A stretch of DNA of 47,410 bases, taken from Parcubacteria group bacterium GW2011_GWA2_42_14 (GTDB taxonomy: Bacteria > Patescibacteriota > Minisyncoccia > Sungbacterales > GWA2-42-14). Positions 1 to 47,410 of the stretch are shown piece by piece. How positions within the stretch are numbered: position 1 is the first letter of the stretch; each line of letters starts with the position of its first letter. The position numbers and the translations under genes were made by a program. The notes below the pieces were generated by a model, which made no database searches, had not been told where the DNA came from, and saw only the letters and a program-made list of their open reading frames with translations. The stretch spans positions 1 to 47,410 of the forward strand of contig LCCV01000015.1 of the NCBI GenBank assembly GCA_000998135.1, written 5' to 3'.

Positions 1-4
1 TATT

Positions 5-1387
5 GTGAGATTTCAGTATGTGCTCTACCATTCTTTCATACTACCACCCTTCCTATTCGGTTCCTACCGATGCAAGCATCGGGGTAAAGTTAGAATTTAC
101 TCCATAGATACATCCAAAATCGCTTCTTTGCGCTTTCCCACATTTTGGTTTGAGCCAACTCCGCAAGGTTTGTTTATGCTTCAAGTCGCCTTTGGCCAAT
201 CAAAATACTATTCCGACAATTTGTCGGAAAACGTAAAGCGCGGGATTCGCCAAAAACTCAGGCGTGGAGAGTGACCCAGCCTTGCGCCGTTCGGATATGT
301 AAACAATCCGAAAACCCGAACCATTGAGCCAGACCAGACCAAAGCGAGGGTTATTAAAAAAGCGTTTGAGGAATACGCGCAAGGCCGCCATACGCTTTTA
401 TCACTGGGCGATCGCCTGAGTTTTTGGGGCGTGGTGAGCGGGACCGGAAAACCGCTCTGTAAAGCAACGCTCCAAAGAATGCTGACGAACAAAGTGCATC
501 TCGGCTTAATCGTTCACAACGGCGAAACATACGAGGGCGGTTTTCCGTCAATTGTTTCCCGAGCGACTTTTGAGAAAGTGCAGGAAGTTTTGAAAAACAG
601 AGCCAAGCCGCGCCACTCAAAGAAACGCCACAACTTTCCATTTACCGGGCTGCTCACTTGCGGCGAATGTGGCGCGGCCATTACCGCCCAATACGCGCAC
701 GGACACGGCGGAACATATAAATACTATCGTTGCACCAAACGGCTTGGCTCGTGTTCGCAAAGTTATCTGCGTGAAGATTTACTTACCGAACAATTAAAAA
801 CAGAAATCTCAAAAGTCGCTCTGTGCGAAGACTGGAAAGAAAAGATGTTGGTAAAAGTGGAAATGTGGGAAAAGGAAAATATCCAGTCTTCGCAATCTTT
901 CGCCCAAAATCTGGAAAAAGAAATCAAGGAAACCGAAACAAAGCTCGATAGGTTGGTGAACGCCTTTTTGGACGGGAGTATTGAGAAGGAAACCTATCTC
1001 GCCAAAAAGGACGAGCTTATCACTACCAAAACAGACCTCCAACGAAGGAAATCTGATTTTGGGCGAAAGGGAAACAATTGGATCGAACCTTTGCGTGAAT
1101 GGATTTTAGCCGCTCACCACGCTGAAAAACTGGCTTCGTCAAACGAATTTGATGAAATCAAATCGTTTGTGGAAAAAATTGGAACGAACCGCCGCTTGCT
1201 TTCCAAAAAAGTCCTCGTCGGGCTTCGCCCGCCGTTTGATTTAATCACGAAACAACGGGCTTTTTGCGAAGCGAGACCCGCCGAAGGCGTGGCGAGCGAG
1301 CAATCATCTCGTCCTGAAAAATCGTTAAGTTTTGATTGGTCGACGATTCTTAACTTTGCTCTAACTTATTTTACAGAAAACTCTTGA
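5..1387 (+). pseudogene. Decayed large serine recombinase: N-terminal catalytic part missing, internal TGA at 272-274, Recombinase and zinc-ribbon domains readable in the same frame to 1387
   Basis: Both ORFs (5..274 and 431..1387) are in one frame and align with the intact copy at 3098..4624 (IYSIDTSKIASLRFPTFWFEPTPQGLFMLQVAFGQSKYYSDNLSENVKRGIRQKLRRGE; then TGLLTCGECGAAITAQ). Residues before about nt 88 do not match the intact protein. Confidence 0.85.
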
Positions 1388-1475
1388 AAAGCAAAAGAGC
1401 GTAGCCCCCGCGCCGTTTTCGGCGCGGGGGCTACCATAAATTTGCTCGGGAGCGATGGAATGGGAGGCGTGGAGG
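1377..1475. repeat. Left arm of 99-bp perfect inverted repeat (IR1); contains a GC-rich terminator-like hairpin
   Basis: Reverse complement is identical to 2909..3007; internal hairpin gtagcccccgcgccg-tttt-cggcgcgggggctac. Confidence 0.93.
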
Positions 1476-2003
1476 GTCCCCCTTACTTTTACTAATGGAA
1501 CGGATGTTTATAAGGAGCTTGGCGAGACGTATATTAAGCACAAGGTTGGTTTTTTTATTTTAGCTCCCTCTGGCGCAGGTAAAACCCATTTTATAAAAAA
1601 TCAAAAAGAATCACATTGGATTGATGGGGACGAGATTTGGATGGCGGCAAAAGCTCATCCAGATGGCCAGTGGTGGCTAGAAGATATATCAGTAATTGAT
1701 GAAATTGACCAACGAAGTGATGTTATTACAGTGGAAGCAAAGAAATTGGGTTTTTGGATTATGGGCGCATCTAACTACTGGCTAAAACCCGATGCCGTCG
1801 TTATACCAGATTGGGAAAGCCACAAAAATTTTATTTCTAAACGAGAAAATAATGCTTATGATGGCGGTGCAACCAGTGAAGATTTAGAAAGAGTAGAAAA
1901 AAGCAGAAACTGGATGTCTAGGTGGAAAAAGGAGGGTGTTCAAATTTTTCAGTCCATTGAAGACGCGGTAAATTATTTAGTTGAAAAGCACAATAAATTA
2001 TAA
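1455..2003 (+). CDS. Small P-loop NTPase/kinase-like protein
   Basis: Walker A-like APSGAGKTHFI near the N-terminus; the listed ATG lies within the IR1 arm. Confidence 0.55.
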   Translation: MEWEAWRVPLTFTNGTDVYKELGETYIKHKVGFFILAPSGAGKTHFIKNQKESHWIDGDEIWMAAKAHPDGQWWLEDISVIDEIDQRSDVITVEAKKLGFWIMGASNYWLKPDAVVIPDWESHKNFISKRENNAYDGGATSEDLERVEKSRNWMSRWKKEGVQIFQSIEDAVNYLVEKHNKL

Positions 2004-2007
2004 AAAT

Positions 2008-2862
2008 ATGGGGAAAGAAAATTTTGAACCAACTCTTCCTAGAAAGATTGAAAAAAGTGGTATTGAGCCGAATCTACCAGATATTGGGGGAACTGAAATA
2101 ATTTTACAAAGACACGGGAAATATGAACGCTCTGCCGACAGTCCTAATGTGGGCAGCTTGACCGAAGAAGGTGCTGAAGAAGTTTATACTTCGGGTAAAG
2201 AATTTTTTCAAAAATTATTCGAGTCAGTAGCTGAATCTGAAAGAAAAAATATAGATATTTTAGTATTGGCAAGCGATACACAATATAAAGATGGAGGCCG
2301 TAGGTCTATGGAAACTGCTGAACAAGTAATTAGGGGGTTAAAAGAAGAACTAAAGAGGTTAAATTTGGATGATTCTCAATTATTAAATACTTCTAGTAAT
2401 GTTTCCGGTGATGGAGGCTCCAGGCCAACTCCTAAACTTAGAGAACCTCAAATGTTTGATAATTCTCCAGAATTCGTTGAATTTCTTAAAGAAAAATATG
2501 GCGACTTAAATTTAGATTTTTGGATTGCTTTTGAGGAAGACAAGGAAAAAGAAACAAGAGAAAAAATGGGAGCAGAAGGTCCAGATGAAATTACGGATAG
2601 AATGAAGCTGATGGTGGACGTTCTTACTCGATACAGCAGATTTTATCACAAAAAACATCCTGACCGACGCTTAATTATCTGGGCAGCCACGCATTATGAC
2701 ACCATTAGCCCGTATATTAAAAGGGGAATTTTTGAGGTTGGAAAAGATATTCCTTTGGGAGTTGACTATGGTGCAGGTATATTAATCAATTTAGACCAGG
2801 ATGGTAAAGGTACGGTTAAAATAGCGGGCAAAGAATATAAAGTCCCAAAAGAAAAATCATAA
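2008..2862 (+). CDS. Histidine phosphatase (phosphoglycerate mutase-like) superfamily protein
   Basis: LQRHGKYE (RHG motif) near N-terminus, later WAATHYDTISPYI; ATG at 2008 is more plausible than the TTG at 1981. Confidence 0.65.
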   Translation: MGKENFEPTLPRKIEKSGIEPNLPDIGGTEIILQRHGKYERSADSPNVGSLTEEGAEEVYTSGKEFFQKLFESVAESERKNIDILVLASDTQYKDGGRRSMETAEQVIRGLKEELKRLNLDDSQLLNTSSNVSGDGGSRPTPKLREPQMFDNSPEFVEFLKEKYGDLNLDFWIAFEEDKEKETREKMGAEGPDEITDRMKLMVDVLTRYSRFYHKKHPDRRLIIWAATHYDTISPYIKRGIFEVGKDIPLGVDYGAGILINLDQDGKGTVKIAGKEYKVPKEKS

Positions 2863-2908
2863 TTATTTAATTGATCAGACCTCAACTGCGAGGGAGCGAT
2901 GGAATTTT

Positions 2909-3007
2909 CCTCCACGCCTCCCATTCCATCGCTCCCGAGCAAATTTATGGTAGCCCCCGCGCCGAAAACGGCGCGGGGGCTACGCTCTTTTGCTTTTCAA
3001 GAGTTTT
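2909..3007. repeat. Right arm of 99-bp perfect inverted repeat (IR1)
   Basis: Identical to reverse complement of 1377..1475. Confidence 0.93.
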
Positions 3008-3080
3008 GGGCGCGTCCCGCGAGGCGGGACCCAAGAAAATCAGATGGTGGAATGAAGGAAAAAGAAAGAGAGCGGTCTGA
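3008..3080. repeat. Left arm of 73-bp perfect inverted repeat (IR2), directly abutting IR1
   Basis: Reverse complement is identical to 4475..4547, the 3' coding end of the intact recombinase. Confidence 0.93.
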
Positions 3081-3097
3081 TTAAAAGAAAAACAATT

Positions 3098-4624
3098 ATG
3101 AAATATTTTCTCTACGCCAGAAAATCAACAGAAGACGAGGAGCGACAAGTGATGAGTATTGAAGCTCAACTTGCCGAACTCCAAGAATACGCCAAGCGCG
3201 AAAATATTTTGATTACCGAAACTTTTATTGAATCGAAAAGCGCAAAGAAACCAGGCAGAGAAATATTTAACGAAATGATGGCGAAAGTCGCCTTATCAAA
3301 AGAACCTATCGGCCTTCTTGCGTGGCATCCTGATCGCTTGGCTCGCAATTCTATTGATGGCGGTCAAATTATTTACAGTATAGACATTAGCAAAATTGTT
3401 TCTTTGCGCTTCCCTACTTTTTGGTTTGAACCAACACCCCAAGGATTATTTATGTTGCAAGTGGCGTTCGGGCAATCTAAATATTATTCAGATAATCTTT
3501 CCGAAAACGTCAAAAGAGGTATTCGCCAAAAACTTCGCCGGGGAGAATGGCTAACTAAAGCTCCTTTCGGTTATTTGAATAATCCCAAGACAAGAACCAT
3601 AGAACCGCATCCCACGCTCTCAAAAATCCTCGTCAAAGCATTTGAAGCATACGCGACTGGAAAATATACTTTAGAAAGTTTGGGAAAGTTTTTGGCGGAA
3701 TATGGCATTGAATCAAAGAACCGAACGCCAGTTTCAAAAGCAAATATCAAAAGAATTCTTACTAACCAAGCATATCTAGGTCTCATTGCCCATAAAGGAG
3801 AATATTTTGAGGGCAAATTCCAACCAATTCTAGATCATGCGACATTTGAAGCCGTGCAGGAAGTTCTGAAAAGAAAAGCCAAACCTCGAAAAACAAAACA
3901 AGGCCATGATTTCCCATTCACTGGTCTGATGACTTGTGGACAATGTAATTCTCCCATCACTGCCCAATGGGCAAAGGGAAAATCGGGAGGAATATATCGC
4001 TATTATCGTTGCACTAAAAAGCGTGGAATTTGTTCTCAAAAATATATTCAAGAAAAGGATCTTGCCAATCAAATTAAGGCACGGCTTCAATCTGTTGCGC
4101 TTCCCGACACTCATACGGATTGGATGCTAAAGAAAGTTGAAGAATGGGAGAAAGAAGAAACAAATAAATCCATGTCGTCCGTCCAAAATATCAAATACAA
4201 AATCAATGAAACGCAAGAGAAACTTGATAAACTTGTTTCCGCCTACATAGACGGCGATATTCCAAAAGAAAACTATCTAACCAAAAAAGAAGAATTGCTC
4301 AAAACCAAAGTTTCTCTTGCTGAAAAGAAAGAGAATGGACGGACGACCAAAAACCCGCTCGAACCCCTCCGTCAATGGATTTTAGACACGAAAAAAGCCA
4401 GTTTCCTAGCTTTTTCCGATGACTACCCAGAAATGAAGCAGATTATCCAAAAGATTGGAACGAACCCCAAACTTTCAGACCGCTCTCTTTCTTTTTCCTT
4501 CATTCCACCATCTGATTTTCTTGGGTCCCGCCTCGCGGGACGCGCCCCCACCATTCCATTCGCGCCTTTGGCGATAAAATTCTCAACCCCGAAGCGCACG
4601 CCTGCTCCGCGTCACTTCTATTAA
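3098..4624 (+). CDS. Large serine recombinase (resolvase + Recombinase + zinc-ribbon domains)
   Basis: MKYFLYARKSTEDEERQVMSIEAQ...LLAWHPDRLARNSIDGG, Recombinase domain, zinc ribbon GLMTCGQCNSPITAQ...YYRCTKKRGICSQ, coiled coil. Confidence 0.93.
   Translation: MKYFLYARKSTEDEERQVMSIEAQLAELQEYAKRENILITETFIESKSAKKPGREIFNEMMAKVALSKEPIGLLAWHPDRLARNSIDGGQIIYSIDISKIVSLRFPTFWFEPTPQGLFMLQVAFGQSKYYSDNLSENVKRGIRQKLRRGEWLTKAPFGYLNNPKTRTIEPHPTLSKILVKAFEAYATGKYTLESLGKFLAEYGIESKNRTPVSKANIKRILTNQAYLGLIAHKGEYFEGKFQPILDHATFEAVQEVLKRKAKPRKTKQGHDFPFTGLMTCGQCNSPITAQWAKGKSGGIYRYYRCTKKRGICSQKYIQEKDLANQIKARLQSVALPDTHTDWMLKKVEEWEKEETNKSMSSVQNIKYKINETQEKLDKLVSAYIDGDIPKENYLTKKEELLKTKVSLAEKKENGRTTKNPLEPLRQWILDTKKASFLAFSDDYPEMKQIIQKIGTNPKLSDRSLSFSFIPPSDFLGSRLAGRAPTIPFAPLAIKFSTPKRTPAPRHFY
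4475..4547. repeat. Right arm of 73-bp perfect inverted repeat (IR2)
   Basis: Identical to reverse complement of 3008..3080. Confidence 0.93.
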
Positions 4625-4651
4625 ACTATCTTTTCTAAAAGCGTACTCCCG

Positions 4652-5743
4652 TCAAAATCCTTTCGGATATTGAATCAATCCTGCGCTTCCAGCTTTTCGC
4701 ACAATAGCGTTGAGGATTATTTCTTGCCAAGGTAACGTTATTTCAGTTTGTGATCCTTTTTCTTTTATTTTTGGAAAATTTTTGTAAAGGCGCTCTGCAA
4801 GAATTCTTGCAAGACCAGTTGGCTTCCCGCCGATATTTGTATATGCGCGTTCCGTTTCCCATGCACTTATAAAAAGCTCGCGACAACGCTCTGAAAGTTC
4901 GGGCACTTCCTGTGCTTCTCTATAAATTTTGGAAACCTCCTTGTATTGCTCCCTCGCGATAGTTTCTGCCTCAAAATCTTTTTCATGTCGCAACACAAGG
5001 TCGATCTTCGCCTTCTCTTTTCCCTGGAAAATTCCGAGTTTTGAACGCCGTCTCCGCAATCCTTCAAAAAATTCTTGCGGCGATTCCAAAGAACTGTACA
5101 AATCTTGCATCCTGAATATGGAAGGATTATTTTTTGATATAACGTCAGCGTCAACAATCGTACGTCTGACAATCTTATTAGCTTCTTCAATAGCTTGAAC
5201 GGCTTTTTGCTCTTCTTCTTTCAGTTTTTCAACTCGTAACGCCTCTTGTTTAATTGATTCTGCTAATTCATCGATTTTTCGTTCAAGCTCTTGTACTGAC
5301 TTCGTAAATTCTTTTTCCGCTTCCAGCGTCCGTTCATTTTTTTCAGCTGATTCAACGATGCGCTTACCAATCTCCGGTTGTTCATAGATTGATTTGATAC
5401 GGGTATTTATTGTTTCAAAATCATTTTCAATAGTACGTACCTGTTTTTCAAGCTCTTCAAGATTCTTTTTATCTTCTGCGTCAAGCAACCCTGCTTCATC
5501 AACACCCCGATAATATTCTAACGTATCATTCGCTTCATTATAAAGAATTTGCTTTTGGCGCGCTTCTTCAATCAACGCGTCATACTCGGTAATTTTTTCT
5601 TCAACATGTTTTTCTTTCATCCTTTTCACGTTTTCAATTTTTGTTTTCAAGTTCTGAGTTGCCCGCTGTAATCCTTTAACGGTCAGTTCTTCTCCGGCTC
5701 CCTCTAGCGGGTGCTCTGCTGGCATTTCAATATTGTTTGTCAT
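4652..5743 (-). CDS. Hypothetical coiled-coil protein
   Basis: 363-aa ORF, long E/K-rich helical stretches, no recognised catalytic motif. Confidence 0.7.
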   Translation of the reverse strand: MTNNIEMPAEHPLEGAGEELTVKGLQRATQNLKTKIENVKRMKEKHVEEKITEYDALIEEARQKQILYNEANDTLEYYRGVDEAGLLDAEDKKNLEELEKQVRTIENDFETINTRIKSIYEQPEIGKRIVESAEKNERTLEAEKEFTKSVQELERKIDELAESIKQEALRVEKLKEEEQKAVQAIEEANKIVRRTIVDADVISKNNPSIFRMQDLYSSLESPQEFFEGLRRRRSKLGIFQGKEKAKIDLVLRHEKDFEAETIAREQYKEVSKIYREAQEVPELSERCRELFISAWETERAYTNIGGKPTGLARILAERLYKNFPKIKEKGSQTEITLPWQEIILNAIVRKAGSAGLIQYPKGF

Positions 5744-6086
5744 AATTTTATTTTATCGGCGTATATATCCTTGTGCAGCTTCATAATGAAGACCCAAAAG
5801 AATTTCTGCCGATATTAATTACTAACTTGTTTTTATTTACCCTTTCCCGTGGAAAGCAAAATACAAATCAAAAATCAAAAGAATGGTCCAGCCGAATAAT
5901 AATACAAATCACCTATTAATTCAATCACCTCGCCCTTAGGCGCTCTTTTAGTGGCTCCCATTACGAATAGTATAAGTTATCTTTTGATTTGAGGCATGAT
6001 TTAGAAGCAATAATAAACGCAAACGATTACGCTATTTTAAACTTCATTTTGCAAAAACTTATCTGTGACACTTTTATATTTCTTTC

Positions 6087-8294
6087 CTATCCTATGTAAT
6101 TTGTTTTAGAAGATTCTTGTTCTGGCCAACTTTCAATAATAAGCATTTTTTTATCCTCTATTGGCAATTTTGACCAGATTTCTTCAGTGATAAATGGCAT
6201 AAAGGGATGGAGAAGTTTTAGAGTCGTTAAAAGTGTATTGGCCAAGATTTGTTTCGTTTCCCTATCTTCGTTTGTTTTTGAATATTCAATGAATTTATCC
6301 GCGAATTCGTGCCAAACAAATTCATGAATTGAATGAAGCGCTTGGCCGAAATCAAATTTTTCGATATCTTCATTAACGCCCTGAACCAGCGCAATAAGTT
6401 GATAGTGGAGTTGCGCGTTGGCTCCGTGTTCATTTTTGAAAGGAAAGATAAAATTTGTATCAAGATTGCCTTCGGTTTTTAGGAGAATAAATCTTGTTAT
6501 ATTCCATATCTTATTACAAAATTTCCTTCCCGCGACCACATGTTCCTCCGCCCAGTGTATATCCTGCCCCCCCATTGATTGCCAAATCAATCCGAAACGC
6601 GTGGCATCTGCCCCATATTTTTCAATTAAAGTCATGGGGTCAATTCCTGTGCCAAGGGACTTAGACATTCTTTTTCCGTCTTTGGTAAGGATGGTTGCGT
6701 GCACTAAAACATCAGAAAAGGGCGGACTCGCCATAAATTCAAGGCCGGAAAATATCATCCTTGACACCCATAAGTTAATTATATCACGGGCAGTAGAAAG
6801 TACTTGTGTCTGGTAAAATTCTTTTAAATCGGTCCCGTTTTTCGGGTCGCATGTTTCATGTTTCATGTCGCATGACTGCGGCCACCCAAGAGTCGCAAGG
6901 GGCCATAAGGCAGACGAAAACCATGTGTCAAGAACGTCGGTCTCTCCCTCAATAGGAACTCTGTGTCCCCACCATATCTGGCGGGAAATATTCCAATCGC
7001 GGATGTTTTCTATCCAATCAAGAAAAATATTTTTCCATCGTTCCGGATGAAATTTTACCTTGCCGGATTCAACGGCTTTTTTCGCAAGTTCAGCAAGCTC
7101 CTTCATTTTTAAGAACCATTGTTTAGAAAGGAGCGGTTCCACAACTGTTTCACAGCGATAACACAAAGAAATGTTGTGCGCGTAGTCCTCAATTCGTTCT
7201 ATTAAACCGAGTTCTGTCAGGTCTTTTACGATTTGTTCTCGCGCCTCCAAAATTTTCATGCCCTCATAGCGAATTCCTGCTTTATCAGTCATGCGGCCTT
7301 TTTCTCCGATAACTTTTAGAATAGGAACTTCTTGGTGTCTTTGCCAAATTTCAAAATCCGCATGGTCGTGCGCGGGCGTTACTTTTATTATTCCGGTTCC
7401 GAAATTCGGGTCGGCTGCGTCGTCCGCGATAACACGGATATGTATTTCTTTAGGATTGGCGGGTTTGTCGCGCGGAATTGAATTATCTACGGATTGGATT
7501 AAGATATCTTTTCCGACATACTTTTTATATCGCTGATCTTTAGGATTAACAGCCAAAGCCGTATCGCCGAGTTTGGTTTCCGGCCGCACGGTGCCGATAG
7601 TGAGTGGCCCGTATTTTATATAATAAAATTTTCCTTTTTCTTCCTTATACTCAAGCTCAAGGTCGGATAAACTTGTTTGGCATCGTGAGCACCAGTTAAC
7701 AGTGCGCTCCCCCTGATAAATCCATCCCTTTTTATAATAATGGATAAATGCTTCCTCAACCGCTTTTTGGTACTCGGCATCCATGGTGAATCTGGTACGC
7801 GACCAATCCATTGATGCTCCGAGTTTTTTAAATTGGTCCAAAATTATATTTCCGTATTTTTCTTTCCACTCCATGATTTTTTCAATGAATTTTTCGCGCC
7901 CAAGGTCGTGGCGAGAGATACCCTGTTTTTTCAAGTCCTTTTCCACTACGTTTTGCGTGGCAATTCCCGCGTGGTCGGTTCCCGGAAGCCATAAGGTTTT
8001 ATAGCCCTCCATTCTTTTTTTGCGTATTAAAATATCCTGAATTGTCGCGTTCAGGGCATGGCCCATATGAAGAGAGCCGGTGATGTTGGGAGGAGGAACA
8101 ACTATTGTGAATGTCGAGTGTGGAGTGTTGAGTGTAGTTTTTTTCTTTTTACCACCCTCCACCTTCAACTTTCCACTATCAAGATTATCCGGATTGAAAA
8201 AACCGGAATTTTCCCAGAGCTTATAAATTCTATCTTCCACTTTTTTGGGGTCGTATTGGGGCTCAAGGTCAATTTTTTCAGCATTATTTGACAT
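6087..8294 (-). CDS. valS: Valine--tRNA ligase (short, with local insertions and a deletion)
   Basis: PPPNITGSLHMGHALN (HIGH), WLPGTDHAGIATQ, DVLDTWFSSALWP, GKRMSKSLG (KMSKS). Confidence 0.95.
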   Translation of the reverse strand: MSNNAEKIDLEPQYDPKKVEDRIYKLWENSGFFNPDNLDSGKLKVEGGKKKKTTLNTPHSTFTIVVPPPNITGSLHMGHALNATIQDILIRKKRMEGYKTLWLPGTDHAGIATQNVVEKDLKKQGISRHDLGREKFIEKIMEWKEKYGNIILDQFKKLGASMDWSRTRFTMDAEYQKAVEEAFIHYYKKGWIYQGERTVNWCSRCQTSLSDLELEYKEEKGKFYYIKYGPLTIGTVRPETKLGDTALAVNPKDQRYKKYVGKDILIQSVDNSIPRDKPANPKEIHIRVIADDAADPNFGTGIIKVTPAHDHADFEIWQRHQEVPILKVIGEKGRMTDKAGIRYEGMKILEAREQIVKDLTELGLIERIEDYAHNISLCYRCETVVEPLLSKQWFLKMKELAELAKKAVESGKVKFHPERWKNIFLDWIENIRDWNISRQIWWGHRVPIEGETDVLDTWFSSALWPLATLGWPQSCDMKHETCDPKNGTDLKEFYQTQVLSTARDIINLWVSRMIFSGLEFMASPPFSDVLVHATILTKDGKRMSKSLGTGIDPMTLIEKYGADATRFGLIWQSMGGQDIHWAEEHVVAGRKFCNKIWNITRFILLKTEGNLDTNFIFPFKNEHGANAQLHYQLIALVQGVNEDIEKFDFGQALHSIHEFVWHEFADKFIEYSKTNEDRETKQILANTLLTTLKLLHPFMPFITEEIWSKLPIEDKKMLIIESWPEQESSKTNYIG

Positions 8295-8449
8295 ATAAAA
8301 TGGTTTTTGTTACTTATGAAATTACGATTATGCGATAACATTATCGCATAAAATTTGAACTTTGAAAACCGGCCTAATCCCGCCTGAGGCGGAACGGCTA
8401 AAGAAGCCCTAATTCCGTTAAAAGCGGAACAGGCAAGGAGAAAACAAAA

Positions 8450-10171
8450 ATGGCATTTATGGCTAACGCAATTCCCAATTTTCCCAAACCGGAAAATTCT
8501 CCGTTTGTGAGTTTTGCCAAAGGAACGAAAGAACGCGAACTGCTTGAAAAAGAAATTGCCTATCTTCGCCATCCCGCGTTAACTCCTCCAACCCTTCCTC
8601 TCTGGATAAACGGTCCGATTAAAAAAAATGAAACCCGGCCATGCATTGTTCCACACGACCACCAGCGCCTTTTAGGGCATTACAGCGTTGCTTCCGAGGA
8701 AGACGTTCATAACGCAATTAAAACCGTTCTTGGGGCGCGCGACAAATGGATGCAGTTGCCTTGGTTCTGGCGATTGAATATTTTCCGCAAAGCAGCCGAG
8801 CTTCTGGAAAAGAAACATCTTTACGAGATGGTTGCCGCGGTTATGGAAGATTATTCCAAAAATCCTTTTGAAGCGTTTATTGATGTTCAGGAGTTGATTG
8901 ATTTCTGGCGCTTTAATGCGTGGTACGCGTATGAACTCTATAAAAACCAGCCGGATTCCGACAACGGAAGTTTCAATATGCTTGATTATCGGCCGCTGGA
9001 AGGATTTGTTTTTGCCATTCCGCCGAATAACTTCGTGGCCATTGAAGGCAATTTGCCCACTGCCCCGCTTATCATGGGCAACGTGGTTATTGTTAAACCC
9101 TCTTCGGATGTAGTCTATTCATTCCATATGGTTTTGAGAATTCTTCTTGAGGCAGGACTTCCTAAAGATGTAATGGCCGTGCTTCAAGGCGATTCGGGAT
9201 TAATCGGCAATATTGTTTTAAATCACAAGATGCTGGCAGGAATTCATTTTACCGGCGGTACCGATACTTTCAAAGCCATTCGCTGGCAAGTCGCGCAAAA
9301 TGAGCACAATGGATTATATAAAAATTTTGTGCGGATTGCGGGCGAGACCGGCGGAAAAGACCCGATTATTGTTTATGACGACCATGACCCGGTACAAACC
9401 GCGGCAGGAATCGTAGTTGGCGGATTCGGAGCACAAGGCAGAAAGTGTTCTGCTACTTCGCGGGTTTATATGACTCCCAAAATGTGGCAAATAGATGTAA
9501 AACCTCATCTTTATAAATTTATGGACCAGATTCGCGTGGGTGATGTTGCTGATTTTAAGAATTATATGGGCGCGATTATAAATGAAAGAGAGTTTAAAAA
9601 AATTGTTGGTTATATTGAAAGGGCGCGACATGCGGAGAAATATGATAAAACGAATTTTGAATTTCCTGTCCAGAAACACGGAGTTGAGGAAATTTACGGC
9701 GGCGAGCATAAGGGAGAACAAATCGCCAACAATAACGGCTATTTTATCCGTCCGATGGTAATCGTCACACGCCATTATCCCGATGGGATATACGAAACAA
9801 TGGTTGAAGAAATTTTCGGTCCGGTGGTAACAATTTGTCTTCTTCCCAAAGAAAGTTTTGAAAACGGAAAAGTGTTGAAGATTTGCGATAAGACATCCGA
9901 CTATGCCCTCACGGGCGCTATTCAAACTAACGATATTTATCAATTCTGCGAAGCGCTTGAAGATCTTAAAGACAATTGTGGAAATATCTATGATTGGAAG
10001 ACCACCGGCGCTATGGTTAACCGCCAGCCCTTTTCCGGCGCCAGAATGTCCGGCACCAACAGCAAAGTCGGCTGGTGGCTGAATCTTTTAAACTGGACAA
10101 GTCCGCGTACCATCGGAATGACTTTTGTAAAGCCGAATCATTTTGCTCCTTCATATCTTGACAGAGAATAG
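8450..10171 (+). CDS. L-glutamate gamma-semialdehyde (1-pyrroline-5-carboxylate) dehydrogenase
   Basis: Aldehyde dehydrogenase fold; AGETGGKDPIIV, GAQGRKCSATSRVY, EEIFGPVVT, FSGARMSGTNSKVGWW; resembles the long P5CDH type. Confidence 0.85.
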   Translation: MAFMANAIPNFPKPENSPFVSFAKGTKERELLEKEIAYLRHPALTPPTLPLWINGPIKKNETRPCIVPHDHQRLLGHYSVASEEDVHNAIKTVLGARDKWMQLPWFWRLNIFRKAAELLEKKHLYEMVAAVMEDYSKNPFEAFIDVQELIDFWRFNAWYAYELYKNQPDSDNGSFNMLDYRPLEGFVFAIPPNNFVAIEGNLPTAPLIMGNVVIVKPSSDVVYSFHMVLRILLEAGLPKDVMAVLQGDSGLIGNIVLNHKMLAGIHFTGGTDTFKAIRWQVAQNEHNGLYKNFVRIAGETGGKDPIIVYDDHDPVQTAAGIVVGGFGAQGRKCSATSRVYMTPKMWQIDVKPHLYKFMDQIRVGDVADFKNYMGAIINEREFKKIVGYIERARHAEKYDKTNFEFPVQKHGVEEIYGGEHKGEQIANNNGYFIRPMVIVTRHYPDGIYETMVEEIFGPVVTICLLPKESFENGKVLKICDKTSDYALTGAIQTNDIYQFCEALEDLKDNCGNIYDWKTTGAMVNRQPFSGARMSGTNSKVGWWLNLLNWTSPRTIGMTFVKPNHFAPSYLDRE

Positions 10172-10173
10172 CC

Positions 10174-10296
10174 ATGTGCGAAATTTGCCGAAGGGAAATC
10201 GGAACAAACCAGGCCCAGGGACCTAACGGAGAACTTTATTTTATCTGTGACGGCTGTCTTGCGGATTTGGAGAAAAAAGAAAAGGAGAAAGATTAA
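10174..10296 (+). CDS. Small zinc-ribbon-like protein (40 aa)
   Basis: MCEICRREIGTNQAQGPNGELYFICDGCLADLEKKEKEKD; two CxxC pairs; below the ORF-track cutoff. Confidence 0.55.
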   Translation: MCEICRREIGTNQAQGPNGELYFICDGCLADLEKKEKEKD

Positions 10297-10297
10297 A

Positions 10298-10420
10298 ATG
10301 GAAGAAATTGCCGGAAAAAAGTATGAACATTGCGGAGTTTATGTCAAGCAGGATAAAGAACACCGATGTCCAAAACAGGTTGAATCAAAAAAATCCCTTC
10401 TTGTTAATATTTTAGGATGA
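10298..10420 (+). CDS. Small hypothetical protein (40 aa)
   Basis: MEEIAGKKYEHCGVYVKQDKEHRCPKQVESKKSLLVNILG; stop overlaps the start of the next gene. Confidence 0.4.
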   Translation: MEEIAGKKYEHCGVYVKQDKEHRCPKQVESKKSLLVNILG

Positions 10421-11079
10421 GAACAAAAAAAAGAAGATATATGGAATATCGAGCTGTTGGAAGTCGTTGCGCAATAGACCTTAATTGCCTGAATTTGTCC
10501 GTATCGCGCAAAACGGTTCTGGACATACTTAACCAAAATGGTTTTATGGAGGTAGACGTTGATATGATTTCTTTGGCGCGGCAATGTATAGGTGTTTCAA
10601 AGTATCGGCGTGCCGCGCGGCCATCCGAAGCGCCCAATATCGTAGATTGTTCAAGTTTCGTAAAATGGCTTTATGCCCAGCGCGGAATTTGGCTGCCACG
10701 CCGGACTATTCAACAACGGCAATATGGTAAAACGGTTGATATTAATGAGCTGACTGCGGGCGACCTTATATTCCTTTCGGGCAGACTAAATTATTATGAT
10801 GATGATACAACTGACGGCGTAGGCCATGTCGGTATAGCCACCAGCAAAAACACGGTAATTCATGCTGTAAATAGTAGGGTCAACATCATAGAAGTTCCGC
10901 TTGACGTATTCGTTGACAAATCGAAATATCGCGGCACAAAACGCTATATTCCGAAAGATGCAGACCTTCTCACGCTGGAAACTCCGCCTCAGCGGGAAAT
11001 AGAAGTTGCGGATGATATTAAATGGGTAATCTTTCAGTATTTAAAAAACAAACAATCAGGAAAAGATAACATTGTGTAA
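10417..11079 (+). CDS. NlpC/P60 (C40) family peptidase-like protein
   Basis: NIVDCSSFVKWLYAQRGIWLPRRTIQQ...LTAGDLIFLSG...GVGHVGIATSKNTVIHAVN (Cys and His motifs). Confidence 0.8.
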   Translation: MRTKKRRYMEYRAVGSRCAIDLNCLNLSVSRKTVLDILNQNGFMEVDVDMISLARQCIGVSKYRRAARPSEAPNIVDCSSFVKWLYAQRGIWLPRRTIQQRQYGKTVDINELTAGDLIFLSGRLNYYDDDTTDGVGHVGIATSKNTVIHAVNSRVNIIEVPLDVFVDKSKYRGTKRYIPKDADLLTLETPPQREIEVADDIKWVIFQYLKNKQSGKDNIV

Positions 11080-11162
11080 CGACGTAAATTCGCATCCGCT
11101 TGGGTATTTTTCCAGGCGGTTTTTTATTTCCATCAAATCATTTTCGCTTTTCTGCTGTTCCC

Positions 11163-11438
11163 CTATTCGCGCGAATTAGAGATGGTAGAAACAAGCATAT
11201 TAACCGGATGCGGGAGGGTATGTGAAAACCGATAGTATGCCGTCAGCCCGACCTGATTTCTGTCGACAATATCTAACTGACGCAAAACGGATAAATGTTT
11301 TGAGGTTGCCTTGAATGACAATTTAATTTGCTTCGCAATGTCGGTTACGGACAATTGTTTATTTTTGGCCAAAAGCTTAATTATAGCAAGACGTCTTCTA
11401 TTGGCGAGCCCTTTAAAAATTTTTTCCAGATTTTTCAT
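11163..11438 (-). CDS. ArsR-family winged-helix transcriptional regulator
   Basis: KGLANRRRLAIIKLLAKNKQLSVTDIAKQIKLSFKATSKHLSVLRQLDIV. Confidence 0.85.
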   Translation of the reverse strand: MKNLEKIFKGLANRRRLAIIKLLAKNKQLSVTDIAKQIKLSFKATSKHLSVLRQLDIVDRNQVGLTAYYRFSHTLPHPVNMLVSTISNSRE

Positions 11439-11463
11439 AATTTTTTATTTTTACTTCTATTTC

Positions 11464-11499
11464 TATATATCCCTTATTCGAGCGAATAAGGGATATATA
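11464..11499. promoter_or_regulatory. Near-perfect palindrome upstream of the ArsR-like gene, probable operator
   Basis: tatatatcccttattcg-ag-cgaataagggatatata, 17-bp arms with 2-nt centre. Confidence 0.7.
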
Positions 11500-11543
11500 A
11501 ACAGGAAGCAAATTGATTGAATTTATTTTTACTTACTTATTAC

Positions 11544-12911
11544 TTAATCGTCTATGCGTAAATTAGCACAAGCAAAAATTTTTTGCCAGTTTTTTGTTTT
11601 TTTATTTTTTCCGAAATGGGCCGCGAGGGCAATCATTAAGGCGTTATCGCCGGTAAAACGGGTATCCGATATTAAGTATTGTGTATTTGATGTGTATTTT
11701 TGCAATTCTTCTCCGAGACGCTGCCGTAATAATTTATTGGCGGCAACTCCGCCGCCCAACAGAACGGTTTTAACTTTAAATTCTTTGGCGGCGCGGATGG
11801 TTTTGGAAATCAAAACATCAACCACGGCATTTTGAAACTCATTAGCAATTGCCGCCTTTCTCCAGCGGCTTCTCAGAAGTTCGGGGTGGTCCTCTAATAA
11901 ATACAGCACGGCGGTTTTCAGGCCGGAAAATGAGAAATTGTAGTCTCCGCTTCCCATCATGGGCCTCGGGAGCCGGAGCTCCCGCGCAGAATTACGCGGA
12001 ACAGACGCAGAAGGTCGCGGAAAGATTTCTGCATTAGTCCGCGTTAAGTCAGCGCGTTTCTGCGCAATTTCCGCAAGTGCGGAAATTTGAGGACCTCCCG
12101 GATATTTTAATCCCAAAAGCCGCGCCACTTTATCAAATGCCTCTCCCGCGGCATCATCCAATGTTTCTCCGATAATTTTATATTTCCCGTATCCTTTCAT
12201 TAAAACCAGCTCCGTATGCCCTCCGCTTACCAGCAATGCTAATGCCGGAAACTTAATTGAATGTAGAGTATAGAATGTAGAAGGTTGTTTATTATTTCTA
12301 CTCTTCACATTCCACATTCCACTTTTGAGTAAAGCAGAATATAAATGCCCTTCCATATGGTTTACCGGAATTAACGGTTTATTCCAAATATAAGCCAGCG
12401 CTTTAGCAAAATTAACCCCTACCCAAAGCGCCGGTGCCAACCCCGGTCCGTAAGTTACGGCAATAGCGTCAATTTTTGGAGGCCTTAAGGGCGGTATTTG
12501 TTTTTTAAATTTTTCGAGAAGTTCCGGTTCTCGTTCCAAAATAGTATCCAGTATTTTATATTTAGTATTTTGTATATGTTTAATTTTTGGAATTTTGAAT
12601 TTTAGGTTTTGTTTGGAAATTGAAAATTGGAAATTGGAAATTTTAAGCAATTTGCTTTCTATCAATGCTGTTATTAATATCGACGGCAAATTGCGTTGGT
12701 GTTCCCTCTTGGCCAAATTCGGCACTACTCCTCCGAATTTGGCATGGAGTTTAATTTGCGAGGAAGTGATATTAGAGAGGATTTTTACACGGATGTTTTT
12801 ATCCGCGTCTATCCGTGCTTTTATAGTCCGCAACTGTTCGCGGTGATAGCCAAATTCCGCAATAGCAATCGCGGTTTCATCACAACTGGTTTCTATGGCA
12901 AGAATTTTCAT
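11544..12911 (-). CDS. tsaD: tRNA threonylcarbamoyladenosine biosynthesis protein TsaD, with repeat-derived insertions
   Basis: MKILAIETSCDETAIAI, VNHMEGHLYSAL, LLVSGGHTELVLMKGYG, DDAAGEAFDKVARLLGLKYPGGP, FSFSGLKTAVLYL; 455 aa. Confidence 0.95.
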   Translation of the reverse strand: MKILAIETSCDETAIAIAEFGYHREQLRTIKARIDADKNIRVKILSNITSSQIKLHAKFGGVVPNLAKREHQRNLPSILITALIESKLLKISNFQFSISKQNLKFKIPKIKHIQNTKYKILDTILEREPELLEKFKKQIPPLRPPKIDAIAVTYGPGLAPALWVGVNFAKALAYIWNKPLIPVNHMEGHLYSALLKSGMWNVKSRNNKQPSTFYTLHSIKFPALALLVSGGHTELVLMKGYGKYKIIGETLDDAAGEAFDKVARLLGLKYPGGPQISALAEIAQKRADLTRTNAEIFPRPSASVPRNSARELRLPRPMMGSGDYNFSFSGLKTAVLYLLEDHPELLRSRWRKAAIANEFQNAVVDVLISKTIRAAKEFKVKTVLLGGGVAANKLLRQRLGEELQKYTSNTQYLISDTRFTGDNALMIALAAHFGKNKKTKNWQKIFACANLRIDD

Positions 12912-13015
12912 ATGCTCTATATTACATAATATTTGGCATGTTTGTCCATTTGTGTTTTTAAAATTGTTTAGTTACTTTTAAATCAGCGTTCTTTTACAAA
13001 ACCGGAATAAAAACA

Positions 13016-14308
13016 ATGTTTGAATGCGAACGGCTCATTTTACCCAACGGATTAAGAATTATAATTACTCCCATGTCCAATTCTTCCACTATCACCTCAA
13101 TGGTTATGGTTTTAGGCGGATCGCGTTTTGAATCAAAGGAAAAGAGGGGCATTTCTCATTTTATGGAACATATGTTTTTTAAGGGCGGCGTAAAATACCC
13201 TACGGCTTTTGATCTCGCAAAATTGGTTGATGCCGTGGGCGGCAGGCGCAATGCCTCGACCGGAAAAGAAGATGTGATGTATTTTGTCAAACACGGGGCA
13301 TCTTGCGGAAATCTTGGCTTAGACATTCTTGCCGATATGATTATTGGCGGCAGTTTTCCGGAAGAAGAGTTAAGAAAAGAACAAAAAGTCGTGCTGGAAG
13401 AATTCAACATGAGAAAAGACGACCCCGAAGTAAATCTTTTTGATTCTTTTCCCGAATACCTTATTTACGGAGACCATCCTTTGGGCAATTCTCCTATCGG
13501 AACCAGAGAAACTATCCAAAAAATTACAAGAAACGATCTATTTGAATACCGGAATACTTTTTATAAGCCGAATAATATGGTTATTTCCGTGGCCGGAAAC
13601 ATCAACGCGCAAAACTTTTTGCAAGAAATTCAAGACCGCTTCGGCAGAATGACCCCCGGCCCGGTTCCGGAATGGCGTTTATTTGACGGGATACGAATTA
13701 AAAATAACCGCGTTTTTACCCTGCCACGCAAAGAAATGGAACAAGCCGTTATGATACTTGCCGTCCACGGCATGGGATACCAACACCGTGATTATCTGCC
13801 ATTACATGTTTTGATTTCTCTGCTTGGTTCCGGAGAAAGCTCCAGACTGTTTCAGGAAATAAGAGAAAAAAAGGGGCTTGTTTATGGAATTTATTCCGGC
13901 GGAGAAATGTATAAAGAAAGCGGATTAGTTTTAAGCCAATGGGAAACCTCCAACGAAAATATAGAAAAATCGCTAAGGGTGGTTATTGATGAATATGAAA
14001 AAATAAAACAATACGGCATTGAGGAAGAAGAACTGAAAAGAGTTAAGGGTATGATTATCGGTTCCAAAGAAATGAGTTGTGAGAACAACGGATATCTTGC
14101 CCGCGAATACGGTCAGGATGAACTTATGTTAGGAAGAGTAATTACTTTTGATGAATTTTGTAAAATAATCAATGAAGTTACCCAGGATGACGTTCTTCGG
14201 CTTGCCCGAACTTATTTAAAAACGGAAAAATTAAAGGTAGCCATGGCCGCGGAAGAAAAATACTGCGATAAAGAAAAACTGGAAAAAATTTTGGAAAACG
14301 CCCAATAA
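13016..14308 (+). CDS. M16-family zinc metallopeptidase
   Basis: HFMEHMFFKGG (HxxEH), ENNGYLAREYGQDEL region, pitrilysin-like. Confidence 0.92.
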   Translation: MFECERLILPNGLRIIITPMSNSSTITSMVMVLGGSRFESKEKRGISHFMEHMFFKGGVKYPTAFDLAKLVDAVGGRRNASTGKEDVMYFVKHGASCGNLGLDILADMIIGGSFPEEELRKEQKVVLEEFNMRKDDPEVNLFDSFPEYLIYGDHPLGNSPIGTRETIQKITRNDLFEYRNTFYKPNNMVISVAGNINAQNFLQEIQDRFGRMTPGPVPEWRLFDGIRIKNNRVFTLPRKEMEQAVMILAVHGMGYQHRDYLPLHVLISLLGSGESSRLFQEIREKKGLVYGIYSGGEMYKESGLVLSQWETSNENIEKSLRVVIDEYEKIKQYGIEEEELKRVKGMIIGSKEMSCENNGYLAREYGQDELMLGRVITFDEFCKIINEVTQDDVLRLARTYLKTEKLKVAMAAEEKYCDKEKLEKILENAQ

Positions 14309-14320
14309 TTAGGGCGTTTT
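14295..14320 (+). terminator. Rho-independent terminator after the M16 gene
   Basis: aaaacgccc-aataatta-gggcgtttttaat. Confidence 0.75.
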
Positions 14321-14515
14321 TAATAATTATGCCGAGTATTCTTGTAGATACCCATGGGCAAGCCCGTGGAACTCTGCGATAATATTTAGAAACATTGGAA
14401 ATGAAGTCATAATTTCCAATTTTTCCGGCTCCGTCTTCGCCGAGAGATTAGCGCACAGCACCAGTGTGAGAAATCGGAACAAAAACAACAAATTTTACAT
14501 TTTTAGTTTCCATAA

Positions 14516-14848
14516 TTATTTCAAAGGTTCGTTTGCTGAAACCCCAAGCACATCAGCCAATTTTTGAATTGTCGCAAAAGTTACCGGAACAGATTCCTGT
14601 TCTGTTAAATCTTTGTCATAAGTAAATTCTAAGGGCATACCGGTCCACACCAAATATGGTCTTTTAAAATAATCTTTAGCCTGTGGTCTATATTTTTCCA
14701 CTCTTGCTCTCAGAATATCCTGATTAACTTCTACCTTTTCAGGTTGTAGTTCGATTTCTTCTTTGGTAGGCTGAGCAACTTTTTGTGATTCGTCTTCAAT
14801 GGTCATAATTTCTCCTAAAATAAAATTATAAAAAATTTCCTTTCCCAA
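14516..14848 (-). CDS. Chimeric hypothetical protein with a C-terminus resembling the 3' end of an XRE regulator
   Basis: C-terminus VTFATIQKLADVLGVSANEPLK parallels PTIATIQKLANALGVSADELLK of the XRE gene at 16502..16723; no HTH upstream. Confidence 0.5.
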   Translation of the reverse strand: MGKEIFYNFILGEIMTIEDESQKVAQPTKEEIELQPEKVEVNQDILRARVEKYRPQAKDYFKRPYLVWTGMPLEFTYDKDLTEQESVPVTFATIQKLADVLGVSANEPLK

Positions 14849-14977
14849 AATTAAAACGCGGTTCGAGCCGATATTTTTACAGGTTCTTTGGCAGTTTTTA
14901 TCGGCGCGGCGAAGCCGCGATTTCGTAATTTCGCGGGGAGATTTCCTCGCCGCTTGCGGCGGCGAAAACCGTCCGAA

Positions 14978-15610
14978 CTATTTCAAGAATAGACCACATT
15001 TTAAAAAACCGCAAGGAATTGGAAGCCGCCTCGCTTCGCTCCGGCGGAACGCTCGGGCGCGGCGGAATTCCCCCCACACCCCCCTTCCGCCGCGCTCAAT
15101 AAGGTCGTCGTTTCCAACAACGTTTTTCATTGGGATGAATTTCAGCTTATTGTCCTCGCAAAACTTCTTAATCGCATTATCAAGTCGCTCAATGTTTTCA
15201 TTGTAATAAGATTTATCGGGCTTCCACGGACAAGGGGTAGTTTTTGATTCATCTACAGCGGCCAAACCAACGAAAACAACTTTGTCGGTAAATTTCTTGG
15301 CGATAGAAAGAAGTTTTGCGAGATTTTGCTGAAATTCATCAAGCGAAACGCGTAAGCCGTTTGTAGAGTGGATAAATTGAGCGTCATTGATTCCAATAGC
15401 AAAAATTATCAAGTTCGGCTCGCGCGATTTCGCTTCAATTTCAATCCTGTTGAGCAAGGCGGCTGTGGTGTCGCCGGAAATACCAAGATTGTAAACATCT
15501 GTGTCATTATCTTTTTCCTCAAAATAATTTCGCAAGCGAGTAGCCCAGCCGCCTTGCTCCGGATCGTATGCACCCCAAGTTATACTATCGCCAAAAATTA
15601 GAATGTTCAT
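14978..15610 (-). CDS. SGNH/GDSL-family hydrolase, C-terminally truncated or replaced
   Basis: MNILIFGDSITWGAYDPEQGGW, GISGDTTAALLNR, FAIGINDAQ; the expected terminal DxxH block is replaced by an Arg-rich tail from GC-rich repeat DNA. Confidence 0.75.
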   Translation of the reverse strand: MNILIFGDSITWGAYDPEQGGWATRLRNYFEEKDNDTDVYNLGISGDTTAALLNRIEIEAKSREPNLIIFAIGINDAQFIHSTNGLRVSLDEFQQNLAKLLSIAKKFTDKVVFVGLAAVDESKTTPCPWKPDKSYYNENIERLDNAIKKFCEDNKLKFIPMKNVVGNDDLIERGGRGVWGEFRRARAFRRSEARRLPIPCGFLKCGLFLK

Positions 15611-16499
15611 TTTGTTGCTAGTTCTTTCCTTAATCCGCTCCGCCCCAAATTGAGCCAATACTCCGTTTCTTCGGTGGCGTTGCCTTTGATAAATTTTTCT
15701 TGATGACCGCCCATAAATTCCATAGCAACGCCAGCCAGCGCATAAGCATACAAATGTTGCTTTTCTTGCGGCGTAAGAGGATTTAACTTGTCGTATTCAC
15801 TCACAATTAACTCGGTTCTACCGCGAAGTGATTTTGAGCCACTTTCTTCGTGTAATAAATTTGCGGCAATGACGGCAAGTTCTTGAGTTCGTGGATACCA
15901 ATTAGCAACCGAGAAATCTAAGACGTAGATTTTGCCGTCTTTGCCTTTCATTACATTGGCTTTCGTAAAATCTCCGTGGACAAAACTGGGATAGCCCAAG
16001 AATCTAAAAGATAAGGCGGATGATAATCAATGCCATTTACTTTTACCGCCTGCTCAACTACTGCTTTTTGTTCTCCCTCGTCGGGAGCCCGATCAAGTTC
16101 AAGAAAAGTTTGGCCGTCCACAAATTTCATCAATACCATCGAAATTCCGTTTGCTTCGCTGTCAGGATAAACCACTCCGCCATCAGCAGTTTTTATTAGT
16201 AGCGGATGGTTTACGCCTGCTTCAACAGCTTTTTCCATTATTGTGCTGTAGCGAGTAATGGCTTCTGGGTTTCTGTCTTTAGAAAATATTTTTGCCACAT
16301 ACTTTCCGCTAGGGGTTTCTATGACGACATTGCAATCCTCATACCCAATACCGATTACAGAAAAATTTGTCGGGCTACCGATTTCGTACGCACTAGCAAG
16401 ACGATTCACAACCACTCCGAGTTCACCGGAATAATCTAACCTATCAAGCGGTGTTTGTTTTTCAGTAGCCATAGTTTTTGATTTATCCATATTTTCCAT
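15607..16499 (-). pseudogene. Aminoglycoside phosphotransferase (APH)-like protein disrupted by deletion/frameshift
   Basis: N-part (15951..16499, YVAKIFSKDRN) and C-part (15607..15999, FVHGDFTKANVM...YVLDFSVANWYPR) lie in different overlapping frames; the linking region is missing. Confidence 0.75.
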
Positions 16500-16501
16500 A
16501 A

Positions 16502-16723
16502 CTATTTCAAAAGCTCATCGGCAGAAACACCAAGCGCATTAGCCAGCTTTTGGATTGTCGCAATGGTAGGATTTTTCTTGCCGTTCTCAATATTGCTAAT
16601 ATAACCCCTATCAACCTCTAAAGCCCTCGCGATATCGCCTTGCGACATTCCCTTTTTGGCTCTAATGCGCTTCATATTTTTTCCAAGTTGTTCAGAGATT
16701 TTATCCATATTTGAGTTATTCAC
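16502..16723 (-). CDS. XRE-family HTH transcriptional regulator
   Basis: QLGKNMKRIRAKKGMSQGDIARALEVDRGYISNIENGKKNPTIATIQKLANALGVSADELLK. Confidence 0.92.
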   Translation of the reverse strand: MNNSNMDKISEQLGKNMKRIRAKKGMSQGDIARALEVDRGYISNIENGKKNPTIATIQKLANALGVSADELLK

Positions 16724-16731
16724 ATTTTAGC

Positions 16732-16767
16732 ACTTTGGTATACTACTGGACAATGTTATACTAAAGT
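16732..16767. promoter_or_regulatory. Inverted repeat upstream of the XRE gene, probable operator
   Basis: actttggtata ... tatactaaagt, 10 of 11 positions complementary. Confidence 0.5.
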
Positions 16768-16807
16768 ACATTATGGTATTTTTCCAATTCCTTGCGGTTT
16801 TTTAAAA

Positions 16808-16881
16808 TGGTGGACCCAGGGAGAATCGGACTCCCGCCTCGGCAATGCGAATGCCGCGTAATGCCACTTTACTATGGGCCC
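16808..16881 (-). tRNA. tRNA-Ala (CGC)
   Basis: gggccca...cggca-ttcgcat-tgccg...ttcgatt-like T arm...tgggtccacca; CCA encoded. Confidence 0.85.
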
Positions 16882-16950
16882 CATTGGATGTATTTTGAAA
16901 TTATAACATTAAATATAAAAACGCAAGAATTATTCCTGCGTTTTAATGGT

Positions 16951-17652
16951 TTAACTACGCTCACTATTAATACTGAGCGTAGTCGAGGTATTAAATATTT
17001 CATATTTAATTCTTTCCACTGCTTCTAACGGATTATCGGATTTAGTGATTGGGCGGCCTATTACTAAAAAATCTGCCCCGGCTTTAAAAGCTTCTCGCGG
17101 CGTAGCAATTCTTTTTTGATCGTCTTTTTCGTTTATATCAGTTTTAACAGAATTCCACCAAACCGGCCGTACTCCTGGGACGATTTTAATAAGCTGTTTG
17201 TATTCCGGCTTTTGATTAAGCGTTTTTATGTCTCCTGTTCCTATCACAATGCCATCGGCCCGAGACACGAGCACGTTGAATGCGGCTATCATTAATTTTT
17301 GTTTGGACACTTGTTTTTGAGAAGTTAGGGCGCTAACCCCAATTATTTTGCTAGAGCCGCTGTTTTTCACGGCGGCAACCAATAATTTAATATCTTCTGC
17401 CGCATGAACGCTTATCATATCGGCTCCGGCCCTGGAGAGTTTTTTGACGGAATTCGCAACGGTTGAGGGAATATCATAAAGTTTAGGGTCGCAAAACACG
17501 CAGCCGTACCGGTGTAGCCGAGAAATTATCAAAATACCAGAATGCAACAGTAAATCATTAATTTTAAATCCCCAAACCCGGCCGGAAAGAACACTTGCCG
17601 TATACAATGCTTCATTGGCTTCCACCCCGTCAAGCGCCACAATAATTTTCAT
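16951..17652 (-). CDS. pyrF: Orotidine 5'-phosphate decarboxylase
   Basis: MKIIVALDG, FCDPKLYDIPSTVANSVKKL, ADMISVHA, VPGVRPVW, GADFLVIGRPITKSDNP. Confidence 0.9.
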   Translation of the reverse strand: MKIIVALDGVEANEALYTASVLSGRVWGFKINDLLLHSGILIISRLHRYGCVFCDPKLYDIPSTVANSVKKLSRAGADMISVHAAEDIKLLVAAVKNSGSSKIIGVSALTSQKQVSKQKLMIAAFNVLVSRADGIVIGTGDIKTLNQKPEYKQLIKIVPGVRPVWWNSVKTDINEKDDQKRIATPREAFKAGADFLVIGRPITKSDNPLEAVERIKYEIFNTSTTLSINSERS

Positions 17653-17720
17653 TTTCTCTTCGTCGTTATTTTAAAGATCGGCATTTCTACCATATTAATA
17701 GATTTATAAAATATATCAAT

Positions 17721-17757
17721 AAAAAACCGCTTTTTATAGATCAAAAGGCGGTTTTTT
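17721..17757. terminator. Bidirectional terminator-like hairpin between pyrF and a REC gene
   Basis: aaaaaaccgctttttatagatcaaaaggcggttttttaaa. Confidence 0.6.
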
Positions 17758-17774
17758 AAAGCAATAATTAACTT

Positions 17775-18155
17775 TTAAATAATCTCCTTTATTTTTTTAA
17801 TCAATTCGCTGACCAGGGTATTTGATTTTATCAGATAATCCCTGACACCCAACCTTTTTGCCAGTTTTTTGTATTCAGGATTGCTATAATTGGTTAATAT
17901 AAAAACCGGAATTTTTTTGCCCTCTTTCAATTCACGGATATCTTTTAAGGCCTCAAGGCCGGTCATGCCGGGCAGAAGTATGTCCAGAACAATTAAATCC
18001 GGTTTGTATTTTTTGAATTCTTTTAAAATATCGCTACCGTCATTTACTATTTGATAATTTGTCAAACCAGCTTGATTAAATTCCCGCGTCAAAATCCGCA
18101 CCATGAACTGGTCGTCTTCAATAATTAAAATTTTTGGAGTTGGTTTTTTAACCAT
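17775..18155 (-). CDS. Response regulator receiver protein (single REC domain)
   Basis: ILIIEDDQFMVRILTREF...PDLIVLDILLPGMTGLEAL...PVFILTNYSN. Confidence 0.9.
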   Translation of the reverse strand: MVKKPTPKILIIEDDQFMVRILTREFNQAGLTNYQIVNDGSDILKEFKKYKPDLIVLDILLPGMTGLEALKDIRELKEGKKIPVFILTNYSNPEYKKLAKRLGVRDYLIKSNTLVSELIKKIKEII

Positions 18156-18269
18156 AAAACATTAGTAAATTTTGTTTATGGGCTGAATCCGACCCTAAAA
18201 CAAATTATGTTAATAATTTGTTTGGGTTTAGAATCGCCAGATCATTCCGCTGGAAGCGGAATGATTTAG

Positions 18270-18342
18270 GGAGACATAGGGGAATCGAACCCCTGCTAGC
18301 AGTTCCACAAACTGCTGTGCTAACCGTTACACCAATGTCTCC
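18270..18342 (-). tRNA. tRNA-His (GTG)
   Basis: Anticodon arm gcagt-ttgtgga-actgc; T arm agggg-ttcgatt-cccct; G-1:C73 pair encoded. Confidence 0.88.
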
Positions 18343-18535
18343 ATTATAACAAATAATTATGCTAACAACTAAAAATACTAATGAATTAATCGCTCCCGGG
18401 AGGAATCGATTCGTCTTCTCGACGAAATCCCGGCCGATTTTTAACGGCTCGCGGGACGCTCGCCTAAATCGTCCGTCGGAGCAAAGCAGTTTGCTCCGAC
18501 CCCCATATCCGCTAGAAGTCCGGAGTTCTATCTTC

Positions 18536-18634
18536 ACCCCGTTAGACACCCCCCCGGCAGGAATCGAACCCGCATCAGCGCCTTAGAAGAGCGCTGCTTT
18601 ATCCATTAAGCTACAGGGGGTTGTCTAACGGGGT
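18536..18634. repeat. 13-bp inverted repeat flanking tRNA-Arg (18536..18548 / 18622..18634)
   Basis: accccgttagaca and tgtctaacggggt. Confidence 0.9.
18549..18620 (-). tRNA. tRNA-Arg (TCT)
   Basis: ccccctgtagcttaatggataaagca-gcgct-cttctaa-ggcgc-...gcgggttcgattcctgc-cgggggg-g. Confidence 0.88.
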
Positions 18635-18784
18635 AAGTTGAACTACGGGGGCAGAAGTTAAGAACCTTGAATGGTTATTCGCGTGCATCCGCTTTATCAT
18701 CTGCGTTTATCCGCTTCTATGAGCAACTAAACTGTGTTGGAAAATAAAAAGATTATTGCAATGCGCTATTTCCGGCATTAAGCT

Positions 18785-19084
18785 TTATCTAAACATCGGC
18801 GGAGCATCCTTAATGCCGAATTGCAAAATAAAATCAAATTTATTTTTTCTCTCATCCAGCATATTGATAATTTCAGTCAGGTCTTTCCTTTTTAAGGTTA
18901 TGGTATAATCACTTATCACGGCGGTATTTACAACTTTATAACCATACACATAAAAAATCCAAATATCAAGCAAGGGCCCTGTAGACACGAGGCCGACAAC
19001 CGCCCAAAGCGAAATATAAACAACAGATTTGTAGGAGAAAATCTTTTTTAAATCCTCAATTTTTTTTATGTTCGGCAGAACCAT
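18785..19084 (-). CDS. Hypothetical membrane protein, last gene of the pilus cluster
   Basis: 99-aa ORF with one TM segment, same strand and order as the pil genes. Confidence 0.55.
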   Translation of the reverse strand: MVLPNIKKIEDLKKIFSYKSVVYISLWAVVGLVSTGPLLDIWIFYVYGYKVVNTAVISDYTITLKRKDLTEIINMLDERKNKFDFILQFGIKDAPPMFR

Positions 19085-19129
19085 TAACGTTTGCGGATTT
19101 GACCACTAATTTCATGAACGATGTTCGCG

Positions 19130-19790
19130 CGATTAGTGGAAAAATTTGCGCATATTCGCGATTATCGGCTAAGGGCATTAACTTTCATGCCGGCTTTATA
19201 CGGAGAATCTTTCGTTCCTCCTCCAGTAATAATAATATCCTGAATTTCCATTTCATAAGGAGCCATCTCCAAAAGATTTAAAAAGATAAATATTCCCTTG
19301 CCGGAACCGTCAACGTTAATATTGACCCCGGCCCCATATTCAAGAATTCTTGGCGAAGAAGGGCCCTTGGATTCCGTTAGCCTTACGTCAATGAAGGCCT
19401 TGCTTGAAGAAGCGGCAGAATAAAGGAATTCAAAAAAATCCAGAGGGTTGGAATGGTCAACTGCCAAATTTTTAACCCGTCCAAGGTCGGTCGAAGATTC
19501 CTCTATCAGCTCTTCAACTCTTTTTATCTGATGGCGTTTGGTTTCAAGCAGGGCCAATTCATTTTTCATTTCAAGTATTTGATCAGCTCCTTTCTGCAAA
19601 AGAGGTAAAACGTAGAATAAAATAAACAACGCCATCAAACAGGTTGCTAAAATTAAGACCATAATAATTATAATAAACTTTTTTTGGGGACTGAGATTCT
19701 CTGGAATCACTAATGTTCACGAACATGACCACGAATTTCACGAATAGTATTCATGCGATTAGTGGAAAAATTTGCGCATATTCGCGATTA
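19130..19790. repeat. Two identical 36-nt repeats (19130..19165 and 19755..19790)
   Basis: gcgattagtggaaaaatttgcgcatattcgcgatta at both sites, each overlapping the stop codon of a pil gene. Confidence 0.92.
19162..19710 (-). CDS. PilO-like type IV pilus assembly protein
   Basis: N-terminal TM plus coiled coil, position directly after pilN-like gene. Confidence 0.6.
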   Translation of the reverse strand: MIPENLSPQKKFIIIIMVLILATCLMALFILFYVLPLLQKGADQILEMKNELALLETKRHQIKRVEELIEESSTDLGRVKNLAVDHSNPLDFFEFLYSAASSSKAFIDVRLTESKGPSSPRILEYGAGVNINVDGSGKGIFIFLNLLEMAPYEMEIQDIIITGGGTKDSPYKAGMKVNALSR

Positions 19791-20327
19791 CTTAAGCTTG
19801 CCTCTTAAGGTAAATGACACATTTTTTAATTTAACCAGGTTGTCCGGCGGAGAAATAATTTTTTCCGTAAAATACGGCAGTTCATCAAGGGCATCCTTAA
19901 ACGCAAGAAATTTTTTAATATCGTCGGCTTGTCCCCTAATCATCACTTCTTTGGGGGTAAGAGTGTATTTTAATTCTGAAATCGTCGCAAGGTTTACGCT
20001 TGCGCCAAAAACACTTGAAACAACCGGAGAAATTCTGCTGATTTTTGCTTCAGCCAGCTTTAAAGATTGTATAATGCCGTTATTGACTTCTACCGCGTTT
20101 TCTGCTTCAGACACTTTGACATTTTCCTGGCTTTTTTGCTCAATTTCTAAGTCGTGTTTAAGGTCACTCTTTTGGAATAAAAGAAATATAAATGTTGGTA
20201 TAAGAAGCACGGAAAAAATAATCATTATGGCCACAAGAGTAATGCCTATTTGTATTAAAAAACGGTTATAAATTTCAAACCGGACTTCGGTTTTTTGTTT
20301 TTCGGATAGTAAATTAAGGGTGAACAT
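19788..20327 (-). CDS. PilN-like type IV pilus assembly protein
   Basis: N-terminal NLLSEKQK..., TM, coiled coil, directly downstream of pilM. Confidence 0.7.
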   Translation of the reverse strand: MFTLNLLSEKQKTEVRFEIYNRFLIQIGITLVAIMIIFSVLLIPTFIFLLFQKSDLKHDLEIEQKSQENVKVSEAENAVEVNNGIIQSLKLAEAKISRISPVVSSVFGASVNLATISELKYTLTPKEVMIRGQADDIKKFLAFKDALDELPYFTEKIISPPDNLVKLKNVSFTLRGKLK

Positions 20328-20401
20328 GAATCATAAATCATGAAGCATGAACCATAGAACACGACTTTTTGTGTTACAAGTTTCATGTTTCACGTTTCAA
20401 A

Positions 20402-21499
20402 CTACTCGCGCAAAGCGAGACCGATTGCCGTTGTATATTTCAACGAAGCGTTTTTGGGTATCGGCGGCACGATTTTATATGGATTGCCGTAGACGTTTAC
20501 GAATGGGTCGGCGGTAATAACCGGTTTTTTTAATGATATGGAAAGAAACTTTTCGAGACCTATTAAGTTGGCGTCTCCACCAACTAAAATTATTTTTGAA
20601 ATATCTTTCAGGCCTCCATGGCGGTGTTCGGCACGGTCTTTATAAAACCAAATTTGTTTCCTGATTTCTTCAACCAATGCCGGAAGAAGCGGTATTAAGG
20701 CCTCAATCATAATGCCATTTTTATAATTTTTATTAAGGCCGTATTCCTTTTTTATTTTTTCCGCTTCTTCCAGGGGAATCCCGAGTTTTTCTGCGATTGC
20801 CTTGTTAAAATCCTGCCCGCCGAGCCTTATGGAAATTGTTAATATAATGGAGCCGCCGCCGAAAACCATAAAGCTGGTTCTGGTCATGCCGATATCAACA
20901 ATAATAACCGCGTCGTTGATAAGGTCATTGGTTATAACAGTGCGCGATATGGCCTGGGATTCAAGCTCAATTGCCAAAGGATAATAGCCGGCACTGCGTA
21001 TAACTGAAATATAAGAATCCACAGTAAGGCGCGGAAAAGCGGTAATTAAAACATCGGTATGATCCAGGGGAATTTCCGGAGAATTTATGATTTCGTAATC
21101 AAAATAAACCTGTTCTACCAGAAGAGGAATATTGGCTTCAAGTTCCCAGCGAACGGCTGAAGCGATTTCCGCTGGCTTTAATTTGGGAAGCTGAATTATC
21201 CGCACGAAACTTTTTTCTTCGGGTAAAGACGCGACTACGAATTTTTCCGAAATTTTTTTGTTACGCAAATCCTTTAGATTATTTTTTAAAATATCAATAA
21301 GCTCTTTTTCTTTTTTTATTTCTCCTTCGCTAACCAGCCCTTTTTCAATATTAATTTCACCGAAGTAATCAATTTTTTTATTGATTCCTTCCCGGTCTTT
21401 GCTGATTTTTGCGAACTTGATTGTAAGGTCGGAAATATCAATGCCCAAAAAAGGAGGATATAGAATGCCGCTTATTCTTTTGGAAATTACTGATAACAT
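20402..21499 (-). CDS. pilM: Type IV pilus assembly protein PilM
   Basis: FLGIDISDLTIKFAKIS, VVDIGMTRTSFMVFGGGSI, IILVGGDANLIGLEKFLS. Confidence 0.88.
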   Translation of the reverse strand: MLSVISKRISGILYPPFLGIDISDLTIKFAKISKDREGINKKIDYFGEINIEKGLVSEGEIKKEKELIDILKNNLKDLRNKKISEKFVVASLPEEKSFVRIIQLPKLKPAEIASAVRWELEANIPLLVEQVYFDYEIINSPEIPLDHTDVLITAFPRLTVDSYISVIRSAGYYPLAIELESQAISRTVITNDLINDAVIIVDIGMTRTSFMVFGGGSIILTISIRLGGQDFNKAIAEKLGIPLEEAEKIKKEYGLNKNYKNGIMIEALIPLLPALVEEIRKQIWFYKDRAEHRHGGLKDISKIILVGGDANLIGLEKFLSISLKKPVITADPFVNVYGNPYKIVPPIPKNASLKYTTAIGLALRE

Positions 21500-21595
21500 G
21501 AATTCATTATACCAGTAAACAAAAAACCCCGCCAATAATTGGCCAATAAGGGTATGTTCGTAATACTACTAAGTTTTTCAGATAAGGTGAGTCCA

Positions 21596-21691
21596 CCATA
21601 ATTTTCTGAACTCAAGGGGGAATCAATGTGCCGAGAACGGCTTATAAATTGGGGGGTTGTAAGGTCACCCCCTTGGTGAAGAAAATTATGG
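21596..21691 (-). ncRNA. Candidate structured RNA element in the pil operon
   Basis: 12-bp outer stem ccataattttct/agaaaattatgg, 8-bp inner stem caaggggg/cccccttg, small hairpin gccg-agaa-cggc. Confidence 0.4.
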
Positions 21692-21701
21692 CAGACGAAC
21701 C

Positions 21702-23135
21702 TTATTCCACCTCTCTCCATTCTTCAACCACATATCCGCCCTGCGGCCCGGACGAAAACGTAATATCCGACAACCCGCTTTCGTAAGTAAGCACAGCGTT
21801 ATTTTTCATATGGACCAGATAAGCGGTCACTTCTTTAAGAGCGGTATTGTTTTCTATTAAAACCTTGCCGTGGCTTGTGTAAAAAACCGAAGCGGCCTGA
21901 TTATTTTGTGATTGTATCGCCACTTCGTTTCCGCCTGTTTCAGCAGAATTATTCTGGGAAATAAGAATAATATGGCTGCCACTTGAACCGGAACCAAGAA
22001 CCTTTGCGTTGTTCTGAATTAATATTTTACTGGAAGTCAGCCGATTAGAAGGATTATCAGCTATTAATACCTCGCTGTTGGCGCCATAACTTGGGTCTAT
22101 CTTAATCTGTCCGTCATTTTTTATATCAATGCTTCCGACAACCCAAACGGGACCTTGTAAAATAACCACGCCGTCGTTTTGTACTGTAAGGTCGCAATTT
22201 ATTTTTAGAGGCCCCAAATAAGTAGAAGGAAGGTCGTCTTCTATAATATAAGGACAGGGACTGGTATGTGTTCCGCCTGCTTCTGCCGCCGTCTCCCAAT
22301 CGGAAATTTGCTGGTCGGATATAGGAAAATCTAAAATAGGCAGATCTGCCGGGGCAGGCGTTCCCGGATAGGAAGACATGCCAACCGAGCTCGTGGCAAT
22401 CGATGTCTGATAATATGCGTTTATGCCTATAGTATCTCCGGAAATAATATCGGCGTGAGTTGAACTGGCAATTTTGCTTTTAGCAATCACTGTAGTGGAT
22501 GTAGCGTTTTTGAAAATATTCGCATTAAAAATATAATGAGCCCTGGCATTTCCTTGAATTTTCGGGTCATTGGGGTTGCCGTTATATCCTCCGCTAATAT
22601 ATGAAGTAGAAGCGACCAAGGTGTCACCGGTAATTTTAGCGCTATCTTTCAAAATTATGTTTCCGGTAGTATAAACGCTTCCATTTAAAGTTGCGCCGTT
22701 TTCCATAAAAAAACCGCCTCTTCCAAGCTGAACCCCATACACAAAACTCACCCCGCCGCCAGTTTCCAAAACAGATTTTATTTTTCTGAAATTCTGCTGG
22801 ACGCTGGCCAAAGTTTCAATTTCTCTTTTGGCGCCTACGGTAGTAGTTGTGGTTGTGGCCGTGTAGCCGTCTAAAACAATTATTTCTTGCGCCGAATATG
22901 ATTTGCCGTTATTCATCCGATAAATTACGTCTTCGGTTCCCGACTCGGCCAAATAATAGCTTTTTTCCGAAATAAGTATGTCTCTTGATGCTTTGGAGCG
23001 GTTCAAGGCCAGATAGGAAAACGCCAAAACCCCGATTCCTCCCAAAAAAAGCATGAAAAAAACTATGGTCATAACAGCTTGCCCATTTTGTCGATTAGGT
23101 TGTAGGTTATAGGTTGTAGGTTGTAGGTTAATCAT
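21702..23135 (-). CDS. PilX-like pilus-associated protein
   Basis: NGQAVMTIVFFMLFLGGIGVLAFSYLALNRS N-terminal TM segment followed by a beta-rich region. Confidence 0.6.
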   Translation of the reverse strand: MINLQPTTYNLQPNRQNGQAVMTIVFFMLFLGGIGVLAFSYLALNRSKASRDILISEKSYYLAESGTEDVIYRMNNGKSYSAQEIIVLDGYTATTTTTTVGAKREIETLASVQQNFRKIKSVLETGGGVSFVYGVQLGRGGFFMENGATLNGSVYTTGNIILKDSAKITGDTLVASTSYISGGYNGNPNDPKIQGNARAHYIFNANIFKNATSTTVIAKSKIASSTHADIISGDTIGINAYYQTSIATSSVGMSSYPGTPAPADLPILDFPISDQQISDWETAAEAGGTHTSPCPYIIEDDLPSTYLGPLKINCDLTVQNDGVVILQGPVWVVGSIDIKNDGQIKIDPSYGANSEVLIADNPSNRLTSSKILIQNNAKVLGSGSSGSHIILISQNNSAETGGNEVAIQSQNNQAASVFYTSHGKVLIENNTALKEVTAYLVHMKNNAVLTYESGLSDITFSSGPQGGYVVEEWREVE

Positions 23136-23631
23136 AACTTCCTCTTAATATTGCTGTTCCGTAAAAGGTGCTGGAGGCGGTTGATTTTGGAGTTGACGCG
23201 GAAAGCCCCATTTCAAACTTTATGGCTTTGGAACTGGAAGCGATGATTTGTGAAAAAAGCAGACGGGTTAAGACAACATCTGAATCCGTAAGAAAAATCG
23301 GGGAAGCGGGATTTTTTTTAAAAACCAACCTGCCCGAATCCAGATAAAAGTCAGCGTCGGTAAGAAAGGTGCTGGTGGCGCTAACATAAGTTCTTAACGA
23401 CAAATCACCCGGGGTTACGTCAAGGGTACTCGAAGCATTAATATCGCTTGCCTGGCGGATTTCTCTTATTAATTTTTGCATGGTCTGGTCCGCGCTAAGT
23501 ATTAATTTTCGTTCCAACCGGACTCTGGTTAAGGCCTTATTTATGATAACAATGCTGTTTACGACGAATGCGGAAATAACCGTTAAAATAGCGGCATAAA
23601 CAATGATTTCGATTAGACCAGTTCCCTTCAA
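23128..23631 (-). CDS. PilW/PilV-like prepilin
   Basis: MKGTGLIEIIVYAAILTVISAFVV prepilin-like N-terminus. Confidence 0.7.
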   Translation of the reverse strand: MKGTGLIEIIVYAAILTVISAFVVNSIVIINKALTRVRLERKLILSADQTMQKLIREIRQASDINASSTLDVTPGDLSLRTYVSATSTFLTDADFYLDSGRLVFKKNPASPIFLTDSDVVLTRLLFSQIIASSSKAIKFEMGLSASTPKSTASSTFYGTAILRGSYD

Positions 23632-23697
23632 CTAACTTACAACTTACAACTTACAACTTACAACACGTGTTGTCAGTTGTTGGTGGTTGGTCGTTGG

Positions 23698-24174
23698 TTA
23701 ATTATTGAATATATTCATAATATAGGTTTTGACGGTTTCTGTTTTGATTACGCTCTTTGAGGTCCATTCCACTACCGCTTTGACCAATTTGGTATCCGGA
23801 TCATTTGTGCCTGACGCGGAAATATCATTCGTCGCAGGATCGCGGTTCACGTTTTCCAAAATAAAATAACGATTGAATTTGCCGTCAATTAGGGCGGGCT
23901 GAACCGTTGTTGTTTCATAGTGATCGCCAACGAATAAAAGATAATAGCTGGTTCCGGCGGCAAGCGGAGCTATGCGAGTAGTCCAATTTGAATCCCTCAT
24001 GGTTTTTAACGCCTCTATTGTTTCTGATGCCAAAAAAACCGCCTGAAGACGTTCGGTGGAAACCTTGGACACTCCTATGGAAAATTGGGCAATTGAACCC
24101 AGTGCCAAAAGGATGATTGAAATAATCGTAGCGCCTATAATAACTTCAATTAGAGATACTCCTCTCATTAACAA
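23698..24174 (-). CDS. Prepilin-type N-methylation protein
   Basis: MRGVSLIEVIIGATIISIILLALG. Confidence 0.8.
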   Translation of the reverse strand: MLMRGVSLIEVIIGATIISIILLALGSIAQFSIGVSKVSTERLQAVFLASETIEALKTMRDSNWTTRIAPLAAGTSYYLLFVGDHYETTTVQPALIDGKFNRYFILENVNRDPATNDISASGTNDPDTKLVKAVVEWTSKSVIKTETVKTYIMNIFNN

Positions 24175-24287
24175 GTTAAAACAACAAATCAGTTTTTATT
24201 AATTTCTATAAATTTCTATGAGTTTCAGAAATTCATAGAAACTTGTTCCTCGCTTCGCTCGGAACGAAATTAATAGAAATTTATTGT

Positions 24288-24740
24288 TTATTTAATTTCT
24301 ACCAACCCCGAATTATAAACCTCAATACTTTTTGTTTTATCAGAATTCCTTTTGATTATCATTTTTATAGTTCCCGGATTATCGGTCTCTCCGGATAGTC
24401 TTTTAAAGACAATATTCAAAGATGTGGACGAGTTGGCAAAATTGTTTATTTCCACCATGGGGGGCATATTTATAGTTTCATTTGAAGAGTCAGAAGGATT
24501 ATATCCATTGCCCTTAAAAAAGATTACGCTAGTGGAAGCAAGCCGGATCCCATAGCCGGATTGTTCCTTAGAGGCAAGTGTCTGTACCCGCGCCTTATTT
24601 AAGGTATCCGCCACTAAATCAACTCCGCGAAGAAGGTTGTTTGATTCCCGAAAAGAAGTTAAACCGGCAAAAATAATTACTGCCAAAATTATCACTACGG
24701 CAGAGGCAATAAGCATTTCTATTAAAGTGTAACCATGCAT
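24288..24740 (-). CDS. Prepilin-type protein (GspH-like)
   Basis: MHGYTLIEMLIASAVVIILAVIIFAGL; residues upstream in the ORF track are translated repeat. Confidence 0.82.
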   Translation of the reverse strand: MHGYTLIEMLIASAVVIILAVIIFAGLTSFRESNNLLRGVDLVADTLNKARVQTLASKEQSGYGIRLASTSVIFFKGNGYNPSDSSNETINMPPMVEINNFANSSTSLNIVFKRLSGETDNPGTIKMIIKRNSDKTKSIEVYNSGLVEIK

Positions 24741-24824
24741 ATGACATGTGACATGTGACATGTGACAAGGGTTTTGTGACATGTTTTATCTTCCATGTCG
24801 CTTGTTGCATGTCTCTTGTCGCTA

Positions 24825-26045
24825 TTATAACCCGCCCAGCCCTCCATAAATCGGCTGTATTATGGAAACGGCAAAAAGCCCGACTACTCCGCCGATGAAT
24901 ATCATCAGCATCGGCTCAACAATGGTGGAGAGATTTTTGGTGGTGGTAGTGACATCTTCTTCGTAAAATATGGCCAAGCGAAAAAGCATTCGTGATATGG
25001 TGCCGGTTTCTTCTCCGACCGATATGGTCTGGGTGAACATCGGCGGAAAAAGCTTAGGGAATTTTTTAAGGGTTTCGTTAAGAGGTTTGCCTTTTTGTAT
25101 GTCTTCCGAGGCCTGAGCTATGGCTTGTCTGAATAAAACATTACCCAATACCGAAGAAGTTATTTCTAGGGCCTTGGTTATGGAAACGCCCGAGATTATC
25201 AGGGAGCCGAAGGTTCTCGCCATCCTGGCAATATTGAATTTTTGAATAAGCGGGCCAAATACCGGAATTTTGATTATAATTTTGTCAAAAATTTCCTTAC
25301 CGCTCTTTGTTTTTATAATTCTAACAAACAGCGCAATAAAACCGGCAAAACCAATGACTACATAAAGATAATAGGTTAAAAGAAAACTGGATGAAGCAAT
25401 AAGAATTCTCGTGGTGATAGGCAGTTGTATTTCCAATTCCGCGAAAGTTGAGGTCAGGGTGGGGACCACATAAACAAGCATTAAAATGCCTATGGCCAGG
25501 AGCACCGTAACAATTATGGCAGGATAGATCATCGCGCTCCTTACGCGGGATCTTAAGTCATAATCGCGTTTCATTTGGCGCGAAAGAAGAATCAGGGTTT
25601 TTTCAAGTTTTCCCGAAACTTCGCCGGAAGCAATCATGTTTATGAAAATATCGCCAAAAATTTTATTATGAGGCATCATGCTTTCGGAAAAATTTTTGCC
25701 CTTGTTGACGTTTTCAATAATATCAACTATGATTTTTTTGAATTTTAAATTATTGGTTTGTTCGGCCATGGCATCTAAGCTTCTTATTAATGAAAGTCCG
25801 GCTCCTATCATAACCGCCAAGTTTCTCGCAAAATTTATTTTTTCCACCAAACTTACACGGCCTAACCTCCATAAAATGCTTTGAATTTCAAAACTCTTTT
25901 TTTGTTTTGAATCTTTGGCCCACGATTCAATAAGGAGTAAGTTTTTTGCTCTTAATTTGGCTGCCAGGTTCCGCTCGTTTTCGCCATCTTCCTCTCCTTC
26001 AATTTTAGCGCCGGTTTTATCTACGGCAACATACTCAAATAACAT
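24825..26045 (-). CDS. pilC: Type II secretion/type IV pilus inner membrane protein PilC/GspF
   Basis: LLSRQMKRDYDLRSRVRSAMIYPAIIV; ISVGEETGTISRML; duplicated GspF domain. Confidence 0.93.
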   Translation of the reverse strand: MLFEYVAVDKTGAKIEGEEDGENERNLAAKLRAKNLLLIESWAKDSKQKKSFEIQSILWRLGRVSLVEKINFARNLAVMIGAGLSLIRSLDAMAEQTNNLKFKKIIVDIIENVNKGKNFSESMMPHNKIFGDIFINMIASGEVSGKLEKTLILLSRQMKRDYDLRSRVRSAMIYPAIIVTVLLAIGILMLVYVVPTLTSTFAELEIQLPITTRILIASSSFLLTYYLYVVIGFAGFIALFVRIIKTKSGKEIFDKIIIKIPVFGPLIQKFNIARMARTFGSLIISGVSITKALEITSSVLGNVLFRQAIAQASEDIQKGKPLNETLKKFPKLFPPMFTQTISVGEETGTISRMLFRLAIFYEEDVTTTTKNLSTIVEPMLMIFIGGVVGLFAVSIIQPIYGGLGGL

Positions 26046-26127
26046 GAATCATTAATCATGAATCGTGGAACATTAAACACAAATATTTTTTAATTCATGT
26101 TACCTGTTTCAGGTTTCATGTTTTAAA

Positions 26128-27882
26128 TCACTCGCTGGTAACTCTCAATACTTCCTCAATCGTCGTTATCCCTTGAGATGCTTTTAATAGGCCGTCTTCA
26201 AGCATGGTAATCATTCCTTCGGCTCGCCCCCTTTTTTCAATTTCATCGGAACTTGCGTTTTTTATTATCAGCTCCCTTATGGAATCTGTTACCTCCATAA
26301 CTTCATGAATTCCGACTCTTCCCTTATATCCGTCCTTGCATTCCTGGTTCGGTTTGGTTCTGGTCCAGGAAATCTTGTCTATTCCCTCATATGGCCCAAT
26401 TGTCCGTTCATTCCTCAAAATTTTTATAATTTGTTCAATATTGACAACTTTTCCCAGGGCCGTTTTTTCAGCGTCATTCATTACATAAGTTTCTTTTTCC
26501 GGGCAAAGAGTTCTGATAAGGCGTTGGGCAATAATGGCGTTAACCGTGGAGGCGATAAGAAACGGCTCCACTTTCATGTCTAAAAGCCGCGGCAGAGCGC
26601 CGGCAGCGGAATTGGTATGAAGGGTTGAAAGTACAAGATGCCCTGTAAGAGCCGCGTTTATGGCTAACCCAGCGGTTTCGTTGTCGCGAATTTCTCCGAC
26701 CATTACAATATCAGGGTCTTGCCGTAATATGCTTCGCAATCCATTGGCAAAGGTTAAACCGATTTCCGGCTTTACCTGTGTTTGGTTGATACCCGGCATT
26801 CTGTATTCAATCGGGTCTTCTACTGTAACAATGTTCACTCCGGGTTTGTTTAAAATATCCAAAATAGTGTAAAGAGTTGTTGTTTTTCCCGAACCGGTCG
26901 GACCGGTAGCAAGAATCATTCCGGTCGGGCGCCTGATGGCTTTGTGCAAAAGCTCGAGGTCGTGAGTATTAAAACCAAGAGTTTCAAGCGTAAACCCTTT
27001 GGAAGTTTCCGGAAGAAGACGCATAACGATTTTTTCTCCGTCAAAAACCGGCATAATGGAAACTCTGAAAGAAATTTTATATTCTGTGGTCTCAATTTTA
27101 AAACGTCCGTCTTGCGGAAGCCGATGTTCATCCAGTTTAAGATTGGACATTACTTTGATTCTGGCCACTGCACCAGCCGCCACCTGCTTGGGCAGGGTCA
27201 TGGCCGGGCGCAGAATCCCATCAATTCGGTATCTTACAATAACTTCGCGCTCGGCCGGTTCAATGTGAATGTCGGAGGCATCTTGCAGTATGGCATGGCG
27301 AAGCAGGGTGTCGACTATCTTTATAACCGGCAGGTCTTCCGCCATTTTTTTCAATTCTTCCGTCTCTTTTTCCTCGTATCCTTTTTCCTGAATGAATTGG
27401 AGCGTGCTTTCCGTTTCCTTTTTTATGATTTCTCCGAATTCCGCCTGCAAACTCTTTTGGTATAATTTCAAAATCTGCTTAATGCTTTTTGGGGTGGTTA
27501 AACGCGGCAGTATTCTTAAATTCGCCTTCTTTTTTATAAATTCAATGGTTTGAATATCATCCGGGTCAAGCATGGCAACCTGAAGTTCGTTTCCATTTTT
27601 TTTGAAAGCAACAATGTTGTTTTTTTTGGCAACGAGCTCGGGTATGATATTTAAAACATTGGGGTCTATATTTTCTTTTTCCAAATTAACAAAAGGAATG
27701 CCCAGAATATAGGCCTCCAGTTTTTTCAAATCTTCCTCCTGCATCAATTTTTTTTCAATCAAAATTTCACTCAGACTCGTTTCTTTCTTTTCCGCTTCTT
27801 CCAAAGCGGCGTTCAAATCCTTTTCTTTCACGAATTCGCTGTCCAGAATAAACGCTTTTAATTGTTCATTAGATACCCTCAT
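26128..27882 (-). CDS. pilB: Type IV pilus assembly ATPase PilB/GspE
   Basis: DASDIHIEPAE, ATGPTGSGKTTTLYTIL, VTVEDPIEYRMPGINQTQV, GEIRDNETA. Confidence 0.95.
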   Translation of the reverse strand: MRVSNEQLKAFILDSEFVKEKDLNAALEEAEKKETSLSEILIEKKLMQEEDLKKLEAYILGIPFVNLEKENIDPNVLNIIPELVAKKNNIVAFKKNGNELQVAMLDPDDIQTIEFIKKKANLRILPRLTTPKSIKQILKLYQKSLQAEFGEIIKKETESTLQFIQEKGYEEKETEELKKMAEDLPVIKIVDTLLRHAILQDASDIHIEPAEREVIVRYRIDGILRPAMTLPKQVAAGAVARIKVMSNLKLDEHRLPQDGRFKIETTEYKISFRVSIMPVFDGEKIVMRLLPETSKGFTLETLGFNTHDLELLHKAIRRPTGMILATGPTGSGKTTTLYTILDILNKPGVNIVTVEDPIEYRMPGINQTQVKPEIGLTFANGLRSILRQDPDIVMVGEIRDNETAGLAINAALTGHLVLSTLHTNSAAGALPRLLDMKVEPFLIASTVNAIIAQRLIRTLCPEKETYVMNDAEKTALGKVVNIEQIIKILRNERTIGPYEGIDKISWTRTKPNQECKDGYKGRVGIHEVMEVTDSIRELIIKNASSDEIEKRGRAEGMITMLEDGLLKASQGITTIEEVLRVTSE

Positions 27883-28047
27883 ATATCTAAAAATCCTAAA
27901 TTCAAAATCCTAAATCCTAAATAATTTCTAAATTCAAAATTCTGAACGTTTTTCCGCCAAAGGCGGATCCGTCTCCGGCGGAGAATTTTGGATTTGTGAT
28001 TTTGGATTTGTTTAGGATTTAGATATTAGAATTTAGGATTTTGTGGT

Positions 28048-28416
28048 TTATAGGTTGAGAGATGTTTTTACTTTTGCCACCAATTCATCAAGTTTATAAT
28101 TGGTTTTTACAAGATAATCCCTGGCTCCCAATTCTATGACTTTTTGAACCTCACCCATACCCTCAAGGTTCGTAAGCACTACTACCGGTATGGATTTTGT
28201 TTCCGGGTCCGCCTGTAGTTGGCGCAATACCTCAAAACCATCCATTTTTGGAAGAATGAGATCAAGAAGTAACAGATCGGGCTTTTTCTGCCTAGCTAAA
28301 CGGACTCCTGTTTCGCCGTCAAGGGCCTGTATTACCTCAAATCCTTCGCTGGTAAAAGCGCTGGAAAGAGTTTTTTGTAAAGCCGGTTCGTCCTCGATGA
28401 ATAAAATCTTTTTCAT
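28048..28416 (-). CDS. Response regulator receiver protein
   Basis: MKKILFIEDEPALQKTL...PDLLLLDLILPKMDGFEVL...PVVVLTNLEG. Confidence 0.92.
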   Translation of the reverse strand: MKKILFIEDEPALQKTLSSAFTSEGFEVIQALDGETGVRLARQKKPDLLLLDLILPKMDGFEVLRQLQADPETKSIPVVVLTNLEGMGEVQKVIELGARDYLVKTNYKLDELVAKVKTSLNL

Positions 28417-28474
28417 GAAACTTGAAACATGTAGCACGAAACTCGAATCAAAAATATGATTCATGATTCATGAT

Positions 28475-29440
28475 TCATGGTTTAATAGGTAAAGTAAACC
28501 AAAAAGTAGACCCCGTATCAATTTCGGACTTAAACCCGATTTCTCCTCCAAGTTCTTCAACAACCGCCTTGGCAATAAATAAACCAAGCCCCGATCCTTG
28601 GGTTTGGTGTTTTACCGCGTTATCAGAACGGAAAAATTTCTGAAAAATAAATTTTTGTTGTTCTCTCGGGATGCCCACGCCGTCATCGTGAATTTCCCAT
28701 TTTAAAAATCTGCCTTCGCTCTTTATATAAACATCAATCTTGCCCTTGCCGCGTGAATAACGGATAGCATTATCAATTAAATTTTGAACAACCATTTTCA
28801 CTCTGTCCATATCCCCTATGATATCCGGCGGAGACAATAAGGGATGCAGTTCAATTTCAACGTTATAGGCCTTGGCGTACCAAATCACCGAGTTAACCAT
28901 ATCTTCGGTAATTTTGTAAAGAGGTATGGGATTTCTTGCTAAAACCAATCTGTTAGATTCAATGCGGTTTGCTTCCAAAAGTAAACTTACCAGCTGAATC
29001 ATGCGTTCGGTATTTTCTTTCAGAATATTTAAATACATGCCGTCGTCCCGATTAAATTTTTGGCCCTCGGATTCTTTTATAAGAATATCCATGGTCCATT
29101 TGAATATGGAAAGAGGAGAACGAAGCTGGTGCGACACAATGCTTATAAATTCGCTTTTTAAAAGATTGGCTTCGGCTATTTTGTTGAAACCGGATATAAT
29201 GAAGTTTCCGATAACAAGAATAAGAACAGAGACAGAAACAACCACCAATGCCGCAACCATCGGCTCATCGGTATAGCGCGATGCCAGAAAATAACTTCCC
29301 AGCATGGCGCAAATATTTATAAAGCCCATCACAATGAAAAGAAAGGGCGGGCACTCCCAAAGCCCCAAACCGCTTCTTTTACATTCACCGAAAACATGAC
29401 CATCTTTTATAAAACCAAACATGTTTTCAGTATAGCACAT
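28475..29440 (-). CDS. Membrane sensor histidine kinase
   Basis: SHQLRSPLSIFKWTMDIL (H-box), NLIDNAIRYSRG (N-box), DDGVGIP, GSGLGLFIAKAVVEELGG. Confidence 0.93.
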   Translation of the reverse strand: MCYTENMFGFIKDGHVFGECKRSGLGLWECPPFLFIVMGFINICAMLGSYFLASRYTDEPMVAALVVVSVSVLILVIGNFIISGFNKIAEANLLKSEFISIVSHQLRSPLSIFKWTMDILIKESEGQKFNRDDGMYLNILKENTERMIQLVSLLLEANRIESNRLVLARNPIPLYKITEDMVNSVIWYAKAYNVEIELHPLLSPPDIIGDMDRVKMVVQNLIDNAIRYSRGKGKIDVYIKSEGRFLKWEIHDDGVGIPREQQKFIFQKFFRSDNAVKHQTQGSGLGLFIAKAVVEELGGEIGFKSEIDTGSTFWFTLPIKP

Positions 29441-29543
29441 TTCGGAAAGGGTTAATCAATATTCCAAGTATTAATTATTAACACTTTAAATGATATTGAC
29501 TTTTCAACGGTTTCTGTGCTACGGATAAAGCATTAATATTTCT

Positions 29544-30887
29544 TTGAAAACAAGGAAAACCGCGATGAACACTGAATCTTACGCTGATTTGCACAGAAAA
29601 TGGATTATTCCGACAACTATCGGCTCCGAAGAAAAAGATGCCTTGGTTCGGGGAAACGGTGTTTGGGTATGGGATGAAAACGGCAAAAAATATTTTGACG
29701 CCTGCTCGCAGGTAAGTTGCGCCAACATCGGGCATAATCATCCGAAATTTACAGCCCTTATGAAACATTTTTGGCATGAAGCAGGACTAAAAAATGCCAT
29801 AAGCGTTACTATGGGAACAGATTTTTTTTATGAAAACTATCTATATAAAAGACAGGCATATGATTTTGATCTTACACCGATAGCCCTGGCAGACCGTTTA
29901 GCCCCCCATCTTTTTGGTAAAGATAATACAATATTCGGTTTTCAATCCACCGGCGCTGAAGGGGTAAATTTAGCCATTCGTTATTTCCGAACCATCACTG
30001 AAAAAAAATACTGGATCTCTTTTGAAAAAGCGTTTCATGGCAGGCACGGAGAATCACGCGACAGTTCGGATTCAAACCCGGTGCATTGGAATGAGGCCGA
30101 AAGAAACGGAAATGTCTTTTTCCTTCCTTTTCCCGAAACCTTCGAAGACCTGAAACGAGCCAAAGAACGGCTTAATGGCATTCCCTTAAAAGAATGCGCC
30201 TGTTTGATTTATGAGCCGGTGCAGGGCGAAGGCGGAGGCATGAGGGTCGGCTGGTACCTTCGTCAGCTGGAAACAATTCTTAAAGAAGAAGGAATTTTTT
30301 CCATATCGGACGAAATCCAGTCGGGACTCGGCCGTTGTGGCGCATGGTTCGGTTATCAGCAGCTCGGCCTTAATCCGGATGCGGTGGTTATGGGAAAAAC
30401 ATTGGGTTCCGGAGTTCCGGTCAGCGCTATCGGCATCAAACGGGATGCTGTCGGGAAAAAACCATTTATGCCGGGCAAGGTATCCGGCACATTTTCCATG
30501 AGTCCTATTGGAATGGCCGCGGCCAATATTACCATGCATATTTACGAAGAAGAAAAAATCGTGGAAAACGCGGCAAAGCTTTCGCCGTTATTCCATAAAA
30601 TTTTGTATGAAGCAATTGAATCGTTTAATGAAAATGACGGCTTTAATCCTTACTTTAAGGTTGACGGCATAGGACTTTATAAAAGCATTAAGCCTTATAC
30701 TTTTACAGGAAATCATGACGCTGGTAAACGTAACCAACTCGTAGAAAAACTACGGGAACTCGGCGTTTGGACCCTTGGCGCTTCCAAGAATTATCCGGCA
30801 GTGCGCTTAACCCCTCCGTTGATTTCCACCGAATCCGACCTCAAATTCCTGGCTGATGCGCTTGCCAAGGCAATTCGTTCAGCATAA
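29544..30887 (+). CDS. Class-III pyridoxal-phosphate aminotransferase (ornithine/GABA/lysine type)
   Basis: FDACSQVSCANIGHNHP, FQSTGAEGVNLAIRY, FEKAFHGRHGESRDSS, ISDEIQSGLGRCG, MGKTLGSGVPVSAIG. Confidence 0.88.
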   Translation: MKTRKTAMNTESYADLHRKWIIPTTIGSEEKDALVRGNGVWVWDENGKKYFDACSQVSCANIGHNHPKFTALMKHFWHEAGLKNAISVTMGTDFFYENYLYKRQAYDFDLTPIALADRLAPHLFGKDNTIFGFQSTGAEGVNLAIRYFRTITEKKYWISFEKAFHGRHGESRDSSDSNPVHWNEAERNGNVFFLPFPETFEDLKRAKERLNGIPLKECACLIYEPVQGEGGGMRVGWYLRQLETILKEEGIFSISDEIQSGLGRCGAWFGYQQLGLNPDAVVMGKTLGSGVPVSAIGIKRDAVGKKPFMPGKVSGTFSMSPIGMAAANITMHIYEEEKIVENAAKLSPLFHKILYEAIESFNENDGFNPYFKVDGIGLYKSIKPYTFTGNHDAGKRNQLVEKLRELGVWTLGASKNYPAVRLTPPLISTESDLKFLADALAKAIRSA

Positions 30888-30894
30888 CCACCAC

Positions 30895-30916
30895 AGGCCT
30901 CAATCGAGGCCTTTTT
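30895..30916 (+). terminator. Rho-independent terminator after the aminotransferase gene
   Basis: aggcctcaatcgaggcctttttg. Confidence 0.75.
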
Positions 30917-31022
30917 GCTGTCTTTTTTAGCCAAAGTATCTATTTATTTATCTATCGTCCAATAAATAGATATCAAGCAAAAATATGTTTTCATGCGCTT
31001 TCTTTTATGTTAGTTTTAACTT

Positions 31023-33278
31023 ATGAAATTGGAAGATAAAATAGAAAATATTTTTCGTTTGACTCCGGCCAAAAAGTCGGCGTTAAAAAAACTGGGCATT
31101 ACAACAGCGCGAGATATGCTTTATTATTTTCCCTTTCGTTATATTGAATTTTCCGGACTGAAAAAAATCAGTGAATTGGTTATTGGAGAACATGCGTCCG
31201 TCATTGGCGAGGTCGTAAAAATAGAAGCGGAAAAAACCTGGAAGAAAAAAATGATAATTGCTCAGGGAGCGCTCAAAGACGATACCGGCTTAGTCAGTAT
31301 TGTCTGGTTTAATCAGCCGTATTTAGCCAATATCTTAAAACCCGGAGCCAAAATAATGATTTCCGGAAAGGCAGCATATAAAAAAGGGAAATTATTTTTT
31401 GCCAATCCGGAGTGGCAAATTCTAACTAACAACCTACAACTTACAACTGACAACAAACAACCGACTACTCTATTGCCAGTATATTCCGAAACTTACGGGG
31501 TTTCTTCAGAATGGCTAAGGTGGCAGATAAAAAGATTATTTGATGAAATAGGGGCTCTTCCAGAAATAATTCCGGAAGAAATTTTGAAAAAATATCACTT
31601 GCCTGGCGTAAAAAGAGCTTTAATGGCCGCGCATTTTCCTAAAACCATGGCTGAAGCCGGGGCCGCAAAAAAACGATTTGCTTTTGAAGAAATATTTTTC
31701 ATACAGCTGGAAAGGCAAAAACAAAGAAAAAAGAATGAAGAAATAAAAGGAGTATCAATTAAACCAAACGAAGAACTCATAAAAGAATTTAAGGGCTTTT
31801 TGCCGTATAAACTTACTTCTGCCCAGGAAAAGGTTATTTCCCAAATTTTGGATGATTTTAAAAAACCGCATCCTATGTCGCGTTTACTTGAAGGAGATGT
31901 GGGTTCCGGAAAAACAATTGTGGCGGCCGCTGTGTCGCTTAGTGTCGTTAATAACAATTATCAGGTTGCTTTTATGGCCCCAACTGAAATTCTGGCGCGA
32001 CAGCACTTTGAAGAATTTATCCGCCGTCTTGAGCCCTTTCGCGTTTCCATCGGACTTCTTACTTCTTCCGAATCAAAAAAATTTCCGTCAAAACTATCTT
32101 TTAAAAAATCTGCCGTTCTTTCCAAAAGCCAGCTTTTAAAATTCGTTGAAGCGGGAGACATAAAAATTTTAATAGGCACCCACGCCTTAATTCAGGATAA
32201 AGTTAAATTTAAAAAATTGGGGCTGGTTATAATTGACGAACAACATCGTTTCGGAACGGAACAACGGGCTCACCTCGTCAAAAACAAAGAAGAAATAAAA
32301 CAATATGGCGATTCCCCCAAACTCCTTAAAAAATCCCAAATTGGTTTTGTAAAATCAGCTCCGCATCTTTTATCAATGACCGCAACCCCGATTCCGAGAA
32401 CCCTTGCCCTGACTATTTATGGAGACCTTGATTTGTCGGTTTTAGATGAAATGCCGCCCGGCCGTATAAAAATTATCACCAGGGTAGTCTCGCCAAAAGA
32501 ACGCGTAAACACTTACGAATTCATTCGGGAAGAAATTAAAAAGGGCAGGCAGGCATTTGTTATTTGCCCTCGCATTGATGCTGCGCCGCGGAATAACGCG
32601 GACAAAACGCGGACTAACGCAGGAACGTTTCCGCGACTATCTGCGTCAAGTCCGCGTAATCCCGCGCTCCCCTTACAGGAGATGAAGGCGGTAAAGGAAG
32701 AATATAAAAAGTTAAAAGAGCATATTTTTCCGGAATTTGAAATTGCCATGCTTCACGGAAAATTAAAGCCCAAAGAAAAAGAAGAAGTAATGAAAAAATT
32801 TTCCGCCCCCGCCGGAGACCACAAAATTGATATTCTCGTTTCAACTTCCGTTGTTGAAGTCGGCGTGGATGTTCCCAATGCCACCATTATGATGATTGAG
32901 GGCGGAGAAAGATTTGGTTTAGCCCAGCTTCATCAATTCCGTGGCAGAGTTGGAAGAGGCGAACATCAATCGTATTGTTTTGTATTTACCGAGCATTCAT
33001 CGGGACGCGTCAGAGAAAGATTACGTGCGCTTCAGGATTCAAAAAACGGCTTTGAACTTGCTGAATATGACCTAATGTTTCGTGGGCCCGGAGAACTTTC
33101 CGGCAGAAATCAATGGGGAATGAGTGATATGGGAATGGAAGCCCTAAAAAACATAAAAATGGTTGAAGCGGCGCGTCTTGAAGCTCAAAATCTCATCAAT
33201 CAAGACCCGGAATTAAAAAAATACCCGTTTTTACAAAAACGGGTTCAGGAAATCGGTGAAAAGCTTCATTTTGAATGA
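31023..33278 (+). CDS. recG: ATP-dependent DNA helicase RecG, with repeat-derived insertions
   Basis: LLEGDVGSGKTIVAA, IIDEQHRFGTEQR, SMTATPIPRTLALTIYGDLD, VVEVGVDVPNATIMMIEGGERFGLAQLHQFRGRVGRG. Confidence 0.96.
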   Translation: MKLEDKIENIFRLTPAKKSALKKLGITTARDMLYYFPFRYIEFSGLKKISELVIGEHASVIGEVVKIEAEKTWKKKMIIAQGALKDDTGLVSIVWFNQPYLANILKPGAKIMISGKAAYKKGKLFFANPEWQILTNNLQLTTDNKQPTTLLPVYSETYGVSSEWLRWQIKRLFDEIGALPEIIPEEILKKYHLPGVKRALMAAHFPKTMAEAGAAKKRFAFEEIFFIQLERQKQRKKNEEIKGVSIKPNEELIKEFKGFLPYKLTSAQEKVISQILDDFKKPHPMSRLLEGDVGSGKTIVAAAVSLSVVNNNYQVAFMAPTEILARQHFEEFIRRLEPFRVSIGLLTSSESKKFPSKLSFKKSAVLSKSQLLKFVEAGDIKILIGTHALIQDKVKFKKLGLVIIDEQHRFGTEQRAHLVKNKEEIKQYGDSPKLLKKSQIGFVKSAPHLLSMTATPIPRTLALTIYGDLDLSVLDEMPPGRIKIITRVVSPKERVNTYEFIREEIKKGRQAFVICPRIDAAPRNNADKTRTNAGTFPRLSASSPRNPALPLQEMKAVKEEYKKLKEHIFPEFEIAMLHGKLKPKEKEEVMKKFSAPAGDHKIDILVSTSVVEVGVDVPNATIMMIEGGERFGLAQLHQFRGRVGRGEHQSYCFVFTEHSSGRVRERLRALQDSKNGFELAEYDLMFRGPGELSGRNQWGMSDMGMEALKNIKMVEAARLEAQNLINQDPELKKYPFLQKRVQEIGEKLHFE

Positions 33279-33348
33279 ATTTACGGGGTTCAATCTTATA
33301 AAAACAATAGAAAAATCCGGGTTTTAGTTCGAATCTTGACTATATTAT

Positions 33349-33792
33349 TTAGGCATTAATTTCTGCCAACTGTTGGTTGATAAATTCTTCACAACGCGTC
33401 TTCAAATTATCCTCTTTATGTTTTTCCGCCCTTGCAACCTCAAGTTCAATTGTCTGGTTTCGCAATAATTCAAGTATTACTTCAAGCTGTTCTTCGGTAA
33501 GATTAACCTCTGTATTTGTTCTGCCTGCTATTTCAGTGAAAATGGGAATGGGTTCATCCTGTCCGTGTACCCACGAGGTAAACACTTCCCGATACCTTTG
33601 AATGTCCAATGTTGAAGGCGCTGATGCGTGCCGTAAGAAATTCATTTTGCTTACAACAGTTCCAAATCCACCTCCACGACTAAACAAGTCCTTCCAAGAA
33701 GTGTAATGAACCAAGTTCGCCTGCTCTTGGCGATATGGAATCAAGGAAGAAAAACGCGGATCGCTCCATACGTTTACGAAACTAATTCCCAT
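33349..33792 (-). CDS. Hypothetical protein
   Basis: 147-aa ORF with no confident motif. Confidence 0.5.
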   Translation of the reverse strand: MGISFVNVWSDPRFSSLIPYRQEQANLVHYTSWKDLFSRGGGFGTVVSKMNFLRHASAPSTLDIQRYREVFTSWVHGQDEPIPIFTEIAGRTNTEVNLTEEQLEVILELLRNQTIELEVARAEKHKEDNLKTRCEEFINQQLAEINA

Positions 33793-33819
33793 GCTTTGGC
33801 CAGTAGACCATTATTTAGT

Positions 33820-34173
33820 TTATTGGCATGTGGTCGGAAGAGAGCCGCCCAGAAAACTTGAAATAATTCCTGGTATGTTGAAAGCAATTATGGCTATGGC
33901 CAAACCAACGATAACCCAAATAATATTGCTTCTGGCGGTTTTAACTTTTTCAGCATCTCCTCCGGCCGTAAGAAATTGAAAAGCGGCAATAAGCATCATA
34001 ATAACCGTAATTGCTCCGATAAAAGCCGAGAGGGTCTTGCCAACATCATTGGCAATAAAAGCAAGAAGTTCTGAGCAGGTTGTTGGCAGGGTGGCAGCTA
34101 ATGTCTTTAATGGAAAAATTAGTGTTATAACAGATGTAGTGTAGAAATAGTTATAAATTAGACTTTTTTTCAT
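33820..34173 (-). CDS. Small two-TM membrane protein (VirB2/TrbC pilin-like)
   Basis: Signal-like N-terminus, two hydrophobic helices: FIGAITVIMMLIAAFQFLTAGGD and IIWVIVGLAIAIIAFNIPGII. Confidence 0.65.
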   Translation of the reverse strand: MKKSLIYNYFYTTSVITLIFPLKTLAATLPTTCSELLAFIANDVGKTLSAFIGAITVIMMLIAAFQFLTAGGDAEKVKTARSNIIWVIVGLAIAIIAFNIPGIISSFLGGSLPTTCQ

Positions 34174-34359
34174 ATATTTTAATTATATCATATTACGTTA
34201 TTTAAGTCAATAGCATATAAAAATTGCGTAAAATGTTGATGAATAATGCATATTTAAGCCATTTTTTAGCATTCGGGGAAATGTTTTTAACAAATATATA
34301 AGGGGTATTTTCGGAATTTTAAAAACCGCACCAGCAATGATGCGGTAATATTTTTAGAT

Positions 34360-35118
34360 TTACCCAAATATTTTAACGGCCTTAACAAGATAAGTTTTCA
34401 TTGCTTCCACATCAAGGTCATTTTCTGAATTGCGGAGTTTTCCCTGGGCATCAATGTTTAAATTCGGAAAATCAGCAATCAATGGCTCAACAAGATTTAA
34501 TGTGTCCGGACCAAGCCCTCCGGCAACTCCTAGGCCGATACCGTATTTTCTTTTTCTAATTTCGGTAAGAAATTCACGGGTGCGTTCTGTATCAAACGAT
34601 TTTCCTTGTCCGCCGCTTGGGTCAAGAAGCACATCATCAATAAATTCCGCGTATTGTTCAAATTTGTCAGCAACACTTTCTGGAGTTCCTCCGGCCATTT
34701 CAACCGCTTTTTGCCCGATTTGAAGTACAACTCTATATTTATAACCCACAGCATTTCTATATTCGTCCAGTATCCTAACTTCCGGCCAAGCAATATTTAA
34801 CTGAAACCCGTGGAAATGCCATCCGGCTAAATTATGAATTTTAACCATGTCATTAAGAATAGATCTTTCCTGGCCTTCTTCGGTGCTATAATGAACAAGA
34901 TTTAACACGCGGCTATCTTCTAAAAACAGCTCATTAATTGCCAATGGCGAAGGGGTTTGCTTTTGCCATTTTGGCTTAATTGGCAAATATCTTAATGATT
35001 TCCATGTTGCGCAAACCCCGACCATTAATTCCCTGTCATAATTTTTCGGAAAAACGCTTAAGGCCGACGAAACTTCTTCTTTTTTGGTAAAACCGGTAAC
35101 GCCGATATATGGTTTCAT
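34360..35118 (-). CDS. Conserved hypothetical TIM-barrel-like protein, TrpF-like C-terminus
   Basis: GIGLGVAGGLGPDTLNLVEPLIADFPNLNIDAQGKLRN. Confidence 0.45.
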   Translation of the reverse strand: MKPYIGVTGFTKKEEVSSALSVFPKNYDRELMVGVCATWKSLRYLPIKPKWQKQTPSPLAINELFLEDSRVLNLVHYSTEEGQERSILNDMVKIHNLAGWHFHGFQLNIAWPEVRILDEYRNAVGYKYRVVLQIGQKAVEMAGGTPESVADKFEQYAEFIDDVLLDPSGGQGKSFDTERTREFLTEIRKRKYGIGLGVAGGLGPDTLNLVEPLIADFPNLNIDAQGKLRNSENDLDVEAMKTYLVKAVKIFG

Positions 35119-35258
35119 TGTTCACTTTTTTTGTTAAAGTTCGCTTTGCGTACTTTACCTTATCAGATTTAAATTAAATGTTCAAGGAAGAATTTGGGAA
35201 GAATTTGGGCAGCAATTTTTCAAGTTAATACGCGGAGATTATATTAATCAATTTTTAT

Positions 35259-36440
35259 TTATCTTCTTCGCGTTAATTCTTGAAAAGTGAAATCGCTTTT
35301 AACCATGCGGGCTAAAGTTTCGTTTGGATTAAGTAAGGCCGTTTCTCTTAAAACAGCATCTATCCCTTTTTGCCGCAAATCGCGCACCAATTCTTTGGCT
35401 TGTTCGTCTTCTATGTAGTCATAAGCAAGCGCTCCGGCAATGCCGGTTGCAAGATAAGCCGGTGTAATTCCGGCTTCTAATGCTCCTTGGGCAGGAGCGA
35501 TCAGTCGGTCGGTGGGATGAAGTTTGCGTTTTGGCTGGCGGGCAACACGGACGATTTCATCAGACAGTTTAGGATTTTTTAATCTTTTAAGAGTTTTTTG
35601 AACGTAATTTTGCTGTTCTGCTTCGCTAATGCCGTGCTTTAATTCAAGTAATTGACTTATCTCCGCCATTGCTCCGTTAAGAAGGGTTTGTACGCGCGTA
35701 TCTTCAAGGGCCTCATGAACATATTGAAAACCGGCAAGGTAGCCGTAATACCCGACAATGGCGTGGGCCATATTCAGAGTAAAAAGTTTTTGTTCCAAAG
35801 CTCCTTTTATGTTTTCGGTAAATTCCGCGCCCTGCAAATTAAGAATTTTATTTCCTAACACTTTTTTATCTATTACAAATAGTGCGTATTCTTCTACTGC
35901 CACCGCCAAAGGATGAATAAGTTCATCCGGCGATATGTTGGGAATAATTCTATCTACTACGCAATTTGGAAAACTAACCAGATTTTCAATTTCATTCCAT
36001 TCTTCCGGGGCAATATAGGGCAAGATTAATGATTTAAGATAAGAGGTATTGTCGTTTACATTCTCGCAAGCAATTACGATAATGTGTATTGGTTCTGAAG
36101 AAATTTTGGATAACTGAAGTTTTTTCAAAAGCCCCTCGGCAATAAGCGGGGCTACTTTTTGAAGGGATTCTTTGCCAACCGCCGTAGTAATAATATTGGC
36201 TTCAGCAATTGCTTTTATCACTTCTTCTTGGTTATTCGCCCAAAGGCCCTTGTAACCTTCAACTTCTTTGGTTGTTTCATCTTCGCCAACGATAATGACG
36301 GGGTAGCGCGGATTGCTGTTTAGTAAATCAATCTTTCTTTCATCTACATCAATAAAAGTTACCTCGTAACCATTTTCAACCAGCAATAAACCAATAAAAC
36401 CGCGTCCTATGTTTCCTGCGCCAAAGTGAACTGCTTTCAT
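35259..36440 (-). CDS. mtlD: Mannitol-1-phosphate 5-dehydrogenase
   Basis: MKAVHFGAGNIGRGFIGLLLVENGYEVTFIDVDE; IIACENVNDNTSYLK; FPNCVVDRIIP; KLFTLNMAHAIVGYYGYLAG; DRLIAPAQGALE. Confidence 0.92.
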   Translation of the reverse strand: MKAVHFGAGNIGRGFIGLLLVENGYEVTFIDVDERKIDLLNSNPRYPVIIVGEDETTKEVEGYKGLWANNQEEVIKAIAEANIITTAVGKESLQKVAPLIAEGLLKKLQLSKISSEPIHIIVIACENVNDNTSYLKSLILPYIAPEEWNEIENLVSFPNCVVDRIIPNISPDELIHPLAVAVEEYALFVIDKKVLGNKILNLQGAEFTENIKGALEQKLFTLNMAHAIVGYYGYLAGFQYVHEALEDTRVQTLLNGAMAEISQLLELKHGISEAEQQNYVQKTLKRLKNPKLSDEIVRVARQPKRKLHPTDRLIAPAQGALEAGITPAYLATGIAGALAYDYIEDEQAKELVRDLRQKGIDAVLRETALLNPNETLARMVKSDFTFQELTRRR

Positions 36441-36537
36441 AGTGCCTCCTTTTGTCAAGGTGCATTTATATAAACGATGAATGAATAAAAATAGTTAAAA
36501 GAGGAAGTCGGAGAAAACTATATCACCTATATATCAT

Positions 36538-36564
36538 AAATCGCGCCTTTTCGGGCGCGATTTT
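36538..36564. terminator. Terminator-like hairpin
   Basis: aaatcgcgccttttcgggcgcgatttt. Confidence 0.65.
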
Positions 36565-36651
36565 ATTCTTTAAATGTCCGTGTTTATTGGCCGTCTTCAG
36601 TTAGAGCCGTTAACGGCCAAACCCCATAAGACGGTTTAGCTCAATTTTATA

Positions 36652-37452
36652 CTACGCAATTGGTACATCTCGGGCAAGATTATCTAAGAATTGGCCGGTA
36701 ATCTTGTTTACCTCCTCAACAATTTTTTGGTGATAACGATAATCATGTTCGGAATCTAAGGCGTGAATCATTTTTGGGTCTGCCGCTTCCTGATATGCTT
36801 CTTTAACATATTTCGGATCATTCATATTATCTTGTGTTCCATAGAAAAAGAGTTTTGGTTTGATGCAGTTTCTTAAACCAGGTAAGGCGTTATATTGCGC
36901 TCCATCTTTAAAGTAATTAAGTGGTAATTCAAATTTTTTTTGCTCCTTAGTTTTTATTGCCCCGGGCGGCAGATCTCTATAACTAATTACTTTTCCGCCG
37001 ACTATCCGCCCTTTTTCCGGGTCACTGGGCGCTCCATAATACGAAAAAATCGTAATGAAATGAGTCACATAAATATTATTTGGTCCAGCCAACATAGCAA
37101 TGGTCCCTCCTCTGCTGTGACCCATAAGTAGGGTCGGCCTATTACCAAAACACCCCATCAGTTCGTCTACTGCTTTCAGGCAATTCGTGGTTGTGTAGAG
37201 GCCAATGTCTCCGGGACTTTCCCAAGTACCCGGCGGATCAAAAGATAACGCAAAATAACCTTTGTTGGCTAGATAATCAACAATGCTTGTATTGTGAATA
37301 TAATCTTTAGTATCCAATCTGCCGGGTATAATAATTGCAAGTTTAGGTGACGAGAGATTGCCTTTCGAATAAACGGCTAGTTCAAAGTTTTTTGTTTTTA
37401 TTATACCCATATGACCATATTCTTTATACATATAAAACTGAATCGGCCGCAA
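36652..37452 (-). CDS. Alpha/beta hydrolase
   Basis: LAIIIPGRLDTKDY, LSFDPPGTWES, LLMGHSRGGTIAML, LDSEHDYRYH. Confidence 0.82.
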   Translation of the reverse strand: MRPIQFYMYKEYGHMGIIKTKNFELAVYSKGNLSSPKLAIIIPGRLDTKDYIHNTSIVDYLANKGYFALSFDPPGTWESPGDIGLYTTTNCLKAVDELMGCFGNRPTLLMGHSRGGTIAMLAGPNNIYVTHFITIFSYYGAPSDPEKGRIVGGKVISYRDLPPGAIKTKEQKKFELPLNYFKDGAQYNALPGLRNCIKPKLFFYGTQDNMNDPKYVKEAYQEAADPKMIHALDSEHDYRYHQKIVEEVNKITGQFLDNLARDVPIA

Positions 37453-37536
37453 CTATTGAACGGCGTCCTCGTTTTCTGTTGCCACCGAATTTCCCGCCAG
37501 AGGCGGGCAGACGTGCCAACGAAGTTGACGCATCGT

Positions 37537-38562
37537 TCATTGTATTTCTAACACAATTTTGCCAAAATGCTTACCTTCAACCATTCGCTTCTGCGCTTCG
37601 GCCGCGTCTTTGAGCGAGAATGTTTTATCAATAATCGGCTTCAGTTTTCCTGCCGCGACAATCTCCAAAACTTTCTCAAACTCCTCCTTTGTTCCCATTC
37701 TCGCTCCAAAGATCGAAAGTTGGCGAACATAAATATCGCTCAAATCTTGCGTTCCCATATCGCCGCTTGTTGTTCCGGCGATGACGACACGACCGAAAGG
37801 GCGAAGCATAGCAAGTGTCGTACCCCACGTTTTTTCGCCAACACTTTCAAAAACCACATCAACTCCAAGACCATTCGTCAGATTTTTTACTGCATTTTCA
37901 ACATTTCCTTTGGTATAAATTATAATTTCATCTGCGCCAATCTCGCAGATTTGCTTTGCGTCTTCCTCGGATTTCGCGGCGGCGACAACTTTCGCGCCAA
38001 GATATTTTGCCACTTGGATAGCAGATGAACCTAAACCGCCGGACGCGCCCCAAACAAAAACTGTTTCGCCTTTTTGCAGATTTGCTCTTCCAACGAGCAT
38101 ATGCCAAGCAGTGAGAAATGTAAGTGGAAACGCCGCCGCCTCAGCAAAAGAAATGTTTTGTGACTTTGGATAGAATTGCGAGATTGGCGCGGTAATGTAT
38201 TCAGCATAACTGCCCTGATTTTTAACGCCGAAAATTTTAACAAGCTCGCACGACTTTCCATTTTTGCAACGCGGGCAAGTGCCGCAAGGAATAGCCGGAT
38301 TCAAAACCACTTCTTGCCCCGCCTTGAGCGGGCCTTCGCCGTTTATTTCCTCAACTATTCCGGCGGCGTCCGAGCCGGAAATGTGCGGCATGGGGATATT
38401 TCGGGCATTCTCTTTGTCCTCTCGTAGCCAAATATCAAGGCGATTTAGACCAGCCGCTCGCACTCGCATAAGGGCTTCGCCCTTTTGCGGTTTTGGAGTA
38501 GGCAATTCTCCATATTGGAGAACCTCTAACCCGCCTGGTTTTTCGAAAAATACTGCTTTCAT
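37537..38562 (-). CDS. Zinc-binding MDR-family alcohol dehydrogenase/quinone oxidoreductase
   Basis: HISGSDAAGIVEEING, NPAIPCGTCPRCKNGKSCELVKIFG, VWGASGGLGSSAIQVAKYLGAKVVA. Confidence 0.93.
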   Translation of the reverse strand: MKAVFFEKPGGLEVLQYGELPTPKPQKGEALMRVRAAGLNRLDIWLREDKENARNIPMPHISGSDAAGIVEEINGEGPLKAGQEVVLNPAIPCGTCPRCKNGKSCELVKIFGVKNQGSYAEYITAPISQFYPKSQNISFAEAAAFPLTFLTAWHMLVGRANLQKGETVFVWGASGGLGSSAIQVAKYLGAKVVAAAKSEEDAKQICEIGADEIIIYTKGNVENAVKNLTNGLGVDVVFESVGEKTWGTTLAMLRPFGRVVIAGTTSGDMGTQDLSDIYVRQLSIFGARMGTKEEFEKVLEIVAAGKLKPIIDKTFSLKDAAEAQKRMVEGKHFGKIVLEIQ

Positions 38563-38574
38563 AATTTATCTTTT

Positions 38575-38958
38575 TCAAATTTTATCATCAGGCGCAAAAG
38601 CAACCTGATAATCCGGTATGCCAAGCGAAATGCCATAACGTTTCGCTTCGTCATACTGCTCTTTATTTATCCGGTCAATATAGAAAATTTTGTTACGGAA
38701 AATGATATAGTGATAAGTGTTGTTTTTGAAATCGGCATACCATGAATGTTCATTATCGAGAGATTGGCTTATTTCTTTGGCAATCGTTTTCGCTTCTGAT
38801 TCCGGCAATTCGATTGTATGCAGGGTCCACTGCGAAAACCACGGCGTTTGATGTTCGCCGGTAACTTTCTCAACCTTTGTCGAGACGATTTTTATTTTTT
38901 TGAGGATATTTTTATTCGTAAGAGATTCCTCAATAATGACGCCTTTATAGTTATTCAT
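38575..38958 (-). CDS. Hypothetical protein
   Basis: 127 aa from MNNYKGVIIEES; the ORF-track N-terminus (to 39339) is translated tRNA/repeat DNA. Confidence 0.6.
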   Translation of the reverse strand: MNNYKGVIIEESLTNKNILKKIKIVSTKVEKVTGEHQTPWFSQWTLHTIELPESEAKTIAKEISQSLDNEHSWYADFKNNTYHYIIFRNKIFYIDRINKEQYDEAKRYGISLGIPDYQVAFAPDDKI

Positions 38959-39015
38959 ATTCAGGAATTTGATCTGTCTTAATTGGTCGGACCGCTGGGA
39001 ATCAATTTGCTTCTC

Positions 39016-39165
39016 GCAAATTCCCGGGAATGCCCCCAGCATTCCCTTCGATTCCCAGCAACCCTCTTTGCATATCTTTAGTTGTATCGGGCAAATTCCC
39101 GGGAATGCCCCCAGCATTCCCTTCGATTCCCAGCAACCCTCTTTGCATATCTTTAGTTGTATCGG
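39016..39165. repeat. Two tandem identical 75-bp units next to a tRNA 3'-half copy
   Basis: gcaaattcccgggaatgcccccagcattcccttcgattcccagcaaccctctttgcatatctttagttgtatcgg twice. Confidence 0.93.
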
Positions 39166-39236
39166 GCTACTGGGAATCGAACCCAGTCTACCTAAATTCC
39201 TTTTCGGAATTTCCAGAAAATGCCCCCGGCATTTTC

Positions 39237-39334
39237 GTTGAGAACTTATTCGGGGAGCCGGGAATCGAACCCGGTCTACCTGCTCCCAAAGCAGGCGTAC
39301 TACCGGTATACTACTCCCCGAATAAGTTCTCAAC
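39237..39334. repeat. 14-bp inverted repeat flanking tRNA-Pro, continuous with the acceptor stem (39237..39250 / 39321..39334)
   Basis: gttgagaacttatt and aataagttctcaac. Confidence 0.93.
39250..39320 (-). tRNA. tRNA-Pro (TGG)
   Basis: cggggagtagtataccggtagtacg-cctgc-tttggga-gcagg-taga-ccgggttcgattcccgg-ctccccg-a. Confidence 0.88.
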
Positions 39335-39413
39335 CCCAAAGCAGGCGTACTGCCGGTATACTACGGCCCGTTTCATATGAACTGCTTTCACAAAAGCACA
39401 ATGTTTCACGCTT

Positions 39414-39806
39414 TTAATAGTATTCTTCCCAAAGGATATTTTCAAGATGTTCTATATTTTGTTTACCAGTTTCACGATTTATATTAATAAAGATGGCATC
39501 TACCTGCCACTCCTGATTTTGTTGGCAATTCTTATCAATCAAGTATAATTGACAAATTCTCTTGAGATTTTTCCGTTTTTTGTTATTTATACTGAATCCT
39601 ATTGGAAAACTTGTTTCATGTAGAACATCTCTTGTTTTAACCTCAAAAAAGGTTAGTTTTCCATTTTTCTCGCAAACAATATCAATTTCTCCAAGGTTTC
39701 TTATTCTATAATTCTTATCCAGTATCTTATATCCTTTTTTAACCAAAAAACCTTCTGCGATTTTTTCACCAACATCGCCGAATTCTCTCTTTTGTGTTTT
39801 TGGCAT
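39414..39806 (-). CDS. yraN: YraN/UPF0102 family nuclease-like protein
   Basis: FGDVGEKIAEGFLVKKGYKILDKNYRIRNLGEIDIVCEKNGKLTFFEVKTR. Confidence 0.92.
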   Translation of the reverse strand: MPKTQKREFGDVGEKIAEGFLVKKGYKILDKNYRIRNLGEIDIVCEKNGKLTFFEVKTRDVLHETSFPIGFSINNKKRKNLKRICQLYLIDKNCQQNQEWQVDAIFININRETGKQNIEHLENILWEEYY

Positions 39807-40203
39807 ATGTTTCCCGTGTTACATGGTTTTACAAAACTTAAAAACTATAAATATTATAAATCAACTCGTTTCATGTGTTACTTAAGATTTTTTGCAAAAT
39901 AAGGATTACTGCCAAAATTTTATTCCCTGAGCATGTCGAATTGTAAAACTTTGGCTTAAAATCAAGGTATGTCTTCGACAAGCTCAGACAATATTAGTAG
40001 TATGTCGTTAATGTCTTTTAGATGTCGCTGAGATTTTGATACTTTCAATGCTTATTATTGATTTTGGCTTATTTATTTATAATGCTATAATAGTTTAAAT
40101 ATTTAACTTCCACAAATCAAACACGAATTTTTCATGAACTACACGAATTTTTATTAGTGTTATTCGTGTATAATTGGTGCGCGATTAATGGTTTTTCACA
40201 ACA

Positions 40204-41145
40204 ATGAAAACAAATAAAGGAATTGCTTTTCCGGTTATTCTCGTGATATTGGCGCTTCTTGGGGTTGGAGGAGGGGTCGGATATACGCAAATAAAAAAGA
40301 TTGCCGAGAAAAGACGGGTAAAATTTGAAGAAGAACAAAAAATTGTAAAAGAAAAAGAAATGAAAGAAGCCGGGGAAAGAGCGGAAAAAGAAAAAATGGA
40401 AATGGAAAAGAAAAGGGCCTTTGAAGAAAAGGAGTTGCGCGAAAGAATATTTGCCAAAGCGCAAGTAGTTGACCTTAAAGACATGGTTCGCGGAAAATCA
40501 ACCGGAAAAGCGTGGCTGGCCTTATACGAAGGAAAAACTTATCACCGCATAAAATCTGCCGGTTTGTCTAAACTAGAAGGCACAAGTTTTTATGAAGGAT
40601 GGCTAATAAAAGACGCTAAAAAAGACGACTTTTTTTCAACAGGCAAAATGGAATTACAGGAAAACGGCGATGGAATCCTGGAATTCGTAACAGAAGGCGA
40701 TAAAACATTCTATAGGACCGCTGTTTTGACTTCAGAACCGAATGACGGAAACCCTAAACCGGATAAACATATTCAAGAAGGCGTTTTCAGTTCAAAATTG
40801 AAAAACAGTGATTTTGTGGTAGTGCTTAAAGAAATAACTGAAGGAAAAGACATTGGGCCCTCATCTGCTTCAACGAAAAATATTGAAATTACTTCTTCAG
40901 GATTTTCTCCTGCCACTCTTGATATCAAAGTTGGAGATACTGTTATATTTACAAATCGCGATAGCGTTCAGCACTGGCCAGCTTCCGAAGTTCATCCATC
41001 ACATCTTCTTTGCGCCGGTTTTGATTCTTTAAAAGGGCTCAACAAAGGAGAAACTTACAATTTCACATTCAAAGAAGCAAAAGAATGCCCTATGCATGAC
41101 CATTTGAATCCATCACTTAAGGGAAAAATAAAGGTTATGCAATAA
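40204..41145 (+). CDS. Membrane-anchored protein with E/K-rich coiled coil and C-terminal cupredoxin domain
   Basis: N-terminal TM; C-terminal NIEITSSGFSPATLDIKVGDTVIFTNRDSVQHWPAS...CAGFDSLKGLNKGETYNFTFKEAKECPMHDHLNPSLKGKIKV. Confidence 0.8.
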   Translation: MKTNKGIAFPVILVILALLGVGGGVGYTQIKKIAEKRRVKFEEEQKIVKEKEMKEAGERAEKEKMEMEKKRAFEEKELRERIFAKAQVVDLKDMVRGKSTGKAWLALYEGKTYHRIKSAGLSKLEGTSFYEGWLIKDAKKDDFFSTGKMELQENGDGILEFVTEGDKTFYRTAVLTSEPNDGNPKPDKHIQEGVFSSKLKNSDFVVVLKEITEGKDIGPSSASTKNIEITSSGFSPATLDIKVGDTVIFTNRDSVQHWPASEVHPSHLLCAGFDSLKGLNKGETYNFTFKEAKECPMHDHLNPSLKGKIKVMQ

Positions 41146-41347
41146 ATTTAAACTGTTTTTGCGTATTACCAAAAAACTCGTATAAAAACGGGTCTTTTGG
41201 TGTCTGATTCCATGCCTTTAAAATCCTTCGCTTTCAGATGAAAGTAGTTTAAATTTGACCAATTATCTATACGTGTTAAGGATTCTATTTTTTCGGAAAA
41301 AACAAAAATGGTAAATTATCCTTGTTTTTGCTATGTTTAGATAGGGT

Positions 41348-41818
41348 ATGGAATATCTATATAAAAATTGGGAATATTTGGGTTTATTTGCTGTTTTCGC
41401 GGCAAACATTTTGCTTTTTTGGCTGGTTTGGGATTTGCGACAAAAATGGAATTTAATTTTCGGTAAAAAAATAAGCTCGCAGGAAGATCTTATCAAAAAC
41501 GTGGTTTCCGGAATTACCAAGGCCGGAGAGAAAATTGAAACCCTTGAATCAAAAACAAAATTTTTAGATGGAATTGCTAAGATTTCTATACAAAAAATCG
41601 GATTTAAACGTTATAACCCTTTTACCGAAACCGGGGGCGATCAAAGTTTTACTTTGGCCTTGCTCAACCAAAATAACGATGGCGTAATCATTTCAAGCCT
41701 TTACTTAAGAGAAGGAGTAAGAGTATACGGCAAACGTATAGAAGCCGGAAAACCTAAACAACCCTTGTCGGAAGAAGAAAAAGAAGTACTACAAGAAACC
41801 CTAAATCCAAAATTTTAA
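41348..41818 (+). CDS. DUF4446 family membrane protein
   Basis: N-terminal TM, then KTKFLDGIAKISIQKIGFKRYNPFTETGGDQSFTLALLNQNNDGVIISSLYLREGVRVYGKRIE. Confidence 0.8.
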   Translation: MEYLYKNWEYLGLFAVFAANILLFWLVWDLRQKWNLIFGKKISSQEDLIKNVVSGITKAGEKIETLESKTKFLDGIAKISIQKIGFKRYNPFTETGGDQSFTLALLNQNNDGVIISSLYLREGVRVYGKRIEAGKPKQPLSEEEKEVLQETLNPKF

Positions 41819-41993
41819 ATCCTAAACAGACCAATGGGTCGTCCTGAACGCGGCGAAGAAACCCACGAGTTCCTTCAGTCGCTTCACTCCTTCAGGGTGA
41901 CTTATTTATTACAAATCAATTTAGAATTTTCCGCCAGAGGCGGATTCGCCTTCTGCGGAAGATATTAGGATTTAGAATTTAAAAAGGACTTTT

Positions 41994-43532
41994 ATGGTTA
42001 AAAAAATTAAGAAAACTGAAGAAACAGAAAAATATGTTAGGTCTCCAATTGTAGTTGTGATGGGCCATATTGACCATGGAAAAACGAAAATTCTTGATTG
42101 GTACAGAAAAACAAAAGTTGTTGAGTCGGAATCCGGCGGCATTACCCAACATATTGGCGCTTATGAAGTTCTGCACAAAGGTAAAAAAATCACTTTTATT
42201 GATACTCCCGGACACGAAGCATTTTCTAAAATGCGTTCCCGGGGCGCCAAAGTAGCCGATATAGCAATTTTGGTCGTGGCCGCGGATGAGGGAGTAAAAC
42301 CGCAAACCAGAGAAGCAATTGAAATAATACGTCAAAATAACCTTGCTTTTATTGTGGCCATAAACAAAATAGATAAACCCGAAGCAAATCCGGAAAAAGT
42401 AAAACAGGAACTTGCTAAAGAAAACGTGCTTGTGGAGTCCTATGGCGGAAAGGTGCCGTCAGTCGAAATCAGCGCTAAAATTGGGAAAAACATGGATGAT
42501 TTGCTTGAGTTAATATTGCTTATGGCCGAATTGGAAAACCTTGAAGACGACCATAAAAAACCGGCTGAGGGCGTTGTGGTTGAATCGCATCTTGACCCCA
42601 GGCGCGGCGCTACCGCTACTCTGCTTTTACAAACCGGCTCGTTTATCAAAAATGATTTTCTGGCTATAGGCGGATTTGCGGAATCAATAAAAATATTGGA
42701 AGATTTTTTGGGCCGGCCAATTGAATCTGCTTCATCATCCATGCCGGTTATTGTTGCTTCACTTCAGCACGTACCGGTTATCGGAGATACCTTCGCGAGT
42801 TTTGAAGAAAAAACCGATGCGGAAAAATTTGCTTCTTCAGAACAAATTCAACAATCAAAAAAAATAGAACCCCTGACAGAAGAAACGACAATAGAGGAAA
42901 TTGCCGTCAAAGAAAAACCGCTCCTTGAAATTGTTCTGAAATCAGATGTGGCCGGATCCAGGGAAGCGCTTGAAGCCACGATTATAGCGCTTGATTACCC
43001 GGAAGCGGGCGTAAAAATTTTAAAAAATGAACTCGGAGATATCGTGGAATCAGACATAAAAACGGCACAGGCCGGAAAAAATATTATTGTATGCGGATTC
43101 AAGGTGGAAATTGGGCCGGTAATAAAACAGCTTGCCGAATCCAACGGCATAAAAATTATCATTAAAGAAATAATCTATGAATTGATCGACGCTTTAAAAT
43201 CGGAAATGTCGGACCTGATTCTGCCGGAAATAAAACGGAATGTTGTCGGAAAAGCAAAGATTCTCGCGACATTCAAATTAACCGGAACAAAACAGGTTAT
43301 CGGAGGAAAGACAACATACGGAAAACTAAAAAGAGGTTTGAAATGCAATATTATTCGCAATAAAGAATCCGCGGGCGAAGGGAAAATACTCCAATTGCAG
43401 CAACAAAAAAAGGATGTTAATGAGGTGGCCGAAGGCATGGAGTTCGGGGTATTGGTTGATTCAACGGTAAAAATCCAAAAAGACGACGAAGTAGAGGTTT
43501 TTGAGGAAGAAATTTTTAAAAAGCGACTCTAA
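41994..43532 (+). CDS. infB: Translation initiation factor IF-2 (short form)
   Basis: [64 protein letters not shown]. Confidence 0.96.
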
Positions 43533-43959
43533 ATATACCAATAACACTCAAATGACACGAATACGTATTCGAGTCATTCGAGTGAATTCGAATAGTATTA
43601 GAGTCGCCCCTATCCTGAAGAGGCTGGAAAAATTAAATGAACTCCTTAAAGAGGAGCTTTCAAAAATTATTGCCCGTGAAATTGATGTGCCGTCGGGCGC
43701 TTTAATTACTATAACCAGAATTGAAACTACAGAAAATAAAATCGCAAGCCGCGTATTTTTTTCCGTATTTGAATCAAAAACCGGAGACGAAGAATTCCTT
43801 CTTAAAGAATTAACAAAACAAACCAGGTTTATTCAGAGGATGCTTAACAGACGCCTGCGAATCCGGCCCGTTCCCAAAATCAGGTTCATGATCGATAAGG
43901 AGGAGAAGAAAAGGGAAGGGGTGGAGAAATTATTAAGCGACATGAAACATGGGACATGA
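43501..43959 (+). CDS. rbfA: Ribosome-binding factor A (N-terminal extension is repeat-derived)
   Basis: LKRLEKLNELLKEELSKIIAREID...FIQRMLNRRLRIRPVPKIRFMID, overlapping infB. Confidence 0.88.
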   Translation: MRKKFLKSDSKYTNNTQMTRIRIRVIRVNSNSIRVAPILKRLEKLNELLKEELSKIIAREIDVPSGALITITRIETTENKIASRVFFSVFESKTGDEEFLLKELTKQTRFIQRMLNRRLRIRPVPKIRFMIDKEEKKREGVEKLLSDMKHGT

Positions 43960-44971
43960 AACATGTCACTTATCGCGTGCCACTTGTTACAAAGTGCAAA
44001 ATAAATTCATTGAGGCCTATAACTTAATCAAAAGCTCCGAACGTATATTGCTGGCTACTCACGAATCTCCCGATGGCGACGGCATTGCTTCTATGCTCGC
44101 CGTATACAATTGGCTGGAATCAATAAATCCCGGCGCGGTCTTTCTTTACTCTAAAGATGAAATTCCGGCATATTTAAAATTTTTGCCGTGTCTTGAAAAA
44201 ATTCAGCCCTCGGTTCCTGAAGGCGAATTCAATCTTTTAATCGGATTTGATTACGGCGATTTTAAACGGCTCGGCCTTGATGAATGGCTTAAAATCCAGC
44301 CGGAGATAAAAATAATTACCTTTGACCATCATTCAACCGGCAAACAACTCGGAACAATAAATCTTATTGATACCTCGTCTTCTTCAACAGCGGAACTTGT
44401 TTATGATTTTTTTGAAGCAAATGATGTGGAATTCGGCAGAGATTCCGCTAAATGCATTTTATGCGGAATTATGGTTGATACGGGGATTTTTAAACATTCC
44501 AATACGACTCCGAAAACATTGCGCGTTGTTAAAAACCTTCTTTTAAAAGGAGTTACCATAAAAGAAGTGGCAAAAAATATTGAAAAGGACTTACGCCCCA
44601 TTAGAGCGATACGTCTTTGGGGAGAAGCGTTATTGCGAATTAAGATTGACCCTAAAAGCGGCCTTGCGGTTTCTTTCGCGAAAAAAGAAGATTTTTTGAA
44701 ACATAATGCCGGAAAAGAGTATTTGTCGGAATTTTCTTCTCTCATGGCAACAGTTCCGGAAGCAAAAATTTCCGTTTTCCTGACGCAAAATAACGAGGAA
44801 CCGCGATTTATAAGGGGTAGTTTACGAACCGAGCATTATAAAAACGCTGATGTGTCCGCTATTGCCAAACATTTTGGGGGCGGAGGGCACAAACTGGCTT
44901 CGGGGTTCAGAATTGAATCAACCATGGAAGAAACACTTGAAAAATTGATAAATATCGTAAAAACTGTATAA
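43949..44971 (+). CDS. DHH-family phosphoesterase (NrnA-like)
   Basis: ILLATHESPDGDGIAS, IGFDYGDFKRLG, TFDHHSTGKQLG, GIMVDTGIFKHSNT, FGGGGHKLASGFRI. Confidence 0.93.
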   Translation: MGHETCHLSRATCYKVQNKFIEAYNLIKSSERILLATHESPDGDGIASMLAVYNWLESINPGAVFLYSKDEIPAYLKFLPCLEKIQPSVPEGEFNLLIGFDYGDFKRLGLDEWLKIQPEIKIITFDHHSTGKQLGTINLIDTSSSSTAELVYDFFEANDVEFGRDSAKCILCGIMVDTGIFKHSNTTPKTLRVVKNLLLKGVTIKEVAKNIEKDLRPIRAIRLWGEALLRIKIDPKSGLAVSFAKKEDFLKHNAGKEYLSEFSSLMATVPEAKISVFLTQNNEEPRFIRGSLRTEHYKNADVSAIAKHFGGGGHKLASGFRIESTMEETLEKLINIVKTV

Positions 44972-45019
44972 TAAAGGCGAAATTTTGAAATGGTGGAGTT
45001 ATGTCCAACACATAAATTT

Positions 45020-45352
45020 GGCACGGTGGAAAAGAGGATAAAAGTAATGTTATTACTTTTATCCGGAAGTCTGTCCCGACTTTCATAGAAAGTCGAGGAT
45101 CCTCAATAACTGAAAATTGCAAAACATGGCATGGTAGCCAAGAGGTAAGGCGGGAGTCTGCAAAACTCCTATGCGAGGGTTCGAATCCCTCCCATGCCTC
45201 TGCGATTTTCAGTTATCGGGACAAAACTTTTATTCGCGGGGTCAAAAATGAACTATTTCATTTTTGACGGGAAATTTAGCCGAGGCTCCGACCAAGGCGG
45301 AAAAAATTTCCCCGGGTTTTTCCGAGGAGGAAAAACAATTCCCGCCTGCGCC
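45020..45352 (+). other. Split degenerate tRNA-Cys-like sequence enclosing the intact tRNA-Cys
   Basis: ggcacggtggaaaagagg ... ggaagtctg | insert | caaaacttttattcgcgggg...; insert splits ctg^caaa of the anticodon loop; extra hairpin 45036..45064. Confidence 0.55.
45128..45199 (+). tRNA. tRNA-Cys (GCA)
   Basis: ggcatggtagccaagaggtaaggc-g-ggagt-ctgcaaa-actcc-tatgc-gagggttcgaatccctc-ccatgcc-t. Confidence 0.92.
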
Positions 45353-45355
45353 CTT

Positions 45356-45439
45356 GCCGGGGTGGCGAAACTGGCATACGCGTCAGACTTAAGATCTGAT
45401 GTCCGCAAGGACGTGCGGGTTCGACCCCCGCCCCCGGCA
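45356..45439 (+). tRNA. tRNA-Leu (TAA)
   Basis: gccggggtggcgaaactggcatacgcg-tcaga-cttaaga-tctga-tgtccgcaaggacgt-gcgggttcgacccccgc-ccccggc-a; class II variable arm. Confidence 0.92.
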
Positions 45440-45829
45440 TTATTAATTGTTTGGAACAAACAAATATATACGGCAGGGCGAGACAAGAAGGAAATGCCGG
45501 GGGCATTTCCGGGGATTTCGCGAGGAGTGAAATCGACCCCCGCCCCCGACACTTAAGAAATTATGTTAAGATAACTGCGGAACCGCACCGCTCAAAACCG
45601 CAATGGTTCGACTTCGCTCACCACAAGAAGAACCCGGAGAAAAACACTCGCCTCGCTGAAGCTCCGGCGAAGCGAGTCGGCTCGCCGCACCCATCCGAAG
45701 CTTTTTTGACCTCTGAAGTTTTAACGATGGGGGTAGCGTAGGAGGGAACCATATTTTAATTTTGGAGAAAGTTTTTTTGCTAAAGACCGTTTTAAAATTG
45801 GCCGTGATTAAAAATAATTTAATAACATT

Positions 45830-46222
45830 ATGAAAGGTTATATAATCAATATTGAAAAAGAGACTAAAGAGAATATAGATTTCCGCCGCGTGCTTTATAC
45901 GGCGCGCAATAGTCAACTTGTGTTGATGAACATAATGCCCGGAGAAGAAATTGGCGAAGAGACGCATGGTCTCGACCAGTTCATCAGATTTGAAACAGGC
46001 AAAGGAAGGGTTGTTTGGGATGATATAGAGCATGATGTTGAAGGCGAATACGCTGTTGTTATTCCCGCAAGAACAAAACATAATGTTGTAAATACAGGAA
46101 ACGCGGAGCTGAAACTTTATACGATTTATTCTCCTCCCGAACATCGAGATGGCGTGGTTCATAAAACTAAAAAAGAAGCGTTGACAGATGATGAACATTT
46201 TAATGGTAAGACCACTGAATAA
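45830..46222 (+). CDS. Cupin-domain protein
   Basis: LMNIMPGEEIGEETHGLDQFIRFETGKGRVVWDDIEHDVEGEYAVVIPARTKHNVVNTG. Confidence 0.88.
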   Translation: MKGYIINIEKETKENIDFRRVLYTARNSQLVLMNIMPGEEIGEETHGLDQFIRFETGKGRVVWDDIEHDVEGEYAVVIPARTKHNVVNTGNAELKLYTIYSPPEHRDGVVHKTKKEALTDDEHFNGKTTE

Positions 46223-46235
46223 TCCGCATAAAATT

Positions 46236-47270
46236 ATGTCTATTGAAAATCCAAAGGAAAATTTAGCTGATAATCGCGGTAAAGAAAAGGTTGAGAATTT
46301 TGAAACGCGGGCTTCGTTTGAGGGTTTCAGCGATGAAGAAAAAAAACGGATATTTGAAAATGCGAAAAAAGTCGGCGCTTGGCGACCGATTCAGGAAGGA
46401 TTGCGAATTGGAATATCAAAATCTAAATTGATTTTGTACGCGGAAGAAGTTCTTGCCGAAAAAGCCAACACCGGAGATGCCGAAGGCGTTGCGAATTTTA
46501 AGGGCGCCTTAGAGCGTCATGGGTTTGTAACTTCTAAAGATGAACGGGGGAAATTTTTGGTGAACATATCAAGCGCGAACGAAAAACAACCGGAAAGCCC
46601 GGAAGAACAATTTGAAAAAACTAAATTAACAGGAGCGCTTGCCGCCATAGAACTGGGCTTTCAATTAAGAATTTCTGGTGGAAAAATAGAAGAATTTGCC
46701 AAAACCACCATTGCTGAAAACATAAACATGGGCCGCTATCTTGAAGCGATAAATATTCTGGCAAGGGCCGATATGGGCGGGTTGAACATGGGTTCTTCTG
46801 AAGAAATTGAAGCAACCACAACAGGGCTTTATGGAAAATGCCTGCAAGAAAAAAAATATCACGCGGCCATAGAGATTGCCAGAATGAAGTGGGGAAAACA
46901 AAGCGAACAATATAAAGGCGCCTTGAAGGCGTACGAAGAAGACCCTGAAAACAAAGCATTGCGAGAGGCAGAGGAAAAGAGAGAAAAAGAACTTGAAAAA
47001 TGGAGCGCTAAAATATCAAAGGATGCAACGATTGCCGATTTGCTTGAAGCCGTTGAAGAGAGTGACGAAAATCTCGGGCAATCGGATATTTTTTACGGAG
47101 AACTTCATGATAATTTTAATCCTGAAGTCGCAGACGAATTATTAGAACTTGACTTAGCGGGGCGGCAAAATATCAAAGTCGTTGATTTTTTCAAAAAACA
47201 CGGTTACTCCAAAAAAGATATAGAAATATTTCTACCGGTTAAATTTAAAAGAGAACGCAGGAAAAATTAA
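46236..47270 (+). CDS. Hypothetical protein
   Basis: ORF starting MSIENPKENLADNRGKEKVENFETRASFEGFSDEEKKRIF; no recognised domain. Confidence 0.65.
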   Translation: MSIENPKENLADNRGKEKVENFETRASFEGFSDEEKKRIFENAKKVGAWRPIQEGLRIGISKSKLILYAEEVLAEKANTGDAEGVANFKGALERHGFVTSKDERGKFLVNISSANEKQPESPEEQFEKTKLTGALAAIELGFQLRISGGKIEEFAKTTIAENINMGRYLEAINILARADMGGLNMGSSEEIEATTTGLYGKCLQEKKYHAAIEIARMKWGKQSEQYKGALKAYEEDPENKALREAEEKREKELEKWSAKISKDATIADLLEAVEESDENLGQSDIFYGELHDNFNPEVADELLELDLAGRQNIKVVDFFKKHGYSKKDIEIFLPVKFKRERRKN

Positions 47271-47296
47271 AATAAATAGGGCGCTTAGCGAAGCGG

Positions 47297-47324
47297 GTTG
47301 AAAGCAAATAATTTTGCTTTCAAC
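47297..47324. terminator. Hairpin, possible terminator
   Basis: gttgaaagcaaaataattttgctttcaac-like stem-loop. Confidence 0.5.
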
Positions 47325-47410
47325 GGGCATTACGAGCATCAGACCGTCCGAAAACTATATTTTTACTGCCTGAGCTTGTCGAATGCTTACATAAATAAGC
47401 CAAAAAGTTG

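What the first reader, a model, noticed from the sequence alone, without database searches (positions are those of the whole stretch)
18391..18652. A tRNA-Arg inside the D-loop of a degenerate tRNA-Arg(TCT)-like sequence
Minus strand: gcccccg-ta-gttc-aactt | accccgttagaca a [tRNA-Arg] tgtctaacggggt | gaagata-gaac-tccgg-acttcta-gcgga. D-stem GTTC/GAAC, an anticodon loop containing TCT, and an acceptor gcccccg/cgggagc with one mismatch can be laid out around the insert. The inner tRNA has the same anticodon, and its leader and trailer form a 13-bp perfect inverted repeat. The insertion point (D-loop) differs from the Pro and Cys loci (anticodon loop), which argues against one ancestral duplication.
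Basis: partly seen in the sequence, partly recalled or inferred. Interest (0 to 1): 0.83.

Follow-up and report, generated by a model that had tools for sequence, protein, structure and literature searches.

The report
tRNA genes nested inside older tRNA genes
In this ultra-small bacterium the only intact gene for one arginine tRNA sits, like a Russian doll, inside a loop of an older broken gene for the same tRNA, and this has happened repeatedly for many tRNAs across related species, apparently by palindrome-ended mobile DNA that breaks a tRNA and brings a working replacement.

Summary
On the minus strand an intact tRNA-Arg(UCU), 18549-18620, is flanked by a perfect 13-bp leader/trailer stem. 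It sits in the D-loop of an older tRNA-Arg(UCU), whose T-loop also holds a second insert, a structured three-hairpin element (18410-18498). Chance is excluded: 11 of 43 tRNAs in this genome have leader/trailer stems of 11 bp or more, against 0.1 expected. In 24 of 30 stem-flanked tRNAs the flanks match the tRNA's own isotype best of 20. The arrangement recurs in about 20 related genomes and many isotypes (Pro, Ile, Ala, Val, Leu, Gly, Glu, Cys), in D-, anticodon-, variable- and T-loops, up to three deep. At the Arg locus relatives show layers A⊃B (G011), A⊃B⊃C (G010) and B⊃C (here). The CCCCGTTAG termini are also those of MITE-like elements without cargo, some with 4-bp target duplications. 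tRNA-bearing copies lie in same-isotype tRNAs (15 of 16); 31 cargo-free copies do not. Best explanation: palindrome-ended mobile units carrying a tRNA insert into a resident tRNA of the same isotype, take over its function, and the outer shell decays. The enzyme, and whether any shell still makes RNA, are unknown. I found no precedent in the library searched.

The parts
18638..18652 (-). outer tRNA-Arg, exon 1: acceptor 5' strand and D-stem 5' strand (GCCCCCG TA GTTC AA)
   Evidence: homologue of layer B in G010/G011/G023
18532..18637 (-). inserted unit CTTACCCCGTTAGACA-[tRNA]-TGTCTAACGGGGTGAAG in the outer D-loop
   Evidence: same unit ends in relatives
18622..18637 (-). left stem arm (CTTACCCCGTTAGACA)
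   Evidence: 13 bp perfect, 15 with G-U; fold
18549..18620 (-). inner, intact tRNA-Arg(UCU); the only intact gene with this anticodon found in the genome
18532..18548 (-). right stem arm (TGTCTAACGGGGTGAAG)
18499..18531 (-). outer tRNA-Arg, exon 2: D-stem 3' strand, anticodon arm (one base short), variable region, T-stem 5' strand, T54
18410..18498 (-). element E2: three-hairpin structured insert splitting the outer T-loop between T54 and T55
   Evidence: covariance model hit 18410-18501, 96 bits; 18 of 34 pairs with changes on both sides
18391..18409 (-). outer tRNA-Arg, exon 3: T-loop 3' part, T-stem 3' strand, acceptor 3' strand, discriminator G
39335..39370 (-). second nest in the window: outer tRNA-Pro 5' part
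39249..39321 (-). inner tRNA-Pro(UGG), flanked by inverted repeat GTTGAGAACTTATT/AATAAGTTCTCAAC
39163..39193 (-). outer tRNA-Pro 3' part
45020..45073 (+). third nest: outer tRNA-Cys 5' parts with a D-loop hairpin
45074..45221 (+). insert between anticodon bases 34 and 35 of the outer tRNA-Cys, holding the intact tRNA-Cys 45128-45200
45222..45352 (+). outer tRNA-Cys 3' parts with an E2 copy in the T-loop (model hit 45240-45336)

Best explanation
The locus is a nested tRNA replacement. A short palindrome-ended mobile unit (ends CTT[G/A]CCCCGTTAG ... CTAACGGGGTGAAG) that carries a complete tRNA-Arg(UCU) inserted into the D-loop of a resident tRNA-Arg(UCU). The guest, held on a 13-15 bp stem, took over the decoding role, presumably released from the precursor by the usual end-processing enzymes. 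The host tRNA became a shell that now decays and has also received an E2 hairpin element in its T-loop. The process repeats, so tRNAs nest inside tRNAs with the newest innermost. Isotype matching is most simply explained by selection, since only a guest reading the same codons rescues the tRNA it breaks. Shown: the nested anatomy, isotype match, recurrence at several tRNA positions and in many genomes, termini shared with MITE-like elements, the layered A-B-C series. Inferred: transposition as the mechanism, guest function, decay of the shell. Unknown: the enzyme.
For: Stem-flanked tRNAs have their own isotype as best flank match in 24 of 30 cases; with a balanced library 18 of 30 against 0.3% for permuted flanks. 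tRNA-bearing CCCCGTTAG units: 15 of 16 lie in same-isotype tRNAs; 31 cargo-free copies show only background tRNA similarity. Of five exact CTTG...TGAAG units of this size in 392 class genomes all five carry a tRNA, and no empty hairpin with the same ends was found. Cargo-free copies have 4-bp target duplications (TAAA, TTTA, TGAA, TCAA, CCAG); a Gly nest has CAAG on both sides and the Ile(UAU) nest has TATA. The same inner unit sits in different hosts at different positions in one family, as expected for a moving unit. Layer series in G011, G010 and G000. The inner copy is the only intact Arg(UCU) gene found.
Against: No transposase could be tied to the units; the one RAYT-like Y1 transposase in the genome has no shown link. 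In the Arg unit the flanks CTTG/TGAAG are not a 4-bp target duplication. tRNA-bearing units were not found outside tRNAs, which a freely transposing unit should sometimes be. Several other stems (Pro, Cys, Lys, Arg GCG) do not have CCCCGTTAG ends, so more than one element family or mechanism must be involved. In the Arg(GCG) nest host and guest are identical, which fits local copying at least as well.
Confidence: 0.6

Rival explanations
1. The inserts are intron-like: they are removed from the outer tRNA at the RNA level, or the guest is cut out and the two outer halves stay paired through the stem (a split tRNA), so that both outer and inner tRNAs function.
For: Removing the inserts yields recognisable tRNAs of the right isotype in many loci. 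Insertions are often free of base loss (Cys 34/35, Ile 35/36, Arg T54/T55). Outer acceptor stems pair 7 of 7 in 15 of 21 loci although sequences differ. Halves flanked by GC-rich complementary stretches are the anatomy of N. equitans split tRNAs (PMC3491384).
Against: The genome has no archaeal-type tRNA splicing endonuclease and only a 39-residue scrap resembling RtcB ligase. The outer Arg has a shifted anticodon arm and an acceptor mismatch; in G002, G004 and G005 the shell is nearly gone while the inner tRNA stays intact. The outer tRNA would duplicate an anticodon the inner tRNA already supplies.
Confidence: 0.17
2. Local copying: the tRNA gene is duplicated into its own loop by template switching or break repair at a palindrome already present there, without a transposing tRNA-bearing unit.
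For: Arg(GCG): the outer 5' part and 3' part are identical to the inner tRNA and the inner leader is an inverted near-copy of the outer trailer. Pro: 5' halves nearly identical. tRNA-bearing units are seen only at tRNAs. Cargo-free hairpins occur in a tRNA-Asp D-loop.
Against: At the Arg(UCU) locus the guest is not a copy of its host: layer C resembles layer A (up to 93%) and not layer B (77% in G000). The same guest unit sits in different hosts in one family. Shared element ends and target duplications point to insertion.
Confidence: 0.2
3. Chance resemblance or assembly artefact.
For: Several nests lie near contig ends in fragmented assemblies.
Against: Shuffle and permutation controls; units with a tRNA in many independent assemblies including a one-contig genome, G012, and in named public records.
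Confidence: 0.02

Closest known systems
MITEs and other non-autonomous palindromic elements, including Rickettsia palindromic elements
   Same: Short, non-coding, palindrome-ended, multi-copy; cargo-free copies have 4-bp target duplications; some small hairpins appear to sit inside protein genes.
   Different: Some carry a complete tRNA gene and sit in a tRNA of the same isotype; no partner transposase identified.
Integrative elements that use tRNA genes as attachment sites
   Same: They insert into tRNA genes and supply sequence that keeps the tRNA function (own knowledge).
   Different: Those restore one end of the tRNA through a site-specific recombinase; here a whole second tRNA lies inside the split host and the unit is about 100 nt without an integrase.
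Archaeal tRNA introns and their transposition in Thermoproteales
   Same: Insertions into tRNA genes that are proposed to move between tRNAs (PMC10714607, citing Fujishima 2010).
   Different: No splicing endonuclease here, and the insert contains another tRNA of the same isotype.
Split tRNA genes of Nanoarchaeum equitans
   Same: tRNA halves bordered by GC-rich reverse-complementary stretches (PMC3491384).
   Different: There the halves are separate genes joined by trans-splicing; here both halves flank one intact tRNA in cis.
Bacterial Y RNA (Rfam RF01053)
   Same: A tRNA-like module on a long stem; weak cmscan match, 27.1 bits against a gathering score of 80.
   Different: Far below threshold; the inner module is a canonical tRNA.

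Membership tests
MITE | terminal inverted repeats | tested here: met
   CCCCGTTAGA termini in pairs, 18 exact pairs in the genome, reversed-pattern control 0
MITE | target site duplication | tested here: inconclusive
   4-bp duplications for cargo-free copies, the Gly nest and the Ile(UAU) nest; not for the Arg copy (CTTA/TGAA)
MITE | a related autonomous transposase that moves it | tested here: inconclusive
   only one RAYT-like Y1 transposase found by PF01797; no shared ends shown
archaeal-type tRNA intron | splicing endonuclease in the genome | tested here: not met
   PF01974: no match, control rings in 4 of 4 archaea
archaeal-type tRNA intron | bulge-helix-bulge at the junction | tested here: not met
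   junction is CTTR-CCCC/GGGG-TGAAG with a single bulged G or small internal loop, read
split tRNA | joined mature tRNA observed | not testable with these tools
   needs RNA data
group I intron or other known RNA family | match to a curated covariance model | tested here: not met
   cmscan up to E = 10 on 18200-18800 gave tRNA and sub-threshold hits only
bacterial Y RNA | RF01053 score over gathering threshold | tested here: not met
   27.1 against 80 bits

The most novel reading that the evidence does not exclude
The outer tRNA is still functional: the bacterium makes two tRNAs from one nested gene, either by removing the tRNA-containing insert with an unknown splicing activity, or by cutting out the inner tRNA and using the outer as a two-piece tRNA held by the 13-15 bp stem; E2 would then be a new class of tRNA insert removed the same way.
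Probability: 0.13. Interest if true: 0.95.

Novelty: new variant of a known kind. Interest (0 to 1): 0.82.

Why it matters
tRNA genes are essential and very conserved, yet here they are repeatedly broken and replaced from the inside. It would show a way for a genome to exchange an essential RNA gene without ever losing it, and a fossil record of successive replacements readable from the outside in. It also exposes two families of structured mobile palindromes that land in tRNA loops in Patescibacteria, and it warns that standard tRNA annotation misses the interrupted outer copies.

Tried and rejected
Single ancestral duplication: rejected, insertion points and hosts differ. Known Rfam RNA or group I intron: no match. 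Archaeal-type splicing machinery: absent. Integron attC site (the GTTRRRY/RYYYAAC boxes looked similar): dropped because other nests and cargo-free copies lack the full boxes and cargo-free copies show 4-bp duplications; judged by reading only. Phage vehicle: exact unit not found in 2.9 million viral contigs. A 2.8-kb pair of CCCCGTTAGA ends on contig C12 as an autonomous transposon: ordinary genes inside. RAYT gene as the mover: no shared palindrome found at its borders. My automatic flank test under-detected E2 copies in degenerate tRNAs; those were judged by reading.

Full report
Observation. The minus strand of 18391-18652 reads, 5' to 3': outer exon 1 (18652-18638), insert (18637-18532), outer exon 2 (18531-18499), second insert E2 (18498-18410), outer exon 3 (18409-18391). 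The inner tRNA-Arg(UCU) is a high-scoring tRNA. Its leader and trailer pair over 13 bp perfectly and 15 bp with G-U; the unit folds at -58.7 kcal/mol with z = -7.2, and the whole region at z = -5.7. Across the genome 11 of 43 tRNAs have leader/trailer stems of 11 bp or more against 0.1 expected from shuffled flanks and 0.45 from swapped flanks.

Outer tRNA. With both inserts out and a D-loop TGG restored, the outer Arg is called as a tRNA by ARAGORN, but with anticodon TTC because a base is missing in the anticodon arm; directly joined it is not called. In the same test 11 of 20 outer tRNAs from this and other loci and genomes were called on direct joining, most with the expected isotype; 0 of 6000 shuffles were called. 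The exon boundaries were chosen by me from the native tRNA sequence. Outer acceptor stems pair at 7 of 7 positions in 15 of 21 loci, against a mean of 3.4 of 7 when strands are swapped between loci.

Generality in this genome. About 20 of 43 tRNAs have same-isotype tRNA fragments in their flanks, often ranking first against 42 other tRNAs. Clear nests: Arg(UCU) in a D-loop; Ile(GAU), with one tRNA-Ile in the D-loop and another in the anticodon loop of the same outer tRNA-Ile; Ala(GGC) in a D-loop with an otherwise intact outer tRNA; Pro(UGG), Ile(UAU), Val(CAC) and Cys in anticodon loops; Arg(GCG) in a T-loop; Leu(CAG) three deep. Others have a one-sided 3' copy with hairpins in the T-loop (Leu(UAA), Leu(UAG), Glu(CUC), Gln(CUG)).

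Generality in relatives. The Arg nest recurs in the same family and order. G011 has an outermost tRNA A, split in the anticodon loop, that contains B. G010 has A containing B containing C, spread over two contigs. The present genome, G022 and an unnamed Patescibacterium (L085) have B containing C. B copies are 81-91% identical to each other. C resembles A (up to 93%) more than B (77% within this genome). In G001 and G003 the same C unit sits near the T-stem of a type-I tRNA instead. In G002, G004 and G005 the shell is nearly or wholly unrecognisable while the inner tRNA is intact. Named carriers include Jorgensenbacteria, Liptonbacteria, Uhrbacteria and Giovannonibacteria. Ala, Glu, Gly and Val nests appear in further genomes.

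Isotype rule. Of 30 tRNAs with stems of 11 bp or more, the flanks match the tRNA's own isotype best in 24; three more are second only to an adjacent intact tRNA. With a balanced library 18 of 30 rank first, against 0.3% when flanks are permuted; tRNAs with stems of 8 bp or less reach 18 of 75. Among elements with CCCCGTTAG...CTAACGGGG ends, 16 carry a tRNA and 15 of these have the same isotype as the flanks (the sixteenth is confounded by a neighbouring tRNA-Gly); 31 without cargo have flank scores at background.

What the unit is. CCCCGTTAGA termini occur 59 times in the genome, mostly as about 100-bp pairs, and cargo-free copies have 4-bp target duplications. The tRNA-bearing copies share the termini but have CTT[G/A] and TGAAG as flanks. 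These flanks are almost specific to tRNA cargo: 5 of 5 exact matches in 392 genomes carry a tRNA, and 0 empty hairpins were found. A Gly nest shows a CAAG duplication on both sides and the Ile(UAU) nest TATA. Other stems are unrelated in sequence (Pro, Cys, Lys, Arg(GCG)), so the common denominator is a hairpin-forming insert in a tRNA loop, not one sequence.

E2. The T-loop insert belongs to a family with three hairpins. In seven copies 18 of 34 pairs have changes on both sides. A covariance model finds it in 17 of 26 genomes, up to 14 per genome. It enters directly after GG, very often after G18G19 of a tRNA D-loop, and also in T-arms and a variable arm; other copies are outside tRNAs. It matches no Rfam family.

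Mechanism. Most likely a palindrome-ended mobile unit carrying a tRNA inserts into a tRNA of the same isotype, whose loss it compensates; the shell then decays. Supporting this, the inner tRNA is the only intact Arg(UCU) gene found, the shell varies from intact to nearly lost between relatives, and units share ends with cargo-free elements. Against it, no mover enzyme is known and tRNA-bearing units are not seen outside tRNAs. Local copying is the main rival, favoured by the identical Arg(GCG) pair. A functional outer tRNA is possible but the genome lacks a known splicing endonuclease and has at most a fragment of RtcB. How RNase P and the 3' nucleases act on an inner tRNA whose leader and trailer are fully paired is open; prior cutting of the stem, for example by RNase III, is my inference.

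Known work. Searches of the open-access library for nested or tRNA-in-tRNA genes, tRNA introns in CPR bacteria, and mobile tRNA genes found no report of this arrangement. The nearest are archaeal split and intron-bearing tRNAs and palindromic elements in Rickettsia genes. The library lacks most subscription papers and preprints, so absence is not proof.

Noticed in passing
L003 (G000 C10:84213-84570): One outer tRNA-Ile holds two different intact tRNA-Ile genes, one in its D-loop and one in its anticodon loop, plus E2 in its T-loop.
   Followed up: partly
L129 (G000 C13), 560-860: tRNA-Leu(CAG) nested three deep with two different CCCCGTTA-type stems.
   Followed up: partly
window 45240-45336 (+), 18410-18501 (-); model R1: E2, an undescribed three-hairpin structured element with strong covariation, in 17 of 26 related genomes, inserting after GG, often in tRNA D-loops.
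   Followed up: yes
L103 447-473, L104 466-501, L105 461-528 (G000): Short CCCCGTTAGA hairpins of 27, 36 and 68 bp that appear to lie inside protein-coding genes, like Rickettsia palindromic elements.
   Followed up: no
L138 1240-1968 (G000 C4): RAYT-like Y1 transposase gene; palindromes TTTAGCGAAGTC/GACTTCGCTAAA lie in and near it, in places reading in frame as AKSDFAK.
   Followed up: partly
G000 C8:41273-42172: Dense array of second-copy tRNAs (Asn, Lys, Tyr, Leu, Ile, Glu), possibly of phage or plasmid origin.
   Followed up: no
L006, L163, L165: A 5' tRNA-Val fragment with D-arm TAGCGAAGTGG followed by E2 precedes an intact tRNA-Val in three genera of two families, oddly well conserved for a pseudogene.
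   Followed up: no
window 38990-39162 (-): Two tandem copies of a 73-nt stretch with an inverted T-arm and GGGAATGC-TGGGG-GCATTCCC hairpin downstream of the Pro nest.
   Followed up: no
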